This document shows positions 1-64,000 of a DNA stretch of 64,000 nt, in pieces. The stretch's first letter is position 1. Each line of letters opens with the position of its first letter. The notes beneath the pieces are model-generated. The model was given only the letters and a program-made list of their open reading frames with translations. It made no database searches and had not been told where the DNA came from. The stretch spans positions 12,051-76,050 of the forward strand of contig MKSW01000040.1 in the NCBI GenBank assembly GCA_001897425.1, given 5' to 3'. Origin of the DNA: Actinobacteria bacterium 69-20 (GTDB lineage Bacteria > Actinomycetota > Actinomycetes > Mycobacteriales > Nakamurellaceae). Both the position numbers and the translations under genes were made by a program.

Positions 1-430
1 CTGTGACGCCGGCCAGCTCCGATTCGACCGCGGCGAGCGCGGCGGCGGCCACCTCACGCCGCTCCATCAACTCGAGTGCCTCGTCCTCCAGCGTGGCCTG
101 CCGCCGGGCCAGCGACTCGACCTCGCGTTGCAGGCTCTCGAGTTCCTTCGACGCGGCGCCACCCGAGGTGAGCCGCTCGTTGTCGCGCGCCGCCCGCGCC
201 CGCACCGAGTCGATCTCGGCATCGAGTTTCCTTGCCGCGGCATCGATATCGCTCACTTCGGCCTGGGCGAGTGCGATCTTCCCGGCGAGTTCGGCCGCGC
301 GCTTCGATCCATCGGATATGACGCCGATTTCCGGCAACGTGCCACGGTCGTGCGCGGCGGCATCAGCCTGTCGGTCGGTGGCCGCGAGCTTCAGCAGCGC
401 GCGCCTCGCGGCGAGGTCGGCAGTGGGCAC
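1..430 (-). CDS. C4-type zinc ribbon / coiled-coil protein (N-terminal part)
   Basis: The 3' end lies outside the window; about 143 N-terminal residues are visible. They form an almost uninterrupted charged coiled coil with the family hallmark segment LTSGGAASKELESLQREVE followed by a Q/E-rich helix. This matches the Rv2229c family, whose C-terminal C4 zinc ribbon would lie beyond base 1. The GTG at 428-430 is chosen because a strong Shine-Dalgarno GAAGGAG lies 8 nt upstream and the frame is closed by TGA further upstream. In M. tuberculosis the homologue is adjacent to the Nif3-like gene, as here (same strand). The molecular function of the family is not established; a nucleic-acid-binding role is only suggested by the zinc ribbon. 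Confidence 0.8.
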   Translation of the reverse strand, partial: MPTADLAARRALLKLAATDRQADAAAHDRGTLPEIGVISDGSKRAAELAGKIALAQAEVSDIDAAARKLDAEIDSVRARAARDNERLTSGGAASKELESLQREVESLARRQATLEDEALELMERREVAAAALAAVESELAGVT

Positions 431-460
431 GGGGAGCGCTCCTTCGGCAGGGTCATCCAG

Positions 461-514
461 GTCGTTACGGTCGTTCGGTCGTCACAGTCGTTCAGGTTGT
501 CTCGGTCGTTCAGT
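461..514. repeat. imperfect 9-bp minisatellite
   Basis: Six head-to-tail copies of a unit close to GTCGTTCAG (GTCGTTACG, GTCGTTCG, GTCGTCACA, GTCGTTCAG, GTTGTCTCG, GTCGTTCAG). They lie in the intergenic segment between the zinc-ribbon gene and the Nif3-like gene, just upstream of the zinc-ribbon ribosome binding site. No function is assigned; it could be a slippage product or an upstream leader element. Confidence 0.6.
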
Positions 515-639
515 TCCTCACTGCCGGCACCTGGATCCGGCGCGGCGGTGGCAGACCCGCCGGCGTCGGGCGGCGGTGCTCACCGCGATGGTATGCGCCG
601 GCCGCCCGTCAGGGCGCGAGCGGCGTCATCACAGCCTCG

Positions 640-1803
640 TCATCGCCGCGCGTCCTGCTCCCCCGCGACGTGGACCGTCCACGCGTCGGTGCGCAGCGTC
701 GAGACGGTCGTCGTCACCGCCGCACCGAACGCCGCCTCGATCACCGCCGCGGCCCGCGCCAGCCACGGCCATTCCCCGGCCCAGTGCGCCACCTCCACCA
801 CCGCCGGGCGAGCCTGGTCCACCACATGCTCCGCCACGACGTGGTGCGACAGATCCGACGTGACATAGACATCGGCGCCGGACGCGGTTGCCGACGGAAG
901 TTCGGATCCGCCCGCCCCACCACACACCGCGACCGCCTCGACGACGCGATCGGGGTCGCCGGCCGCGCGCACGCCCCAGGCGGTCGCGGGCAGGGCCGAG
1001 GCGACATGGGCGGTGAACGCGGACAACGTCATGGGCGCCGGCAACCGGCCGAGGCGGCCCAGCCCCTCCCGCACCCCGCCCGCGGGCGCCATCGGCGCCA
1101 TCTCGTACAGGTCGAACGCGGGCTCCTCGTAGGGGTGCGCGGCGCGCAGGGCGGCGACGACGTCGGCGCGGCGCGCGGGCGGCAGCACCATCTCGACGCG
1201 CGCCTCTGCGACCCGCTCCGCCACGCCCACGGCTCCGATGGCCGGATGCGCCCCCGGCATGGGCGTGAACCGGCCCTCGCCGGCGGAGACGAAGGCCGCC
1301 TCGGCGTAGTCGCCGATGGTCCCGGCCCCCGCGGCGGCCAGCGCAGACACCATGGCGTCGGCGTGGTCGACGGGCACGAACACCACGACCTTGTCCAGCG
1401 CGGGCGGGGTCACGGGCACCAGCGGCACCGCATCGACCAGCCCGAGCGCCTCGGCGAAGGCGTCGTTCACCCCACCGCGGGCGCGGTCGGCGTTCGTGTG
1501 CGCCGCGACATGCGCGATGCCGGAACGGATCAGCGTGTGCAGCAGCGAGCCCTTCGCCGTCGAGGCCGCGACGGACTGCACCGGCCGGAACAGCAGCGGG
1601 TGATGGGTGACGAGCAGCTGCGCGCCCACGTCGCGGGCCTGCCGCACGGTCACCGGGTCGACGTCCACGGCCAGCAGCACGTGCCGGACCTCGTCGTCCG
1701 GGTCGCCGCAGGTCAGGCCAATTCCGGTGTCCCACGGCTCGGCAAGCCGAGGCGGGTACGCCGCGTCCAGCGCCGCGAGGACCTCGGCCAGCCGCACGCC
1801 CAT
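640..1803 (-). CDS. Nif3-like dinuclear metal centre protein
   Basis: This is a 387-residue member of the Nif3/YbgI/YqfO family (GTP cyclohydrolase 1 type 2 homologue, Rv2230c type). Candidate metal ligands are visible: THHPLLF near residue 66, AHTNAD near residue 101, and a C-terminal pair near DLSHH and VAHWAGE. The length fits the long form, in which a PII-like insert lies between the two metal-binding halves. The start ATG at 1801-1803 begins the conserved MGVRLAEVLAALD. It is transcribed away from ptpA and towards the zinc-ribbon gene. The biochemical activity of this family in actinobacteria is not settled. Confidence 0.9.
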   Translation of the reverse strand: MGVRLAEVLAALDAAYPPRLAEPWDTGIGLTCGDPDDEVRHVLLAVDVDPVTVRQARDVGAQLLVTHHPLLFRPVQSVAASTAKGSLLHTLIRSGIAHVAAHTNADRARGGVNDAFAEALGLVDAVPLVPVTPPALDKVVVFVPVDHADAMVSALAAAGAGTIGDYAEAAFVSAGEGRFTPMPGAHPAIGAVGVAERVAEARVEMVLPPARRADVVAALRAAHPYEEPAFDLYEMAPMAPAGGVREGLGRLGRLPAPMTLSAFTAHVASALPATAWGVRAAGDPDRVVEAVAVCGGAGGSELPSATASGADVYVTSDLSHHVVAEHVVDQARPAVVEVAHWAGEWPWLARAAAVIEAAFGAAVTTTVSTLRTDAWTVHVAGEQDARR

Positions 1804-1862
1804 GACGATCCCCTTCCCGATGCCGCCTCCGAGCCCTCAGTCTGTCAGGCCACAATGGTCGG

Positions 1863-2387
1863 GTGCAGCATGATCCCGGAACAACGTCATCTTCGTCATC
1901 TTCGCGGCGTCCCCCTGTCGAACCACTGAAGGTTCTCGTCGTGTGCAGCGGAAACATCTGCCGCTCCCCCATGGCCGAACAGGTGCTGCGGCGCGCGTTC
2001 GCGCAGGCGGGATTCGACGGGCGGGTGACGGTCGCGTCCGCCGGTACGGGCGATTGGCACGTGGGTCAGGGCGCTGCCGAGCCCGCGCGCCGCGTCCTGG
2101 CCGGCGCCGGTTATCCGACCGATCACATCGCGCAGCAGGTGACGACGCGGCTGGTCGATGACGCCGCGCTGGTGCTGGCCGCGGACCGCGGTCACTACGC
2201 GACGCTGCGCCGGATGGCCGCGGACCCGTCGACCGTGCATCTGCTGCGCACCTTCGATCCGGACGCGGACGGCGACGAGGTCCCCGACCCGTACGGCTCC
2301 CCCGATCCCGCGTACCGGGAGGTGCTCGCGATGCTCGAAGCCGCCGCGCCGGGGATTGTGGACGCGGTGGCGGCGCGGTTGACATGA
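1863..2387 (+). CDS. ptpA: low-molecular-weight protein tyrosine phosphatase
   Basis: A cysteine-dependent phosphatase of the LMW-PTP class. The P-loop CSGNICRSPMAE (CX5R, around residue 29) supplies the nucleophile and phosphate-binding arginine; SAGTGDWHVG follows as in M. tuberculosis PtpA, and DPYGSPDP near the C terminus supplies the general acid. The GTG at 1863 is the only usable in-frame start before the P-loop and gives a serine-rich N-terminal extension of about 20 residues that is unusual for the family. It is followed 18 nt downstream by the SURF1 gene on the same strand, the same neighbourhood as M. tuberculosis Rv2234-Rv2235. In pathogenic mycobacteria PtpA is secreted into the host; no such role can be inferred here. 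Confidence 0.93.
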   Translation: MQHDPGTTSSSSSSRRPPVEPLKVLVVCSGNICRSPMAEQVLRRAFAQAGFDGRVTVASAGTGDWHVGQGAAEPARRVLAGAGYPTDHIAQQVTTRLVDDAALVLAADRGHYATLRRMAADPSTVHLLRTFDPDADGDEVPDPYGSPDPAYREVLAMLEAAAPGIVDAVAARLT

Positions 2388-2405
2388 GCCCGAAATGAGC
2401 CTGCC

Positions 2406-3443
2406 ATGAGCCGCTTCTCCGAGCAGCAGGCCGCGGCCGGGGCCTCGACGCTGCGGCGGCTGAAGTTCCTGATCACGCCGCGGTGGATCGCGATGATCCT
2501 GGCCGTGACGGTGTTCACGCTGTCGGCGTTCCTGTTTCTCGCGCCCTGGCAGTTTTCCCGGAGCCGGCAACAGGCCGAGCAGAACGCGCAGATCGCGGCG
2601 GCCATCGCGGCGGCGCCGGTGCCGATCTCGCAGCTGATGTCCCTCGATTCGCAGCCGCCGGCCGACGCCATCTGGCACACGGTGACCGCGACCGGCACGT
2701 TCGATGCCAGCAAGCAGGTCTATGTCCGGCTGCGGCAGGACAATTCCGGCAACCCTGCCTCGGAGGTGGTGGTGCCGCTCGTGATGGCCGACGGCACGGC
2801 CGTGCTGGTGGACCGCGGCTACGTGTCCTTCACGAGCGTCCAGGCGGCCGCGCCGCTGCCGCCGCTGCCGGCCGGCACCGTGACGGTGACGGGGCGGGTG
2901 CAGGCGGACCTGGTCGATCCCAAGCACCGCCCACCTGTCCCCGCACCCGACGGCCGCGAGCAGTACCTGGCCACCAACTCGGAGCTGGCGGGGCCGGGGC
3001 GGGCCTACCGCGGATTTATCCAGCTCACCCCCGACTCGCCGGCCGTGATCCAGCCGATCGCCTTGCCGCAGCAGGATTCCGGGCCGTTCTTCTCCTACGC
3101 GCTGCAGTGGATCGGGTTCGGCATCATCGCGGTCGTGGGCATCGGGTACTTCATCTACCGGGAGTTCTCCGATCCGGTGAGCGGGGACATCTATATCGGC
3201 CCGGGCGGAGACGGACCTGCCGACGTCGCCGGTGATGCCTACCGTGATGCGGCCCGTGGCGGTGCCAACGGTGCCGGTGATACTGCCGATGCAGTCGGTC
3301 CGGCTGCCGTTGGCGGCGAAACCGCCGTATATGACGACGTTCTCGCGACAGGCGCGGCTGGCAACCGTGCGGATGATCATGCCCCGGGAGCCAAGCGCGC
3401 CAGGCGCGCCCGGTTCGACAAGTCCCAGCTCTACGACGAATGA
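2406..3443 (+). CDS. SURF1-family cytochrome oxidase biogenesis protein
   Basis: A 345-residue protein with the SURF1 layout: an N-terminal membrane helix (about residues 27-47, followed by LAPWQFSRS), a large extracytoplasmic domain, and a second helix (about 222-242, ALQWIGFGIIAVVGIGYFIY). SURF1 proteins assist haem insertion into subunit I of aa3-type cytochrome oxidase. The roughly 80-residue tail after the second helix is Gly/Ala/Asp-rich, looks disordered, and contains a near match to the recurrent TATGACG motif. It starts at an ATG 18 nt after ptpA, suggesting cotranscription. Confidence 0.9.
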   Translation: MSRFSEQQAAAGASTLRRLKFLITPRWIAMILAVTVFTLSAFLFLAPWQFSRSRQQAEQNAQIAAAIAAAPVPISQLMSLDSQPPADAIWHTVTATGTFDASKQVYVRLRQDNSGNPASEVVVPLVMADGTAVLVDRGYVSFTSVQAAAPLPPLPAGTVTVTGRVQADLVDPKHRPPVPAPDGREQYLATNSELAGPGRAYRGFIQLTPDSPAVIQPIALPQQDSGPFFSYALQWIGFGIIAVVGIGYFIYREFSDPVSGDIYIGPGGDGPADVAGDAYRDAARGGANGAGDTADAVGPAAVGGETAVYDDVLATGAAGNRADDHAPGAKRARRARFDKSQLYDE

Positions 3444-3519
3444 CCCCGACGGAGCGCCTGTGCCGCCCGGCGAACCCGTCCACGTCGCCGCGCTGAATCC
3501 CTGGCACGGCGGGTGTGGG

Positions 3520-3807
3520 TCACTGTTCCCGGAAGCCGTCCAGGCCGCCGCGCGGTGGATCGAACCGTTCCACGACGAGGGTGACTGCTCCCGGCGTGCC
3601 GGGGCCGCGCAGCAGTGCCAGGAGCCGTTCGCACGCCGCCCGCGGCCCTTCGGCGATCACCTCGACCCGCCCGTCGGGCTTGTTCGCGGCGCTGCCGGTC
3701 AAGCCCAGTTCCAGCGCCCGGGCGCGTGTCCACCAGCGGAATCCGACGCCCTGCACCCGTCCGTGCACCCAGGCGGTGAGCCGCACCGGTTCGTTCGTCA
3801 TGGACAC
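3520..3807 (-). CDS. acyP: acylphosphatase
   Basis: A 95-residue acylphosphatase hydrolysing carboxyl-phosphate bonds. The active-site segment [18 protein letters not shown] contains the phosphate-binding arginine, and the conserved asparagine is in [13 protein letters not shown]. Length is typical. In M. tuberculosis the homologue (Rv2922A) is near mutM/smc; here it faces SURF1 convergently and is separated from mutM by the ABC exporter and RES/Xre genes, so the ancestral neighbourhood has been split. Confidence 0.92.
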
Positions 3808-3892
3808 CCTTCCCCCGGCGGTCCCGTCACCGCGCCGCCATCGACCGTAGCGCCGAGTGGGTCAGGGCACCGTCGTCCGTCCCCGGACACAC

Positions 3893-3942
3893 TTGACTCT
3901 GACGTCACGCGAGTGGCAATATGACGTCGCTATGACGTCATA
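3893..3942 (+). promoter_or_regulatory. promoter and palindromic operator of the ABC exporter
   Basis: A TTGACT hexamer (3893-3898), 18 nt, then CAATAT resembles a principal-sigma promoter. Three TGACGTC repeats follow one another, the last being the centre of the perfect 12-bp palindrome TATGACGTCATA (3931-3942). The palindrome would overlap the transcription start, as expected for a repressor operator. No regulator gene is adjacent, so the cognate factor is unknown. Confidence 0.45.
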
Positions 3943-3963
3943 TTAGAATTGAGGCGATGCAAT

Positions 3964-4974
3964 ATGACACCATCTGATGCTGCTCGGGGCGCAGCGATGA
4001 TCCGCACACGGGGCCTCGCGAAGACGTACCGCACGCGGCGCCGGACCGTGGAAGCGGTGCGCGGCGTGAGCTTCGACGTCTCCGCCGGCGAGATCGTCGG
4101 GTTCCTCGGCCCCAACGGCGCCGGCAAGACGACCACCCTGCAGATGCTGACCACACTGGCCGAGCCGACCGCGGGCGAGGCGACCGTCGCCGGCCACGAT
4201 CTGCGGGCGGATCCGGTCGGCGTGCGCCGCTCGATCGGTTACGTCGCGCAGGGCGGCAGTGCCGGCAGCGATGCCCGGGTGGGCGAGGAACTGGAGTTTC
4301 AGGCGCGGTTCTACGGGCTGCCGGACGACGTCGCGCGCGAGCGCACCGCACTGCTGCTCGGCCAACTCGAACTGGGCGATCTCGGCAGCCGGGAGGTGAA
4401 GACCCTCTCCGGTGGGCAGCGACGCCGGCTGGACATCGCATTGGGGCTGGTCCACGGCCCGTCGCTGGTCTTCCTCGACGAGCCCACCACGGGTCTGGAC
4501 CCGCAGAGTCGCTCGAACATGTGGGGACACATCGCGGGGCTGCGTAACGATTTCGGCACCACAGTTTTCATCACCACGCACTACCTCGAGGAGGCGGACG
4601 CGCTCTGCGACCGGATCCTCGTTATCGACGACGGCCGGATCGTCGCGGAAGGCACTCCCGACGCGCTCAAGAGCCAGGTCTCCGGCGATCTGGTGTCCGT
4701 GACCGTGGCGGGCGACCCCCGGGCGGCGATCGTGATCGCCGGACGGTGCGCCGCCGGGGCGCCCGTCGAGGCGACCGACCACACCGTGAGTTTCCGCGTG
4801 CCGCAGGGCGAGCGGGTCGTCGTCGACCTGCTCCGGCAACTCGACGCGGCCGGGATCGAACTGGACGGGCTGGCCGTGCAGCGGCCGACCCTGGACGACG
4901 TGTTCCTCACGCTCACCGGGCGCAGCCTGCGCGACGACTCCACACCGAACCACACGAAAGACGAGGCCGCGTGA
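3964..4974 (+). CDS. ABC exporter ATP-binding protein, DrrA type
   Basis: A nucleotide-binding subunit of about 336 residues. Walker A is GPNGAGKTT, the signature is LSGGQRRRLD, Walker B is LVFLDEPTTGLDP, with the H-loop histidine in TTHYLEEAD. A C-terminal extension of about 100 residues is typical of the daunorubicin resistance DrrA type. Two starts are plausible: ATG 3964 (GAGG 9 nt upstream, used here) or ATG 3997 (GGGGC 6 nt upstream, giving MIRTRGLAKTY, closest to relatives). It is one nucleotide upstream of its permease, so the two form one operon behind the operator at 3931-3942. The substrate is unknown; drugs or lipids are usual for the family. Confidence 0.9.
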   Translation: MTPSDAARGAAMIRTRGLAKTYRTRRRTVEAVRGVSFDVSAGEIVGFLGPNGAGKTTTLQMLTTLAEPTAGEATVAGHDLRADPVGVRRSIGYVAQGGSAGSDARVGEELEFQARFYGLPDDVARERTALLLGQLELGDLGSREVKTLSGGQRRRLDIALGLVHGPSLVFLDEPTTGLDPQSRSNMWGHIAGLRNDFGTTVFITTHYLEEADALCDRILVIDDGRIVAEGTPDALKSQVSGDLVSVTVAGDPRAAIVIAGRCAAGAPVEATDHTVSFRVPQGERVVVDLLRQLDAAGIELDGLAVQRPTLDDVFLTLTGRSLRDDSTPNHTKDEAA

Positions 4975-4975
4975 C

Positions 4976-5833
4976 ATGACCACTCCGAAGACCGCGACCG
5001 CGGCCTCTCCCACGACCGCGACTGCGAGCACCATCACCTTCCGGGCGGCGGCGGAGCCCGCAAGACCGTCCATGGTGCGCGACACCGTCCTGGTGTTCCG
5101 CCGGGCGCTGCGGCTGAGCCTGCGCAACCCGGTCTGGACCGTGATGGGCCTCGCGCAGCCACTGCTCTACCTCTTCTTCTTCGGCCCGCTGCTCACCAAG
5201 CTGACCAACGTGCCAGGCTTCCCGCCCGGCAATCCGTGGCAGATCTTCGTCCCCGCGATCATGGTCATGCTGGGCCTGTTCGGGGCCGCCTTCGTCGGGT
5301 TCGGGCTGGTGTCCGAATGGCGCGACGGGGTAATCGACCGGATGCGGGTGACCCCGATGAGCCGGTTCGCGCTGCTCGCCGGGCGGGTGCTGCGCGATGT
5401 CGTGGTGCTCACCTCCCAGGCGGTGCTGCTGGTGCTGGCCGGTCTCGCCATGGGGCTGCGGGCACCCGTCGGCGGGATCGTGGTCGGGATCGCGTTGGTC
5501 GCCGTCATGGGCGCCACCATGTCCGCCACGTCCTACGCGGTGGCGCTGATCCTGAAGAGCGAGGATGCGCTGGCGCCGCTGTTGAACGGCGTGCTGCTGC
5601 CGGTGATGCTGCTGTCCGGGATCATGCTGCCGATCAGCCGCGGGTTCGCACCCGACTGGCTCTACGACGTCTCCCGGATCAACCCGATGTCCTATGTGGT
5701 GGAGGGGGCACGCGCCGCGTTCCTGAGCAACTTCGACGGCCACCAGTTCTGGGTGGGATTGGGCGTCGCCGCGGCGCTCGCCGCCCTCGGCGTGGGGTGG
5801 GCAACACGGACCTTCACCCGCCAGTCCAGCTGA
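4976..5833 (+). CDS. ABC-2 type permease, DrrB type
   Basis: A 285-residue ABC-2 membrane subunit with about six hydrophobic segments. It contains the family-typical GFGLVSEWRDGVIDRMRVTP stretch around residues 110-130 and the PISRGFAP loop followed by a final helix. The ATG follows the ATPase stop after one base, indicating translational coupling. Together the two subunits form an exporter of the DrrAB class. The first 35 residues are Thr/Ala-rich and polar, so the true start could be internal, but no better ribosome binding site is visible. Confidence 0.9.
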   Translation: MTTPKTATAASPTTATASTITFRAAAEPARPSMVRDTVLVFRRALRLSLRNPVWTVMGLAQPLLYLFFFGPLLTKLTNVPGFPPGNPWQIFVPAIMVMLGLFGAAFVGFGLVSEWRDGVIDRMRVTPMSRFALLAGRVLRDVVVLTSQAVLLVLAGLAMGLRAPVGGIVVGIALVAVMGATMSATSYAVALILKSEDALAPLLNGVLLPVMLLSGIMLPISRGFAPDWLYDVSRINPMSYVVEGARAAFLSNFDGHQFWVGLGVAAALAALGVGWATRTFTRQSS

Positions 5834-5951
5834 GTCCGGTCAGCGGGCCGGCGAACGATCCCGTCACCACCCGCCGTCTGCCGCCGAGACGCAGGGCGAG
5901 AGCGCACGAAGGCGCACGCTGATATCATTGTCGTGCGCAGGGAGGTGTGGG

Positions 5952-6521
5952 ATGACGGCAACAACCGAGGTGCTCGCTCGGCACGGGGTCCGCGTCACGG
6001 ACCAGGAGCTCGCCGCCGAACTGGACCGAGCCCTCAGCGAGCTATCGGGCGCCGACGCCATCAGCGACACGGAAATGGCGTACCTCGCGGCTCACGCGGG
6101 TGGTCGGGCCGACCGCCTGTTGGCGTCGTTCGATCCGGTTGCGGCCCACCGCGACCAAGCGCTGGCCAAGGCGGATGCGGCGGCGCAGCTGCTGAGGGGT
6201 CTGCTCACCCGTGAAGCCGCGGCAAACCGGCTCGGTATCGACGCCAGCGGGGTCTCTCGCCGCGTCGCCGACGGGCGGCTATGGGCACTGCCACGCACGG
6301 GGCGCCGAATTCCGGCCTGGCAGATTCACGACGGCCGGCTCCTCCCGGGCCTCGACGCGATCATCCGGGCGCTTCCCGCCGATGCGAGCCCGCTCGCCAT
6401 CGCGGGTTTCATGACGACGGCGCAGGAGGAGTTGGGCGATGTGACGCCCATCGACTACGTGCTGGCGGGCGGCAACGCCGAGGCAGTGGCCGAGATGGTC
6501 GGAGAACTCGACCGTTGGTGA
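5952..6521 (+). CDS. Xre/MbcA-type antitoxin of a RES toxin pair
   Basis: A 189-residue protein with a central helix-turn-helix-like region (LLTREAAANRLGIDASGVSR, about residues 88-107) and a C-terminal DUF2384-like segment with proline, alanine and a final tryptophan, as in antitoxins that plug the active site of RES toxins. ATG 5952 is preceded by GGGAGG 6 nt upstream. Its stop overlaps the start of the RES gene (GTGA), the standard antitoxin-first order of this family. It should neutralise and autorepress the toxin. The assignment rests on context and overall pattern rather than one diagnostic motif. Confidence 0.8.
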   Translation: MTATTEVLARHGVRVTDQELAAELDRALSELSGADAISDTEMAYLAAHAGGRADRLLASFDPVAAHRDQALAKADAAAQLLRGLLTREAAANRLGIDASGVSRRVADGRLWALPRTGRRIPAWQIHDGRLLPGLDAIIRALPADASPLAIAGFMTTAQEELGDVTPIDYVLAGGNAEAVAEMVGELDRW

Positions 6522-7141
6522 CGGAGCGTCCGAAGAACCCGGTCACGCCGCCGAGGCCGCTCATCCGAGACGACAGAGACCTGTTGCTGGCGCAGCCGAC
6601 GCTCTGGCGCATCCACGGTACGTTCGGCCCACACGCCTTGGCCTGGAACGAGTTCCGGACGTTCGGACCGTTGTCGACCGCGCGGTTCGACCCGCACCCC
6701 CAGCCCCGTGGCGAGCACGATGGGTATGGCGTGAGCTACGCGGCGCTGGACCTGCCCACCGCCGTGGCCGAGGTGTTCCAGCACACCAGGGTCGTGGAAT
6801 CGACGCCGGCCGTCACGGTGACCTCCTGGTCGCCCGTGCGGCCGCTGCGCCTACTGGACCTGACCGGCGATTGGGCGCTACGCAACGGCGCCTCTCACTC
6901 GCTTCAAGCGGCGCCCAGGCGCACGTGCCGGAATTGGTCCCGGACCATCCTGGAAACGTGGCAGGACGTCGACGGGCTGCAATCGGCATCGACCATGACG
7001 GGCCGGCCGATCGTCACGCTGTACGAGCGCGCAGCCGATTCCTACCCACACCAGCCCGCGTTCAGCCGACCGCTCAACACCACGGCGGTGTGGGTCCTCG
7101 TCGCCGACGCCGCGGCCGCCGTTGGATACCGAACGATCTAG
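6518..7141 (+). CDS. RES-domain toxin (NAD+-degrading type)
   Basis: A RES-domain protein of about 207 residues. The expected sequence is visible: LWRIHGTF at the start, the arginine of ARFDPHP, a tyrosine in VSYAALD, the glutamate of AVAEVF, and a serine in the later QSAST segment. Family members such as MbcT and ParT degrade NAD+ or modify proteins using NAD+. GTG 6518 overlaps the antitoxin stop by 4 bp (GTGA). The stop codon shares bases with the mutM stop on the opposite strand, so the module was inserted very tightly against the mutM operon end. Confidence 0.85.
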
Positions 7142-8100
7142 CCATCGCGGCGCTGGCAGCGGGGGCAGAAGAAGGACGACCGATTCATGAACGGCTCCCG
7201 CCGGATGGGGGTGCCGCAGCGGCGGCAGGGCGCCCCGGCGCGGCCGTAGGCGTTGAGCGACCGGTCGAAGTAGCCGGATTCGCCGTTGACGTTCACGTAG
7301 AGCGCGTCGAACGAGGTGCCGCCTTGGTCGAGTGCGGACCGCATGACGGCGATGGTGGCGTCGATGACGGCGCCGGCCGCTCGGACCGACAGACTGTCGG
7401 CGGGCCGGTCGTAGCGCAGCCGCGCGGTCCACAGCGCCTCGTCGGCGTAGATGTTGCCGATGCCGGACACCACGGTCTGATCCAGCAGCACCCGCTTGAT
7501 GCCGCTGTGCTTGCGGCGGATGGCGGCGACGGTCCGCACCCGGTCGAAGGCCGGATCCAGCGGATCGCGCGCGATATGCGCGATGGGGGCGGGCAATTCG
7601 GCGCCACCGGGGACGAACATGAGCCCGCCGAAGGTGCGCTGGTCGACGAAGTCGAGGATCCGGCCCGCGGCCGTGCCTTCGGTGCCCGCGGTGCGTCCCG
7701 TGCCTGCCCTGTTGGCGGTGCCGACCGCGCTGCCCGCCAGCCGCAGGCGGAGACGCGTATGCGGACCCAGAGCCACGTTACGAGTACCGCCTGGGGCATG
7801 GTGGCTCACGCCGTCGTCGGCACAGCCCACGTCATACACGCGGAACTGCCCGCTCATGCCCAGGTGCGCCAACACGGCGTCACCGCCGTCCAACACCCAC
7901 CACAGGTACTTGCCGCGCCGCCGGACGTCGATGACGGTGTGTCCGGCCAGGGCCGCCGCGAAATCCGCAGGCCCGGCGAGATGACGGCGCACCGAACGGG
8001 GTCCGAGGGCGCCGATGATGTCGACCGAGACCACCGTGCGGCCGATCAGCGCCGCCGCGAGCCCGCGTCGGACGATCTCGACCTCAGGAAGCTCCGGCAC
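7138..8100 (-). CDS. mutM: formamidopyrimidine-DNA glycosylase
   Basis: Base-excision repair enzyme removing 8-oxoguanine and ring-opened purines. The catalytic N-terminal proline is in (V)[13 protein letters not shown], the H2TH region is around [23 protein letters not shown], and the C-terminal zinc finger has two CxxC pairs (CRRC and CPRC). At 320 residues it is longer than usual because of a Gly/Thr-rich insertion near residues 125-150. GTG 8100 overlaps the end of rnc by 17 bp, consistent with an rpmF-rnc-mutM operon. Confidence 0.95.
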
Positions 8101-8920
8101 GGCGCTCCGCGACGGGGTCGGCTGCGTCAAGGTCGGCTGCGTCAGGGTCGGCACCGCCATCGCCGACCGCGCCACTCGCGGTATCGCCGTCGAGGATCGC
8201 CCGATAGGCCTGGGCGGCGGCCAGCTGCTCCGCCTGCTTCTTCGTGTGCCCGGTCCCGGCACCGAGCACCTCGCCGCCCACTGACGCACGCGCGGTGAAT
8301 GTCTTGTCGTGATCAGGGCCGGACTCATCGACCATATAGACGGGCACGCCGGTCCCGCTGCTGGCCGAGAGTTCCTGCAGCGAGGTCTTCCAATCGAGCC
8401 CGGCACCCAGCCGCGGCGCCGCGATCAACAGGTCGTGGAACAGCCGCAGCACCACCGCACGTACCGGCTCCAACCCGTGCTGCAGATACAGCGCACCCAG
8501 CAGGGCCTCGACCGCATCGGAGACGATCGACGCCTTCGACCGGCCGCCGGTAAGTTCCTCGCCACGGCCGAGCAGCAGCAGATCGCCGAGACCCAGGCTC
8601 GTCCCGACGACGGCGAGGGCATGCATGTTGACGATCGACGCCCGCAGCTTCGCGAGCTGCCCCTCGGGCAGGTCGGGATGGTCACGGTACAGCTGATCGG
8701 TGATGACGATGCCCAGGACCGAGTCACCCAGGAACTCGAGCCGCTCGTTCGTTGGCAGACCCCCGTGCTCGTACGCGTACGAGCGATGGGTGAGCGCCAG
8801 CTCCAGGGCGTCAGGCTCCAGGTCCAGCCCGACGTGCCGGAGCAGCGCCGACCGCTGGGTGCCGTCGGCGCACGGTGCCGCAGACGTACCTGGGACCGAA
8901 TCAATCCCGGGGTCGGTCAT
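8084..8920 (-). CDS. rnc: ribonuclease III
   Basis: Double-strand-specific endoribonuclease for rRNA and mRNA processing. The catalytic signature [13 protein letters not shown] is present and a dsRNA-binding domain runs from about residue 160 (DWKTSLQEL) to residue 240. The last 30 residues are an acidic Asp/Ala-rich tail. ATG 8920 is the best match to family starts (MTDPGIDS). It lies directly downstream of rpmF and overlaps mutM. Confidence 0.95.
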
Positions 8921-8930
8921 GGAGTGAGGC

Positions 8931-9110
8931 TCAGACCTCGACAACAACCCGACCGTCGTACTGACCGCAATTCGGGCAGGCGACATGCGGGGGCTTGAGC
9001 TCCCGGCACGCGCGGTTCGAACACGCCACGAGCGTGGGGGCGGTCGCCTTCCACTGCGCCCGGCGCGCGCGCGTCGTTGCGCGGGACTTCTTCCGCTTCG
9101 GTACGGCCAC
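8931..9110 (-). CDS. rpmF: 50S ribosomal protein bL32
   Basis: A 59-residue bL32 of the zinc-binding form: [20 protein letters not shown] followed by CSNRAC and CPNC ligand pairs. The GTG start at 9108-9110 has GGGGAAG upstream. It lies 2 nt after the yceD stop, the near-universal yceD-rpmF arrangement. Confidence 0.97.
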
Positions 9111-9112
9111 GG

Positions 9113-9682
9113 TTACTTCCCCTTCGTATCCTTCATCATGGCGAGCGCAGCCCACCGAGGGTCCATTGTCTCATGCCGGTGGTCCGGCCCGACGCCATCC
9201 ATCCGCTCGCCGCAATCGGGGCACAGTCCCGGGCAATCGGGTCGGCATACCGGGATCGCCGGCATCGCCAGCACGAGCTCGTCGTGGACCAGCGGGGCGA
9301 GGTCCGCGGCCTCGTCGACCAGATGCGGAACCTCGTCCGGGTCGGTCGTCTCGGCGGTGACGGAATCGGGGTACGCGAACATCTCTCGAAAGGTCGCGAC
9401 GACAGGTACCTCGATATCGCGAAGGCACCGTGAGCACGAGCCCACCGCGAGCGCGGACACCTCGCCGGTGACTAGCACTCCTTCGGCCACCGACTCCATC
9501 AGGCCGGTGACCGACACCTCGGAGCCGCCCGGCACTTCGAGCACGCCGGACACGGTGTGGTCCGGCGCCGGTCCGCGGATGTCTAGGCGATGCGCGAGGC
9601 CCGGACCGTCGTGTTTCGACAGGCCGATCGCCCTGGTGTCGATGACCCAGGGCGATGCGGCGCGTAGGTGGGCGTGAGGCAT
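9113..9682 (-). CDS. YceD / DUF177 family 23S rRNA accumulation protein
   Basis: A 189-residue DUF177 protein. The conserved CSRCL of the first cysteine pair (about residue 83) and the CRPDCPGLCPDCG cluster (about 145) are typical. In E. coli and plants DUF177 proteins are needed for 23S rRNA accumulation, fitting its position as the first gene of an operon with rpmF and rnc. The start MPHAHLRAASPWVID is typical of the actinobacterial form. Confidence 0.92.
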   Translation of the reverse strand: MPHAHLRAASPWVIDTRAIGLSKHDGPGLAHRLDIRGPAPDHTVSGVLEVPGGSEVSVTGLMESVAEGVLVTGEVSALAVGSCSRCLRDIEVPVVATFREMFAYPDSVTAETTDPDEVPHLVDEAADLAPLVHDELVLAMPAIPVCRPDCPGLCPDCGERMDGVGPDHRHETMDPRWAALAMMKDTKGK

Positions 9683-9798
9683 GGCTCTCTCGTGGTGGAA
9701 CGGACGGCGCGCCCGGGCTCACCGAACCCGGGGCAACCGTTCCAGAGTAGTCGAAAGTCGTCCACGAGCCCAATCGCCCGGACTCCGCGGTCGGACGC

Positions 9799-12372
9799 TC
9801 ACGGCACCAGTCGCAGCATTCCCGTTGACTGGTACGGCACGTAAATGTTCCCGAACACATCGGCGGCGATGCCGCCGTTGGATGCTCCGTTGAACAAGAC
9901 CCGCACCTGATCCGGTGCGCCACTGGTCAGGCCGACGGAATCGAACGCGAATACCCGACCGCCCGAGTTGCCGTAGATCGTGCTGCCCACTCGAGTCAAC
10001 GCTGCCGATGTGACGCCGCTCAGGTCGGGGAATACCTGCCGGGAGTAGACCCATTCCAGCGTCTGGGGGTTGAGCCCGAACAGCCACCCCTGCGCGTAGA
10101 ACCACACGGTCCCGTCGGCACCGGTCTCCGCGGCCCCGACGGCGGCAATGTTGCTGATCGGCAGATCGACGGTAAAGGTGCCGTCCGTCGCCTCGTCATA
10201 TCCGAGGACGCGTGCCTGGCTCGTCACCGGGGAACCTGTTCCGGTGCCGCCGAAAATGGTGGTGCCGGCGAAGATTCGACTGCCTGAGCCCGCGATCGTC
10301 ACCACCGATTGCTGGCCCACGATGTCGAAGTTTCGTGCGGTCTTGGCTACGGGATCGAAGACGCCGAAGGCACCCGACCACTTCCCGTAATCCGCCTGGC
10401 TGCCGTAGTAGATCCGGCCGTGATAGCCGAGCATTCCGTACGGCCGATCCTGCGGATCCGCGGTCGGCGGCACATTGCATTCGTCGACCGGCCTATCGCC
10501 GGGAACGAAGTCGCTGGGGTTGAACGAGCGGATGGTGGCGCCCGGGTACACGCCTTGATAGATCCGATCGCCGAGAACCGTCATCGCTTCGGCCTGTCCG
10601 CCCGCCCCGAACGAGACGTGCCGGTCCGAGCGCATGGGGCTCTCTGCGCCGAGGCCGCCGGTCAGGTATCCGTTCGTCCAGATGCGCCCGTCCGGCCCCG
10701 CGACCATGGAGTTGATGGTGACGTCCGCCGACGGGAGACCGGAAGCCTGCCAACGCACGAACCTTCCGGTCTGCGGGTCGTACTGCGCGGCGACGCCGTT
10801 GGAGTCCATCCCGATGAGCGTCTCACCCGGCCAGGCGGCGTCACCGAGATCGATGAAATCCCATTCTCGCGCAGCAATCTGGGCCGGCGCAGTGTCGATC
10901 TTCGTCTCTGTCCCGGTCGCCAGATCGAAGCTGTACAGGACGCTCTGCGTCATCATCGGATCGGTGGTGCACGCGGGTGGCGGCGGCGTCTCGGCCGATT
11001 TGATATCCGCCTTGGTGTAGTACACCTTGCCGTCGTACACCGTTGACGATCCGTTGAACACGACGCCCTTGATGTCCCCGACCACACTCGATGTCAGCTG
11101 CCCGGCCTCATCCCGGGCGACCTTGAAGATGACCAGGTGATCTCGCCCATCGCTGTATGCCGGCCCGATCCAGGCCATCACATAGCCGGGCGAGGCCGTC
11201 ATGCCGTAAACCCAATTCGACGCGCGAACCTCCGGACTGGTCAGCCCGATCAGGTCGGTGCACGGCGTGTCTACCAGCGTGCATCCCATCACGTGGGCGC
11301 CGACGCCCGTTCCGGCAAACACCGTCTTGGTGGTTGGCTCGTACGCCACGCTACGGGTGTACTGCAGTCCCGGAACGACTCCGTTCGCTGGACCGATGCG
11401 GGACACTCCCTCGCCTGGGACGTACTTGAAAACCCGTCCACCTGATCCCGAATGCATTCCGCCGTAAACTGTCCCGTCCGGCGCGATGGAAAGCCCGTAG
11501 ATGACGTCCTGGCCCCAACTGGGCATCCCGATCTTCGTCATTGTCGGGTCGCCGAAGTGCCACGAATACAGCGACGCACTCCGGTAAGTGCCCACGTAAA
11601 CGGTGCCGTCCGGTGCCTGCGCGACGGTCCACCCGCCGGCTGCACCGGGTATGGGGATGCTGCGGACCACCGCGTGCGACTGGATATCGATTTGCATCAA
11701 GTAGCCCGGCTGGCCTTCGCCGACTCCGAAGATCACCGGGCGGCCGTTCTCGTCGCGCCCGGCCGTCGTGGCGTAGATGACGGTGGGCCTGCGAATCTGG
11801 GTGCCCAGGCTGGTAGCGGCGGCGGTGAACAGGACATTGTCGAAGCGCGCGGTCTTGTGGGCGCCCAACTCGATCGCGGCCGTGGCAGCGCGGTTCGGCG
11901 CGGAGGCATCGAACCGGGTGACGCCGTGATGGACGGACCGATCGGTCCAGTCGAACCCGATCTGTGTGCCGGACTGGTCGTACCAGCGCACACCCACCGA
12001 CGTGAGGTCGTTCGAGGTGATCGATACGAACACCGAGTACCGCATCCCGGGGCTCACCGGGACCGGTGTGCTGACCGCACCGGAATTGACGCACGGCGGT
12101 TTCCCGGCGAGCAGCAGCGCCGCGGTGCCGTCCGTCACCCCGGAGGTGTCGGTGGTCAGCACGCTCTGGCAATTCTTGCTGGCCGGCTCGTTCTGCCCGT
12201 TGGAGGGCCGCCAGCCGTCCACTCCGGATTCGAAGGAATGGTTGACGATCAGGATGTCGCCGTTCTGGACGACGGGGTTGGCTGCGCTCGCCGATGGCGC
12301 GATGGTGACCGCCAGTGTCGCGGCCAGGACAGTGCTCGCCGCGATGGCGAGGCGGCGGAAGGATCGAATCAT
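9799..12372 (-). CDS. large secreted protein with CBM-like and beta-propeller-like regions
   Basis: About 857 residues. ATG 12372 begins a clear Sec signal peptide (MIRSFRRLAIAAS..., hydrophobic core, cleavage near APSASA-AN) behind the ribosome binding site GAGGGAG. Residues about 35-180 (NHSFESGVDGW..., aromatic and Cys-containing) resemble a carbohydrate-binding galactose-binding-like module. The remainder consists of repeated blades of the type APDGTVYVGT and SIAPDGTVYGGM, indicating one or two beta-propellers. No catalytic motif was recognised, so enzymatic activity is not claimed. Its upstream region carries a duplicated 135-bp unit with GntR/DasR-like operators, suggesting control by amino-sugar or other carbohydrate supply. 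Converges on no gene; yceD lies downstream on the same strand. Confidence 0.75.
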   Translation of the reverse strand: MIRSFRRLAIAASTVLAATLAVTIAPSASAANPVVQNGDILIVNHSFESGVDGWRPSNGQNEPASKNCQSVLTTDTSGVTDGTAALLLAGKPPCVNSGAVSTPVPVSPGMRYSVFVSITSNDLTSVGVRWYDQSGTQIGFDWTDRSVHHGVTRFDASAPNRAATAAIELGAHKTARFDNVLFTAAATSLGTQIRRPTVIYATTAGRDENGRPVIFGVGEGQPGYLMQIDIQSHAVVRSIPIPGAAGGWTVAQAPDGTVYVGTYRSASLYSWHFGDPTMTKIGMPSWGQDVIYGLSIAPDGTVYGGMHSGSGGRVFKYVPGEGVSRIGPANGVVPGLQYTRSVAYEPTTKTVFAGTGVGAHVMGCTLVDTPCTDLIGLTSPEVRASNWVYGMTASPGYVMAWIGPAYSDGRDHLVIFKVARDEAGQLTSSVVGDIKGVVFNGSSTVYDGKVYYTKADIKSAETPPPPACTTDPMMTQSVLYSFDLATGTETKIDTAPAQIAAREWDFIDLGDAAWPGETLIGMDSNGVAAQYDPQTGRFVRWQASGLPSADVTINSMVAGPDGRIWTNGYLTGGLGAESPMRSDRHVSFGAGGQAEAMTVLGDRIYQGVYPGATIRSFNPSDFVPGDRPVDECNVPPTADPQDRPYGMLGYHGRIYYGSQADYGKWSGAFGVFDPVAKTARNFDIVGQQSVVTIAGSGSRIFAGTTIFGGTGTGSPVTSQARVLGYDEATDGTFTVDLPISNIAAVGAAETGADGTVWFYAQGWLFGLNPQTLEWVYSRQVFPDLSGVTSAALTRVGSTIYGNSGGRVFAFDSVGLTSGAPDQVRVLFNGASNGGIAADVFGNIYVPYQSTGMLRLVP

Positions 12373-12381
12373 GGACGCTCC

Positions 12382-12516
12382 CTCGTGCTGAATGCGTTGC
12401 GGTGCAGCGCGATGACGGGTTGCCCGAGGCCCACTCACCGCAGTCGGGTGCGAATGCGACCTCGTTCTGGACTAGACCACTGAAATGGTGGCAGCCTGTC
12501 GTCGCCGTGTCAACAG
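12382..12516 (-). repeat. 135-bp direct repeat, copy 1 (gene-proximal)
   Basis: This segment and 12579-12713 align without gaps over 135 bp. Shared blocks include GCTGAATGCG, CAGCGCGAT, GGTTGCC, GGACTAGACCA and GTGTCAACAG. This copy ends 10 nt before the start codon of the secreted protein and includes its ribosome binding site region. The region between the two copies (12517-12578) is unique. Confidence 0.8.
12468..12479 (-). promoter_or_regulatory. DasR/GntR-like operator, site 1
   Basis: TGGACTAGACCA; with flanks (CTGGACTAGACCACT) it differs at one position from the Streptomyces DasR responsive element type CTGGTCTAGACCACT. It lies about 96 bp upstream of the secreted-protein start codon. 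The regulator gene is not in this window. Confidence 0.5.
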
Positions 12517-12578
12517 ATTTCCTCGAACATCGTCTGCGACAACACCAATGGACGAAAAGGCGAGGTCACAAGCGTTCG

Positions 12579-12713
12579 CTCGCGCTGAATGCGGTGCCAC
12601 ACAGCGCGATAACAGGTTGCCAATGGCCCGCTCGCCGTGGTCCGACTCGAGCCCGGCCTCTCCGTGGACTAGACCAGAAATATAGTCGCAGCCAGGCGTC
12701 GTGGTGTCAACAG
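12579..12713 (-). repeat. 135-bp direct repeat, copy 2 (distal)
   Basis: Diverged, ungapped second copy of 12382-12516. It abuts the 3' end of sepIVA. Unlike copy 1 it has no ribosome binding site or start codon at its end, so it is a duplicated control region rather than a duplicated gene. Confidence 0.8.
12665..12676 (-). promoter_or_regulatory. DasR/GntR-like operator, site 2
   Basis: The same TGGACTAGACCA core as site 1, 197 bp further upstream and at the equivalent position of the second repeat copy. Retention of the core while the repeats diverged suggests selection on the site. Confidence 0.5.
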
Positions 12714-12719
12714 GTCGGA

Positions 12720-13418
12720 TCAGTCGTGGTAGCTGGCGGACGCACCGGAGCGCAGCGCGCTGCGGCCCCGGCCCACCGTCCGCAGCGTCTTCGTCAGCAG
12801 ATCTTCGAGTTCGGCGAGTCGCTCGTCGACGTAGCGGTCGCAGTCGTCGCGCAGCTTGTCGGCCTCGTCCTGCGCGGTGTCGAGGATCTTCGCGGATTCG
12901 GTGTGCGCAGCGCGCACCACCTCGGTCGACCCGACGAGTCTGGCCTGTTCCGCCTGCCCATCCGCCACGGACTGGTCGTAGCTGGCCCGTCCGGCGGCCA
13001 TCAGCCGGTCCGCCTCGCCGCGGCCGCGCTCGACGAGCGAATCGTGCTGGTCCTGGCCGGCTTGGATGGTCCGGTCGGCATCGGCCTGGGCGCGGGCGAG
13101 TACCGCCTCGGCCTGCGCCGTGGCGTCACGGACCAGTCGATCCGCCTGGGCCTGGGCGGTTGCCATGATGGCGGCCGCCTCGTTCTGGGCGTCGCCGACC
13201 ATGCGGTGGGCTTCGGTCTGCGCCGCGTCCAGCGTCTGGTCGCGGTGGTCGAGGACGTCCTGCGCGTCGTCCATCTCGGCGGGCACGGCGTCCCGGATGT
13301 CGTCGAGCAGGTCCAGCACATCCCCCCGCGGTACGACGCAGGACGCCGTCATGGGCAGACCGCGCGCCTCCTCCACGATCGTGACGAGCTGGTCGAGCGC
13401 TTCGAACACCCGGTACAC
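12720..13418 (-). CDS. sepIVA: SepIVA, DivIVA-like septation protein
   Basis: About 232 residues, starting VYRVFEALDQLVTIVEEARG at GTG 13418 with GGAGG 7 nt upstream. Nearly the whole protein is a heptad-repeat coiled coil rich in Ala, Gln, Asp and Arg, ending in TVGRGRSALRS. This matches M. tuberculosis Rv2927c / M. smegmatis SepIVA, an essential DivIVA-like protein at the septum and intracellular membrane domain that regulates cell-envelope growth. In mycobacteria it also neighbours the yceD-rpmF-rnc-mutM cluster, although here the large secreted-protein gene intervenes. Confidence 0.9.
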   Translation of the reverse strand: MYRVFEALDQLVTIVEEARGLPMTASCVVPRGDVLDLLDDIRDAVPAEMDDAQDVLDHRDQTLDAAQTEAHRMVGDAQNEAAAIMATAQAQADRLVRDATAQAEAVLARAQADADRTIQAGQDQHDSLVERGRGEADRLMAAGRASYDQSVADGQAEQARLVGSTEVVRAAHTESAKILDTAQDEADKLRDDCDRYVDERLAELEDLLTKTLRTVGRGRSALRSGASASYHD

Positions 13419-13557
13419 CTGTGACCCTCCTGTCGACGGCCGACCGCGGTGCGGACGCACGCGCACACGCCTATACGTTCAGTCTCGCAAGTCCGCCCGG
13501 ATTCCTGGTGGAGGCACGCGGGGCGACCGGAATGAGGGCACCGGAAGCCGCGGAGGT

Positions 13558-14034
13558 TCAGCGTCCGAGCTTGCGCGCCAGCGCCGCCGTCACCTGCGCC
13601 GGAAGCAGGGCGGAGACATCGCCGCCGTATCGCGCGACCTGCTTGACGAGCGACGAGGACAGGAACGAGTGCTCGGGGCTGGCCGGAATGAATACCGTGT
13701 CGATGCCGGCCAGGCCCGCATTCATCTGCGCCATCTGGAGTTCGTATTCGAAGTCCGACACCGCCCGCAGCCCCTTGACGATCGCGTCGATGCCGTTTCT
13801 CCGGCAGTAGTCGACCAGCAGGCCGTCGAACGAGTCGACCGTCACGTTGGCCCACCCGGAACCGGCCACGCGCAGCAGATCCAGCCGCTCGTCGACCGTG
13901 AAGAGACCGGACTTATCCGGGTTGATGAGCACGGCGACGGTCACCCGGTCGAACAGCTGCGCGGCGCGCCGCACGATGTCCAGATGCCCCAGGGTCGGCG
14001 GATCGAACGAGCCCGGGCACACGACATGCGTCAT
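13558..14034 (-). CDS. coaD: phosphopantetheine adenylyltransferase
   Basis: A 158-residue enzyme catalysing the penultimate step of coenzyme A synthesis (ATP + 4'-phosphopantetheine to dephospho-CoA). The nucleotidyltransferase motif is in CPGSFDPPTLGHLDIV, the substrate region in GLRAVSDFEYELQMAQMN, and the C-terminal motif is HSFLSSSLVKQVA. Its ATG overlaps the rsmD stop by 4 bp (ATGA), as expected for a coupled rsmD-coaD pair. Confidence 0.97.
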   Translation of the reverse strand: MTHVVCPGSFDPPTLGHLDIVRRAAQLFDRVTVAVLINPDKSGLFTVDERLDLLRVAGSGWANVTVDSFDGLLVDYCRRNGIDAIVKGLRAVSDFEYELQMAQMNAGLAGIDTVFIPASPEHSFLSSSLVKQVARYGGDVSALLPAQVTAALARKLGR

Positions 14035-14585
14035 GGTGCGCGACCGTAGCAGACCACGGTATCGCCGTACCGGCGGGTCTTGACCGAGACGAACGGTTCC
14101 GGCCAGTCGAATTCCGGGGAGCGGGCCGATCGCTCGAGGACGATGTCCGCCTGCGGGCGCAGGCGGCCGGCGGTGACCAGGCCGCCGAGCACCGTGCGGA
14201 TCGCATCCTCCGATTCGGCATAGGGCGGGTCGGCGAGCACGATGTCGAACGACTCCCCCGGCGTCACCGCGTACGACGCCGCATCGCCCGCGAACAACGT
14301 CATCCCCGCCAGGTTCGACGCCTCGATATTCGCGCGAATCGCGGCTTGCGCAGCCCGGCCGCGTTCCACCAGCACCACCCGTGCGGCGCCGCGCGAGGCC
14401 AGCTCCAGCCCGAGGGCGCCGCTCCCCGCGTACAGGTCAAGCACCGCGGCGCCCTCCACGGCGCCGACGGCGACCAGGCTGTTCGCGACGGCCGCGCGCA
14501 CCTTCTCGGACGTGGGACGGGTGTCAGCCCCGGCCGGGGTGACGAGCCTCCGGCCGGACAGGCGGCCTCCGACGATCCGGGTCAC
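14031..14585 (-). CDS. rsmD: 16S rRNA (guanine-966 N2)-methyltransferase RsmD
   Basis: A 184-residue Rossmann-fold methyltransferase. MTRIVGGRLSGRRL is the family start, VLDLYAGSGALGLE binds S-adenosylmethionine, and LADPPYAE is the N2-guanine methyltransferase catalytic motif. It lies 17 nt downstream of pyc on the same strand and is translationally coupled to coaD. Confidence 0.96.
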   Translation of the reverse strand: MTRIVGGRLSGRRLVTPAGADTRPTSEKVRAAVANSLVAVGAVEGAAVLDLYAGSGALGLELASRGAARVVLVERGRAAQAAIRANIEASNLAGMTLFAGDAASYAVTPGESFDIVLADPPYAESEDAIRTVLGGLVTAGRLRPQADIVLERSARSPEFDWPEPFVSVKTRRYGDTVVCYGRAP

Positions 14586-14602
14586 GGTCCGTCCGATCCG
14601 AG

Positions 14603-17600
14603 TCAGCCGACGACGACCAAAAGGTCGCCGCCCTCGACCTGCTGCACGGACGCGATGGCCGTGCGCTGCACCGTGCCCGCCGACTGCGCGGTGATCGATG
14701 CCTCCATCTTCATCGCCTCGATCGTGGCCACGACCTGCCCCGCCTCGACCCGGTCCCCCTCCACCACCATGAGGGTGACGGCGCCGGAGAACGGAGCGGC
14801 GATGTGATGCGGGTTGGCCGGATCGGCCCGTTCCGCGACCGGGATGTCGATGGCGACGGATCGATCGCGGATCTGCAGCGGCCGCAACTGGCCGTTGAGC
14901 GTGGTGACGACGGTCCGCATGCCGCGCTCATCGACCTCACCGATCGCTTCGATGCCGGCGATGAGCTGGACGCCGCGGTCCAGATCGATGACGTGTTCGG
15001 TTCCGGGCTGCAGACCGTAGAGATAGTCCGCAGTCGGCAGCACGCCGATATCCCCGAACTCGGCGCGCACCTCGTCGAAGGACCGGGTCGGCGCCGGGAA
15101 AAGCAGCCGGTTGAGGGTGGCGCGCGGCTCGGCCTGCAGAGCGGCCCGATCCTCGTCGGACAGCGTGCCGACAGGTGGATGGTGCACCCGGCCGGCCAGC
15201 GCCTTCGTGCGGAACGGCTCGGGCCAGCCGCCCGCGGGTTCGCCCAGTTCGCCGGACAGGAACCCGACGACGGAATCGGGCACGTCGAAACGGCCAGGGT
15301 CGGCCTCGAACGCGGCCGGGTCGACGCCGGCGCCGACGAGGTGCAGCGCCAGATCGCCCACCACCTTCGAGGACGGGGTGACCTTCACCAGGCGTCCGAG
15401 CATGGCGTCCGCCGCCGCGTAGGTGGCCTCGATCTGTTCGAACTTGTCCGCGAGCCCGAGCGCCTTGGCCTGCTGGCGGAGATTGGACAGTTGCCCGCCG
15501 GGAATCTCGTGCCGGTAGACCCGACCGGTCGGCGACCGGAGCCCGGACTCGAACGGCGCATACAGGGCGCGCACGGCGTCCCAGTAGGGTTCGAGGTCCT
15601 GCGCCGCGGCCAGCGACAGGCCGGTTTCCCGGCCGGTGTGGTCGGTCGCCGCGATCAGCGCGGAGAGCGGCGGCTGGCTGGTGGTGCCGGCCATCGGCGC
15701 GCTGGCGGCGTCGACCGCGTCCACACCCGCGTTGATCGCGGCGAGATACGTGGCCAGTTGCCCGCCGGCGGTGTCGTGCGTGTGCAGGTGCACCGGCAGG
15801 TCGAACCGTTCCCGCAGCGCCGTCACCAAGGTTGCCGCGGCGGGAGCCCGCAGCAGCCCGGCCATGTCCTTGACGGCCAGGATGTGCGCGCCGGCCTGGA
15901 CGATCCGCTCTGCCAGGCGCAGGTAGTAGTCGAGGGTGTAGAGCTTCTCCGCCGGGTTCACCAGATCGGCGGTGTAGCACAGCGCCACCTCGGCGACGGC
16001 GGTGCCAGTGTCGCGGACAGCGTCGATGGCCGGGCGCATCTGGTCGACGTCGTTGAGCGCGTCGAAGATGCGGAAGATGCCGATGCCGCTCTCGGTGGCC
16101 GCGGTGACGAAGCTGCGGGTGACCTCGATCGGGTACGGCGTGTATCCGACCATGTTCCGGCCGCGCAGCAGCATCTGCAGACACACGTTGGGCAGCGCCT
16201 CCGACAGCGCTTCGAGCCTCTCCCACGGGTTCTCGGCGAGGAACCGTAGGGCGACGTCATAGGTGGCGCCGCCCCACGCCTCGATGGACAGCAGCTGCGG
16301 CGTGAGCCGCGCGACGGCCGGCGCGATCGCGACGAGGTCACGCGACCGAACGCGGGTGGCGAGCAGCGACTGATGCGCGTCCCGGAACGTGGTGTCCGTC
16401 ACGGCCAGGGCGGTCTGCTCGCGCAGGGCCTGGGCGAAGCCCTCCGGGCCGAGCTCCGCGAGCAGTTGCCGGGAGCCGGCGGGCGCCTCACCCTCCGGTA
16501 GCGGCGGCACCTTATCCCGCGGATCGGCCAAGATCGCCGGGCGAGAACCGTTCGGCTTGTTCACGGTGACGTCGGCGAGGTAGGTGAGCAGGCGGGTGCC
16601 GCGGTCCGCGGACTGGCGGGCAGTGAGCAGGTCCGGATGCTGCGCGATGAACGACGTCGTCACCCCGCCGGCGGCGAAGTCTGGGTTGTCCAGCACGGCC
16701 CGCAGGAACGGGATGTTGGTGGCGATGCCGCGCACCCGAAACTCGGCCAGCGCCCGCCGGGCCCGGCGCAGGGCCTGATCCCAGTCGGCGCCGCGGCAGG
16801 TCAGCTTCACCAGCAGCGAATCGAAATGCGGGCTCACCTCCGCGCCCGCGTGCACCGTGCCGCCGTCCAGCCGCACCCCGGCGCCGCCCGGCGAGCGGTA
16901 GGTGATGATCTTGCCGGTGTCCGGGCGGAACCCGTTCGCCGGGTCCTCACTGGTGATCCGGCACTGCAACGCGGCGCCGTGCGACCGGATCCGGTCCTGG
17001 GTCAGACCCAGCTCGGCGAGCGTGGCGCCGGCCGCGATGCGGATCTGCGCGGCCACCAGGTCGACGTCCGTGGTCTCCTCGGTGACGGTGTGCTCGACCT
17101 GGATGCGCGGATTCATCTCGATGAACGCGACCTGGTTGTCGGCGCCCAGCAGGAATTCGACCGTGCCGGCGCCGCAGTAACGGATATGACGCGCAAAGGC
17201 GACGGCATGCGCACAGATCGCGGCGCGGATGGTCGGATCGAGGTTCACCGCGGGGGCAACCTCGATCACCTTCTGGTTCCGCCGCTGCACCGAGCAGTCC
17301 CGCTCGTAGAGGTGCACCGTGGCGCCGGTGGCGTCCGCCAGAATCTGCACCTCGATATGCCTCGGATCGACCACGGCCCGCTCCAGGAACACCGTGGCAT
17401 CGCCGAAGGCCGAGACGGCCTCACGCATGGCGGTGCGGATCGCCTCGGGAAGTTCGGCGGGGTCGTCCACGCGCCGCATACCGCGCCCGCCGCCGCCGGC
17501 GACGGCCTTGACGAAGATCGGGAAGCCCACGGCGCCGGCCGCGGCGACCAGTTCGTCGACATCGTCCGAGGGTGGCGTCGACTCCAGCACCGGCAGCCCC

Positions 17601-17980
17601 GCGTCCCGCGCCGCCGCCACCGCACGCGACTTGTTCCCGGCGAGTTCCAGCACCGCCGCCGACGGGCCGATGAAGGTGATCCCGGCATCGGCGCAAGCCT
17701 GGGCCAGCTGCGGGTTCTCGGAGAGGAACCCGTATCCGGGATAGATCGCATCGGCACCGGCCCGCCGGGCCGCGGCGACGATCTCGTCGACGTCGAGGTA
17801 GGCGCGGACGGGGTGCCCGACCTCGCCGATCTGGTACGCCTCGTCCGCCTTCTGCCGGTGCGTCGAGTTGCGGTCCTCGTACGGGTAGACGGCGACCGAC
17901 GAGACGCCCAACTCGTAGGCGGCGCGGAACGCCCGGATGGCGATCTCGCCTCGGTTGGCGACCAGGATCTTGTCGAACAT
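14603..17980 (-). CDS. pyc: pyruvate carboxylase
   Basis: A 1125-residue biotin enzyme converting pyruvate to oxaloacetate. In order: biotin carboxylase domain (MFDKILVANRGEIAIRAFRA; ATP-grasp GGGGRGMR), carboxyltransferase domain (TTFRDAHQSLLATRVR, about residue 540), conserved central region, and the C-terminal biotinyl domain with AMKMEA. The length equals that of M. tuberculosis Rv2967c. ATG 17980 gives the family start. It lies between recG and rsmD on the same strand. Confidence 0.97.
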   Translation of the reverse strand: MFDKILVANRGEIAIRAFRAAYELGVSSVAVYPYEDRNSTHRQKADEAYQIGEVGHPVRAYLDVDEIVAAARRAGADAIYPGYGFLSENPQLAQACADAGITFIGPSAAVLELAGNKSRAVAAARDAGLPVLESTPPSDDVDELVAAAGAVGFPIFVKAVAGGGGRGMRRVDDPAELPEAIRTAMREAVSAFGDATVFLERAVVDPRHIEVQILADATGATVHLYERDCSVQRRNQKVIEVAPAVNLDPTIRAAICAHAVAFARHIRYCGAGTVEFLLGADNQVAFIEMNPRIQVEHTVTEETTDVDLVAAQIRIAAGATLAELGLTQDRIRSHGAALQCRITSEDPANGFRPDTGKIITYRSPGGAGVRLDGGTVHAGAEVSPHFDSLLVKLTCRGADWDQALRRARRALAEFRVRGIATNIPFLRAVLDNPDFAAGGVTTSFIAQHPDLLTARQSADRGTRLLTYLADVTVNKPNGSRPAILADPRDKVPPLPEGEAPAGSRQLLAELGPEGFAQALREQTALAVTDTTFRDAHQSLLATRVRSRDLVAIAPAVARLTPQLLSIEAWGGATYDVALRFLAENPWERLEALSEALPNVCLQMLLRGRNMVGYTPYPIEVTRSFVTAATESGIGIFRIFDALNDVDQMRPAIDAVRDTGTAVAEVALCYTADLVNPAEKLYTLDYYLRLAERIVQAGAHILAVKDMAGLLRAPAAATLVTALRERFDLPVHLHTHDTAGGQLATYLAAINAGVDAVDAASAPMAGTTSQPPLSALIAATDHTGRETGLSLAAAQDLEPYWDAVRALYAPFESGLRSPTGRVYRHEIPGGQLSNLRQQAKALGLADKFEQIEATYAAADAMLGRLVKVTPSSKVVGDLALHLVGAGVDPAAFEADPGRFDVPDSVVGFLSGELGEPAGGWPEPFRTKALAGRVHHPPVGTLSDEDRAALQAEPRATLNRLLFPAPTRSFDEVRAEFGDIGVLPTADYLYGLQPGTEHVIDLDRGVQLIAGIEAIGEVDERGMRTVVTTLNGQLRPLQIRDRSVAIDIPVAERADPANPHHIAAPFSGAVTLMVVEGDRVEAGQVVATIEAMKMEASITAQSAGTVQRTAIASVQQVEGGDLLVVVG

Positions 17981-18114
17981 GGGCGGGCGGAACCCCCGTT
18001 TCGCGTGCGGGAACCATCTGGACCGTTTCAGTGGCGCGGCGGGTATGACGGTATCGCGGCGGCGGGCGCGGCTGGAGGGCGGCATGCGGCGTCCGGTCCG
18101 CGGCCGCGGCGTCG

Positions 18115-20424
18115 TCAGCCCTTCTGCAGGTAGTCCTGGCCGTCGGCGTCGACAATCGCGTCGGCCATGGCGGCGAGCCCGGGATATGCGGCCATGGTCG
18201 GATCGTCCCCGACCAGCTCGGTCGCGTCGGCGCGCGCCACGCCGATCAGATCGCGGTCGCGCTGCAGCGACAGCAGCCTGAGCGAGCTCGCGCGTCCCGC
18301 CTGGCTGGCGCCGAGCACGTCGCCCTCACGGCGCAGCGCCAGGTCCGCCTCGGCGAGCTCGAACCCATCCGCCGTCGCGGCCACTGCGTCGAGCCTCGCG
18401 CGCCCGGGCCCGGCGCCCGACACCTCGGTGACGAGCAGGCAGACCCCGGGGGTACCGCCCCGGCCGACCCGCCCGCGCAGCTGGTGCAGCTGCGACATCC
18501 CGAAGCGATCCGCGTCCATGATGATCATGACGGAGGCATTGGCGACATCGACGCCGACCTCGATCACGGTCGTCGATACCAGCACGTCGATCTCGCCGGA
18601 CGCGAAACCGCGCATGACGCCGTCCTTCTCGCCGGGCGCCATCCGTCCGTGCAACACGGCGAGGCGCAATCCGGCCAGCGGCCCGCCGCGCAAATGCTCC
18701 GCCACGTCGAGCACCGCGAGCGGCGGGCGGCGGGCAGGCTGGCCCTCTGCAGCGGCGCCACCCCCGGAACCGCCCCCGGGATCCCCGAAGAGATCGTCGT
18801 CCGGGTCACCGCCGGGATCGTCCTCATACGCCCCGTCGCCGGCGGCATCGCCCGACCCCGGAACATCGTCATCTCCGATCCTCGGGCACACGACATACGC
18901 CTGATGTCCTGCCGCGACTTCCTCCCGGACCCGCACCCAGGCGCGCTCCAGCCAGGCGGGCTTGTCCGCCGCCGGCACCACCGTCGTCGCGACGCCCGCG
19001 CGGCCGACCGGCAGCTCGGTGAGGGTGGACACGTCGAGATCGCCATACACCGTCATGGCGACCGTGCGCGGGATGGGCGTCGCCGTCATCACCAGCACGT
19101 GCGGCGGGTTCGCGCCGGAGTCCTTGGACCGCAACGCGTCTCGCTGCTCCACACCGAACCGGTGCTGCTCGTCGATCACCGCGAGGCCGAGGTTGGGCAG
19201 CAGCACGTCCTCGGAGAGTAGCGCGTGCGTGCCGACCACGATCATCGGCTGGCCGGAGGCGATATCGGCCAGCAGCCGCCGCCTATCCCCCGCCGCCGTC
19301 GACCCGGTGAGCAGGGCGACGGCGATCGCGTAGGGCGGAGCGCCGAGCTCGCCCCCGCCACCGAGCGGGCCTAGCACTGAACGCAGCGACCGCGCGTGCT
19401 GGGTCGCCAGCACCTCGGTGGGCGCCAGCAGGGCCGCCTGCCGCCCGGCATCGAGCACCTGCAGCATGGCCCGCAGCGCGACCACCGTCTTACCCGACCC
19501 GACCTCCCCCTGCAGCAGCCGATTCATCGGGTGGATCGTCGCGAGGTCCGCGGCAATCTCCTCGCCGACCGACCGTTGCCCCGCGGTGAGCGTGAAGGGC
19601 AGTGCCGCGTCGAACGCCGCGAGATAACCTCCGTCGATCCGCGGGCACGGTTCGGCCGGGAACGCGCGAGCCAGCGCACGCCGCCGCGCCAACACCAGTT
19701 GCAGCGCAAGCGCTTCGTCATACCGGAGCCGATCGCGGGCCTGGTCGAGGAGCTCCCGGCCGGTCGGCCGGTGGGCGTTACGCAGCGCGGTGTCCAGATC
19801 GGTGAGGCCGCGCGCGGCGAGCAGGGTGTCCGGAACCGGGTCCGCAATCGGCCCCAGCACGGCGAGCACCTGCTTCACCGTCCGCTGCAGCAGCCCGGAC
19901 GTCAACCCGGCCGTCTGCGGGTAGACGGGGATGATCCCGCCGGCGAAGGACTCGAGCACGTCCAGCGTGCCATCGACGTCGCCGATGCTGCCGTCGGCGG
20001 TGGCGAGCTCCGGGCTCGACATCTGCAGTGTGCCGCGAAACTCCGACACCGTGCCGGAGACCAGCGCCTCCATGCCCCGCTGCAGCCGCGTCCCGAGCCA
20101 GGGCTGGTTGAACAGCGCGCACTCGAGCCGCCGGTTCCCGTCGGTGACCACGATCTTGGTCAGGTGGCGCGGCCGGCCGGTCCGGCCCGATCTGCCCAAC
20201 GAACGCGTCTCGATCCTGTCGATGCGCGCCCACACCGTCGCCGCCTCGCCGACCCGCAACGCCGCCAGATCGGTGAGCTTGCCGCGCTCGGTGTACCTGC
20301 GCGGATAGTGACGCAAGAGGTCGGCGACGGTCAGCAGCGATGCCTTCGCGAAGCGCGCCGCCGTCCGCCCGCCCACCACGTTCTTGAGCGGCGTCGTCAT
20401 CGCGGGAACGTCGCTATGCGGCAC
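18115..20424 (-). CDS. recG: ATP-dependent DNA helicase RecG
   Basis: A 769-residue helicase for replication-fork regression and branch migration. Visible are an OB-fold wedge domain in the first 200 residues, Walker A GEVGSGKTVV, the DEQHRFG box, TATPIPRT, and the C-terminal GRVGRGG motif. GTG 20424 is preferred because AGGAGG lies 5 nt upstream; ATG 20400 is the alternative. A low-complexity Gly/Asp insert (about residues 515-550) interrupts the helicase region. In M. tuberculosis a DAK-domain gene (Rv2974c) lies between recG and rpmB; it is absent here. Confidence 0.96.
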   Translation of the reverse strand: MPHSDVPAMTTPLKNVVGGRTAARFAKASLLTVADLLRHYPRRYTERGKLTDLAALRVGEAATVWARIDRIETRSLGRSGRTGRPRHLTKIVVTDGNRRLECALFNQPWLGTRLQRGMEALVSGTVSEFRGTLQMSSPELATADGSIGDVDGTLDVLESFAGGIIPVYPQTAGLTSGLLQRTVKQVLAVLGPIADPVPDTLLAARGLTDLDTALRNAHRPTGRELLDQARDRLRYDEALALQLVLARRRALARAFPAEPCPRIDGGYLAAFDAALPFTLTAGQRSVGEEIAADLATIHPMNRLLQGEVGSGKTVVALRAMLQVLDAGRQAALLAPTEVLATQHARSLRSVLGPLGGGGELGAPPYAIAVALLTGSTAAGDRRRLLADIASGQPMIVVGTHALLSEDVLLPNLGLAVIDEQHRFGVEQRDALRSKDSGANPPHVLVMTATPIPRTVAMTVYGDLDVSTLTELPVGRAGVATTVVPAADKPAWLERAWVRVREEVAAGHQAYVVCPRIGDDDVPGSGDAAGDGAYEDDPGGDPDDDLFGDPGGGSGGGAAAEGQPARRPPLAVLDVAEHLRGGPLAGLRLAVLHGRMAPGEKDGVMRGFASGEIDVLVSTTVIEVGVDVANASVMIIMDADRFGMSQLHQLRGRVGRGGTPGVCLLVTEVSGAGPGRARLDAVAATADGFELAEADLALRREGDVLGASQAGRASSLRLLSLQRDRDLIGVARADATELVGDDPTMAAYPGLAAMADAIVDADGQDYLQKG

Positions 20425-20726
20425 GCTTCCTCCTCCCTACCGGCCAGCCTGCGCCCATCGTGCCGCACGGACCGGACAGAGCGACCGGGCGCGTCCGGCA
20501 GGTCCGGGTATGACGCTGTTCGCACCGTAAACGGTGCCGAGCCCCGTACGCGCCGGCCACGCGGTCGAGGTGTTTTGGCACGAGGGATTGCGACCCGCTA
20601 TGCTGGTGCGGTTGCCCGGCTTGCGCTGGGCCGTTTCTGACTGCCTTCGACCGGCAGCGCACCAGTTTCGTTCACGCTTCGGGCGGGTCGGTGTCGGTCG
20701 CCGAACGATGTGAGAGGGTGCCACCA
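20425..20726. promoter_or_regulatory. recG-rpmB divergent control region
   Basis: A 302-bp spacer between divergent recG and rpmB with no gene seen. It contains an exact TATGACGCTGTTC (20509-20521), followed at once by the 16-bp inverted repeat GCACCGTAAACGGTGC (20522-20537, 7-bp arms). The second element looks like an operator. No sigma-type promoter could be placed with confidence. Confidence 0.4.
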
Positions 20727-20918
20727 GTGGCTGCCGTGTGTGATGTGTGTGGCAAGGGTCCCGGCTTCGGCATGAGTGTCTCGCACTCGCATCGTCGGAC
20801 GAACCGCCGCTGGAACCCGAACATTCAGGCCGTACGCGCCCAGGTGGCGCCGGGCACGGTCCGCAAGATTAACGCATGCACCTCCTGCATCAAGGCCGGC
20901 AAGGTCAGCCGCGGCTGA
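20727..20918 (+). CDS. rpmB: 50S ribosomal protein bL28
   Basis: A 63-residue bL28 of the cysteine-containing (zinc-ribbon) form: [20 protein letters not shown] and [12 protein letters not shown] 20727 is preceded by GAGAGGG. Cysteine-containing and cysteine-free paralogues are often swapped under zinc limitation; this is the zinc-type copy. Confidence 0.96.
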
Positions 20919-20974
20919 TCGCCGCACGGTGCAGCCGCGAACCCCGCGGCCGCACCGATAGCCCCGATATCGAC

Positions 20975-21010
20975 AGCGGCGGCGCACATCTCGGGATGTG
21001 CGCCGCCGCT
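20975..21010. terminator. hairpin terminator between rpmB and ilvE
   Basis: A perfect 15-bp stem (left arm 20975-20989, right arm 20996-21010) with a 6-nt loop CTCGGG, followed by a short T-containing tail. It sits between the convergent rpmB and ilvE and could serve both. Confidence 0.7.
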
Positions 21011-21092
21011 TCGCGTTGTTTCCATCGATCGTTTTTCACCGATCGATGCGGCTGGGCCGGTCAGTCCGGCCGACCGGCCGCCTACACCGCGC

Positions 21093-22193
21093 CTACGCCC
21101 CCGGGACGAGCGTGTGCCTCCAACCGTGCGGGTCCGGCGCCGCGCCCTGCTGGATCGCGACCAGCGCCTCGCGGAGCTTGAGCGTCACCGGGCCGGGCTG
21201 CCCTCCGCCGATGGTGAACTCGCCGTCGGCCGAACGGACGGCGGCCACCGGCGTCACCACCGCCGCAGTGCCGCACCCGAACACCTCCGTCATCTCGCCC
21301 GCGTCGACGGCCTTGCCCCACTCGTCGGTGGAGATCCGTCGCTCGGTGGCCGTGTAGCCGAGGTCACGCGCCAGTGTGATCAGCGAATCGCGCGTGATCC
21401 CGGGCAGCAGGGAGCCGTTGAGCGCGGGCGTCACGATTTCCACGGTTCCGGCATCCTCGGTCCCGTAGACGAAGCACAGGTTGTTCGTGCCCATCTCCTC
21501 GACCCAGCGCCGCTCCACCGCGTCGAGCCAGACCACCTGGTCGCAGCCGCGTTGCGCCGCCTCCGCCTGGGCGAGCAGGGACGCCGCGTAGTTGCCGCCC
21601 GTCTTCGCCTCACCGGTGCCGCCGGGGGCAGCCCGCACGTATTCGGTGGACAGCCAGACCGTGACCCCGGTCGCGCCGTGCGAGAAGTAGATCCCGGCCG
21701 GCGACGCGATCAGGCAGTAGGTGACCTTCTTCGCCGGATGCACGCCGAGCGCGACCTCCGACGCGAACATGAAGGGGCGCAGGTACAGCGACGTATCCGG
21801 GGCCGTCGGCACCCAGGCGCGGTCGACGGCGACCAGTTCGGCCAGCGAGTCGATGAACAGTTGCTCGGGCAATTCCGGCAATGCGATGCGGTGCGCGGAC
21901 CGGGCGAACCTAGCGGCATTGGCCTCCGGCCGGAACGCCGCCACCGATCTGTCGGGCTGCTGGTAGGCCTTGAGACCCTCGAAGATCTCCTGGCCGTAGT
22001 GGAACAGCATGGTCGCCGGGTCCAGCGTGAACGGGGCGTAAGGAACCACGCGTTCGTCGTGCCAACCGCGGTCGGCATCCCAGTCGATCAGCACCATGTG
22101 GTCGGTGAAGTACTTGCCGAAACCGGGCGCGGCGAGGATCTCGGCGAGCCGGTCGGCCGACGTGGGATGGGTGGTGAGCGTCCGGGAAAACAT
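21093..22193 (-). CDS. ilvE: branched-chain amino acid aminotransferase
   Basis: A 366-residue fold-type IV PLP aminotransferase for the last step of Ile, Leu and Val synthesis. Family signatures are [14 protein letters not shown], the PLP lysine in [12 protein letters not shown], and [13 protein letters not shown] plus [16 protein letters not shown] 22193 gives the family start [12 protein letters not shown], with GAGGAG 12 nt upstream. It neighbours gcvT as in M. tuberculosis (Rv2210c-Rv2211c). Confidence 0.96.
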
Positions 22194-22341
22194 CGGTGGC
22201 GGGCTCCTCGATCTGGCGCGCTGCGCGTCGGTGCGGCCGCCGTGAAGCGGTCGTCCCAATACTAGGACGCCCGACTATCGCAACTCCTGTCAGACCCCGC
22301 CGCATCCCGCCCCAGCCCCACGCCGCACTCCGCCCCCACCC

Positions 22342-22452
22342 CGCCGAGCGGTGCGATATGCACGAGTTTGTGCCCGGAATGTCCGCAATTTCGCACCGCT
22401 CGGCGAGAGGATTCGCCGCTCGGCGAGAGGGTTCGCCGCTCGGCGCGGGAGC
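22342..22452. repeat. long inverted repeat followed by tandem repeats
   Basis: A perfect 15-bp inverted repeat (CGCCGAGCGGTGCGA at 22342-22356, complement at 22391-22405) encloses a 34-nt loop. The right arm runs into two and a half tandem units of CGCTCGGCGAGAGGRTTCGC to about 22452. It lies between ilvE and gcvT, both on the minus strand. It may act as a terminator or be a small repetitive element. The rest of the 272-bp spacer shows nothing else. Confidence 0.65.
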
Positions 22453-22465
22453 TCGGCGCAACTGC

Positions 22466-23644
22466 TCACCGCACGTGCGAGGGAACGAAGGGCGGCTTGA
22501 CCGCCCGCACCCGAAGGGCGCGCCCGCGCACGTCGACGGTCAGGTCGTCATCGACGTCCACACCGGCCTCGGAATCGATCAGCGCCAGCGCGATTGCGTG
22601 GCCCAGCGTCGGCGAGAACGTTCCCGAGGTCGTGTGCCCGATCACCGCCCCGGCGGCCGATTTCACGTCCTGGTGCGGCCGCAGCACGCCCCGATCCACC
22701 GCCGCGAGCCCCCACAGCGTGCGCGCCGGCCCGGCCGCCTTCTCCGCGAGCAGCGCCTCCCGCCCGAAGAACGCGTCCTTCTTCCAGCCGACCGCCCAGC
22801 TCACCCGGGCCTGCAGCGGCGTGATGTCCGGCGACAGGTCCTGCCCGTGCAGCGGGTAGCCCATCTCGGTGCGCAGCGTGTCCCGCGCGCCCAGCCCGGC
22901 CGGTAGCCCGCTGCGGGAACCGGCGGCCGCTAGCAGCGCCTCCCACAGCGGACGGGAACCGTCCCAGGAGGGCAGCAGCTCGTACCCGTGCTCCCCCGTG
23001 TACCCGGTCCGGCACACCCGCACCGGCGCGCCGGCGAACTCGGCGTCGCGCCAGGACATGTAGTCGAGCTCCGTCGGCAGGCCCACCTCGGCCAGCACCT
23101 CCGCGGACAGCGGCCCCTGCACCGCCAGCACGCCGAACTCGCGGTGCCGGTTCACGACGGAGATCCCGTCGGGCGCCGCGGCCTGCAGCGCCGCCACCAC
23201 GGCTGCGGTGTTCGCCGCATTGGGCACCAGCAGAACGTCGTCATCCCCGACGAGATAGACGATGAGATCGTCGACCACGCCGCCGGACTCGTTGCAGCAC
23301 AACGTGTATTGCGCCTGGCCCGGCCCGATCCGGCCCAGATCGGCGGACAGGCAGCGGTTGATGAACGCGGCAGCGCCGGCTCCGGTGATGGACGCCTTGC
23401 CCAGATGCGAGACGTCGAACACACCGACCGTGGTGCGCACCGCGGTGTGCTCCGCGACCACCCCGCCGGCGGCGTACGAGATCGGCATATCCCATCCACC
23501 GAACGCGCCCATCGTCGCGCCCAACGCTACGTGCGCGTCGTGTAACGGTGAGTGCAGCAGCTGCGGCTGCGATCCTTCCGGGGATGACGATGTGCCCGTG
23601 CCGGGGTCGTTCGAGTCGGCCTCGCCGTGGTGCGATTCGCGCAT
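22466..23644 (-). CDS. gcvT: glycine cleavage system aminomethyltransferase (T protein)
   Basis: A 392-residue folate-dependent T protein. [20 protein letters not shown] and [11 protein letters not shown] are the N-terminal folate-binding landmarks, [12 protein letters not shown] is in the middle, and the C-terminal barrel ends [17 protein letters not shown] 23644 gives a 30-residue polar extension rich in His, Ser and Gly before the conserved core, so the real start may be internal. It is divergent from pepA. Confidence 0.94.
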
Positions 23645-23746
23645 GGTGCCACCGTAGTCGGTCGCCGCCCGGCGCCGTGGTGCGCCTCCGACCGGATACG
23701 GTGCTTCGCAGACACCCGCCGCCGTCCATCCCAGGGAGCCCTCGCG

Positions 23747-25210
23747 ATGCCCTCGATCACGCTGACCACCTCCGCCCCGGACCGCGTCCGCGCCGACGCG
23801 CTCGTCATCGGCGTCTATGCGCCGGAAGCCGACGGCGGCGAAGTGATGGTGGACAGCCACGCCGCCCACCTTGCGCCGCTGGCACGCCTCGCGACCGCGG
23901 CCGGCGCGCGCGGGCGATCGACGGAGATGACGATGTTCGCGGCGCCGGAGGATTTCGCCACCGGAAAGATCATCGCCGTCGGGCTCGGCAAGCGCTCGGA
24001 GCTGACAGCGGAGCGGATTCGCCGCGCCGCCGGCGTCGCATCCCGGGCCGCCGCGGGATGCGGGCGCATCGTCTCGACCCTCGGAACGCTCGGCCTGGCC
24101 GCCGCCACCGAGGGGCACCTGCTCGGCGCCTACCGGTTCACCGGCTACAAGGCGCCGGTCGAACCGGCGGTGGGCTCGGTGGCGCTCGTCACGAAGCGGG
24201 CCGACCGCGCCTCCCGGGACGCGGCGCGGCATGCCACGGTCGCGGCGGAGGCGGTGGCCCTGGCGCGCGATCTGGTGAACACCGCACCGAACGACCTGCC
24301 GCCGGCGGTGTTCGCCGAACGGGCGGCCGATGCCGGCCGGGCCGCGGGGCTCACCGTGCAGGTGTTCACCGAGAGGGCGCTCGAACGGGGTGGGTACGGC
24401 GGCATTCTGGCCGTGGGCTCGGGCTCGGCCCGGCCGCCGCGGCTGGTGCGCCTCGCCTACCGGCCGGCGCGACCGAAGGCGAGCGTGGCGCTGGTCGGCA
24501 AGGGCATCACCTTCGACTCCGGCGGGATCTCGATCAAGCCGGCCGCGGGCATGGACCACATGACCAGCGACATGGCCGGCGCCGCGTCGGTCGTGGCGGC
24601 CGTCATCGCTGCGTCCGCGCTGAAGCTGCCGATCGCCGTCACGGCCACCGTGCCGATGGCGGAGAACCTGCCGTCCGGGTCCTCGTACCGGCCCGGGGAC
24701 GTGTTGACGCACCGCGGCGGGCAGACCGTCCACGTGCTCAACACCGACGCGGAGGGACGGCTGATCCTGGCCGATGCGATCGTGCGCGCCGGCGAGGACA
24801 AGCCCGACTACCTGCTGACGGTCGCGACGCTCACCGGCGCGCAGATCGTCGCGCTCGGCAACCGGACCATGGGCGTGATGGGCACCGCGGAGCTGCGCGA
24901 CCGGGTCGCGGAACTGGCCCGCGAGGTGGGCGAGGGCGGCTGGGCCATGCCGCTGCCGGAGGAGCTGCGGGAGGGCCTGGACTCACCGCTGGCGGATATC
25001 GCGAACGTGGCGAGCGACCGGGCGGGCGGGATGCTGGTGGCCGGCCACTACCTGGCGCATTTCGTCCCGGACGGCCTGTGCTGGGCGCACCTCGACGTGG
25101 CAGGCCCCGCGTTCAACACGGGCAAGCCCTACGGGTACACGCCGGAGGGCGGCACCGGCGTGCCGGTGCGGACCCTGCTCGCCGTGCTGACCGACCTCGC
25201 CGGCCGGTAA
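23747..25210 (+). CDS. pepA: leucyl aminopeptidase (M17)
   Basis: A 487-residue dinuclear zinc aminopeptidase. The C-terminal catalytic domain has [15 protein letters not shown], the [11 protein letters not shown] segment and the M17 signature [14 protein letters not shown] with metal ligands. ATG 23747 has GGGAG upstream and begins [12 protein letters not shown]. It corresponds to Rv2213 in position (beside gcvT). It functions in cytoplasmic peptide turnover and can bind DNA in some bacteria. Confidence 0.95.
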
Positions 25211-25310
25211 GCAAAAAGGGCCGCACCGGCCCAGCTCCGACCAACCCCCGCACCCGCGTGCTTCGCGCCGCGCCCTGTGCGGCAGCAGAACCAGTAGTGG
25301 AGGCCGAGTC

Positions 25311-26045
25311 GTGAGGGTCGGGGTCTACGTCGACGCGTTCAATCTCTACTACGGTGGCCGCAGCCACTTCGGGCGCGGAACCGCAGAGTGGAAGTGGCTG
25401 GACATGCGCGGGCTTGCGCAGTCCTTGGCCGGATGGACGGGCAGCGTCGTCTCCCGGATCGTCTACTGCACGGCGCGCGTGGACACGAGCGACAGCCCGA
25501 GTGCCGCGACCGACCAGGACATCTACCTCCAGGCTCTTCGCGCGTCCGGGTCCATCGACGTCATGGAGCTGGGCCGCTACGTGGCCCGAGCGAAGAAGCA
25601 GGCGTTGGCCGGCTCGACCTCCGGCGGCAAGCCGGTCCTATTCCGGCCGCCGTCGTCGCTTCGCTACGACCGCGCCCTGCCGCTGGAGATCGTCAAGGAT
25701 GCCGGTGGCTCCCCAATGGTGCTCGCGACGGTACGCAATCGTGAGGAGAAGGGCTCTGACGTGAACGTCGCGACGCATCTGCTCGTGGACGTCCTCAACG
25801 GCATCGTCGATGCGGCGATCGTCATCTCCAATGACTCGGATCTGGCGCTCCCCATCCGCGTCGCTCGTGGCACGGTACCCGTCGGCGTCGTCAACCCGAG
25901 TAAGAATCAACTCGCAGGCGCACTCCGCGGCCGACCGACCGACGGTGTTGGCCGACACTGGTGGCGCCAGCTCACTCCGGCAGATTTCAGAGCCCACCAG
26001 CTGCCGGTTCAGGTCGGGTCGCTGCGCCGGCCGCTCGGATGGTGA
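25311..26045 (+). CDS. NYN-domain (PIN-like) putative ribonuclease
   Basis: A 244-residue NYN/DUF88 protein. The first acidic motif is YVDAFNLYYGG (residues 5-15), and later acidic residues are in EKGSDVNVATHLL and VISNDSDLALPI, together forming the usual four-acid metal site of PIN-like nucleases. GTG 25311 has GGAGG upstream. A strong terminator lies about 70 bp downstream, so it is probably monocistronic. It has no partner that looks like an antitoxin or CRISPR component; the substrate is unknown. Confidence 0.85.
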   Translation: MRVGVYVDAFNLYYGGRSHFGRGTAEWKWLDMRGLAQSLAGWTGSVVSRIVYCTARVDTSDSPSAATDQDIYLQALRASGSIDVMELGRYVARAKKQALAGSTSGGKPVLFRPPSSLRYDRALPLEIVKDAGGSPMVLATVRNREEKGSDVNVATHLLVDVLNGIVDAAIVISNDSDLALPIRVARGTVPVGVVNPSKNQLAGALRGRPTDGVGRHWWRQLTPADFRAHQLPVQVGSLRRPLGW

Positions 26046-26115
26046 GGGAGAGCACGCGATGGTCATTGCCAGCGTATTGACGTTGCCCTCGGACATCCAT
26101 AAGCTGAATCCACCC

Positions 26116-26146
26116 ACCCGACCCCTTCTGGGGGTCGGGTTTTTTT
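26116..26146 (+). terminator. rho-independent terminator after the NYN gene
   Basis: A 10-bp GC-rich stem (ACCCGACCCC / GGGGTCGGGT) with a TTCTG loop, followed by a run of seven T. This is the clearest intrinsic terminator of the window. Confidence 0.9.
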
Positions 26147-26164
26147 ATCTCCGTCCTGCTGCTG

Positions 26165-26530
26165 TCAGCGGTCGCCGTCGGCATCGGCGGCGGCGCGTTT
26201 GCGCAGCACGGACTGCCGGCGCGAGTAGTCGCGCATGCGCTGCGGGTATCCGACCACGGCCGCCTCGTAGATCGGCAGCGTGTGCGCCCGAGCGAACGCC
26301 GCCGCGGCGGCGGGATTCGCCACCTGGCGCCTGGTGAATTCGCCATCGTGCGCCACCAGCAGCATCGTCGTGCCGGTGACGGTGGTCCGCGGCTCGACGA
26401 AGATCTCTACCCCGCGGTGCGCGAGCACCCACTCCTCCAGGGCGCGCTGCGCCTCCGCCCGCTCGGTGCGGTCGCCGTGGCCGGGCGCGACACCTCCGCG
26501 CCGAGCAGATCGTCGGGAGAACAAACCCAC
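26165..26530 (-). CDS. conserved actinobacterial protein of unknown function
   Basis: A 121-residue protein beginning MGLFSRRSARRGGVAPGH. After a basic N terminus comes a compact domain containing GVEIFVEPRTTVTGTTMLLVAHDGE and ending in PIYEAAVVGYPQRMRDYSRR. I recall similar small proteins upstream of lipoamide dehydrogenase in other Mycobacteriales, but no function is known to me. No membrane segment or catalytic motif is visible. Confidence 0.75.
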   Translation of the reverse strand: MGLFSRRSARRGGVAPGHGDRTERAEAQRALEEWVLAHRGVEIFVEPRTTVTGTTMLLVAHDGEFTRRQVANPAAAAAFARAHTLPIYEAAVVGYPQRMRDYSRRQSVLRKRAAADADGDR

Positions 26531-26765
26531 GTGCGTCCCCTTCCCGCTCGCGCCCCGTGGTCCTCCGGTCCTGACCAGTGTGCCTGATCACCCGCCGATC
26601 GCCCGAACGGCGCGAACCGTGACACGTCCGACACCGGACGGTCGCGCAGCGGCACCGGGTCAATGCCAAGATGGAGACGGTACCGGCGCGCAGTTGCGTC
26701 CGGCGCTCGGTGATACCCGGCGGCAGGCCGGCAGAACCCGTATCCGACACACCTCAAGGAGCACG

Positions 26766-28136
26766 ATGACCGACACCGCCGTCGACCTGGTAGTCCTCGG
26801 CGGAGGATCCGCCGGCTACGCCTGCGCGATGCGGGCCGCCGAGCTGGGTTCCTCCGTCGTGCTCATCGAACGGGACAAGCTGGGCGGAACATGCCTGCAC
26901 CGCGGATGCGTGCCGACGAAGGCCCTACTGCACGCCGCCGAGGTCGCGGACGAGATCAAAGAGGCGTCCGCCGTGGGCCTGCGGGCGAAGTTCGACGGGG
27001 TGGACGTCGACGGACTGCACCAGTACAAGAACGCGATCGTCGGCAAGCACTTCAAGGGTCTGACCGGCCTGGTCGCCTCGCGGGGCGTGCAGGTGGTCGC
27101 CGGTGACGGAGTCTTCACCGGCGGCCGCAGCGTGAAGGTCGGGGACGATACCTACACCGGCACCAATGTGGTGCTGGCGACCGGCTCGTACTCGAAGAGC
27201 CTGCCGGGTCTGGCCATCGAGGGGCGCGTGATCACCTCCGAGCAGGCCCTCGAACTGCAGTGGATCCCGCAGAAGGCACTGGTGCTGGGCGGCGGCGTGA
27301 TCGGTGTCGAGTTCGCCTCCGTGTGGGCCTCGCTCGGCGCAGAGGTCACCATCATCGAGGCGCTGCCCTCGCTGGTGCCGGCTGAGGACCCGTGGGTCGG
27401 CAAGCAACTGGAGCGCGCCTTCAAGAAGCGCAAGATCGCCTTCAAGACGGGGGTGCGGTTCTCCGGCGTCACGCAGGACGAGAGCGGCGTCACCGTCACC
27501 CTGGAATCCGGCGAGTCGCTGACCGGCGATCTGTTGTTGGTCGCCGTCGGGCGTGGGCCGGCGACCGAGGGCTGCGGGTTCGCCGAGGCGGGCGTCGAGA
27601 TGGACCGCGGCTTCGTGCTCACGAACGAACGCCTGGCGACCAACCTCCCGAACGTCTACGCGGTGGGCGACATCGTCCCCGGCCTGCAGCTCGCGCATCG
27701 CGGGTTCCAGCAGGGCATCTTCGTCGCCGAGGAGATCGCCGGGCTCAGCCCCATCGTGGTGCCCGATTCCCGGGTTCCGCGGATCACCTACTGCGATCCG
27801 CAGATCGCCTCCATCGGGCTCACCGAGCAGCAGGCGACCGACGAATACGGCGAGGTGGAGACGTTGATCTACAACACCGCCGGCAATGCGAAGACCGACA
27901 TCCTGCGCACCGCGGGCGGCATCAAGGTGGTGCGCGCCAAGGACGGCCCGGTCGTCGGCTTCCACATGGTGGGCGCCCGGATCGGCGAGATTCTCGGCGA
28001 GGCCCAGCTCATCGTCAACTGGGAGGCCTACCCCGAGGACGTGGCGCCCTACGTCCATGGTCATCCCACGCAGTACGAGGCCATCGGCGAGACGATGCTG
28101 GCGATGGCCGGAAAGCCGCTGCATGTGCACAGCTAA
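26766..28136 (+). CDS. lpdA: dihydrolipoyl dehydrogenase (E3)
   Basis: A 456-residue flavoprotein disulfide reductase. The FAD-binding GGGSAGYACAMRAAELG is at the N terminus, the redox disulfide is GGTCLHRGCVPTK, the NAD-binding motif is GGGVIGVEFASVW, and the C-terminal HGHPTQYE supplies the catalytic His-Glu pair. ATG 26766 follows AAGGAG by 5 nt. It lies 61 nt upstream of the E2 gene, so E3 and E2 are co-expressed. Confidence 0.96.
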   Translation: MTDTAVDLVVLGGGSAGYACAMRAAELGSSVVLIERDKLGGTCLHRGCVPTKALLHAAEVADEIKEASAVGLRAKFDGVDVDGLHQYKNAIVGKHFKGLTGLVASRGVQVVAGDGVFTGGRSVKVGDDTYTGTNVVLATGSYSKSLPGLAIEGRVITSEQALELQWIPQKALVLGGGVIGVEFASVWASLGAEVTIIEALPSLVPAEDPWVGKQLERAFKKRKIAFKTGVRFSGVTQDESGVTVTLESGESLTGDLLLVAVGRGPATEGCGFAEAGVEMDRGFVLTNERLATNLPNVYAVGDIVPGLQLAHRGFQQGIFVAEEIAGLSPIVVPDSRVPRITYCDPQIASIGLTEQQATDEYGEVETLIYNTAGNAKTDILRTAGGIKVVRAKDGPVVGFHMVGARIGEILGEAQLIVNWEAYPEDVAPYVHGHPTQYEAIGETMLAMAGKPLHVHS

Positions 28137-28197
28137 CCCCGCCCAGACCGCAACCCGCTCGACGTCGCGCTGATCCGCCACCCAAGGAGCCCGCCCC

Positions 28198-30126
28198 ATG
28201 TCCCACTCCGTGAAGATGCCGGCCCTCGGCGAGAGCGTCACCGAAGGCACGGTCACCCGGTGGCTCAAGAAGGAGGGCGACACGGTCGCCGAGGACGAGC
28301 CGCTACTCGAGGTGTCCACCGACAAGGTGGACACGGAGGTGCCGGCCCCGTACGCAGGGATCCTCGAGAAGATCCTGGTTCAGGAGGACGAGACCGTCGA
28401 GGTCGGGGCGGAGCTCGCCCTCATCGGTGACGGCTCGGGCGGGTCCGCCTCGGATGACGACGTTCGTGCAGAGGCCCCCGCACCGACCGCGGGAGCGGCA
28501 CCGGTGTCTGCGCAAGCGGCCGCTCCCGGTCCAGGGCAGGCGCCGGAGCCCACTGCGTCGGAATCCGTTGCAGATGAGCCGGTCTCGAGTACGGTTCCGG
28601 ATGTCGCGGCGCCTCCGGACGCCGCAATCGCGGAACCGGCACCGACGACGCCCGCACTGGCCGGCCCCGGGACGACGGTGGTGATGCCCGCCATGGGCGA
28701 GTCTGTCACCGAGGGCACGATCACCCGCTGGCTGAAGGCGGTGGGCGACACCGTCGCCGAGGACGACCCGCTCGTCGAGATCGCCACCGACAAGGTCGAC
28801 GCCGAGGTGCCGTCACCGGTGGCCGGAACCCTGCTGCAGATCCTCGCGGCCGAGGACGCGACCGTCGAGGTCGGCTCGCCGATCGCCGTCATCGGAAGCG
28901 CAGCTGCGGTCGCCGCCGGCGCTACGGAACCGCCGGCCCCGGAACCCTCGGCTGTGTCCCCAGCGGCCCCAGTGGCCCCCGCGGCAACCGCGGCACCCCC
29001 TGCCGAGCCCGCCGCGGCGCCGACGCCTATGCCCACGCCGGAACCGGTCGTCGCGGCGGCGCCCGCTGTCCATGCACCGGCCCCTGCACCGGCCAACGGC
29101 GTCGGCACGGACCGCGGCATCGGCTACATCACCCCGGTCGTCCGTAAGCTCGCCGCCGATCACGGAGTGGATCTCGCCGCAGTCGCCGGGACCGGCGTGG
29201 GCGGGCGCATCCGTCGCGAGGATGTGCTGGCCGCGGCAGAAGCCCAGAAGGTCGCCGCGGAGCACGAGCCGGCCGAACCGCCGTCCGCACCAGCGGTGAC
29301 GTCTGTACCGCCGGCGCCCGCACCGTCCGCCCCAGCTCCGACGACAGCAGCACCGGCGGCTGCGCCGCAACACAGCGTCATACCCGCCGCCGCAACCCAG
29401 GCGCTGGCCGGCACCACGCAGCCGGCGCCCCGCATCCGGCAGGCCATGGCGCGCAGCATGATGGCCGCGGTGACCGGATCCGCGCAGACCACGACCATCA
29501 TCGAGGTCGACGTCACCCGGGTCGCGGCGCTGCGCGACCGGACGGGCGCCGCATTCCGCGCGCGCGAAGGCGCCGAGCTGACGTACCTGCCGTTCTTCGT
29601 GAAGGCGGCGGTCGAGGCGGCGAAGGCCAACCCGATCGTCAACGCGTCGGTGTCCGACGACCTCACCGAGATCACCTACCACCCGACGGTCGACCTCGGC
29701 GTCACCGTCGACACGCCCCGCGGCCAGGTCGCGCCGGTCGTCCACCGGGCCGACGATCTCGGCCTCACCGGGCTCGCGCGGCGCATCGCCGACCTGGTGG
29801 AGCGCACGGCGAGCGGCGCGCTCGGCCCGGACGAGCTGTCGGGGGCGACGTTCACGGTCACCAGCGCGGGGCCGTCCGGAGCGCTCATCGACACGCCGAT
29901 CGTGGTGCCCCCGCAGGCGGCCATCCTGGCTGTGGGCTCGGTGAACAAGCGGCCCGTCGTCGTGACGGACGCCGATGGCAACGATGTGATCGCGGTGCGC
30001 TCTATCGCGGCCCTCGCGCTGTCCTACGACCAGCGGATCGTCGACGGAGCCGAGGCGACGCGCTACCTCGCCGCCGTCAAACGGCGCATCGAGGACGGAG
30101 ATTTCGAGCCGGATCTCGGGATCTGA
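28198..30126 (+). CDS. sucB: 2-oxoacid dehydrogenase E2 acyltransferase with altered catalytic residue
   Basis: A 642-residue E2 (DlaT/SucB type, Rv2215 equivalent). Domains: lipoyl 1 (residues 1-78, TDKVDTEVPAP), lipoyl 2 (about 160-240, TDKVDAEVPSP), a Pro/Ala linker, a peripheral subunit-binding domain (ITPVVRKLAADHGVDLAAV, about 310), a second linker, and the catalytic domain from about 405 to the end. The universal catalytic DHRxxDG motif reads DQRIVDG: residue 612 is Gln (CAG, 30031-30033) where the family has the active-site His. The rest of the core looks intact. Whether the enzyme is impaired or compensated is not known from sequence. Confidence 0.92.
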   Translation: MSHSVKMPALGESVTEGTVTRWLKKEGDTVAEDEPLLEVSTDKVDTEVPAPYAGILEKILVQEDETVEVGAELALIGDGSGGSASDDDVRAEAPAPTAGAAPVSAQAAAPGPGQAPEPTASESVADEPVSSTVPDVAAPPDAAIAEPAPTTPALAGPGTTVVMPAMGESVTEGTITRWLKAVGDTVAEDDPLVEIATDKVDAEVPSPVAGTLLQILAAEDATVEVGSPIAVIGSAAAVAAGATEPPAPEPSAVSPAAPVAPAATAAPPAEPAAAPTPMPTPEPVVAAAPAVHAPAPAPANGVGTDRGIGYITPVVRKLAADHGVDLAAVAGTGVGGRIRREDVLAAAEAQKVAAEHEPAEPPSAPAVTSVPPAPAPSAPAPTTAAPAAAPQHSVIPAAATQALAGTTQPAPRIRQAMARSMMAAVTGSAQTTTIIEVDVTRVAALRDRTGAAFRAREGAELTYLPFFVKAAVEAAKANPIVNASVSDDLTEITYHPTVDLGVTVDTPRGQVAPVVHRADDLGLTGLARRIADLVERTASGALGPDELSGATFTVTSAGPSGALIDTPIVVPPQAAILAVGSVNKRPVVVTDADGNDVIAVRSIAALALSYDQRIVDGAEATRYLAAVKRRIEDGDFEPDLGI

Positions 30127-30208
30127 CCCCGGAGATTTGGGATCTGAGAGTCCGGTCCTGAGAGGCCCGGCCGGGTCGGTTGCCGGGCGGGCCGGAGAGG
30201 AGCCAGCC

Positions 30209-31114
30209 ATGCGCGTGGTGATCGCCGGCGGCAGCGGATTCCTGGGCCGGCACCTCACCCAGGCGCTCCGGCAGTCCGGCGACCGGGTGACAGCGCTCGT
30301 GCGGCGTGCCCCGCGTGGGCCGGACGAAGCCGGGTGGGATCCGGTGGCCGGCGTCGTCCCGTTCGCCGCGATCGACGGGGCGGACACCGTCGTCAACTTC
30401 TGCGGCGCCGGGATCGGCGATCGCCGGTGGACCGATGCCAGACGCGAGGTGCTGCGCGCCTCCCGCATCGAGCCGACCGAACTGCTCGCCGCCGCCTGCG
30501 CGAAGCTGTCGGTGCCGACCCTGGTCAATGCCTCCGCCGTCGGATATTACGGTGACCGCGGGGACGATACGGTCACCGAGGCCGACGGTCCCGGGGCGGG
30601 TTTCCTCGCCCGGCTGTGTGCCGACTGGGAGGCGGCGACCGGCGCGGCAACGGCGGCGGGCGTGCGCGTGGTGAATCTGCGCACCGGGCTCGTGCTCGGG
30701 CCCGACGGCGGGATGCTTCCCCGCCTGGTGCTGCTCACCAAGGCGCTGCTCGGCGGCCGGCTCGGCTCCGGGCAGCAATGGTGGCCGTGGATCTCGATCG
30801 TCGACCACATCGCCGCGGTACGGTTCCTGTTGCGCGGCAGCGATTCTCGAGCGGTGCACGGCCCGGTCAACCTCACCGCGCCGATGCCGGTGACCAACGC
30901 CGAGTTCACCCGCGCGCTCGGCGCCGTGCTGCGCCGCCCCACGCCGTGGGCGATCCCGCCGCTGGCGCTGCGGGCCGCGCTCGGCGACTTCGCCGGGGAG
31001 ATCCTCACCGGCCAGCGCGCGCTGCCGTCGATGCTAGAGAGCTCCGGGTTCACCTTTCTGCAGCCCGAGCTCGCCACCGCGCTCCGATCCTTCGCGCTGG
31101 CCACCCGCCTATGA
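30209..31114 (+). CDS. TIGR01777-type NAD-dependent epimerase (SulA/YfcH family)
   Basis: A 301-residue extended SDR protein with GGSGFLGRHL for NAD(P) binding, the NFCGAGIGDRRW stretch, NASAVGYYGDRGDD with the active-site tyrosine, and the C-terminal DUF1731 segment (TPWAIPPLALRAALGDFAGEIL). GAGAGGAG lies 5' of ATG 30209. It corresponds to Rv2216 next to the E2 gene. The substrate is unknown. Its stop codon is embedded in an exact copy of the TATGACGNTGTTC motif. Confidence 0.92.
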   Translation: MRVVIAGGSGFLGRHLTQALRQSGDRVTALVRRAPRGPDEAGWDPVAGVVPFAAIDGADTVVNFCGAGIGDRRWTDARREVLRASRIEPTELLAAACAKLSVPTLVNASAVGYYGDRGDDTVTEADGPGAGFLARLCADWEAATGAATAAGVRVVNLRTGLVLGPDGGMLPRLVLLTKALLGGRLGSGQQWWPWISIVDHIAAVRFLLRGSDSRAVHGPVNLTAPMPVTNAEFTRALGAVLRRPTPWAIPPLALRAALGDFAGEILTGQRALPSMLESSGFTFLQPELATALRSFALATRL

Positions 31115-31122
31115 CGTTGTTC
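31110..31122 (+). promoter_or_regulatory. TATGACGTTGTTC motif copy
   Basis: An exact match to the recurrent 13-mer. It overlaps the epimerase stop codon and lies in the short spacer to the convergent small membrane protein. See the motif finding. Confidence 0.4.
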
Positions 31123-31167
31123 CGGTCCGGACCTTGCGCGGCCGTCGATGGCCCCGGTGGCGAACTC

Positions 31168-31362
31168 CTACTGTCGGTACGGGCCGGGATTGGGCCACGG
31201 GGTCGGGCCTGGATTCGGACCCGGGTTCGGGCCCGGCCAGGGTTTCGACTGCGCATCCCGTAGCGCGTGCCGCACCGCCAGGCGAATCACCCAGTACAGC
31301 ACGAAACACGTCACGAACAGGCTGACCAGCCACAGCAAGACCCCGGCACCGCTCAACATCAT
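31168..31362 (-). CDS. small single-span membrane protein
   Basis: 64 residues: MMLSGAGVLLWLVSLFVTCF starts one membrane helix, followed by a basic segment (RLAVRHALRDAQ) and a Pro/Gly/Asn repeat tail (PNPGP-type units). I do not recognise a characterised family; I have an impression that short membrane proteins of this design occur in Mycobacteriales. It converges on the epimerase gene. Confidence 0.55.
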   Translation of the reverse strand: MMLSGAGVLLWLVSLFVTCFVLYWVIRLAVRHALRDAQSKPWPGPNPGPNPGPTPWPNPGPYRQ

Positions 31363-31571
31363 CCCCCGACCCTATACGGCGCCCTCCGCCGCTCCCCCGA
31401 ACCGCTGCCGCCGGCGGAGCTTCGGACGTCATCGCCGCCGAGACGACCGCCAAGCGGGCAGCCATGAACGTCGACATCACGCCGGCCTAACTAGTTAAAC
31501 GCCAACCAGATCCACCGTCGATCGGACATACCCGGACGTCTCACCTACGTGTGATGTGGAAGATTGGCTCC

Positions 31572-31850
31572 ATGACCGTCGTTCATCTCAGCGGACATCT
31601 CGTGTGCCGCAGCAGCAACGACGTTGCCATCGTCGTCGAGCATCTTGCCCGCCACGTCGAGCTGACGTATGCCGAAGTCGGCTGTCACCCATTCCGCGTG
31701 ACCCCGACCGACGATCCCATGGTGTGGCACGTGGATGAACTGTTCCGCGATGCCGCGGCGTTCAGAACTCACCAAGCGCAAGTCGCAAGCAGCGACTGGG
31801 GGCGCGTGACTGCGAGGATCGAGCGTCGCTATGAGATCGAGGGTCTCTGA
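31572..31850 (+). CDS. ABM/YgiN-like putative quinol monooxygenase
   Basis: A 92-residue dimeric alpha/beta-barrel protein. HLSGHLVCRSSNDVAIVVEH, YAEVGCHPFRVTP, MVWHVDELFRDAAAF and SSDWGRVT match the order of elements in the antibiotic-biosynthesis-monooxygenase superfamily. ATG 31572 is chosen for the conserved start MTVVHLSG; GTG 31551 is an alternative. No partner gene indicates its substrate. The region downstream is an accessory islet. Confidence 0.8.
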   Translation: MTVVHLSGHLVCRSSNDVAIVVEHLARHVELTYAEVGCHPFRVTPTDDPMVWHVDELFRDAAAFRTHQAQVASSDWGRVTARIERRYEIEGL

Positions 31851-31989
31851 CCCCTTCACCTATGCGATATTCCACGAAGGATCGGCGTTCCGACGGAGCG
31901 ATCCGATGCGGTGACACCCTCTAGCTTCTCAGCTCCGCCGGCCAGCTCGGGCGCCGCACGAGAACGTCCGCGTCTTGTCGCAGGAGGAC

Positions 31990-32170
31990 CTGCTACCGAG
32001 GGCAGGCCCGGCCACGGGTTGACTAGGACGATGCCGGTCCCGGTGAAGTCGCTGGTGTTGCGGGTCGTCAAGGTAGCTTCCGGGGCCGCGCAGACCGCGG
32101 CGCACCACGTCGTCTGGCGGTCCGCCGGCGACCGCAGCGACACCGGCAACCCTGCAAGTCGCAAATACGA
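31990..32170 (-). pseudogene. PIN-domain toxin (VapC) C-terminal remnant
   Basis: One minus-strand frame reads AAVCAAPEATLTTRNTSDF followed by TGTGIVLVNPW. This is nearly identical to the C terminus of the intact VapC at 59218-59637 (AAVCAAREAILATRNTSDF, TGTGIELVNPW). The N-terminal two thirds of the domain and an antitoxin are missing. It is a decayed vapC fragment on the edge of the AT-richer islet; the rest of 31851-32200 holds nothing recognisable. Confidence 0.75.
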
Positions 32171-32200
32171 CCCCTGCAGAACCCAGTCCCAAGCGGTTAG

Positions 32201-33211
32201 ATGGGCATCATGACTGAAGCACCTACGCTTAAGGAATTCTTGTATGTCGACATCGACCGTGTGCGATCCCTGCTCGCGCAACTCGCAGGAGGAATAATAG
32301 AGCAGGTTCGTGCGTCAAGCGCCAACACAATGACTGGTGGCGCACAAGCTTTGATCCTTGGGATCGGGGGCAGGGGCGAACGAGCGAGTTCGTCGCAATA
32401 CGAGGAATCGCGATCACTCCAGGACCTCACATTCGATGCGTTCGAACGACTCGCGGACGAGAACGCGTATGTAACCGATTTGCCGCCAGAGTCTCGAGAT
32501 GCGGCGAAGTGGCAGGTCGGGGAAATCCAGTCGGCATTGCTTCCCGGCCAGATCATTCGCGTGAACTGCGAAGTACAGCTCCTTGACGCTGAATTTTTTG
32601 AGAGTCGTGTGCAACGCCTCCTCCATCTTTCGAAGTCGATCTATTCCATGCAAGAAGGGGCAGCGAGCCAATACGCCTCACGAAGCTCATCGTCTACTAA
32701 GCGCACAGCGGACAATAAAGCCGCAATCCGCGAGAGGGATGCGGGCTTGGCGGCTATGATGGGTGGAATCTCGCACCATCAACTCGAAGCTATCGTTCGC
32801 GCCGTGCGCGCCTTCGTCGGCGACAGCGTGTCTATTCGAATATTGCCGTGCGGTTTGGGGCACCTTGAATTTGCGTTCATCGGCAACTTGTTGGGCAGGC
32901 GTGAATATATTCAGGAAGAGCGCGAAAATCTCTTCAGCCGATATGGGCAGGCACCAACTAAGTGGACTACAGTGTTTCAAGTTGCCGCGGTTCCCGCGGA
33001 ACCAGACGCCGGCTCCGAAAGCTATACCGCAGAGGATACGACCGTCGACGGCTCAGACCAGGTACTGCGATCAAAAATGGAGAAGAATGCTGCCGGCCTA
33101 TTGTCTTATATGGAGTTTCTCGGAATAGTTGAGGGACCGCGGTGGCCATCCGTAAGCGTAACCCCACTCGGCATTTACCGAACAGTGCCACGGACGTCCT
33201 CCTTGACTTGA
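32201..33211 (+). CDS. DUF6414-like protein, probably acquired horizontally
   Basis: 336 residues; the alternative start ATG 32210 gives MTEAPTLKEFLYVDIDRVRS. The N-terminal FLYVDIDRVRSLLAQLAGGI resembles the opening of DUF6414 proteins. A charged middle region (about 40-190) is followed by a globular C-terminal half with no membrane segment or nuclease motif that I can identify. Base composition is clearly AT-richer than the neighbours and codon use differs (for example AAA, ATA and TTA appear). It stands alone between a vapC remnant and uppS. Foreign origin is likely; a phage-related or defence role is only a guess. Confidence 0.75.
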   Translation: MGIMTEAPTLKEFLYVDIDRVRSLLAQLAGGIIEQVRASSANTMTGGAQALILGIGGRGERASSSQYEESRSLQDLTFDAFERLADENAYVTDLPPESRDAAKWQVGEIQSALLPGQIIRVNCEVQLLDAEFFESRVQRLLHLSKSIYSMQEGAASQYASRSSSSTKRTADNKAAIRERDAGLAAMMGGISHHQLEAIVRAVRAFVGDSVSIRILPCGLGHLEFAFIGNLLGRREYIQEERENLFSRYGQAPTKWTTVFQVAAVPAEPDAGSESYTAEDTTVDGSDQVLRSKMEKNAAGLLSYMEFLGIVEGPRWPSVSVTPLGIYRTVPRTSSLT

Positions 33212-33386
33212 ATTAGTAACATAACTCGGGCGGGTTATGGTCCGGTCTGGGGTGTCGTTCCCGTTAGCGGCGCATGTCAGGCGGGGGGAGGCGGTCAAGG
33301 GCCTGGAGCGGCGTAGCGGACCCTTAACCGGCGGAGGGGCCGTCCGAAGACTGGCGGTGCGGGGAAGGTGGAGGGGCCGGCGGAGG

Positions 33387-34250
33387 CTACACCATGGGCG
33401 GTTCGGGGCGCGCCTGCGCATCCGCACCCTCGGCCGCTCCCCCGAACCGGCGCCGCCGGCCCGCGTAGATCTCACACGCGTGCCACAGATCGCGGCGGTC
33501 GAAGTCGGGGAACAGCGTGTCCAGGAACACCATCTCCGCGTACGCGGACTGCCAGATCAGGAAGTTGCTGGTGCGCTGCTCACCGGAGGACCGCAGGAAG
33601 AGATCCACATCCGGCATATCGGGCTCGTCGAGATACCGCGCGAAGACCTTCTCCGTAACCTTCTCCGGGTCGAGCCTCCCGGCCGCCACGTCGCGCGCCA
33701 TACCTCTTGCGGCGTCGGCGATCTCGGCCCGCCCGCCGTAGTTCACGCACATCGTCAGGGTGAGCACGCGGTTGGCAGAGGTGAGATCCTCGGCGATCTC
33801 CAGCTCGCGGATCACGCTGCGCCACAGCTTGGGCCGGCGCCCGGCCCATCGGACGCGGACCCCCATCGCGTGCATCTCGTCGCGGCGCCGACGGATCACA
33901 TCCCGGTTGAACCCCATCAGGAAGTGCACCTCGTCCGGGGAACGCCGCCAATTCTCTGTGGAGAACGCGTACGCCGACAGGTGTGTGACACCGATCTCGA
34001 TGGCACCCGCGACGACGTCGAACAGGGCCGCCTCACCGCGCCGATGCCCCTCCGTCCGCGGCAGGCCCCGAGCGTTGGCCCAGCGGCCGTTACCGTCCAT
34101 GACGAGCGCGACGTGCCTGGGCACCGAACCGGGCGGCAGCACCGGGGGGCGGGCGCCGGACGGATGGGGTTCCGGCGGCCGCGGCGGCCCGGGGCGGGCC
34201 GTCACCGCCGCAGCGCGGTCGGCGCGACGAGCGCGCCCGGCGGCTCTCAC
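33387..34250 (-). CDS. uppS: cis-prenyltransferase (decaprenyl diphosphate synthase)
   Basis: A 287-residue Z-isoprenyl diphosphate synthase making the polyprenyl-phosphate carrier for cell-wall synthesis. MDGNGRWA carries the catalytic aspartate; STENWRRS and [14 protein letters not shown] are conserved substrate-binding motifs. GTG 34250 overlaps the recO stop (GTGA), indicating coupling as in Rv2361c-Rv2362c. The N-terminal 35 residues are Pro/Arg-rich and probably disordered. Confidence 0.94.
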
Positions 34251-35194
34251 GGCAGGGCGACCTGGGTCATGCGCTCGGCCCCGATCGCGGGCCTGGCGGG
34301 CGCCACGGGGGCGGCGAACTCGGCCGTGAACGCCGTCATACCCGATCCCCGATCGACCAGCGGCAACGACTTCAGCCCGCGCTCCAGGTGGCACTGCATG
34401 AGCGCGGCGACCAGCCCGGACGCCTCCCTGCGGTGTTCCGGCGCACTGCGCTCGGCGGCGGCCCAATCCCCGGTGGCGAGCGCATCCATCAGCTCGATGC
34501 TCGCGGGGGCGGGACGGCTGAAACCGACGCCCCGGCAGATGGCGCACAGTGCGCCGCCCGACGAGACGTGGAACGCCGCGTGCGGCCCCGGCGCCGAGCA
34601 GCGGGCGCAGTCGCGCAGTGCGGGCGCCCAGCCGGCCAGCGCCATCGAGCGGAGCAGGAAGGCGTCCATCACCAGCCCCGGATCGCGTCGACGTGCGTCC
34701 GGCCGCCCTCCTTCCAGTTGCTCAGCCAATCGATCGGCGGGGTGACCGTCGCGGTCCGCGCCGACATCCGCGGTGGGTTCGGCAGCGAGCCCGGCGGTGG
34801 GTTCGGCAGCGGGCTCGGCGAGCGCGCGCAGGGCGGAGACCACCAGCAGGTAGAGCCGGAGCCACGGCTCTCGATCCTCACCGATCAGCCGGTCGGCCGC
34901 CTCCGCGATCACCGTTGCCGCCGTGTAGCGGGCGTAGTCGGCAGCGATCACCGGCCCGAACGGATCCAGCGACACCGCTTGGGTGACGATGTCCAGGCTG
35001 CGCCCGGCGTAGAGCTGAACATCGACGTGGCTGAATGGTTCGAGACGCCCCCCGAAGCGGCTCCTGGTCCGGCGAACCCCCTTCGCCACGGCCCGCACCC
35101 GCCCGCTGCGGCGGCCGAGCAGCGTCACGATCCGATCGGCCTCGCCGAGTTTGACCACGCGCAGCACAATTGCCGAGTCCCGGTAGACCGCCAC
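34247..35194 (-). CDS. recO: DNA repair protein RecO
   Basis: A 315-residue RecO: N-terminal OB fold ([20 protein letters not shown]), helical middle, and a zinc finger with CARC and CAIC pairs (about residues 200-225). It promotes RecA loading and strand annealing with RecR. A Pro/Ala/Glu-rich insertion (EPAAEPTAG type, about residues 115-135) is unusual. GTG 35194 is preceded by GGGGG. The C-terminal tail contains a near copy of the TATGACG motif. Confidence 0.93.
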
Positions 35195-35402
35195 ACCCCC
35201 ATCGTGCCATCCGCACTCAGATCGACGATCGGGGCGCGCCACGGGCTGCCCGACCGCGGCGGCGCCCGGTCGGCCTAGCCCGGCAACCATCGCGCACCGT
35301 GCACTACTGTGGGGAACACTGCGGGGGGTGCGGGCTCCTGCCATGTTCCCGACTCTTTCGAGCCCGACGCCCCGGTCCGACGAGTTCGAAGTGGGTGTTT
35401 CG

Positions 35403-35903
35403 ATGACGGTGCCTGCAGCGGTCCGCGAAGCGCTTCCGCAGGATGCGGAAGCGTTCAACGCCTGCCATGTCGCCTGCTGGCGCGAGGCGTATGCAGCCCT
35501 ATGGGGTGCGGACCGGCTGGACGGCCTCGACGAAGCGGCGCTGGCGGGGACGCGGCGCGCCGAGATCGAGCGCGGCACCGCCCGGCACATGCTGGCAGAG
35601 CGCGACAGCGAAGTGATCGGGGTCGCGATCGCCGGCCCGTCACGCGACGACGACCCGCCCACCGACCTCGAGCTGTACGCGATCTACGTACGCGCGGCCC
35701 ACTACGGCACCGGCGTCTCGACGAAACTCCTCGATGCCGTGCTCGAAGGGAAGCCGGCGTCGCTCTGGGTCTACCGGGACAATCCGCGCGCGTCGGCGTT
35801 CTACGTGAACCAGGGTTTCATCCCGGACGGCGCGGAGCGGAACGACGCGACCGGCATCCTGGAGATCCGGATGGTGCGGAAACAGGCCGTGCCGCGTCGA
35901 TGA
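35403..35903 (+). CDS. GNAT-family acetyltransferase
   Basis: 166 residues with the GNAT layout: an N-terminal region CHVACWREAYAALWG, the beta4 and acetyl-CoA segment ELYAIYVRAAHYGTGVSTKLLDA, and motif B in NPRASAFYVNQGF. The P-loop is degenerate (HYGTGV). ATG 35403 is used; ATG 35343 would add a polar extension. The substrate is unknown. Confidence 0.85.
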   Translation: MTVPAAVREALPQDAEAFNACHVACWREAYAALWGADRLDGLDEAALAGTRRAEIERGTARHMLAERDSEVIGVAIAGPSRDDDPPTDLELYAIYVRAAHYGTGVSTKLLDAVLEGKPASLWVYRDNPRASAFYVNQGFIPDGAERNDATGILEIRMVRKQAVPRR

Positions 35904-35939
35904 ATCCCGCAGCGTCCGGCGGTCCGGCCCTGAGTACAT

Positions 35940-35975
35940 CAACTCTGTGCACATTAACGTCGGTGCACATCAACG
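35940..35975 (+). repeat. direct repeat upstream of the lipoprotein pair
   Basis: GTGCACATTAACG and GTGCACATCAACG occur about 16 nt apart, each starting with the palindrome GTGCAC, about 120 bp upstream of the first lipoprotein gene. This may be a regulator-binding direct repeat. The remaining part to 36082 includes AT-richer sequence suitable for a promoter. Confidence 0.4.
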
Positions 35976-36082
35976 CCGCCGGATCTACGTCCAAAAGACT
36001 CTCGACCGTCGCGAATCGTGTGTCGTACGATTCCCGCCAACCCTCGGCGCAGTGGCGACGGGGCAAAGCCTAGGAGACCGTC

Positions 36083-36658
36083 ATGCGTACACGATCTGCC
36101 CTGCTGTCGCTCGTCTGTGCCGCCGCGTTAGTCACGACTGGATGCGCGTCCCAAGTGACAGGCACTCCGCAGGGAGTGACGGGCGGAGGCGTCGCGAACA
36201 CGGCCCAGTCGTCAGCGACAGGCGGCTCGGCCGGCACCCCGCAGGACACGACGACCGACGGCGCCAGCCAGCAATCGGGCGAATCCAGCAGCACGGACGG
36301 TGCATCGTCGCCGGACCTCACCCTGCCGACCGATCTATCGAACCTGACGAACATCCCCGGGCTCGACCCCGGCTGCCTGGCGGCCGCCGGAATCGCCATG
36401 GGATTCGGGATGCTCATGCTCGCACCGATCATGGGCGGCCAGCAGGTGACCGCGGATGACGTGAACAAGGCATTCGCCGACCTCGGCGAGGTGCCGCCGG
36501 AGCTCAAGGGTGTGGTCGACGTGCTGCACAAGGCCGCGGTGGCGGCCACGGGGCAATCGCTGGCCAAGGCGGCCGAGATCATGGGGACGCCGGAAGTCAC
36601 CAAGGCGATGGACGACCTGTCGAAGTACACCGATGCGCACTGCGGAGGCGGGAACTGA
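36083..36658 (+). CDS. lipoprotein of unknown function, paralogue A
   Basis: 191 residues. The signal peptide MRTRSALLSLVCAAALVTTG ends in a lipobox TTGC (lipidated Cys21). A Ser/Thr/Gly-rich linker (to about 75) precedes a small helical domain with two cysteines (DPGCLAAAG and DAHCGGGN). AGGAG lies 7 nt upstream of ATG 36083. Its C-terminal domain (DVNKAFADLGEVPPELKG...) aligns with that of the next gene, so the two are tandem paralogues overlapping by 4 bp. Predicted to be anchored on the outer face of the plasma membrane. Confidence 0.85.
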   Translation: MRTRSALLSLVCAAALVTTGCASQVTGTPQGVTGGGVANTAQSSATGGSAGTPQDTTTDGASQQSGESSSTDGASSPDLTLPTDLSNLTNIPGLDPGCLAAAGIAMGFGMLMLAPIMGGQQVTADDVNKAFADLGEVPPELKGVVDVLHKAAVAATGQSLAKAAEIMGTPEVTKAMDDLSKYTDAHCGGGN

Positions 36659-37389
36659 TTCCACACGTACGTCTGGGGTTTCTCGCGGTCGCGGTGCTAC
36701 TAGCCTCGGCCTGCTCCGGCACCGTGGCCGCGGGCAACACCTCCGATCCGAGCGCATCAGTCACCCAGACCGCGCCGTCGGTGTGGTCCGCGCCCGATAC
36801 GACCCCGGCCCCGACCGTCGGTGCCACGGGCGGCACGTCGGCCGGCACCGCGGGCGGCGCGGACTCGACGCTTCCGGGCCTGTCCGCCGCATGCAGCGCG
36901 GCGATCCGCGCACAGGCGGCCGTCACCGATCTGTTCGCCGCGGCGTTGAAGGGTTCCACGGCGTCCGTGTCCGGGTCCACTTCGGCGCCCATTTCGACGT
37001 CCACATCCGGGTCCGTATCCGGCACCGCGGCAGCATCCGGCACCAAGCCCACGGCGACCGGCCGGACAGCTGCGCCCACAGCAGGGTCATCGGCCGCGCC
37101 GCAGTCGGCTGCATCACCGACGCCGACAGCATCACCGGCGCCTTCCACGGGGACGGGAAAGCCGAGCGGCATCACCCAGGCCGATGTCACCGCGACGTTC
37201 GACGAGATCGCCAAACATCTGCCGGGGCCGCTGTTGACACCCTTCGGGGTTCTTCGTGATGCGGCGAACAAGATCGCCGGGAAGTCCGCGCACGATGTTC
37301 CTGACGTACTCGCCGACGCACAGGTCTCCAACGCATTGAAGGCGATCGCCGACTACATCACGGCATGCCAGCCGCCGACCACAAACTGA
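36655..37389 (+). CDS. lipoprotein of unknown function, paralogue B, non-canonical start
   Basis: About 244 residues if started at CTG 36655, which overlaps the upstream TGA and has GGAGG 6 nt away; ATT 36658 is the other option. This start gives a proper signal peptide (IPHVRLGFLAVAVLLASAC). The first standard codon, GTG 36694, would leave only six residues before the lipid-attachment cysteine, too few for export. A long Thr/Ser/Ala/Pro insert (about 100-165) splits the conserved part. The C-terminal domain (DVTATFDEIAKHLPGPL to YITAC) is paralogous to the upstream lipoprotein. Confidence 0.8.
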   Translation: MIPHVRLGFLAVAVLLASACSGTVAAGNTSDPSASVTQTAPSVWSAPDTTPAPTVGATGGTSAGTAGGADSTLPGLSAACSAAIRAQAAVTDLFAAALKGSTASVSGSTSAPISTSTSGSVSGTAAASGTKPTATGRTAAPTAGSSAAPQSAASPTPTASPAPSTGTGKPSGITQADVTATFDEIAKHLPGPLLTPFGVLRDAANKIAGKSAHDVPDVLADAQVSNALKAIADYITACQPPTTN

Positions 37390-37462
37390 TCACCGATCGA
37401 ATGCGGTGAACCGTGCGTACGATTGAGCGCGTCCGTGCCCGACCGGCACTGCCGCCTGCGGG

Positions 37463-38731
37463 TCAGGCGCTCTTCTCCTGCGGCTCCGCCGGCCGCCGCC
37501 GCGGAACGATCGTGGGATAGACGTTGTCCCGCACCGTTTGCGCGGTGACCACGACCCGTTCCACGTCGTCGCGGCTGGGTACGTCGTACATCGCCGGCAT
37601 CAAGACTTCTTCGATGATCGCCCGCAGCCCACGCGCCCCCGTCCCGCGCAGGATCGCTTCGTCCGCGATCGCCACGAGCGCGTCGGTCTCGAATTCGAGT
37701 GTGACGCCGTCCATCTCGAACAGGCGCTGGTATTGCTTGGACAGCGCATCCCGCGGCTCGGTAAGAATCGCGATCAACGACTCCTTGTCAAGGTGTTTCA
37801 CGTTGGATACGACCGGCAGGCGTCCGATGAATTCGGGGATCAGACCGAATTTGATGAGGTCCTCCGGCATCACTTCCGCGAACACGTCCGAGTTGTCGAT
37901 ATCGAACTTGCTGCGAACCTCCGCGCCGAACCCGAGTCCGCGCTTCCCCACCCGTTCACCGATGATCTTTTCGAGCCCGGCGAAGGCACCCGCGACGATG
38001 AACAGCACGTTCGTCGTATCGATCTGGATGAATTCCTGATGCGGATGTTTGCGCCCACCCTGCGGCGGCACCGCGGCCGTCGTCCCCTCGAGGATCTTGA
38101 GCAGGGCCTGTTGCACACCCTCGCCCGAGACATCGCGGGTGATCGACGGGTTCTCGGACTTCCGGGCGATCTTGTCGACCTCGTCGATGTAGATGATGCC
38201 GGTCTCGGCCCGCTTCACGTCATAATCGGCGGCCTGGATCAGTTTGAGCAGGATGTTCTCGACATCCTCGCCCACGTATCCCGCCTCGGTCAGCGCGGTC
38301 GCGTCCACGAGCGCGAACGGCACGTTGAGCATCTTCGCGAGCGTTTGCGCGAGATACGTCTTGCCGCAACCGGTCGGGCCAAGCAGCAGGATGTTCGACT
38401 TCGCGATATCCACAGGTTCCGGGCCGCGGTCCGGGCCGGCCTTGATGCGCTTGTAGTGGTTGTACACAGCCACCGACAGGGCCTTCTTCGCGGCGTCCTG
38501 ACCGATGACGTACTGGTCGAGGTACTCGCGGATCGCCGCCGGTTTGGGGAGCTCGTCGAGGCGGACCTCACTGGTCTCGGCGAGTTCCTCCTCGATGATC
38601 TCGTTGCACAGCTCGATGCACTCGTCGCAGATGTACACGCCGGGTCCGGCGATCAGCTTGCGCACCTGCTTCTGGCTCTTCCCACAGAAAGAGCACTTGA
38701 GCAGATCGCCCCCTTCACCGATACGTGCCAT
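37463..38731 (-). CDS. clpX: ATP-dependent Clp protease unfoldase ClpX
   Basis: A 422-residue AAA+ unfoldase. The N-terminal zinc domain has CSFC and CDECIELC; Walker A is GPTGCGKT, the pore loop is GYVGED, Walker B is [11 protein letters not shown], and the ClpP-docking loop is in KRGLGFGAE. It is downstream of clpP1-clpP2 on the same strand with a 122-bp gap. It would serve ClpP1P2 and possibly the second ClpP pair at 44-45 kb. Confidence 0.97.
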
Positions 38732-38853
38732 TGCGCCTCTCGCTCATCACCGTCACGGGCAACCCGCTACTTCACCTTATCGGCCAAGACTAGTCGCCGT
38801 GAATGGTTTCCGGGCGGCGATTGCGCGGCGCGCCGCGCGGCCGCCGCACCGGT

Positions 38854-39537
38854 TCACTCGTCGAGCTTGCGGTACGTCAGGACCTCGTCGACCAACCCGT
38901 AGGCCTTCGCCTCTTCGGCCGTCAGGATCTTGTCCCGGTCGACGTCCGCGCGAATCTCTTCCGGCCGTTTGTTGGAGTGGCGGGCGAGGATCTCCTCCAT
39001 GGCGGTGCGCATGCGCTGGATCTCGGCGGCCTGGATCGCTAGGTCCGACACCTGCCCGTACGCGCCCTCCATCGCCGGCTGGTGGATCAGGATGCGGGAG
39101 TTCGGCAGCGCGAGTCGCCGACCCGGGGTCCCGGCCGCCAGCAGCACCGCAGCCGCGGACGCCGCCTGCCCGAGGCAGACCGTCTGAATATGCGGCCGGA
39201 CGAACTGCATGGTGTCGTAGATCGCCGTCATCGACGTGAACGATCCGCCTGGCGAGTTGATGTACATGGTGATCTCGCGGTCCGGATCCGTCGACTCCAA
39301 CGTCAGGAGCTGCGCCATCACGTCATTGGCGGAGGCATCGTCGATCTGGACGCCGAGGAAGATGATGCGCTCCTCGAAGAGCTTGTTGTACGGGTTGGAC
39401 TCCTTCACCCCGTAGCTCGTGCGTTCCACGAAGGACGGCAGGATGTATCGCGCCTGTGGCGACGCCAGGGCCCGGTCGAACGCGTTGCCGTGCGCCTCCA
39501 GCCGAACGTCGGGGGCGTGGCCCCTGAATGTCGTCAT
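38854..39537 (-). CDS. clpP2: ATP-dependent Clp protease subunit ClpP2
   Basis: A 227-residue ClpP. The catalytic Ser is in [16 protein letters not shown], His in [10 protein letters not shown], and Asp in [17 protein letters not shown]. The [20 protein letters not shown] stretch identifies it as the mycobacterial ClpP2 type. ATG 39537 gives a roughly 28-residue leader; in-frame starts closer to the core are possible. It lies 31 nt downstream of clpP1. Confidence 0.95.
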
Positions 39538-39568
39538 CGTCGATCCACTCTCCGCTCGGTTGTCCCGG

Positions 39569-40216
39569 TCACTTGCTCGTCGCAGCTTCGGATGCGGCGC
39601 GCGAGATGACCTTGTCGATGAAGCCGTACTCCAACGCCTCCGGCGCCGTGAACCACCGGTCGCGATCGGAATCCGCGATGATCCGCTCAACGGTCTGCCC
39701 GGTGTGCTGCGCGATGAGCTCAGCCATCTCGCGCTTCGACCGCTCGAGCATGTCCGCCTGAATGGCGATATCGGCCGCCGTGCCGCCCACGCCGGCGCTC
39801 GGCTGGTGCATCAGGATCCGTGCATGCGGGAGCGCCGAACGCTTGCCCGGCGCCCCGGCGGTGAGCAGGAACTGCCCCATCGACGCCGCCAAGCCCATGG
39901 CTGTCGTAGCGACATCCGGCTCGATCAGCATCATCGTGTCGTAGATCGCCATCCCCGCCGTGACGCTGCCGCCCGGGGAGTTGATGTACAGCGTGATGTC
40001 CTTCTCCGGATCCTCGGCGGCCAGCAGCAGCAGCTGCGCCGTGATCTCGTTCGCGTTGGTGTCCTTCACTTCCGTGCCGAGGATGATGATGCGTTCCCGC
40101 AGCAGCCGCTCGGACACGCTGTCGCTGAGCGACATGCCCGGCGTGCCACGCATCACCGCGGGCAGGATCTCGGGCGCGGCCTGTTCGATCGCGGCCAGCG
40201 GATGGGCCTTTGTCAC
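39569..40216 (-). CDS. clpP1: ATP-dependent Clp protease subunit ClpP1
   Basis: A 215-residue ClpP with all triad residues: Ser in [14 protein letters not shown], His in [11 protein letters not shown], Asp in [20 protein letters not shown] 40216 follows GAGGAG by 5 nt. ClpP1 and ClpP2 form the essential mixed tetradecamer of Mycobacteriales. Confidence 0.95.
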
Positions 40217-40436
40217 GTCGTCTCCTCGCAAGAAAGATGCTGGTAGAAAACCGCAGTTCCAGGTCGCCCACCGCCGGTGAGGGCCGTGCGTGTGACCCCG
40301 GCGTCAGGGCGCCCGATGACCTTCTGGGCGCACCCGCCGTGTGCTCATCTCCGACCCTAGCGACGGCCACCGGCGCCGCGCCGCCATCGCGGGGCCATGT
40401 TCGCTGTCAGCGTGACGGCGCCCGTGCGGGTGCCGC

Positions 40437-41903
40437 TCAGTCCGCGGTGAGCGCGGATTGCGGTGATTCACCTTCCGGCGCAGCGTCTGCCTCGGCCGCC
40501 GTATCCCCCGCCGCCGTGCTCTCGACATCAACCGAGTCGTCGGACGGCTCTTCGACTGGCTCGTCGACTGGCTCGTCGACCGCCTCGATGCCGAACAGCG
40601 TCGCGAAGTCCAGCGTCTCCCCGGACAGGCTGGTGATGGTCGCCTGCTGGACGACCGACATCAGCGCCTTGCCGCGCCGCACCTCGGCGAACACACCGCC
40701 GAGCTGCCCGGCCTGCTGCAGCTGCTGGAAGTACTCGTCCGGACGCATCCCGAATCGTTGCGCGTTGTACATCACGCGCTCGGAGAACTCCTGCTGGGTC
40801 ACGGTCGCGGCGGTCGCGTCGGCGAGCGCATCGAGCAGCAGCTGGGTGCGCACCGCCTCGTCGGCGGACGTCTCGATCTCTGCGTCGAGCTCCTCCCGGG
40901 TCTGGCCGATGCTCTCCAGATGGGCGGCGAGCGCATCCTCGTCGTGTCCGAACGAGTGCACCGCCTCGTGCTGACGGCCCTCGATCTCCGCCTTGCGGGC
41001 GCCCTCCGGGACCGGGATCTCGGTGACCTCGAGCAGGTGCGAAAGGACCTTGTCGCGCGCGTCGCCGGCCCGCTGCAGATTCTTGACCCGGGTGATCTTC
41101 TCCTTCAAGTCGTCCCGCAGGGCGGCGACGGTATCGAATTCGCTGGCCAGTTGGGCGAAGTCGTCATCGATCTCGGGAAGGGTGCGCTCGGCGACGGCCG
41201 TGACGGACACCTCTATATCGGCGTCCTCGCCCGCGTGCTCACCGGCGACCAATGGGCTCGTGAACGAGGCCGAGTCGCCGGCGGACAACCCGGTCACCGC
41301 TTCGTCGATGCCGTCGATCAACTCGCCGCTGCCGACGCGGTAGGTGAGCCCGTCCGCGGTGGCGTCGGCCAGCGGCTCACCACCGATCGAGGCGCGCAGA
41401 TTCACCGTCACCTGGTCGCCGTCGGCCGCCGGCCGATCGACCGTGACCGTCGTCGCGAAGCGATCGCGCAGCGCCTCGACCTGCTCGTCGATATCCGACT
41501 CGGTGACCTCGAGGTCGTCGACGGTGACGCTGATGCTCGACAGCTCGGGCAGGGTGATCTCCGGCCGGACGTCGACCTCGGCGGTGAACTCGAGGACCTC
41601 GCCGTCCTCGATCTTGCTGATCTCGATGTCCGGCTGCCCGAGCACGCTGAGCTCTTCCTTGCCGACCGCCTCGCCGTACTTCGCCGGGACCGCGTCGTTG
41701 ACGACCTCCGTCAGGATGCTGCCGCGGCCGAGCCGCGCCTCCAGGATCTTCGCGGGCACCTTCCCCGGGCGGAACCCGGGAATCTTCACCTGACCGGCAA
41801 GAGCCTTGTACGCCTTGTCGAAATGCGGCTTCAACTCGTCGAACCCGACCTCGACGGTGAGCTTGACCCGGGTCGGGTTCAGGTGCTCGACGGTGCTTTT
41901 CAC
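40437..41903 (-). CDS. tig: trigger factor chaperone / prolyl isomerase
   Basis: A 488-residue ribosome-associated chaperone. The ribosome-binding domain contains FRPGKVP (signature GFRxGK), the FKBP-like domain spans about residues 155-240, and the C-terminal arms follow. The last 50 residues are an acidic Glu/Pro/Asp repeat tail (EPVDEPVEEPSDD). It lies upstream of clpP1-clpP2-clpX on the same strand, as in M. tuberculosis. Confidence 0.96.
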   Translation of the reverse strand: MKSTVEHLNPTRVKLTVEVGFDELKPHFDKAYKALAGQVKIPGFRPGKVPAKILEARLGRGSILTEVVNDAVPAKYGEAVGKEELSVLGQPDIEISKIEDGEVLEFTAEVDVRPEITLPELSSISVTVDDLEVTESDIDEQVEALRDRFATTVTVDRPAADGDQVTVNLRASIGGEPLADATADGLTYRVGSGELIDGIDEAVTGLSAGDSASFTSPLVAGEHAGEDADIEVSVTAVAERTLPEIDDDFAQLASEFDTVAALRDDLKEKITRVKNLQRAGDARDKVLSHLLEVTEIPVPEGARKAEIEGRQHEAVHSFGHDEDALAAHLESIGQTREELDAEIETSADEAVRTQLLLDALADATAATVTQQEFSERVMYNAQRFGMRPDEYFQQLQQAGQLGGVFAEVRRGKALMSVVQQATITSLSGETLDFATLFGIEAVDEPVDEPVEEPSDDSVDVESTAAGDTAAEADAAPEGESPQSALTAD

Positions 41904-42084
41904 GGACAGGACTCCTCGCCGGGGTTGATCATGCGATGCACACGGGGCGCCGCCGGGCGCGTACCGACGGGCCCGGTCGATTCTAGGGCAGGTCGACGCA
42001 GTGCATCGCCGGTCGGGGTGTGGGCCTCATCAACCGCGCAATCAACCGCGCAGCTCATCGTCCGGCGCCCCCTCGCGCAGCGGC

Positions 42085-42097
42085 GAACATCGTCATA
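42085..42097 (-). promoter_or_regulatory. TATGACGATGTTC motif copy upstream of tig
   Basis: An exact match on the minus strand, in the tig-yggS divergent spacer, pointing towards tig (start codon 182 bp away). The flank TACTCG on the complementary side is shared with the copy at 45803-45815 (17 identical bases in total). Confidence 0.4.
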
Positions 42098-42186
42098 CTC
42101 GCTCCGTCGGCAGACCGCGGGCCGCACCTGACCCATCGCGGGCCGCACCGTGAACCGGCGGCAGGCCGCACCGTAGGCTTGAGGCC

Positions 42187-42972
42187 GTGGCCGAATCCGA
42201 TGACGCAACTCCCCCGGCAACCGCATTCCCGCAGGCATCGACGGTAACGGACTTCGCCGCGAACCTGGCCGCGGTCCAGGCGACGATCGACGCGACTGCC
42301 CTGCACGCGGGCCGCAACCCCGGCGATGTCCGGCTGCTGGCGGTGAGTAAGACGGTGCCCGAGGAGCGCCTGCGGCTGGCCGTGCAGGCGGGCTGCCACG
42401 AACTCGGCGAGAACAAGGTGCAGGAGGCCAAGCGGAAGTCCGAAGCGATGGCCGACCTCGACATCTCCTGGGCGATCATTGGCCATTTGCAGACGAACAA
42501 GGTGAAGGACATGGTCCCGTTCGCCGCGGAGTTCCATGCCCTCGACCGGCTCAAACTCGCCGAGACGCTTGATCGCCGGCTGCAGGCGGCGGGCCGCTCC
42601 CTCGACGTGTACGTCCAGGTCAACACGTCCGGCGAGGATTCCAAATACGGGTTGCCGCCGGCCGCCGCGTTGCCGTTCCTGCGGGAGTTGCGGGCGTACC
42701 CGTCTCTGACGGTGCAGGGGCTGATGACGCTGGCTATGTCCACGACCGACACGGAGCGCGTCCGCGGCTGTTTCCGGCTGCTCAGGGACCTGCGCGACCG
42801 CGCGCGCGACGAGGATCCCGATCTCGTCGGCCCCGGGGGCTTGTCCATGGGCATGTCCGGCGACTACCCGGTGGCGATCGAGGAGGGCGCGACGGTGGTG
42901 CGGGTGGGCCAGGCCATCTTCGGCGCGCGCCCGCTGCCGGACAGCTACTACTGGCCGAGCGCCGCGCACTGA
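42187..42972 (+). CDS. PLP homeostasis protein YggS/PROSC family
   Basis: A 261-residue fold-type III PLP-binding protein. The PLP lysine is in LLAVSKTVPEERL; HELGENKVQEA and WAIIGHLQTNKVK are family signatures, with GLSMGMSGDYPVAIEEGATVVRVG near the C terminus. It buffers free PLP and affects amino-acid metabolism. In many actinobacteria yggS is in the division cluster; here it stands alone, divergent from tig. Confidence 0.93.
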   Translation: MAESDDATPPATAFPQASTVTDFAANLAAVQATIDATALHAGRNPGDVRLLAVSKTVPEERLRLAVQAGCHELGENKVQEAKRKSEAMADLDISWAIIGHLQTNKVKDMVPFAAEFHALDRLKLAETLDRRLQAAGRSLDVYVQVNTSGEDSKYGLPPAAALPFLRELRAYPSLTVQGLMTLAMSTTDTERVRGCFRLLRDLRDRARDEDPDLVGPGGLSMGMSGDYPVAIEEGATVVRVGQAIFGARPLPDSYYWPSAAH

Positions 42973-43081
42973 CCGTTCGGACCGCGGTTCGGGCCGCGAT
43001 TCGGGGATCAAGCGATTGCAACGTCAGCGCTCTGTGGGGTCGTGTCGTGTGACGGTGCCCGCACATCGCCGAATCTCCGTG

Positions 43082-43094
43082 TATGACGCTGTTC
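43082..43094 (+). promoter_or_regulatory. TATGACGCTGTTC motif copy upstream of the methyltransferase
   Basis: An exact match ending 25 nt before the GTG start of the methyltransferase and pointing towards it. If TATGAC served as a -10 element the leader would be about 25 nt. Confidence 0.45.
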
Positions 43095-43119
43095 GCGCCT
43101 GCGGCGGTAACGTGACGGC

Positions 43120-43926
43120 GTGCATCCCGGTGCCTTCGGCGACCCGACCGTGGCGGGCGCCTTCGCCGACGACGCCTATGCCACGGCCAAGGGCTTCGTG
43201 CGCACGCGGGTGCTGCACCGGCAGCTCGTCGAGCACCTGCCCGCTCCCCCGGCGGCGGTGCTGGACGTGGGCGGCGGCGCCGGGCACCAATCGCTCCAGC
43301 TGGCCGAGATCGGTTACCATGTCACGCTTCTCGATCCCTCGCCGGCGATGCTGGACAAGGCACGGGAACGGTTGGCGCGACTCGATCCGGCCGCGCGCGA
43401 GCGGGTCGCGCTGATCGAGGCGCCGGGTGAATCCGCCGGCGCTGCCACCGGGGGCCGGGTATTCGACGGGGTGCTGTGCCATGGCGTACTCGGCTACCTG
43501 GACCGGCCCGATCCGATGGTCGCCGAACTGTGCCGGCTCGCCGCGCCGGGCGGCATCGTGTCGATCATGACCGGCAACGCGGCGACCATGGCGCTCCGGC
43601 CGGCACTCGAGGGGCGGTGGGGTGACGCACTCGCCGCGTTCGACTCCGATCGCGAGATCGGCGTGCTCGGCGTGCCAGCCCGTGCGGACACCGTGGAATC
43701 GCTGAGCAATTTGCTGCGCGCCGGCGGCGTGGAACCTGTTGCGCGGTACGGCGTCTGGCTGTTCGTGGACCTGCTGGAGTTCGGCGCCAGCCGCGCGCTG
43801 GACGACAGCGCCCTCAACGACCCAGCGCAGTGGCCGGCCATCGCCGAGGTCGAGTTCGAGGCGAGCCGCCGCGACCCCTACCGGCAGCTCAGCCGCGTCT
43901 TCCACCTCGTCGGCCGCAAGGCATAG
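43120..43926 (+). CDS. class I SAM-dependent methyltransferase
   Basis: 268 residues. SAM-binding motif I is VLDVGGGAGHQSLQLAE, the acidic ribose-binding residue is in VTLLDPSP, and motif IV is FDGVLCHGVLGYLDRPD. Overall it resembles the SmtA/CmoM group, which methylates tRNA wobble uridine derivatives, but substrate assignment is uncertain. GTG 43120 is used. It precedes the second clpP pair by 112 bp. Confidence 0.85.
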   Translation: MHPGAFGDPTVAGAFADDAYATAKGFVRTRVLHRQLVEHLPAPPAAVLDVGGGAGHQSLQLAEIGYHVTLLDPSPAMLDKARERLARLDPAARERVALIEAPGESAGAATGGRVFDGVLCHGVLGYLDRPDPMVAELCRLAAPGGIVSIMTGNAATMALRPALEGRWGDALAAFDSDREIGVLGVPARADTVESLSNLLRAGGVEPVARYGVWLFVDLLEFGASRALDDSALNDPAQWPAIAEVEFEASRRDPYRQLSRVFHLVGRKA

Positions 43927-43981
43927 CGAGCCGCCAAGCGCGTCGCCAACCACGGCGGCCGCACCGCCCCGCTCCGGGCGG

Positions 43982-43998
43982 ATCTGCCGTGAGCAGCG
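43982..43998 (+). promoter_or_regulatory. possible PopR/ClgR-family half-palindrome before clpP3
   Basis: ATCTGCCGTGAGCAGCG resembles the Streptomyces PopR box TTCTGCC-N3-GGCAGAA, with most of the left arm and GCAG of the right arm kept. It lies 40 nt upstream of the first paralogue of the second clpP pair. The match is partial, so this is a candidate only. Confidence 0.25.
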
Positions 43999-44038
43999 TG
44001 GGCCGTGCGGTCGCCCGCGTCCGGGGCACGCTCGATAC

Positions 44039-44659
44039 ATGAACGAGAAACAGCGACGACCGGGGTACCGGTTGGACGAAGAGATCTACCGCCGCTTGTT
44101 CGAGCACCGCACGCTGCTGCTCGGCGAAGTGCTCGAGGATTGGAACAGCAACCGGCTGTGCAGCGGCCTGGTGCTACTTTCCACCGAGAACCCGGTCGCG
44201 GATATCCGGCTGCTCATCAACTCGCCGGGCGGGTCGGTGCCCGGCATGCTGGCCATCCGCGACTGCATGCGGGCGATTCCGAACGACGTTGCGACGATCA
44301 ATCTCGGCATGGCCTACAGCGCCGGGCAGTTCCTGCTGAGCGCGGGCGCGAAAGGGAAGCGTTACACGCTGCCGAACGCAAAAGTCCTGCTGCACCAGGG
44401 ATCTGGCGGTTTCGGCGGCACCGCGATGGACATCGCCATCCAGGCGGACGATCTACGGCACACCCGAGACACCGTGCTGGCATTGATCGCCGAGGACACC
44501 GGCCAGGACATCGCCACCATCGAGCGAGACTCCCGGCGCGACCGGTGGTTCAGCGCCGCCGAAGCGCGGGACTACGGCTTCGTCGACGAGATCGTCGAAT
44601 CGGCCTGGCAGATCCTGCCGCGACCGGCACACACCGTCGGGCTGGGGGTCCGGCCATGA
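44039..44659 (+). CDS. second-set ClpP subunit with complete catalytic triad
   Basis: A 206-residue ClpP paralogue (here called ClpP3). The Ser is in NLGMAYSAGQFLLSAG (variant of GxAASxG), His in VLLHQGSGGFGG (the usual Pro after HQ is Gly), and Asp in [27 protein letters not shown] forms the oxyanion strand. ATG 44039 gives MNEKQRRPGYRLDEE. Its stop overlaps the next clpP start (ATGA), so the two subunits are made together and probably assemble as mixed rings. Confidence 0.93.
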   Translation: MNEKQRRPGYRLDEEIYRRLFEHRTLLLGEVLEDWNSNRLCSGLVLLSTENPVADIRLLINSPGGSVPGMLAIRDCMRAIPNDVATINLGMAYSAGQFLLSAGAKGKRYTLPNAKVLLHQGSGGFGGTAMDIAIQADDLRHTRDTVLALIAEDTGQDIATIERDSRRDRWFSAAEARDYGFVDEIVESAWQILPRPAHTVGLGVRP

Positions 44660-45249
44660 GCAGCTACACCATCCCCTACGTGACCACCCGCACACCGCAG
44701 GGTGAGCGGACCGTCGACGTCTACAGCCGGCTGCTGGCCGAACGCGTCATCTACCTCGGCACCGCCATCGACGACGGTGTCGCGAACGCCGTCATCGCGC
44801 AGCTGATCCACCTGGAGTCGGAGAGCGCGGATCAGCCGATCCACCTGTATATCAACTCGTCCGGCGGATCTATCCCGGCCACGCTGGCGATCTACGACGC
44901 GATGCAGTACATCCGCCCTCGGGTCGAGACGACCTGTGTCGGCGAGGCGGCCGCGACGGCGGCGGTGCTGCTCGCGGGCGGCGCGCCGGGGCGGCGACAC
45001 ATGTTGCCGCACGGACGAGTTGTCATCCACGCCCCGGCGGCGCAGAGTCACGGCGCGATCCCGGACCTGGTGCTCGAAGCCGACGAGGTCGAGCGGGTGC
45101 GCATCATGCTGGAGGAGATCCTGGCCACGCACACCCACCGCACGCCAGCGCAGGTGCGTGAGGACACCGACCGCGACCTCATCCTCACGCCGCAGGCCGC
45201 GCTGGAGTACGGCGTGATCGATTCCATCCTGACGAACCGCGAGACGTGA
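44656..45249 (+). CDS. second-set ClpP subunit lacking the catalytic serine
   Basis: A 197-residue ClpP paralogue (here called ClpP4). The serine site reads CVGEAAATAAVLLAGG, whereas ClpP2 in this window has [16 protein letters not shown]: the nucleophile position (residue 100, GCG at 44953-44955) is Ala. His (VVIHAPAAQ) and Asp (DTDRDLILTPQAALEYG) are kept, and INSSGGSIPA replaces INSPGG. It is therefore predicted to be proteolytically inactive and structural or regulatory. It is coupled to the active paralogue by a 4-bp overlap. Confidence 0.93.
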   Translation: MSSYTIPYVTTRTPQGERTVDVYSRLLAERVIYLGTAIDDGVANAVIAQLIHLESESADQPIHLYINSSGGSIPATLAIYDAMQYIRPRVETTCVGEAAATAAVLLAGGAPGRRHMLPHGRVVIHAPAAQSHGAIPDLVLEADEVERVRIMLEEILATHTHRTPAQVREDTDRDLILTPQAALEYGVIDSILTNRET

Positions 45250-45252
45250 CGC

Positions 45253-45699
45253 TCACGCCGCAAGGCAGAGCGGCCCGGTCGGCTGAACTCCACGCGGTCG
45301 CACCGACGGTGAGACGGCGATGACGTCGTAACGTCGCGCGACGCGACGCGACAACTCGCGCAGAGTCAGGCCCAGCGCACCCGCGACGGCCGCCAGCATC
45401 TCCGACGACGGATCCTTGCGGCCCCGTTCGATCTCGGACAGGTACTGCGGCGACATGCCGGCGCGTTCCGCGACATCGGCGATGCGCTCACCACGATCGT
45501 TTCGCTCCGCACGCAATTGCTCGCCGACAACCTTGCGCCACAACGGTTCTGGCCCGGCCAGCTGCCGCTGGTGTCCCGCCTGCTCCGGCTCCTTCGGCTG
45601 CGACCGCGGTGCGGCAGGCTGTGACACTGCTTGTGACGACACTGCCTGTGACGCGCGCTGCTCGGGCCGTGGCGCGGGGAACATGATCACTTCGCCCAT
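45253..45699 (-). CDS. ClgR/PopR-like HTH regulator
   Basis: About 148 residues. A disordered N-terminal half rich in Gln, Ser, Ala and Pro precedes a Cro/CI helix-turn-helix with the ClgR-family signature LWRKVVGEQLRAERNDRGE and GMSPQYLSEIERGRKDPSSE. It is convergent with and 3 bp away from the second clpP pair. In Streptomyces the ClgR paralogue PopR controls clpP3-clpP4, so control of the neighbouring pair is a natural inference. ATG 45699 is used; ATG 45684 is equally possible. Confidence 0.88.
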   Translation of the reverse strand: MGEVIMFPAPRPEQRASQAVSSQAVSQPAAPRSQPKEPEQAGHQRQLAGPEPLWRKVVGEQLRAERNDRGERIADVAERAGMSPQYLSEIERGRKDPSSEMLAAVAGALGLTLRELSRRVARRYDVIAVSPSVRPRGVQPTGPLCLAA

Positions 45700-45802
45700 A
45701 GTCGTGACGGTAGACGTGTCGGAGCCGATCCCGACAACGATTCGCTGCAGGCTGAACGCCGCCGCCGGTGGGTCGCGCCGCCGGAATATCCGACCCGGCA
45801 CG

Positions 45803-45815
45803 GAACATCGTCATA
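45803..45815 (-). promoter_or_regulatory. TATGACGATGTTC motif copy upstream of the ClgR-like gene
   Basis: An exact match on the minus strand, about 104 bp upstream of the ClgR-like start codon and just beyond the dedA stop, pointing towards the regulator gene. It shares a 17-bp block with the copy upstream of tig. Confidence 0.4.
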
Positions 45816-45820
45816 CTCGA

Positions 45821-46456
45821 TCATTCTTGGTGACGACGGCGGCGATAGCGCACCAATCCCCGTGCGACCAGCAGCGCGATCGCGACAACCACGCCGATCC
45901 CGACGTAGACCTCATACCGCCGGAACACGTCATAAAAGGCACTGATGTGATCGCCGGCCAGGTAGCCGAGGGTGATCCACAGACCGCACCACAGGGCGGC
46001 GCCGAGCAGGTTGAACGCGAGGAACTTGACCCAGGCCATCTTCGAGATGCCGGCGGCGATGCCGTTGAGCTGACGTAGTCCCTCCACGAAGCGCGCGAAC
46101 GTGACGACCGCGCCGCCGTACCGCGCGAAGAAGCCTTCGACCCTGGTGAGCCGAGATTCGGTGAGAAACACGTACTTTCCGTATTTCAGCGCGAGCGGGC
46201 GCCCGCCGGCGTGGCCGATCAGGTATCCCACGTTGTCCCCGGCGATCGCGGCGACCCAGGCCACCAGACCGAGGATGATGACGTTCAGGCCACCGGCCCC
46301 GGCGTCCACCGCGGCGGCGATGAGGATCGTCTCGCCGGGAACCGGAATCCCGAAGTCTTCCAGGAATATCGCCGCCGCGACCGCGATATAGCCGTACCGA
46401 TCGAGCAGTGCAGTGAAGGCGCCGAATGCGCCCGGCAGCTGCCCGACATCGATCAT
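45821..46456 (-). CDS. DedA-family membrane protein
   Basis: A 211-residue polytopic membrane protein. The DedA hallmarks are FLEDFGIPVPGETILIAAA with the acidic re-entrant segment, GDNVGYLIGHAGGR, and FARFVEGLRQLNGIAAG with the conserved arginine. DedA proteins act as lipid scramblases for undecaprenyl phosphate or phospholipid. ATG 46456 has GAGG upstream. It lies 4 bp from the upstream TDT gene on the same strand, so the two are probably an operon. Confidence 0.93.
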   Translation of the reverse strand: MIDVGQLPGAFGAFTALLDRYGYIAVAAAIFLEDFGIPVPGETILIAAAVDAGAGGLNVIILGLVAWVAAIAGDNVGYLIGHAGGRPLALKYGKYVFLTESRLTRVEGFFARYGGAVVTFARFVEGLRQLNGIAAGISKMAWVKFLAFNLLGAALWCGLWITLGYLAGDHISAFYDVFRRYEVYVGIGVVVAIALLVARGLVRYRRRRHQE

Positions 46457-46460
46457 TGCC

Positions 46461-47570
46461 TCACACTGCCACCGTGCGGGCGTGGCGCAACCACCCCAGC
46501 ACATGGATGCCCGCAATCACGACCCACACGACGAGCGTCTCGACGGCAGCGATCCGCGCGAGCACCAGCACCGGTGACGAGCGGAACGTCGCCGCCACCT
46601 CGGCGCAGCCGAGCGCGTAGACGCCGGTGGAGAACGCCGGTGGCCACGGCGCGCGGCCGAGGCGTCGCGGCAGGCGAACGAGGCGCCGCCGCAGGCGAAT
46701 GAGGAAACGGACGCTGCCGACCGCGACCGGAACCAGCGCGATCGTCGCCACGATCCCGCAGGTCAGGCTCGCCGCGTCGAGGAGGTGCGGGATCCCGGGC
46801 TCAGCCACGTCGGAGATGCCCGCTGCCGCGATGGATTTGATGGCCTCGACGGCTTCGGCGACGCGGCCGAGGGCCAGGGCTGCCAGACCACCGCAGCCGA
46901 CCACGATCCACCACGCCGCCCGCGGCGCTCCGGAAAGCCCGTGCGCCCACGCGCGCGCCACGCACACCGCGAGCAACGCACCGTAGCCGGCGGTGCCCAG
47001 CGTGACGGCGGCGAGACCGATCCATACGAACCACGCTTCCGGGCGCGGGCCGAAGCGTGCCGCGAGTGCGGCCGCCGCCACGGCATCCGCGAGGAACGCG
47101 GCCGGCGCGATGAACCACACCCCGTTGACCGCGCTCAGGGCGGGGCGGTCTTTCGCGATAGCCACGCACACCGCAGCCGTGAGGAGGACCGTTGTCACAC
47201 CGGCGATCGCCCCGACGACGAACGCAGCCCCGGACCTTCCGGCGAACCCGGACCCGGACCTAGCGGCGAGCCCGACCGCGATGACCGCCAGGCCGACCGG
47301 AACGGTGAAGAGTCCGAACCGTGCGACCAGCGTCGGCCGCGGACGGCGACCACGCACCAAGCGGGCGATCCCGGGGCCGGTGACCACCACCGCGATGACG
47401 ATCGTCAGCACGAGCAACGGCTCCTGCAGGGCCGGAAGCCCGGCCAGCCCGCTCAGCTGCGACACGGCGCCGGTGGCCATGACCGCGCCGAAAGGCAGCG
47501 TGCCGCCCGCCCGGCCGACATCCCTGGCCGGGGACTGATCAGCAGTACCGGCGGCCACACCCGCCATCAT
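46461..47570 (-). CDS. TDT/SLAC1-like ten-helix membrane protein
   Basis: 369 residues with about ten hydrophobic helices. The opening LPFGAVMATGAVSQLSGLAG resembles the tellurite-resistance/dicarboxylate transporter (TehA, SLAC1) start, usually FAxVMATGxVS. Arg/Pro-rich loops interrupt the helices near residues 65-80 and 290-305. Two adjacent ATGs exist (47570 and 47567) behind GAGGGG. The transported anion is unknown. Confidence 0.75.
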   Translation of the reverse strand: MMAGVAAGTADQSPARDVGRAGGTLPFGAVMATGAVSQLSGLAGLPALQEPLLVLTIVIAVVVTGPGIARLVRGRRPRPTLVARFGLFTVPVGLAVIAVGLAARSGSGFAGRSGAAFVVGAIAGVTTVLLTAAVCVAIAKDRPALSAVNGVWFIAPAAFLADAVAAAALAARFGPRPEAWFVWIGLAAVTLGTAGYGALLAVCVARAWAHGLSGAPRAAWWIVVGCGGLAALALGRVAEAVEAIKSIAAAGISDVAEPGIPHLLDAASLTCGIVATIALVPVAVGSVRFLIRLRRRLVRLPRRLGRAPWPPAFSTGVYALGCAEVAATFRSSPVLVLARIAAVETLVVWVVIAGIHVLGWLRHARTVAV

Positions 47571-47791
47571 CCCCTCGCCGCATGAGCATTCCGGCGCGGC
47601 GGCACTGCGGGTGGTGACGATCGGCTCGGATGGCGTGTCGTCGTCGATCTTCGACGCGGCGCGCTGGTGCGACCGGCTGGTGCGACCTGTGTGACCGCCT
47701 TGTTCCGAGGCACTCTCGTGCTGCTCGTGGTGTTGGCGTCGAAGCGCGGTGCGGATGCAACCTGGCGGTGGGTGGGAAGCGTCTGAAGGGC

Positions 47792-49015
47792 ATGAGCACG
47801 ATGTTCGTCCGGGCTGCGGCAGGGCCGCGCGAGTCGCGTCACCGTGCGCCGTTTCGACATCGCCGATCGTCGCTGATCGCGGTCCTCGCGGCGGGCGCGG
47901 TGATACTTGCTGGCTGCGGTGGGGTTCGACCGGCTACCGGCGGCGGGCCGGCCTCATCCGTCCAGATCGTCGTGCCGTCCGGCTCGACTCGCACTGCCGC
48001 GCCTCCGGCGGGCCCGCGGGATACCGTGGCGTCGGAATCGTCCGGACATTCGCGGCCCGGCGGCGGTTTTTCGGGGGTGGCCGCACCGCCGTATGCCGCC
48101 CGGATCGCCACGGTCCGCCTGCCGTCAGCGGTGCACAGTCTGGCGTTCGACCCGTTCCGCGACGCGCTGTGGTACGTGCCGATGTCGCTGAACGGACCGA
48201 CGGCGCTGTACGAGGCGAGCGCAACAACCGGGGCGGTCCTTGATCGCTTTCCACTTCCCGCACCGGCCTCCGACGGCCTGGACGGCCAGATCGGCGCCCT
48301 GGAGTCGTTCGTCGCCGTCGCGCCCGACAAGTCGATCTGGTACGGCAGCGACTACGCCCTGATTGGCGTCGACCCGGCGACCGGGGCGATACGGACCCGC
48401 ACCCTGCCGCTGGCGGTCGCCGGCGCCCCGTCCTCGGAGAGCGAGGGATCGTGGATCTCCGCACTCACCTTCACCGCGACGTCCGCCATCGTCGGCCGGG
48501 CGAATGTGCCTTTCCTGCAGCAGTTCTCGCTGGACATGAAGCCGCTTGCGGAGATTCCACTTCCGGCGGGCGCCTCCGGGCCGGTCGCGCTGACCGTGGC
48601 CGGCACCAGCCTGGATGTCGCCACCCGGACGCACCAATCCCGAATCGAGCAACTGCCGATCCCGCTACCGGCCGGGCTGTCCGCGCCGCTCACGCCAGCC
48701 GGCACAGCGATCGATCCGGCCACGCTTCTGGTCCCCGGAAACACCCAGGTCGAATTGATCACCACCTCCGGCCGCACAGTCCTGGTTCCCGACGTGAGCG
48801 CGAGAACTCTGACCTGGCACCCCACGGCGGACGTCACACTGCCGCTGCCCTGGCCGGTGCACTCCGGCGAGGTCGCCAACCCGCTGGGGCAGATGGTTTC
48901 CGTCGTCTTCCAACCGGATCTCATGGCCGCCGCGCAGACCCCGAACGGCACGCTGTGGCTGGTGCAGAGCATCGGCTCCACCACCTCCCTCGCCGGGTAC
49001 GCGGCGATCGGCTGA
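47792..49015 (+). CDS. lipoprotein with propeller-like repeats
   Basis: About 407 residues. A long basic N terminus precedes the hydrophobic core and lipobox LIAVLAAGAVILAGC (Cys about residue 42), followed by a Ser/Gly/Pro linker. The rest contains repeats of the type SVHSLAFDPFRDALWYVP, FVAVAPDKSIWYGS and AQTPNGTLWLVQ, resembling Vgb-type (virginiamycin B lyase-like) propeller blades. The catalytic histidine of streptogramin lyases was not identified, so activity is not claimed. Predicted to be extracytoplasmic and membrane-anchored. Confidence 0.8.
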   Translation: MSTMFVRAAAGPRESRHRAPFRHRRSSLIAVLAAGAVILAGCGGVRPATGGGPASSVQIVVPSGSTRTAAPPAGPRDTVASESSGHSRPGGGFSGVAAPPYAARIATVRLPSAVHSLAFDPFRDALWYVPMSLNGPTALYEASATTGAVLDRFPLPAPASDGLDGQIGALESFVAVAPDKSIWYGSDYALIGVDPATGAIRTRTLPLAVAGAPSSESEGSWISALTFTATSAIVGRANVPFLQQFSLDMKPLAEIPLPAGASGPVALTVAGTSLDVATRTHQSRIEQLPIPLPAGLSAPLTPAGTAIDPATLLVPGNTQVELITTSGRTVLVPDVSARTLTWHPTADVTLPLPWPVHSGEVANPLGQMVSVVFQPDLMAAAQTPNGTLWLVQSIGSTTSLAGYAAIG

Positions 49016-49400
49016 TCGGGCACCTGATCGGACAACGCCCGACCCACCACACTCCGCGAGGTTTTCCGGCCGATCGCGGTGCCTCTGCCGAAACCGTTCT
49101 GCGGCGTCATGAACGTGGATCGGTTTCCTGATCGTGACTCCGCGGACTCACGACGACGATCGTCACCGATACGCGGGCCAGCCACCACGCGGCAAACTCC
49201 GTAGTGGTCGCCGATGGGGTGCCAACGGGGTGACAACACTGCCTGCCTAGGTTCATGCTCGGACGATGCGAACGTTGACGGACGATGAGGCGGTGCTTCG
49301 CAGGCCTGGAAATCGACGCCGCGGCACGCTGCCGCCGGATTCGCCGCGGCGCCGGTCACGCTCGGTTCGGCCCCGCTGACACTCATCGCGGAGGTGATCT
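49016..49400. other. 385-bp spacer before the SpeE-like gene
   Basis: No convincing gene. A 37-codon frame from ATG 49266 (MRTLTDDEAVL...) and a start-less frame ending at TAA 49403-49405 (APLTLIAEVIY) are visible and could be a decayed small gene or leader peptide. The 3' end carries the very strong ribosome binding site GGAGGTGATCT (49390-49400). Confidence 0.5.
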
Positions 49401-51476
49401 ATTAATACAGCAGATGACGCATTGAGCGGGGACGCTCGCGCAGCGAGACGGGCCGCCACGCCGAGCCCCGACAGCGCCGACCAGCACAGCAGGCCGGTCG
49501 TGGTGGCGCGCCTGATCACCGGCAGTGCGCTCATGCTGTTCTGCGAGCTGGCGCTGATCCGTTGGCTCGGCGCGAACGTGGTGCACCTGTCGTACTTCTC
49601 GAACTTCGTGCTGCTCGGCTCCTTCCTCGGCATCGGAATCGGGTTCCTGATCTCACGTCGACGGTGGTCGTGGCTGCCCTACGCACCGGTGGTGCTGGCG
49701 GTACTGGTGATCGCGGTACGGATCTGGCCGGTCACCATCAACCGATCGGGCAACGAGGTCATCTACTTCACCTCCCTGAACACGACCGGCCCGCCGGCCT
49801 GGCTGGTGCTGCCGGTGATCTTCATCCTGGTCGCGGCGGTCCTGGCCGGACCGGCGGAGGTGGTGGGACGCTGCTTCGCCAGGCTGCGTCCGCTGACCGC
49901 ATATCGGTACGACCTGATCGGGTCGCTGATCGGTATCGCATCGTTCACCGCGCTGTCGTTCCTGCGGGCGCCGTCGGTGGTTTGGGGTGCGGTGGCGGCC
50001 ATCGCGTTCATCGCGCTGATCGGAGGATGGCGTCGCGTTCTGCCGCTGATCGCCGGTGCCGGCATGACGGTGGCGCTGCTGATCGAGACGCTCACTCCCA
50101 GCGTCACCTGGTCGCCGTATTACAAGGTGACCACGCAGGCATCCACCGACAATGGCGTCCCATTGCTGAACATCTCTGTCAATGGCGTTCCACACCAGCT
50201 CATGGCGCCGGCGTCCTGGAAACTGACCGACGAGCCCGCGCACCGCTTGTATTCCGCACCGTACGACCGGGCACCGGGCAATCCGTTGGACAACGTGCTC
50301 ATCGTGGGCGCAGGTTCCGGATCGGACGTGGCCATCGCACTGTCGAAGGGCGCCAAGCATATCGACGCGGTGGATATCGACCCACGGATGCTGCAGATCG
50401 GTGAGGAACGCGACCCGGATCGCGCGTATCAGGACCCGCGGGTCGCTGTGCATGTCAACGACGGGCGGGCGTTCCTGCAGGACACCTCGACGAAATACGA
50501 CCTGATCCTTTTCGCGCTCCCCGACTCGCTCACCCTGGTCAGCGGCGCGTCGCAGATCCGGTTGGAATCGTTCCTGTTCACCGAGCAGGCAATGCAAACG
50601 GCGCGGCGTCACCTCCAGCCCGACGGCGTATTCGCCATGTACAACTACTATCGGGACGATTGGCTGATCGATCGGCTGGCGGGCACCGTGCAACGCGCAT
50701 TCGGGCACACGCCGTGCGTGGATGAGTTCGGTGGCGCCACCGCCACGATCACGGCTGCACTCAATGCGTCGGATCAGTCCTGCGTCTCGGACTATCACCC
50801 CTCCGGGGCCGTCATCGCTCCCGCCACTGACGACCGACCGTTCCTGTATTTCAAGGGCGGCTTCATCCCGCCGCTGTACCTGTGGACGCTCGGTGGGATC
50901 CTGTTGCTCTCGCTGATCGCGGTGCGAGGGCTCGGCGGTCCACTGCGCTCGATGAAACCGTTCGTCGACTTGTTTTTCATGGGAGCGGCTTTCCTCCTGC
51001 TGGAGACGAAGAACATCGGATCGTTCGCGCTGCTCTTCGGTACCACCTGGCTGGTGAACGCCGTGGCCTTCGGCGGTGTGCTGATCGTGGTGCTTGCCGC
51101 CGTGGAGACCACCCGCTGGGTGCGCACCCCGCCCCTACCGGTGGTGTTCGGCGGCATAGCGCTGGCGCTGGCGCTCGCCTGGGTAGTCAAGGCCGAGTGG
51201 CTGCTGTCGCTGCCGTTCGCGCCTCGGCTCATCCTGGCGATACTGATCGCCTTCTTGCCCATCTACCTCGCGAATGTGGCGTTCTCCAAACGGTTCGCTG
51301 CCTCCGATGACTCACGGTCAGCGTTCGCGGCGAATCTCCTCGGCGCGATCGTCGGCGGTTGCCTCGAGTACGCCGTCCTCATCACGGGGTACCGCAACCT
51401 CCTCATCGTCGTGGCCGTGCTGTACCTGCTCGCGTTTGTGCTCACACCCAAGGCAGCAATGGCCGCCGCCGGATGA
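49401..51476 (+). CDS. polytopic membrane protein with spermidine-synthase-like SAM domain
   Basis: About 691 residues. N-terminal half: about seven membrane helices (starting LITGSALMLFCELALIRWLG). Middle (about 290-460): a Rossmann methyltransferase/aminopropyltransferase-like domain with VLIVGAGSGSDVAIALSKGA and the acidic AVDIDPRML. C-terminal part: further helices. This is the SpeE-like multi-span family seen in many bacteria; the reaction is unknown. Start: ATT 49401 sits 6 nt after a perfect Shine-Dalgarno, while the first standard codon, TTG 49422, has no ribosome binding site, so ATT initiation is likely. Confidence 0.85.
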   Translation: MNTADDALSGDARAARRAATPSPDSADQHSRPVVVARLITGSALMLFCELALIRWLGANVVHLSYFSNFVLLGSFLGIGIGFLISRRRWSWLPYAPVVLAVLVIAVRIWPVTINRSGNEVIYFTSLNTTGPPAWLVLPVIFILVAAVLAGPAEVVGRCFARLRPLTAYRYDLIGSLIGIASFTALSFLRAPSVVWGAVAAIAFIALIGGWRRVLPLIAGAGMTVALLIETLTPSVTWSPYYKVTTQASTDNGVPLLNISVNGVPHQLMAPASWKLTDEPAHRLYSAPYDRAPGNPLDNVLIVGAGSGSDVAIALSKGAKHIDAVDIDPRMLQIGEERDPDRAYQDPRVAVHVNDGRAFLQDTSTKYDLILFALPDSLTLVSGASQIRLESFLFTEQAMQTARRHLQPDGVFAMYNYYRDDWLIDRLAGTVQRAFGHTPCVDEFGGATATITAALNASDQSCVSDYHPSGAVIAPATDDRPFLYFKGGFIPPLYLWTLGGILLLSLIAVRGLGGPLRSMKPFVDLFFMGAAFLLLETKNIGSFALLFGTTWLVNAVAFGGVLIVVLAAVETTRWVRTPPLPVVFGGIALALALAWVVKAEWLLSLPFAPRLILAILIAFLPIYLANVAFSKRFAASDDSRSAFAANLLGAIVGGCLEYAVLITGYRNLLIVVAVLYLLAFVLTPKAAMAAAG

Positions 51477-51547
51477 CGCCGGCCGCGTAGCGCCGGGTCG
51501 CCTGCCGCGAGCAAGGGCGCGATGGGGTTGGCGCGAAGGCGGCGCGC

Positions 51548-52273
51548 TCAGGCGGGCGTGAGATTTTCTTGTACCCGCGTACTGTGTAACTCGCGCAGTG
51601 CGTCGGCGCCGACCCATCGAGCGGCGCGGCTGGTCCGGCCGCGCAGCTCAAGCGCGATGTCGATCGCGAGCGCGTTGAGGTGGCGGTCGCGTTTACCGAT
51701 CTGGCGCAATGCCCAACTCACCCCTTTGCGCACGATCTGCCGCTCGTCGTCGGCCTCGCGTGCGATCAGCGGCAGAAACCCCGCGAAGCGTTCGTCGGGC
51801 GCGTGTTTGTCTGCCACGGTCAAGCCGGCGATCAGCGCAAACCCGGCACGCTTGACGAATGGTTCGCGGCGGCCCGTCCATTCGCGCACCTCTGCGTTGG
51901 CAAGCGGAGTCCGGCGAAACAGGTTGGCGCATACCTGATCACATAGGTCCCACGAGTCGAAGTCCTCCGCCCACCGGTCCATCTGCTCCGCGTCAACCAA
52001 CGAGGGATCATCGATCATGCCTGCCAGGACCCGCGCCTCGTGCACGCCCGAGCCCCACAGCGCGTGGGCCAGGACGTGGTTACGGCCGAGTTCGCGCGCC
52101 AGCATGCGCAACTCGGCGACGGTCACGCCGTAGGCGTGCTCGGTCGCAATTCCGTAGCGCGCCATGCCAGCAAGTCGGCTTCGGTCCGCGAGCGCGCGCA
52201 GCCGCTGCAGAACCTGCGGTGCGCTTGGCGCCGGCGTCCGCGCGCGTCGGTCGGTGACGAGCGGCTCAGGCAT
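51548..52273 (-). CDS. AlkD-like DNA alkylation repair protein
   Basis: A 241-residue HEAT-repeat protein. Family landmarks are YGI-containing N-terminal segment, VAELRMLARELGRNH, FDSWDLCDQVC, REPFVKRAGFALIAGL and IVRKGVSWALRQIGKRD. AlkD glycosylases excise alkylated bases without base flipping. It is not linked to other repair genes here. Confidence 0.9.
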   Translation of the reverse strand: MPEPLVTDRRARTPAPSAPQVLQRLRALADRSRLAGMARYGIATEHAYGVTVAELRMLARELGRNHVLAHALWGSGVHEARVLAGMIDDPSLVDAEQMDRWAEDFDSWDLCDQVCANLFRRTPLANAEVREWTGRREPFVKRAGFALIAGLTVADKHAPDERFAGFLPLIAREADDERQIVRKGVSWALRQIGKRDRHLNALAIDIALELRGRTSRAARWVGADALRELHSTRVQENLTPA

Positions 52274-52357
52274 CGGGCCGCCTCACCGGTGCGAACGTCT
52301 GGCCGGTCGCGATCCTTGCGGCGGCCAAGGGGCGGGTGGCGGTGCGGGCGTTCATTG

Positions 52358-52969
52358 TCAGCGAATCGGCTGGCGCAGGATCGTCCTGAGTTTGTCGGGG
52401 GCGGAGCGGGCCGGGTCGCCGAGATAGATCTCGTGGTGCTTCCCGGAGAGCTGCGCTCCCTGCTCGGCGATGTAGGCGTGCAGCGCCGCGATCGTCGGAC
52501 CCTCCGCGCTGTAGGGGCCGACATGAAGCACTTGCGCGGCCCGGTTCTCGGCGAAGCGTTCCAACCGCAGCCGCCCCAGCACCTCGGCGGGTGCCTTACC
52601 GGCGGCCTTGGCTTTGGCGTCGCCGATCACGGCCTCGGTGACCTGATCCGGCTGGAGGATCATCATCGTCCAGTCCCAGGCGGACTTGTCCGCGGTCGAG
52701 AACGCGGTCATGTCCGGCACCCACCACAACCCCTCCAGGGGCATCACACCGTAGTCGAGCACGCCGGCGCGTTTGAGCGCGAACCGGGCGGCGTAGGCGA
52801 CCGAGAACAACGCCGAGACCGCGTCGCGGTACCCGGTCGACGTATTCGGGTCGCCATGCCCGTCGATCATCAGGAACGTCAGCTCGGGCACCTCGACCAA
52901 CGTCGGGGTCCGGGTTGCGCTGTACAACCCGCGCAGGTCCCGCTTCAGGTCAACCTTTGTCGTCGTCAT
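52358..52969 (-). CDS. GyrI-like small-molecule-binding protein
   Basis: 203 residues of the GyrI-like fold used by MerR/AraC regulators as an effector domain, here without a DNA-binding domain: LMIDGHGDPNTS, GVMPLEGLWWVPD and the C-terminal HVGPYSAEGPTIAALHAYI. ATG 52969 follows AAGGAG. It may be a stand-alone ligand-sequestering or hydrolase-type protein. A TATGACG sequence lies upstream (53107-53113 region, minus strand). The 268-bp spacer to the ABC permease holds no other gene. Confidence 0.88.
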   Translation of the reverse strand: MTTTKVDLKRDLRGLYSATRTPTLVEVPELTFLMIDGHGDPNTSTGYRDAVSALFSVAYAARFALKRAGVLDYGVMPLEGLWWVPDMTAFSTADKSAWDWTMMILQPDQVTEAVIGDAKAKAAGKAPAEVLGRLRLERFAENRAAQVLHVGPYSAEGPTIAALHAYIAEQGAQLSGKHHEIYLGDPARSAPDKLRTILRQPIR

Positions 52970-53237
52970 GTGCGTCTCCTTGATCGGACCTTCATGGTCC
53001 CTTCCGCCGGATGCCATCGGCAGGGCCGTTCGGCACTACCTCGGCACCGGTCGGTGGAGAGTCCCGTTGCTGCCGAATGCTCCCGGCCCGGAACGCGTAC
53101 CGGCCGTCATACTCGCTGCCCACCGCGACGCAACCGGAAACACAACCGGTGACGCCGACGCGGCCACGACGACGGGTACCGTGGCCGGGCTAATTCCCGG
53201 TGAGTTCGCGGCGCCGCTGCCCGACGTTGGTGATGGC

Positions 53238-54911
53238 TCAGCCGGTCTGGATGTCCCTGCGGGCGAACCGGTCGATTCCGATCCAGATCAGCGCGACGGC
53301 GATGAGGATCATGACGACCAGCGGCGTCCAGGCCATCGGCTTGAGCGGTTGGTACGGCGTTGCGGACAGCGGCAGGTTGCCCAGGAGCCAGTGCGGCAGT
53401 CGGAACACCTCGCCGAACATCGTGATGAACCACATCGCGGCCATGACGCCCCAGGTGATCGGTGTCGCCAGCCGAGGCAGGTAGCCCCAGAGCAGGACGG
53501 CAAGCCCGACGAAGACCATGACGGCGGGCCAGTACGCCAGTGCCGCCATCGCGAGTCGGCCGCCCTGCGAGGAATCGTGGAGCGCGGCGCCGTCGACCGC
53601 ACCGATCAGGTAGCCGCCGAGGGCGAGCAACACCGTCGACCACACGGTCGGGATGGTCAGCCGCTGCAGGCTCCACCGCCAGCGGGAGATCGCGCCGGCC
53701 AGCTGCGGCTCGATGATTCCGGACGCTTCGTCGGACCGCAGCGACACTGTGGTCTGCAGGGCGAAGATGATGGTGACGAGCGCGATCATGCTCACCAGCA
53801 GGGACAACAGGGCGTTGACGCCCGTGCCGCGCAACAGTTTCTCGGCGCCCGAACCGGCGTCGGACAGCAGATTGGTCATCGCCTGCACGACCGATCCCAA
53901 GAGCATCCCGCCGAGCACGATCGCGATGGTCCAGCCGATGATCGGGTTGCGCTGCAGCCGCAGCGCCAGGCCGATCGGCGTGGCATAGCGGGTCGGCGCC
54001 CCGGCCTTCCCGGGGCGTTCCGGCACGAGCCCCGCACCGAAGTCGCGTCGGGCCTCGAGTCGGCTCGCCACCGTAAGTAGCACCGCGGTGAGCGCGAGGA
54101 GCAGCAGGAACGGCCACCACCGGTTGTCCGAGTATGGGCGCATCTGCTGGGCCCATCCGATCGGCGACACCCATGAGAGTCTGCCGTCGCCGAGGTCACC
54201 GATCATGCGGAGTACGTAGAACACGATGATGACGGTCGAGCCGAGCGAGTTGGCGCCGCGGGAGGTCGACGACATCTGCCCGGCGACTGCCCCGACTCCG
54301 AGGCCGACGAGTCCGACGCCCGCCACCGACGCCCCGAGGATCAGCGACCCGGCTGCACCCGTCCCTGCCGGGTCGAGCGATCCGCCGATCGACACCAGCG
54401 CGATGAACACGCCGACAGCCACGCACAGACCGCCGTTGACCAGCCATGACGCCACCGAGTATGCGTGCACCCCCAGCACCCGCGAGCGCAGCAGCTCGGT
54501 GCGGCCGGCCTCCTCATCGGCCCTCCCGCTGCGCGTGACCAGGAACATCACGCCGATTGCGAGGGCGAGGACCACCGTCATCCAGCCCTTGGTCCAGACG
54601 GCACCACCCATGGTGTTCGCCGCGGGTGACAGGCCGGTGAGCGCCCTGATGCCGGGAGTATTGGACAGCTTGGCGAAGTCGTCGAGCGACTGCTGGGTGG
54701 GGAAGACGGATTTGTAGTAGCTGACGATGTACTGATACATGCCGACGAGCACGACGAGCCAGACGATCAGCCGCACGCGGTTTCGCCGGAGCACCAGTCG
54801 CACCATCGTGCCGAGGCCCGCGAACCTGTCGGCCGGTGAGCGTTGGTCGGCCGATCGAGCGATGTGGGTGGTTCGCGGCGCCGCTATGGGTGCCCGCCCG
54901 GCGGTCGTCAT
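53238..54911 (-). CDS. ABC exporter permease (antibiotic/polyketide exporter type)
   Basis: A 557-residue membrane protein with about twelve hydrophobic segments arranged as two ABC-2-like halves; the start region includes RLVLRRNRVRLIVWLVVLVG and the second half RLQRNPIIGWTIAIVLGGM. It matches double-length actinobacterial exporters encoded next to an ATPase and a TetR regulator. Its ATG overlaps the ATPase stop (ATGA). Confidence 0.9.
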   Translation of the reverse strand: MTTAGRAPIAAPRTTHIARSADQRSPADRFAGLGTMVRLVLRRNRVRLIVWLVVLVGMYQYIVSYYKSVFPTQQSLDDFAKLSNTPGIRALTGLSPAANTMGGAVWTKGWMTVVLALAIGVMFLVTRSGRADEEAGRTELLRSRVLGVHAYSVASWLVNGGLCVAVGVFIALVSIGGSLDPAGTGAAGSLILGASVAGVGLVGLGVGAVAGQMSSTSRGANSLGSTVIIVFYVLRMIGDLGDGRLSWVSPIGWAQQMRPYSDNRWWPFLLLLALTAVLLTVASRLEARRDFGAGLVPERPGKAGAPTRYATPIGLALRLQRNPIIGWTIAIVLGGMLLGSVVQAMTNLLSDAGSGAEKLLRGTGVNALLSLLVSMIALVTIIFALQTTVSLRSDEASGIIEPQLAGAISRWRWSLQRLTIPTVWSTVLLALGGYLIGAVDGAALHDSSQGGRLAMAALAYWPAVMVFVGLAVLLWGYLPRLATPITWGVMAAMWFITMFGEVFRLPHWLLGNLPLSATPYQPLKPMAWTPLVVMILIAVALIWIGIDRFARRDIQTG

Positions 54912-55831
54912 TTCTTGCTCCCTGCCGACAGGGCCGCCATCTCGTCGCCGTAGTGGCGCAGGAACAGCTCCTCGAGCGACGGCGGGTTCGCGACGAGCGA
55001 GCGCGGGCCGCGCGCGGCAACGGCCGTGAGCACCGTCGGCAGCTCTGCCTCGTCTACCGCGAAGGTGATATGCCCGTCGGAGGTAGCGAAGTCGTGGACA
55101 CCCGGCATGGTGGCAAGGCCGTCCGCACCTTGATCAAGCACCACCGTGACCCGCGTGCGGGTCAGGTGGCGCAGCTCCGCCATGGTGCCCGTCTCGACGG
55201 TGGCACCCTCCCGGATGATGGTGATCCGGTCGGCGAGCTTCTCCACCTCGGCGAAGATGTGGCTCGACAGCAGGACCGACCGCCCTTGCGCCTTCACCTC
55301 CCGGATCGATTCGGTGAAGGCGGCCTCCATGATCGGATCGAGGCCGCTCGTCGGCTCGTCGAGCAACAGCAGCTGCGCATTCGAGGCCAACGCAGCGACG
55401 AGCGCGACCTTCTGGCGGTTGCCCTTGGAGTACGCGCGGGCCTTCTTCGTCGGGTCGAGTTCGAAGCGTTCGAGCATCGTCTGCTTGCGCTTGACGTCGA
55501 GCGGACCGGACAGCCGGCACAGGATGTCGATCGCCTCGCCGCCAGTAAGGTTCGGCCAGAGCATGACGTCGCCAGGCACGTACGCGATGTTCTTGTGCAG
55601 GCGCACCGCGTCCGACCACGGATCACCGCCGAGCATCGAGGCGCGTCCGCCATCGGCCTTCAACAGGCCGAGCAGGATGCGGATCGTCGTCGTCTTACCT
55701 GCCCCGTTAGGGCCGAGGAACCCGGTGACCTGCCCAGCGGGAACCCGCAGGTCCAGGCCACGTAATGCGTGGACACGCCCGAAGGACTTCGTCAGCCCCT
55801 CGACGTCGACGGCCATGTCGTCAGTGGTCAT
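54908..55831 (-). CDS. ABC exporter ATP-binding protein
   Basis: 307 residues: Walker A GPNGAGKTTT, a variant signature YSKGNRQKVALVAALA (SKGN in place of LSGGQ), Walker B LLLLDEPTSGLDP, and the H-loop in LSSHIFAEVEKL. It overlaps both the TetR gene upstream and the permease downstream by 4 bp, so the three proteins are translated as one coupled operon. Drug or polyketide efflux is the usual function; the substrate is unknown. Confidence 0.92.
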   Translation of the reverse strand: MTTDDMAVDVEGLTKSFGRVHALRGLDLRVPAGQVTGFLGPNGAGKTTTIRILLGLLKADGGRASMLGGDPWSDAVRLHKNIAYVPGDVMLWPNLTGGEAIDILCRLSGPLDVKRKQTMLERFELDPTKKARAYSKGNRQKVALVAALASNAQLLLLDEPTSGLDPIMEAAFTESIREVKAQGRSVLLSSHIFAEVEKLADRITIIREGATVETGTMAELRHLTRTRVTVVLDQGADGLATMPGVHDFATSDGHITFAVDEAELPTVLTAVAARGPRSLVANPPSLEELFLRHYGDEMAALSAGSKK

Positions 55832-56568
55832 GTTGGCTTCCTTGAACGTGTTGGTGAGGGCGCCGTGGGCGGCTGCCGTGAGGCGCTCTGGGAATGGGGA
55901 CTGGCGGCGGAGTCCGGCGAGTGTTCGAGGTGCCGCAGGTAGTCGTCGAGCATGGAGCGATCGGCGAGGAAGCCCTCGGTGAACAACTCGAGGCTGGGCA
56001 GGATCTGGTTCTGCCGGGTGTCGCGCATCGATTCGATGAACGCATCGGGGGAACGATCCGGCATCGTAAGGAACTGGATGAGCATCGCCCCCATGGTCTG
56101 ATAGGCCATGTACCGCGTGCGGGCTTCCTCGTCGCGCGATGGGCGCACGAGACCTGACTCCACGCTGGTCTTCATGATCTCGCGGGCGTTGTCGACCAGG
56201 TGCTCGAGGAACTCCCGCGCCGGGTTTCCACCGGCGTGGATCGCCCGGAGCATGTACACGATCAGCTGCGCCGCGGGGCCCGGTTCGGCCAGATGCTTGA
56301 AGAGGTAGCCGCTCGGATCAGCGACACTGCTGGACTTGAGTGCCTGGTACCGGCGCAGCACCTCGGCGTCACATTCGACACGAAGTGCCTCCTTCGAGCC
56401 GAAGTGGTGCGTAATCAGACCAGGTGAGACGCCCGCGCGCGAAGCGATCGCGCGGAACGAGGCATCGAAGCCATGCTCCGCGAAACACGCGATCGCAGCA
56501 TTGCGGATCCGGGCCCGCGTGGTGAGGTCCGACACCGGTGGATCGTGCTGCGCACCTGTTATACGCAC
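55828..56568 (-). CDS. TetR-family regulator of the ABC exporter operon
   Basis: 246 residues from GTG 56568, or 235 from GTG 56535. The helix-turn-helix is TTRARIRNAAIACFAEHGFD with SFRAIASRAGVSPGLITHHF. The C-terminal ligand domain is followed by an extra Ser/Pro/Arg-rich tail of about 30 residues. It is the first gene of the operon and overlaps the ATPase start. AT-rich sequence directly upstream of 56568 (TATAGCAT) could allow leaderless transcription. Autorepression and ligand-induced efflux are expected from the family. Confidence 0.9.
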   Translation of the reverse strand: MRITGAQHDPPVSDLTTRARIRNAAIACFAEHGFDASFRAIASRAGVSPGLITHHFGSKEALRVECDAEVLRRYQALKSSSVADPSGYLFKHLAEPGPAAQLIVYMLRAIHAGGNPAREFLEHLVDNAREIMKTSVESGLVRPSRDEEARTRYMAYQTMGAMLIQFLTMPDRSPDAFIESMRDTRQNQILPSLELFTEGFLADRSMLDDYLRHLEHSPDSAASPHSQSASRQPPTAPSPTRSRKPT

Positions 56569-56639
56569 GACCTAGATGCTATACACGTGACCAATTCGGC
56601 GCAAGCGTCTCTCGGACAACGTGATTCGATGCACTACTG

Positions 56640-56853
56640 AACCCCTGCCGCCGAAATCGCGATGCACGCGTAGCGCCGACTTGACTTCGGCGACCAACAT
56701 GATGCCCGGCATTCGGGATCGAAGGCGAACAGGATGCGAAGCTCTGATCTGCCGGGCGAACCAGGTCGAAGTTCCTCCATGTTCTTGGGTCTCGACGCGG
56801 GCGCCGCGCGGCCGCACCGGCGCGTCGAGGCCGGCGACCGCGATCAGCCAATA
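56640..56853 (-). pseudogene. HigB/Gp49-like toxin remnant (frameshifted)
   Basis: From ATG 56780 the minus strand encodes MEELRPGSPGRSELRILFAF and DPECRA, then shifts frame; the neighbouring frame continues IMLVAEVKSALRV. This parallels MKELRPGSSGASELRILFAF...IMLIAGDK of the toxin gene at 61267-61617. Traces of the N-terminal part extend to about 56853. There is no antitoxin next to it, so it is a decayed HigB-type toxin gene. Confidence 0.75.
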
Positions 56854-57191
56854 AACGTCCGGGGCGGCCTCGCCCGATCGGCCGGCAACATTGGGGCAAC
56901 CCGCTTGCCCGACACGAAGAGGCGAACGACGTCGGCGAGGCCGAGCGCCACGAGTGCCATCGAGACGTTGCGGAGCATTGTCGCCCCTGCAGGCGTGAGC
57001 GGCTTGGGCGGTGGAAACCCGGCCCGGGCAATGGTGGCCGACGTCCAGCCCATCCACCACCCGCCGCAGACCAGCCGAAGTGCCCGCCAGGTCGGCGCGT
57101 CCAGCCGGCGGCGCCCGAGGACGAGGATCGCGCCCCACACCCCGGCGCAGCCGATGCTGTACACCGTGTACGTGCCACGCAGTTCGCTCAT
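56844..57191 (-). CDS. small membrane protein of unknown function
   Basis: 115 residues from ATG 57191. Three hydrophobic segments are visible (YTVYSIGCAGVWGAILVLG, LRLVCGGWWMGWTSATIA, MLRNVSMALVALGLADVVRL) separated by basic loops. I have an impression of similar three-helix proteins in related genera but recognise no named family. It ends where the toxin remnant begins. Confidence 0.6.
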   Translation of the reverse strand: MSELRGTYTVYSIGCAGVWGAILVLGRRRLDAPTWRALRLVCGGWWMGWTSATIARAGFPPPKPLTPAGATMLRNVSMALVALGLADVVRLFVSGKRVAPMLPADRARPPRTFIG

Positions 57192-57650
57192 CGATCACCG
57201 CACTATCGGGGCAGATCCGTGCGACGCATCGCGCCAGGGTTGCCGCCTACTCGATTCTGGCACCGCCCGCGCGGGAGCGGCCAGACCGACGGTCGTCGAG
57301 CGCTTCGTCGGTCAAGCACCGCTGTCGCGGGCACGCCGTCGCGCTCGGGCGCCGATCCGCCGCGCCTGCGGCGAACACGGAATCCGACCGGCCGCGCTTT
57401 GCACACGTCCAGTCGCAAGGCGACACGATGCGCCCCCGAGCCTTGCGGTTCTGCTGTCGGCGCTGTGATGCCACGGGCTATTCAGGGAGCAAGCAGCGCA
57501 TTAGACAAGGTAGCGTCCATCCACCGCTCGTACTGGTCGAAGGTGTATTCCGCCGTGTGGACCAGCAGCTCGTGGGTCTCCGCGTTGGCGCTGCTGTTCC
57601 CGAACACCTGCGATGGGTTGCGTATTGCAATCCCACGAATGCGTCATACA
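57192..57650. other. 459-bp spacer with a possible gene fragment
   Basis: No complete gene. On the minus strand, 57482-57625 reads NPSQVFGNSSANAETHELLV followed by HTAEYTFDQYERWMDATL and a stop; it has protein-like composition but no start codon, so it may be a truncated remnant. The plus-strand end carries the palindrome CATACAATGTATG (57646-57658) overlapping the start of the BrnT-like pseudogene, a possible operator of that module. Confidence 0.4.
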
Positions 57651-57967
57651 ATGTATGCGATCGAGCGGATCGAATGGACCGACGAGGTCGCAATGCATAT
57701 ACGCACCCGCTCCGTGCGTTACCCAGGAGCATTTGACATCGACCCGGAATGGACAATCGAAGCGATCAACGACCCGGGCCGACTCGTCGACGAGCCAGAC
57801 CCGAACTCGGCACACGGAAACAGCGTGCGCACCGTCGGGTACTCGCCAAGCGCACGCACCGTCATCACCGTGGTGGCGTGCGCCGGCGAGACGGGGTGCA
57901 GCAAGGCGCTTCGGCCTGGAAGACCACGGGCGCGCCGCTCCGCCAATACCGTGAGAGGCAGCCATGA
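57651..57967 (+). pseudogene. BrnT-like toxin gene with a frameshift
   Basis: From ATG 57651 the frame reads IEWTDEVAMHIRTRS, FDIDPEWTIEAINDPG, VDEPDPNSAHGNSVRTVGYS, then loses homology after VITVVA. The missing C terminus continues in another frame as VRRRDGVQQGASAWKTTGA to a TGA that overlaps the antitoxin ATG. The layout equals the intact module at 63164-63788. One small indel near 57875-57885 therefore disrupts an otherwise complete toxin gene. Confidence 0.75.
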
Positions 57968-58269
57968 CCGAAATCAGCGACCACGACCTTCGCAGCTACC
58001 GCGACGAGGCCGAGGCGACAATGGACCGACCGCTCTCCCCCAGCGCAACCCGCCCAGGAGGACAGCGCGCCAAAGTGCTGTCCGTCCGGCTCAATCCCAG
58101 CGAGTTCGAAGAACTTGCTGAGTATGCGGCCGCTCTGGACATTCCAGCTTCAGCCCTGGTTCGCGGCTGGATCCTCGACCAACTCCGCTCCGGGTCGGAA
58201 TCCGCCCGCGAGACCGTCGACAGAATCGCCCGAGATCTACAGCACCTCCGCCACCAGATCGTCGCGTGA
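57964..58269 (+). CDS. RHH/BrnA-like antitoxin
   Basis: 101 residues. The C-terminal part KVLSVRLNPSEFEELAEYAA plus DIPASALVRGWILDQL is a ribbon-helix-helix DNA-binding domain, and a disordered toxin-binding N terminus precedes it. The ATG overlaps the toxin stop by 4 bp. The partner toxin is frameshifted, so this is an orphaned but intact antitoxin. It shares ASALVRGWIL with the antitoxin at 63164-63484. Confidence 0.85.
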   Translation: MTEISDHDLRSYRDEAEATMDRPLSPSATRPGGQRAKVLSVRLNPSEFEELAEYAAALDIPASALVRGWILDQLRSGSESARETVDRIARDLQHLRHQIVA

Positions 58270-58454
58270 CGTCCCACTTTGCACGGATGGCATGACGGAT
58301 GACGACCGTTGCATTGCCGCGAACGGCGGGCGCGCGGCCTGGCATACTGCTCGTCGAATAACGCCTGGTGCGCACCCCCGAGAGAAATAATGGTCTTGGA
58401 CCTGTCAATTCGGTTCATGAGCGGCAATCCAGTCCGGCCAAAGCACGAGACGGA

Positions 58455-58904
58455 ATGCTGTCGGCGACCGTCGAGATGTTGGGGGTGCCCTTGCAGATGG
58501 CCGAACGGTCTGATCTCTTCGCTGCGCCGCGGCACGCCAATATGGCTTTGCGGCGTCGAGAGATCCCAGCCGGACCCGGTGTCTATACCTGGTTCAAGAA
58601 TGCTGAGTGCGTCTACATTGGCGTCGCAACAAGTTTGAGAAGCCGGCTCAGCACACATCGAAGGCAGACGGCAGACCTGTCCCGCAGCACACTGCGAGCC
58701 TCCGTCGCCGTCATGCTCTTCGGCGTCACCCGAGCCCGCGCGCGCTCGCGCCCTTCAGTGATGACGCCCGGCGAGATCGCCGCCGTGAATGCGTGGTTCA
58801 CCGACACGGAAGTGGCCTGGATCGAGAGTGCGACCGCCGACGACGCTCGTGTCTTGGAGCGCAGTCTCCTCGAGAACAGGCTGCCACCGCTCAACCTGAA
58901 GTAA
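58455..58904 (+). CDS. GIY-YIG domain protein
   Basis: 149 residues from ATG 58455. The core PAGPGVYTWFKNAECVYIGV matches the GIY-YIG nuclease opening (GVY ... YIG) with a downstream arginine (SLRSRLSTHRRQ) and a late Glu/Asn (LERSLLENRLPPLNLK). A stand-alone domain of this length resembles Slx1/UvrC-like or homing-type nucleases. It sits in a block of toxin-antitoxin genes, so a mobile or defence context is possible. No partner is obvious. Confidence 0.8.
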   Translation: MLSATVEMLGVPLQMAERSDLFAAPRHANMALRRREIPAGPGVYTWFKNAECVYIGVATSLRSRLSTHRRQTADLSRSTLRASVAVMLFGVTRARARSRPSVMTPGEIAAVNAWFTDTEVAWIESATADDARVLERSLLENRLPPLNLK

Positions 58905-58966
58905 ACCGATGGCGAATCGGTCAGCGGAAACATGCTGCTAGCATTGCTTGCAGGAGGTGTCGCGTC

Positions 58967-59221
58967 ATGGCTGCGATCAGCGTGCGAGACCTAGACGACG
59001 ATGTTGCCGGGCGCCTCAAGGTGCGGGCCGCGCAGCATGGACGATCCATGGAGGCCGAGGTCCGAGCGATCCTTACCGACGCCGTCACCGCCGATGACGA
59101 TGACCGGGTCAACCTCGCCCAGGCCATCCGGCAACGCTTCGCCTCCATCGGCGGCGTCGAGTTGAACCTTCCCCCTCGCCGGGACCGGCCTCCCGCCGCC
59201 GAGCTGCCCGCCCCGTCATGA
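58967..59221 (+). CDS. vapB: VapB/FitA-like antitoxin
   Basis: 84 residues. The N-terminal ribbon-helix-helix is ISVRDLDDDVAGRLKVRAAQ with HGRSMEAEVRAIL, the Arc/FitA type. The C-terminal Pro/Arg-rich tail would insert in the toxin groove. AGGAGG lies 9 nt before ATG 58967. It overlaps vapC by 4 bp (ATGA). Confidence 0.93.
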   Translation: MAAISVRDLDDDVAGRLKVRAAQHGRSMEAEVRAILTDAVTADDDDRVNLAQAIRQRFASIGGVELNLPPRRDRPPAAELPAPS

Positions 59222-59637
59222 TCGTCGTAAACACCAACGTCATCTTCGAGATGATGCGCGAAGACCCCGACCCGGCGGTTCTTGCCTGGGCCGCGACCGC
59301 CGGGCGGTTACATACGACATCCATCACGCTGGCCGAAGTCGAGTACGGGATCGCTCGGCTACCCGCAGGTCGTCGAAGGGATCTGCTCGCCGCGACGGCG
59401 GCCGAGGTTTTCGGCGACTTTCAGGACGTGATCCTGCCGTTCGAGACCCGGGCCGCGCGTCGCTACGGGACGATCGTTGCCGACAGCGAGGCGTCCGGAC
59501 ACCCCATCGCCATGGCCGACGCGCAGATCGCCGCGGTCTGCGCGGCCCGGGAAGCCATCTTGGCCACCCGCAACACCAGCGACTTCACTGGGACCGGCAT
59601 CGAGCTGGTCAACCCGTGGCAGGCTCCGCCCCGGTAG
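59218..59637 (+). CDS. vapC: VapC PIN-domain toxin with Asp-to-Asn change
   Basis: 139 residues of the FitB/VapC class: MIVVNTNVIFEMM, LAEVEYGI, MADAQIAAVCA and ATRNTSDF are the four acidic regions in order. The first conserved acid of the PIN domain (normally VLDTN) is Asn5 here (AAC, 59230-59232), which would weaken metal binding. Other acids are present. It is encoded with its antitoxin by a 4-bp overlap. The C terminus is almost identical to the remnant at 31990-32170. Confidence 0.92.
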   Translation: MIVVNTNVIFEMMREDPDPAVLAWAATAGRLHTTSITLAEVEYGIARLPAGRRRDLLAATAAEVFGDFQDVILPFETRAARRYGTIVADSEASGHPIAMADAQIAAVCAAREAILATRNTSDFTGTGIELVNPWQAPPR

Positions 59638-59662
59638 CGGATTCGGCTACTGGACGTCGTTG

Positions 59663-59730
59663 GCCGGGGTCATGGCGCGTCCTTCTGCGGAGCCAGTGGA
59701 CACCGCCCAGCGGCCTAGCCATGACCCGGC
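59663..59730. repeat. inverted repeat after vapC
   Basis: GCCGGGGTCATGGC (59663-59676) and GCCATGACCCGGC (59718-59730) form a 13-14 bp stem with one bulge and a 41-nt loop, starting 26 bp after the vapC stop. It is a possible terminator or an end of a former insertion. Confidence 0.45.
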
Positions 59731-59807
59731 GTCCCGCCACATCGCGGCGGTAACAGCAACAAGCAGTACGCGAATGGCGCAGGGCGCCCGAGGCCAGGTT
59801 GCGCTGG

Positions 59808-60104
59808 TCAGGCGGCGCTGCGGCGGAATACCGCGTGTTCGAGCCGGGCGAGCCGGTCGGTCACGGTGCCGCCGGTGCGTTCCGCGTGCAGCCGATCGAG
59901 TGTCCAGAGCCGGATAATCGTGGACACCGGAAGATTCGCGGTGTTCGCAGCGAGTTGGATCTGTTCGTCAACCAGTTCGTGGCCGAACGACGCACGACGA
60001 CTCCGAGTCACCGCTTCATCGGCGTGGCTGCGGTAGTGAACGTGCTGCTGTGGCCGATTTACGGTACTGGCCGTCGAGCCGCCGCGCTGTTCGTCCCACT
60101 TCAA
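59808..60104 (-). pseudogene. degraded ribbon-helix-helix antitoxin gene
   Basis: The C-terminal half, VDEQIQLAANTANLPVSTII plus RLWTLDRLHAERTGG and TVTDRLARLEHAVF, is a typical RHH antitoxin. The N-terminal half from TTG 60104 has no family likeness and no ribosome binding site, and no toxin gene adjoins it. It is probably a remnant with a disrupted 5' end, although a functional short protein cannot be excluded. Confidence 0.5.
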
Positions 60105-60358
60105 ATATTCCGTTCCCTGCGGTCAAGGGCTATCGATCTGGGGGGCGCTCGCTGCCGCTGTGGTTGCCGGAGTCGTCGTCAACGTCGTCGTCAGACGGGT
60201 GACAAGTCGCGTGCCGTCGCTGACCCTCGCCACGCTCGGCAGCACGCTCATCAAGGCGTACGCGATCCAGGCGACGACGCTCGCGGTCTGGCACCGTTGT
60301 TCGCAGCTTCGACAGCGAAGCGGCCTGCCACTCGGCGCGATGTCGTGTTCGTTGACAC

Positions 60359-60880
60359 CTATGACGTCGTGGGTCGCCACCGCAGGACGCGGGCCAGGAG
60401 CTCGAGCTCGCGGGCCGAGCAGGCCACTCCGAGGATCACCTCACTGTTGCTGACCGTGGCGCGTGCATTGCCGAGCCGGGTGACCGGGCACGAGAAGATC
60501 TCCATTGAGCATTCATCGCTGGTGAACGTGATCGTGGAGGTTTTGCCGGTGACGGATACCTCGCCGTCGGACACCGCCCACTGTGCGGTCGTACGGCCGG
60601 CCCGGTCAGGGAACCACGTCCGCAGGTGCAACGTCCGCGTCTGCCCGGCAGAGATCCGACGATGTTCGCGACGGACGGAATAGCCAAGATCGCTCCATGA
60701 CACACCAAGCCCGTCCGAGATGTACACCAAACCGAGCCACAGCGCGACGGCCGGCACTGCTATGAGGATTGTCAGCACCCACCCGGCGGCGCTCGTACGA
60801 GAGTAGCCGTGCGCGTTCGCCCGCCGAACGGCGCGGCCAGATGCAGGCCGCCAGGAACTCACGTCATTCGGAGGCTTCAC
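60359..60880 (-). CDS. single-span membrane protein of unknown function
   Basis: 173 residues. A basic N terminus is followed by one membrane helix (VLTILIAVPAVALWLGLVYI, about 33-53) and an external domain of about 115 residues with two cysteines and beta-rich composition (TAQWAVSDGEVSVTG, TSDECSMEIFSC). No family recognised. The 254 bp on its downstream side (60105-60358) hold no gene I can support. Confidence 0.5.
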   Translation of the reverse strand: MKPPNDVSSWRPASGRAVRRANAHGYSRTSAAGWVLTILIAVPAVALWLGLVYISDGLGVSWSDLGYSVRREHRRISAGQTRTLHLRTWFPDRAGRTTAQWAVSDGEVSVTGKTSTITFTSDECSMEIFSCPVTRLGNARATVSNSEVILGVACSARELELLARVLRWRPTTS

Positions 60881-60946
60881 GCGTCACCCCCTCCCCGACT
60901 GTGGCCCGGCTGCGACTAAGACTCCTGGCAAGTCTGTCTAGGACCG

Positions 60947-61261
60947 TCACGCAACGCGGATCCGCTCATCGCCGAGTACGTATTCGATGGCAAGGTCACC
61001 GCCGACGGCCATCAGGTACCCACGGATGGTCCCGATCTTCGCGTTGTCGAGGTCGCCCCGTTCGATCTTCGATACCTGACGCTGCCCAACGCCGATGCGC
61101 TCGGCTAGCTGGGCCTGGGTCAGCCCAGCACGTTCGCGTAGCTCGCGGAGCCGGTATGCGCGAACCTCCACGAGCATCTGCGCCTTATGCGCATCGATGT
61201 CCCGACGATCCGTGGGGCTCACCGAGCGCTCCGCCATGTAGTCCTTGAAATCCAAGGCCAT
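60947..61261 (-). CDS. higA: HigA-like Xre antitoxin
   Basis: 104 residues from ATG 61261, preceded by AGGGGAG at 8 nt. The Cro/CI helix-turn-helix is LRERAGLTQAQLAERIGVGQ with RQVSKIERGDL, and the C-terminal ILA-type segment IGTIRGYLMAVGGDLAIEY is typical of HigA partners of Gp49-like toxins. The toxin-first order, with the toxin stop just inside the GTG 61270 overlap, matches HigBA. The antitoxin is intact although its toxin carries a stop codon. Confidence 0.88.
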   Translation of the reverse strand: MALDFKDYMAERSVSPTDRRDIDAHKAQMLVEVRAYRLRELRERAGLTQAQLAERIGVGQRQVSKIERGDLDNAKIGTIRGYLMAVGGDLAIEYVLGDERIRVA

Positions 61262-61266
61262 CGTCG

Positions 61267-61617
61267 TCACTCCCCTCTCAGATCCCCGATATGACGATCA
61301 AACAAGTCGTCAGCCAGCGGGATATTCTTCCCATACCAGCGTTCCCAATCGCCGGCCTTGTCGCCTGCGATCAGCATGATCGCGCGACGCTCCGGATCGA
61401 ATGCGAACAGGATGCGCAGTTCCGACGCGCCTGACGATCCGGGCCGCAATTCCTTCATGTTCCGGTGCCTCGATGCGACGACCGTGTCGACCAGCGGTCA
61501 CCCCAGCTGCGGGCCTCGATCCGCCAGTATCTCGATCGCGGCGATCACCTGCCCCCAGGAGCCCCTATCGAGCGAGTCGAGGCAACCGCTGATCAGCTCG
61601 ACGTCCACGCTCCACAT
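61267..61617 (-). pseudogene. HigB/Gp49-like toxin interrupted by one stop codon
   Basis: One frame from ATG 61617 encodes a full-length (about 116 codon) HigB-type toxin: VDVELISGCLDSLDRGSWG, IEILADRGPQLG, then PLVDTVVASRHRNMKELRPG, LRILFAFDPERRAIMLIAGD, WERWYGKNIPLADDLFDRH. The only lesion is TGA at 61498-61500 (codon 40), where relatives have Arg (LGRPLVD); CGA to TGA is a single transition. An internal restart at ATG 61458 would give only a 63-residue piece. Confidence 0.8.
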
Positions 61618-61759
61618 TCATCGAGCTTAGACCCTGTGAGTTCTGCAATCAATCGTCATCACCACTCGCTGCGCTGAAAAGCGGCGGGCCGAAGGACGTC
61701 GAGCCACTCGGTGATGGTGGCGCACCGGCTGTCAAGCATCAAGACGACGCGTTGACTCA

Positions 61760-63101
61760 TCAAAAATGCGCGCGTAGCCCTGTTCGTTGACTCATGTGGG
61801 CATGCGCGCGTTGGGCGCGCCTGCCGGTCCGGGTTGTCTGGTTTCGGTAGGTCCTGGTGATGGGACTTTCGCCCCGCCAACGGCAGGCTGTGACCAAGAC
61901 GATCGCGACCCGCTACAAGCGGTCGGACAAGACGGGCAAGGGCAGGATCCTCGACGAGTTGTGTGCCACGACCGGGTGGCATCGCAACCATGCCCGGAAG
62001 GCGCTCGCGACGGCACTGAGGCCGAAAATCGTCAAGCCGCGCGAGCCGCGGAAGCCGCTCTACAGCTCGGAGATCATTGCGGCACTGCGGTTCTGCTGGG
62101 CCGTGCTCGGGGCGGCGTCGGGCAAGCGGCTGGGTCCGACGCTGTCGGAACTGGTGCCCGTGCTGCGACACTTCAATGAGCTGGACATTACCGACGGGCA
62201 GGCCGCGATGCTGATCCGCATCTCGCCGGCCACGATCGATCGGCGGCTGGCCGCGGACCGGGCCAAGATGGCGCTGAGGGGCCGTTCGCATACCAAGCCG
62301 GGGTCGCTGCTCAAATCGCAGATCCCGATCCGCACCTGGGCCGACTGGGACGACGCGAGGCCCGGGTTCGTGGAGATCGACCTGGTCGGCCACGAGGGCG
62401 GCAACGCCACCGGCGAGCACGCCTACACGCTCACCGTCACCGACATCGCCACCGGCTGGACCGAGAACCGCTCGGTCCGCAACAAGGCCCGCAAATGGGT
62501 CGTGGCCGCGATGGACGACATCGCCCGCATCATGCCGTTCCCGATCATCGGGGTCGACTCGGACAACGGGAGCGAGTTCATCAACCATCACCTTTTGGCC
62601 TGGTGCGAGGCACGGGAGATCACCTTCACCCGGGGCCGGCCGAACGTGTCCAACGACGGCGCGCACGTGGAACAGAAGAACTGGGCAGTGGTGCGCACCA
62701 TCGTCGGCTACCACCGCTACGACACGCCGGCAGAACTGTTGCTACTCAACGAGATCTGGGCCTTGCAGTCGCTGCTGACGAACTACTTCTACCCGCAGCA
62801 GAAGCTGATCTTAAAAGTCCGCGACGGCGCCAAGGTCACCAAAAAGTACGACACCGCCACCACGCCCTACGCCCGCACGAAAACCGACGACACGGTCGGC
62901 GCCGAGGACAAGGCGATCCTCGACGACACCTACCCGACGATCAACCCCGCCGCCGTGCAACGACAGATCCAGGCCCTCACCGACAAGCTCCTGAAGATCA
63001 CCACCAGCAAACGCGCCGCCCCGCCGAAACCCCCGGCCGAGCCGAGAACTACGCGCGCATCCCGCAATGAGTCAACGAATCAGATCACGCGCGCATCTTG
63101 A
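61760..63101 (+). mobile_element. insertion sequence with double terminal repeats
   Basis: About 1.34 kb. The left end carries ATGCGCGCGT at 61766-61775 and 61802-61811; the right end has the complement at 63051-63060 and 63087-63096. The 36-bp spacing is identical at both ends, and the intervening TTCGTTGACTCAT is also conserved. Exact outer boundaries are uncertain because the outermost bases differ, and no target-site duplication was found. It lies between the HigBA-like and BrnTA-like modules. Confidence 0.85.
61860..63101 (+). CDS. DDE-type (integrase core) transposase
   Basis: 413 residues. The N-terminal region (LSPRQRQAVTKTIATRY, ATTGWHRNHARKAL) is helix-turn-helix-like. The RNase-H-like core gives the DDE triad in EIDLVGHEGG, GVDSDNGSEFINHH and DGAHVEQKNW. 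This resembles integrase-core transposases of the ISNCY/IS481-like type; I do not assign the family firmly. The stop codon lies within the right terminal repeat. No frameshift is seen, so it may be active. GTG 61857 is an alternative start. Confidence 0.9.
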   Translation: MGLSPRQRQAVTKTIATRYKRSDKTGKGRILDELCATTGWHRNHARKALATALRPKIVKPREPRKPLYSSEIIAALRFCWAVLGAASGKRLGPTLSELVPVLRHFNELDITDGQAAMLIRISPATIDRRLAADRAKMALRGRSHTKPGSLLKSQIPIRTWADWDDARPGFVEIDLVGHEGGNATGEHAYTLTVTDIATGWTENRSVRNKARKWVVAAMDDIARIMPFPIIGVDSDNGSEFINHHLLAWCEAREITFTRGRPNVSNDGAHVEQKNWAVVRTIVGYHRYDTPAELLLLNEIWALQSLLTNYFYPQQKLILKVRDGAKVTKKYDTATTPYARTKTDDTVGAEDKAILDDTYPTINPAAVQRQIQALTDKLLKITTSKRAAPPKPPAEPRTTRASRNESTNQITRAS

Positions 63102-63163
63102 CACGAGGCAATACGCTCGCGGGTCACAGGTCGGCGGCATGCTGGATCACCGCGCGGGCCGCG

Positions 63164-63484
63164 TTAGGCGACGATTTCGCGGAGCCGTTCGACGTCGGCA
63201 GCGAGGCGCTCTACGGCGTCGTGGACGGTCTGTGTGCTGCTCGCGCCGAGTGCGGCGAGAATCCACCCACGGATGAGTGCCGAGACCGGGACGCCCAGGC
63301 GTGCGGCCAACTGCTCGATCTCGGCTGCGTGCGCCGGGGACAGGCGAGTGGCTATGGTGACGGTCTTGCCGGGTCGTGTCCAGTGGGTGTCGGCGGGCAT
63401 GGGCTCGTCGGCGGTGCGGTCGGCCTCGGATGCGACGGTTTGGACGAGCGTGCGAGCGTCGTCGTGTGAGAGATGGCTAGTCAT
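63164..63484 (-). CDS. RHH antitoxin of a BrnTA-like module
   Basis: 106 residues from ATG 63484. TVTIATRLSPAHAAEIEQLA plus ARLGVPVSALIRGWIL forms a ribbon-helix-helix domain at the C terminus, preceded by an acidic region. The start overlaps the toxin stop (63477). It is homologous to the antitoxin at 57964-58269 (shared SALIRGWIL / SALVRGWIL), so two copies of one module type lie 5 kb apart. Confidence 0.87.
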   Translation of the reverse strand: MTSHLSHDDARTLVQTVASEADRTADEPMPADTHWTRPGKTVTIATRLSPAHAAEIEQLAARLGVPVSALIRGWILAALGASSTQTVHDAVERLAADVERLREIVA

Positions 63485-63788
63485 TGCTGGTTCCTTCGTC
63501 CTGGTGTTCGGCGTAAGTGCGGGTGTCGGTGGGATTCGCACGCCAGCCATTGGCGCCCCACCAAGCGCTGGGGCGGTCAGTGCGGTGGACCAGGATCACC
63601 ACCAGGACTGCCCCGGCAGCGGGTGAGTATCCGAGGACTCTGGCACTGACGCCGGATGTGCTCTTGGGATCGGGGTCGGCTATCACGAGGCCGTCGTCGG
63701 CCAACGCCTCGTTCGCCTGTTGGACGGTGGCGCGATGCTTCGCCCACATGTGCCTGGCGCCGTGCCGCCAATCGACATCGAAGTTCAC
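63477..63788 (-). CDS. BrnT-like toxin
   Basis: 103 residues: VDWRHGARHMWAKHRATVQQ, IADPDPKSTSGVSARVLGYS, AAGAVLVVILV, WWGANGWRANPTDTRTYAEH. The WAKH start and the ADPDPKS ... RVLGYSP body match small BrnT-like ribonuclease toxins that precede an RHH antitoxin. The ATG at 63786-63788 is followed by a compact gene overlapping the antitoxin. This copy is intact, unlike its relative at 57651. Confidence 0.8.
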   Translation of the reverse strand: MNFDVDWRHGARHMWAKHRATVQQANEALADDGLVIADPDPKSTSGVSARVLGYSPAAGAVLVVILVHRTDRPSAWWGANGWRANPTDTRTYAEHQDEGTSND

Positions 63789-63915
63789 GGCATCAGTTTA
63801 CATCGGTAAACGGCGTGCATGCGCTGTTGCGGTCGGGCGGGCGCGGTCTTCCTGGGTGGGCCGGGCACGGGAATAGCGTCATCCCCGGATGTCCGCGCTG
63901 CGGTGCGCACCGTCG

Positions 63916-64000
63916 TCAGGATGCCCGCCGGTGGCGCTCGATGTATTCGTCGAAGGCTTCCCGCCCGATTTCGGCCAGTGGTCGTCCGTCGCGGCTTGCG
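63916..64000 (-). CDS. C-terminal end of an unidentified gene (partial)
   Basis: The minus-strand frame ASRDGRPLAEIGREAFDEYI followed by ERHRRAS and TGA (63916-63918) has the composition of the C-terminal helix of a small DNA-binding antitoxin. Only 27 residues are visible, so the identity is open. Confidence 0.35.
   Translation of the reverse strand, partial: ASRDGRPLAEIGREAFDEYIERHRRAS

Follow-up and report, generated by a model that had tools for sequence, protein, structure and literature searches.

A second clpP pair with a predicted non-catalytic ClpP2-type subunit in a Nakamurella-like actinobacterium

What use could an actinobacterium have for a second pair of ClpP subunits, one of which has lost its nucleophilic serine? 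The question is raised by a 64,000 nucleotide stretch of contig MKSW01000040.1 (Actinobacteria bacterium 69-20), referred to below as the window, in which a second clpP pair is found at 44039-45249 on the plus strand, besides the canonical clpP1-clpP2 genes. The host is a soil actinobacterium with a Nakamurella-like genome.

Gene content of the accessory locus and its regulator

The first gene of the pair, clpPa (44039..44659, plus strand), codes for a 206 aa protein of the ClpP1/ClpP3 type, predicted to be the catalytic subunit, and the second, clpPb (44656..45249, plus strand), for a 197 aa protein of the ClpP2/ClpP4 type, predicted to be non-catalytic. The two reading frames share 4 bp (ATGA), and both products score far over the cut-off of the PF00574 model. 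ClpPa retains the complete Ser-His-Asp triad of a catalytic ClpP (S94/H119/D168), the catalytic Ser94 lying in the motif GMAYSAGQF and being specified by an AGC codon at 44318..44320 (plus strand). In ClpPb the equivalent positions are A100/H125/D174 and the motif reads GEAAATAAV, so that the triad of a catalytic ClpP is incomplete; codon 100, at the site of the ClpP nucleophilic serine, is GCG (Ala; 44953..44955, plus strand). The canonical clpP1-clpP2 pair also lies inside the window, at about 38854-40231 on the minus strand, where it adjoins clpX and a gene that we named trigger-factor-like. Four PF00574 matches were found in the genome, which has an estimated completeness of 98%. Compared with the two canonical proteins, ClpPa is closer to ClpP1 (184 bits, versus 113 for ClpP2) and ClpPb to ClpP2 (198 bits, versus 153 for ClpP1). 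The initial annotation of this DNA had described two overlapping clpP genes in addition to clpP1-clpP2, a serine in the first product and an alanine at residue 100 of the second with His and Asp kept, and a ClgR-family helix-turn-helix (HTH) gene converging on them 3 bp away, all of which the gene calls and the codon reading bear out. Its pairing of an active with a dead subunit stands as far as the triads go (intact in ClpPa, nucleophile gone in ClpPb), and is otherwise a prediction.

The converging gene, here called popR-like (45253..45699, minus strand), has its stop end at 45253, 3 bp past the stop of clpPb, and may start at an ATG at either 45699 or 45684. It codes for a ClgR-like protein of the HTH_3/XRE family that scores 49.7 bits against HTH_3 and 57.9 bits against the NCBIfam ClgR model, which is below the cut-off of 170, so its identity as PopR rests on position and similarity. 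Homologues were found in 143 of the 215 loci examined, downstream of and convergent with the pair in all 143, and at most 250 nt from the clpPb stop in 124. The 72 loci in which there was no popR-like match include canonical, non-actinobacterial and several incomplete ones, as well as two accessory Nakamurella loci (L011 and L016). The PopR-like protein ends LCLAA, and its last three codons (Leu-Ala-Ala; 45256..45264, minus strand) form a predicted Clp degron. Among the 140 distinct homologues, the one in the window included, an Ala-Ala end is seen in 131 and a Leu-Ala-Ala end in 124; for comparison, 19 of 490 ClpP reading frames end in AA and one in LAA.

Upstream of clpPa, 41 bp from its start, is a tandem palindrome (43968..43997, plus strand) that is a predicted PopR box. 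Of the 24 positions of the S. lividans PopR box given in PMC9775585, it matches 18, a partial match that was reached by 1 of 3000 intergenic shuffles and by one other, chance site in the 64 kb (at 21204). Upstream scores of at least 18 were seen in 93 of 139 distinct popR-linked loci (24/24 in five of the loci) versus 1 of 71 canonical loci, and the remaining 46 of the 139 scored lower. A scan of 43880-45900 for sigma-70 promoters and terminators found neither.

With adjacent ClpP1-type and ClpP2-type genes besides the canonical pair, a neighbouring ClgR/PopR-family HTH gene, Ala-Ala at the regulator's C-terminus and the partially matching box, the locus is, on its sequence, the actinobacterial clpP3-clpP4-popR module known from Streptomyces. 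The module of S. lividans and S. coelicolor resembles that of the window in its gene pair, PopR-type activator and PopR box (PMC9765437, PMC12607617, PMC9775585; these papers and others named below are cited from parts of their text). PopR of these species is reported to be degraded by Clp, a point on which the likeness of the window's regulator rests on the predicted degron. In Streptomyces acidiscabies, a popR-like gene is convergent with the pair, as in the window. For S. lividans it is reported that PopR, itself degraded by ClpP1P2, drives clpP3P4 (PMC9765437, PMC12607617), and that PopR-driven ClpP3P4 is expressed when ClpP1 or ClpP2 is nonfunctional (PMC12607617). Given the destruction of PopR by ClpP1P2 in Streptomyces and the Leu-Ala-Ala end seen here, the accessory pair should respond to failure of ClpP1P2, and regulation separate from ClpP1P2, as first proposed for this locus, is probably not the case.

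Loss of the ClpPb triad among Actinomycetes

The alanine in ClpPb is not an artefact. Codon 100 is also GCG in one other genome (G014, in which two of our loci represent a single contig), which belongs to a close but distinct organism, and this makes a sequencing error unlikely. A Nakamurella metagenome-assembled genome is the closest of the named contigs (ClpPb identity 98%), and among 80 of these serine is absent from all of the 25 best-matching ones (L035-L059); since the loss is common to relatives, the alanine of ClpPb is not a matter of chance. Sequencing error and sporadic mutation, either of which would have undone the initial annotation, are therefore rejected, and its question of whether alanine is conserved among relatives is answered by a clade-wide alanine and by recurrent loss of Ser or His in other Actinomycetes. 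Alanine occupies the nucleophile site in the Nakamurella and Propionibacteriaceae contigs of the named set, in Catenulispora and in others, tryptophan in nine of ten Nocardioides contigs (the tenth, at 61% identity, retains Ser), phenylalanine in Arthrobacter and Paenarthrobacter, and glycine in Agromyces. The distant named contigs that were read from L070 on retain Ser. Within the genus of the window, 11 of 17 genomes have two clpP pairs, ClpPb having Ala in six of them and an intact triad in five.

The survey of the class was run with a dead ClpPb as query against 394 genomes, of which 376 gave a match. The 109 best-scoring of the matches listed were taken as loci (L118-L226), and genus loci and named actinobacterial loci were added. 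ClpPb is dead by Ser or His in 64 of the 109 and by Asp alone in 6, and intact in 39, a share of dead forms that is biased upwards because the query was itself dead and the top-scoring loci were taken. The popR-linked set comprises any locus with a popR-like match, after removal of identical proteins and with the ClpPb of the window included. It holds 140 distinct ClpPb, 42 of them intact and 98 degenerate, the dead share again being biased upwards; in 92 of the 98 Ser or His is gone, and in the other 6 Asp alone. The partner ClpPa has an intact triad in all 139 readable cases. The same reading of 71 distinct canonical pairs (from 64 of 80 survey genomes passing E 1e-80, plus genus loci) served as the control, and ClpP2 is intact in 71/71 and ClpP1 in 70/71, with one unreadable. 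When fourteen accessory-looking pairs without a popR match (nine dead, five intact) are added by hand to give a set of 153 accessory pairs, 47 ClpPb triads are intact, which indicates that death of the ring is permitted, not required.

The manner of the loss varies. Streptomyces acidiscabies and a Streptomyces-like group keep the Ser and have Gly in place of the catalytic His, differing in this from the window, in which Ser is replaced and His kept. A further group has Glu at the nucleophile site in 11 loci, Ser kept and Asp lost in five, and Ala in one. Trees were made from ClpPb with the triad columns masked, and from concatenated ClpPa and ClpPb; four popR-less, intact loci that lie beside or among canonical proteins (L013, L193, L198 and L226) were labelled accessory in them. 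By parsimony, the intact or degenerate state requires six changes on these trees, or five (concatenated tree) if only Ser and His are considered, and four changes of the intact state remain when only well-supported branches are counted. The Gly-for-His loss of the Streptomyces-like proteins and the Ser loss of the window fall separately. Parsimony counts alone are without direction, and it is because the canonical outgroup is intact throughout that the changes point to loss. Loss of the ClpPb triad thus appears, from these alignments and trees, to have recurred about five times among the sampled Actinomycetes, always on the ClpP2-type accessory subunit.

Docking residues and a predicted division of labour

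The spacing of the genes is informative about the N-terminus of ClpPb. From the clpPa stop to the codon equivalent to Tyr4, the median distance is 5 nt in the 153 accessory pairs versus 95 nt in the 71 canonical pairs, which leaves no space for a ClpPb propeptide, short of a start codon within clpPa. ClpPb therefore apparently has no propeptide and would start at its mature N-terminus. Monomer models give a ClpP fold for ClpPb (pLDDT 87.1; matching ClpP chains generally, including M. tuberculosis ClpP2) and, for ClpPa (pLDDT 91.6), a top fold match to 5e0s, the M. tuberculosis ClpP1P2, at 51% identity; the top sequence match of ClpPa is M. smegmatis ClpP1.

The two subunits differ at the residues by which a ClpP ring docks its ATPase. 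ClpPb of the window keeps both (Y65/Y85), whereas in ClpPa the Tyr and the aromatic are replaced by L59 and A79. Across the accessory pairs the docking Tyr is present in 152/153 ClpPb and 52/153 ClpPa, and across the canonical pairs in 71/71 ClpP2 and 66/71 ClpP1. Tyr together with Y, F or W at the second position occurs in 129/153 ClpPb (151/153 when His counts as aromatic) and 1/153 ClpPa, and in 71/71 ClpP2 and 53/71 ClpP1. Within the genus of the window the canonical ClpP1 has the Tyr in 15/15 cases, but the second aromatic is seen in just 4/15 and missing in 11/15, so the pocket is already incomplete there, and the change in ClpPa is mainly a further loss of Tyr. Loss of the ClpPa pocket and loss of the ClpPb triad showed no significant correlation over four independent pairs on the concatenated tree; a linked loss is thus unsupported by these four, and each loss by itself is common in accessory pairs.

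Could ClpPb simply be a decaying copy that is heading for loss? The many different ways in which its triad residues have been substituted would suit such a course, which we nevertheless judge very improbable. Both clpPb and clpPa are under purifying selection. Between the window and its close relative in G014 (L006), dN/dS is 0.037 for ClpPb and 0.126 for ClpPa, and over 26 hand-picked pairs, five of which include the window, it ranges from 0.02 to 0.31 for ClpPb and from 0.02 to 0.33 for ClpPa, with no value above 0.34. ClpPb has the lower value of the two partners in 20 of the 26 pairs; where ClpPb is dead (20 pairs), this holds for 16. These ratios oppose pseudogene decay, as does the near-universal docking Tyr of ClpPb.

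The reading that we favour, with a probability of roughly 0.7, is that the module specifies a backup core made of a cutting-only and a docking-only ring, turned on when ClpP1P2 fails. We infer its assembly, activity and regulation from the loss of Ser in ClpPb, the docking residues kept there and absent from ClpPa, purifying selection, gene order, the predicted box and the regulator's C-terminus. A heptamer of ClpPa and a heptamer of ClpPb would join into a double-ring core, in which ClpPb would cut nothing and would provide the docking face for ClpX or ClpC, and the seven cutting sites would all be in ClpPa. The PopR-like activator, ending in Leu-Ala-Ala, would probably be destroyed continually by ClpP1P2 and its ATPase; once ClpP1P2 is blocked, it would accumulate, bind the box at 43968-43997 and turn on clpPa-clpPb. 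As for the ATPase, the genome has three matches to PF10431, to which we gave names on the basis of motifs and gene order. An LGF loop is present in two of them, one ClpX-like and one ClpC-like, and absent from the third, which is ClpB-like. No private partner of the accessory pair is among these matches, and the accessory core would thus probably rely on the ATPases of ClpP1P2; a probable shared partner is the clpX gene in the canonical operon (37463..38731, minus strand), which has the LGF loop and was named in the same way.

Experiments on housekeeping ClpP1P2 offer parallels. In Streptomyces, ClpP2-S131A is reported to be fully active and ClpP1-S113A not, with ATPases docking only on ClpP2, the pocket mutants of which lose activity (PMC9765437). 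In M. tuberculosis, the ATPases are reported to require the ClpP2 patch (PMC4416901), and a dead ClpP2 to support growth, a strain that combines it with a mutated ClpP1 patch growing like controls (PMC9067928). The docking-residue pattern, together with the dead ClpPb, makes the accessory pair resemble this engineered forced-asymmetry core, which has a dead ClpP2 site and a broken ClpP1 patch; the engineered one is a mutated housekeeping core, while that of the window would be a natural accessory core, predicted from sequence only. This division of labour within actinobacteria, in which ClpP1 cuts and ClpP2 docks, is a closer parallel than the cyanobacterial and plastid ClpP/ClpR proteins that were first offered as the model.

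In cyanobacteria, ClpR shares a ring with ClpP3. A corresponding arrangement here, with rings composed of both ClpPa and ClpPb and the cutting sites diluted within each, would agree with the 4-bp gene overlap, by which the two proteins would be made in step, and has a precedent in non-catalytic ClpR subunits (PMC7966870). We think it unlikely, since ClpPa is most similar to ClpP1 and ClpPb to ClpP2 by bit score, the contrasting frequencies of the docking Tyr in the two subunits suit separate faces, and for Streptomyces ClpP1P2 cores it has been argued that each of the two rings is a homoheptamer of its own (PMC9765437).

Less probable again is that the module forms no core of its own and that ClpPb or ClpPa pairs with housekeeping subunits so as to remodel ClpP1P2. 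The accessory pair of this genome does lie close to the clpP1-clpP2 operon, and in S. hawaiiensis the ClpP1-like accessory protein ClpP_ADEP is reported to re-pair with ClpP2 (PMC12607617). Against it, 139 of 140 distinct popR-linked cases have both accessory genes, and the remaining one is truncated at a contig end. The residue two before the catalytic Asp of ClpP has a putative role in ring contact. It is acidic in 70/71 canonical ClpP1 (one unreadable) and non-acidic in 116/153 accessory ClpPa, which may mean a different ring contact.

A more speculative and rather doubtful idea takes the accessory core for an inhibitor-proof spare, in which each subunit is without a poison-target site wherever one could be spared. 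ClpPa would be without the apical pocket, which in Streptomyces ClpP1 is the binding site of ADEP-type antibiotics, ClpPb would be without the serine that beta-lactones acylate, and PopR would deploy the spare just when a poison stops ClpP1P2. It would fit that ClpP3P4 is reported to be ADEP-insensitive (PMC12607617) and beta-lactones to be lethal to S. coelicolor lacking clpP3 and clpP4 (PMC9775585). It fits poorly with the kept pocket of ClpPb and the kept serine of ClpPa, and with the report that ADEP binds ClpP2 and not ClpP1 in M. tuberculosis (PMC4416901).

Relation to other ClpP systems and significance

As in actinomycete ClpP1P2, the ClpP1-type gene of the accessory pair stands ahead of the ClpP2-type one, and the fold of the products is the same. 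Canonical ClpP2 has its triad intact in every pair read and clpP2 has room for a propeptide, and the ClpPb of the window differs in the first respect and apparently in the second. With a modelled ClpP fold and an incomplete triad, ClpPb answers to the description of a ClpR, and the ClpR proteins of cyanobacteria, plastids and apicoplasts are likewise ClpP paralogues without a working triad; that of P. falciparum is also reported to have no prodomain (PMC7966870). Plastid ClpR belongs to another lineage and is reported to share a ring with ClpP1 (PMC7966870), whereas ClpPb resembles the ATPase-docking ClpP2 type and clusters with actinobacterial accessory ClpP2-type proteins in our trees, which were built without cyanobacterial ClpR. 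Such alleles are mentioned in one sentence of the part consulted of a 2022 paper. A literature search, which had subscription papers (e.g., Viala 2000) outside its scope, found no report of the class-wide recurrence, the restriction to the ClpP2 type among sampled loci or the pocket pattern, nor of an absent propeptide or a link between dead forms and popR.

Experiments with actinobacterial ClpP1P2 assigned cutting to one ring and docking to the other, and evolution has apparently repeated that arrangement some five times. If the reading that we favour is true, the Streptomyces backup protease ClpP3P4 has just seven cutting sites. The module would be a simple system in which to ask for the purpose of a ring free of active sites, which for ClpR is described as poorly understood in PMC9067928. 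A spare core may also differ from the housekeeping one in its drug sites, and may for that reason bear on ClpP-directed drugs.

Genomic setting of the accessory module

About 4 kb of the window separates the canonical clpP1-clpP2-clpX block (within 37463-41903) from the accessory module (44039-45699). The accessory and canonical pairs also lie near each other on a single contig in G014, a close but distinct organism, and each is found on a separate contig in genome G004. A methyltransferase gene (43120-43926) lies directly upstream of clpPa, and its top NCBIfam match is CmoM, with a score far under the CmoM cut-off. A second ClgR-like HTH stretch, containing one in-frame TGA, is present elsewhere in the genome (L295, G000:C25:24271-24558).

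Residue 166 of ClpPa

Of 71 canonical ClpP1 proteins, 70 carry an acidic residue two positions ahead of the catalytic Asp and one is unreadable there; among accessory ClpPa proteins the count is 37 of 153, and the window has Arg (residue 166, codon 44534-44536). A non-acidic residue here may mark an altered ring-ring contact.

Catalytic residues of ClpP4-type proteins

In four ClpP4-type proteins of group f23 (loci L160, L162, L170 and L171), the nucleophile position is occupied by Glu and the catalytic Asp is replaced by Asn or His, and there are relatives that retain Ser and have lost Asp; the two forms appear as if Asp had been lost before Ser. In Streptomyces-type ClpP4 (ClpPb of L068, from Streptomyces acidiscabies, and of loci L184, L197 and L209), the catalytic His is replaced by Gly, suggesting that a non-catalytic ring would also be present in ClpP3P4, the model backup protease.
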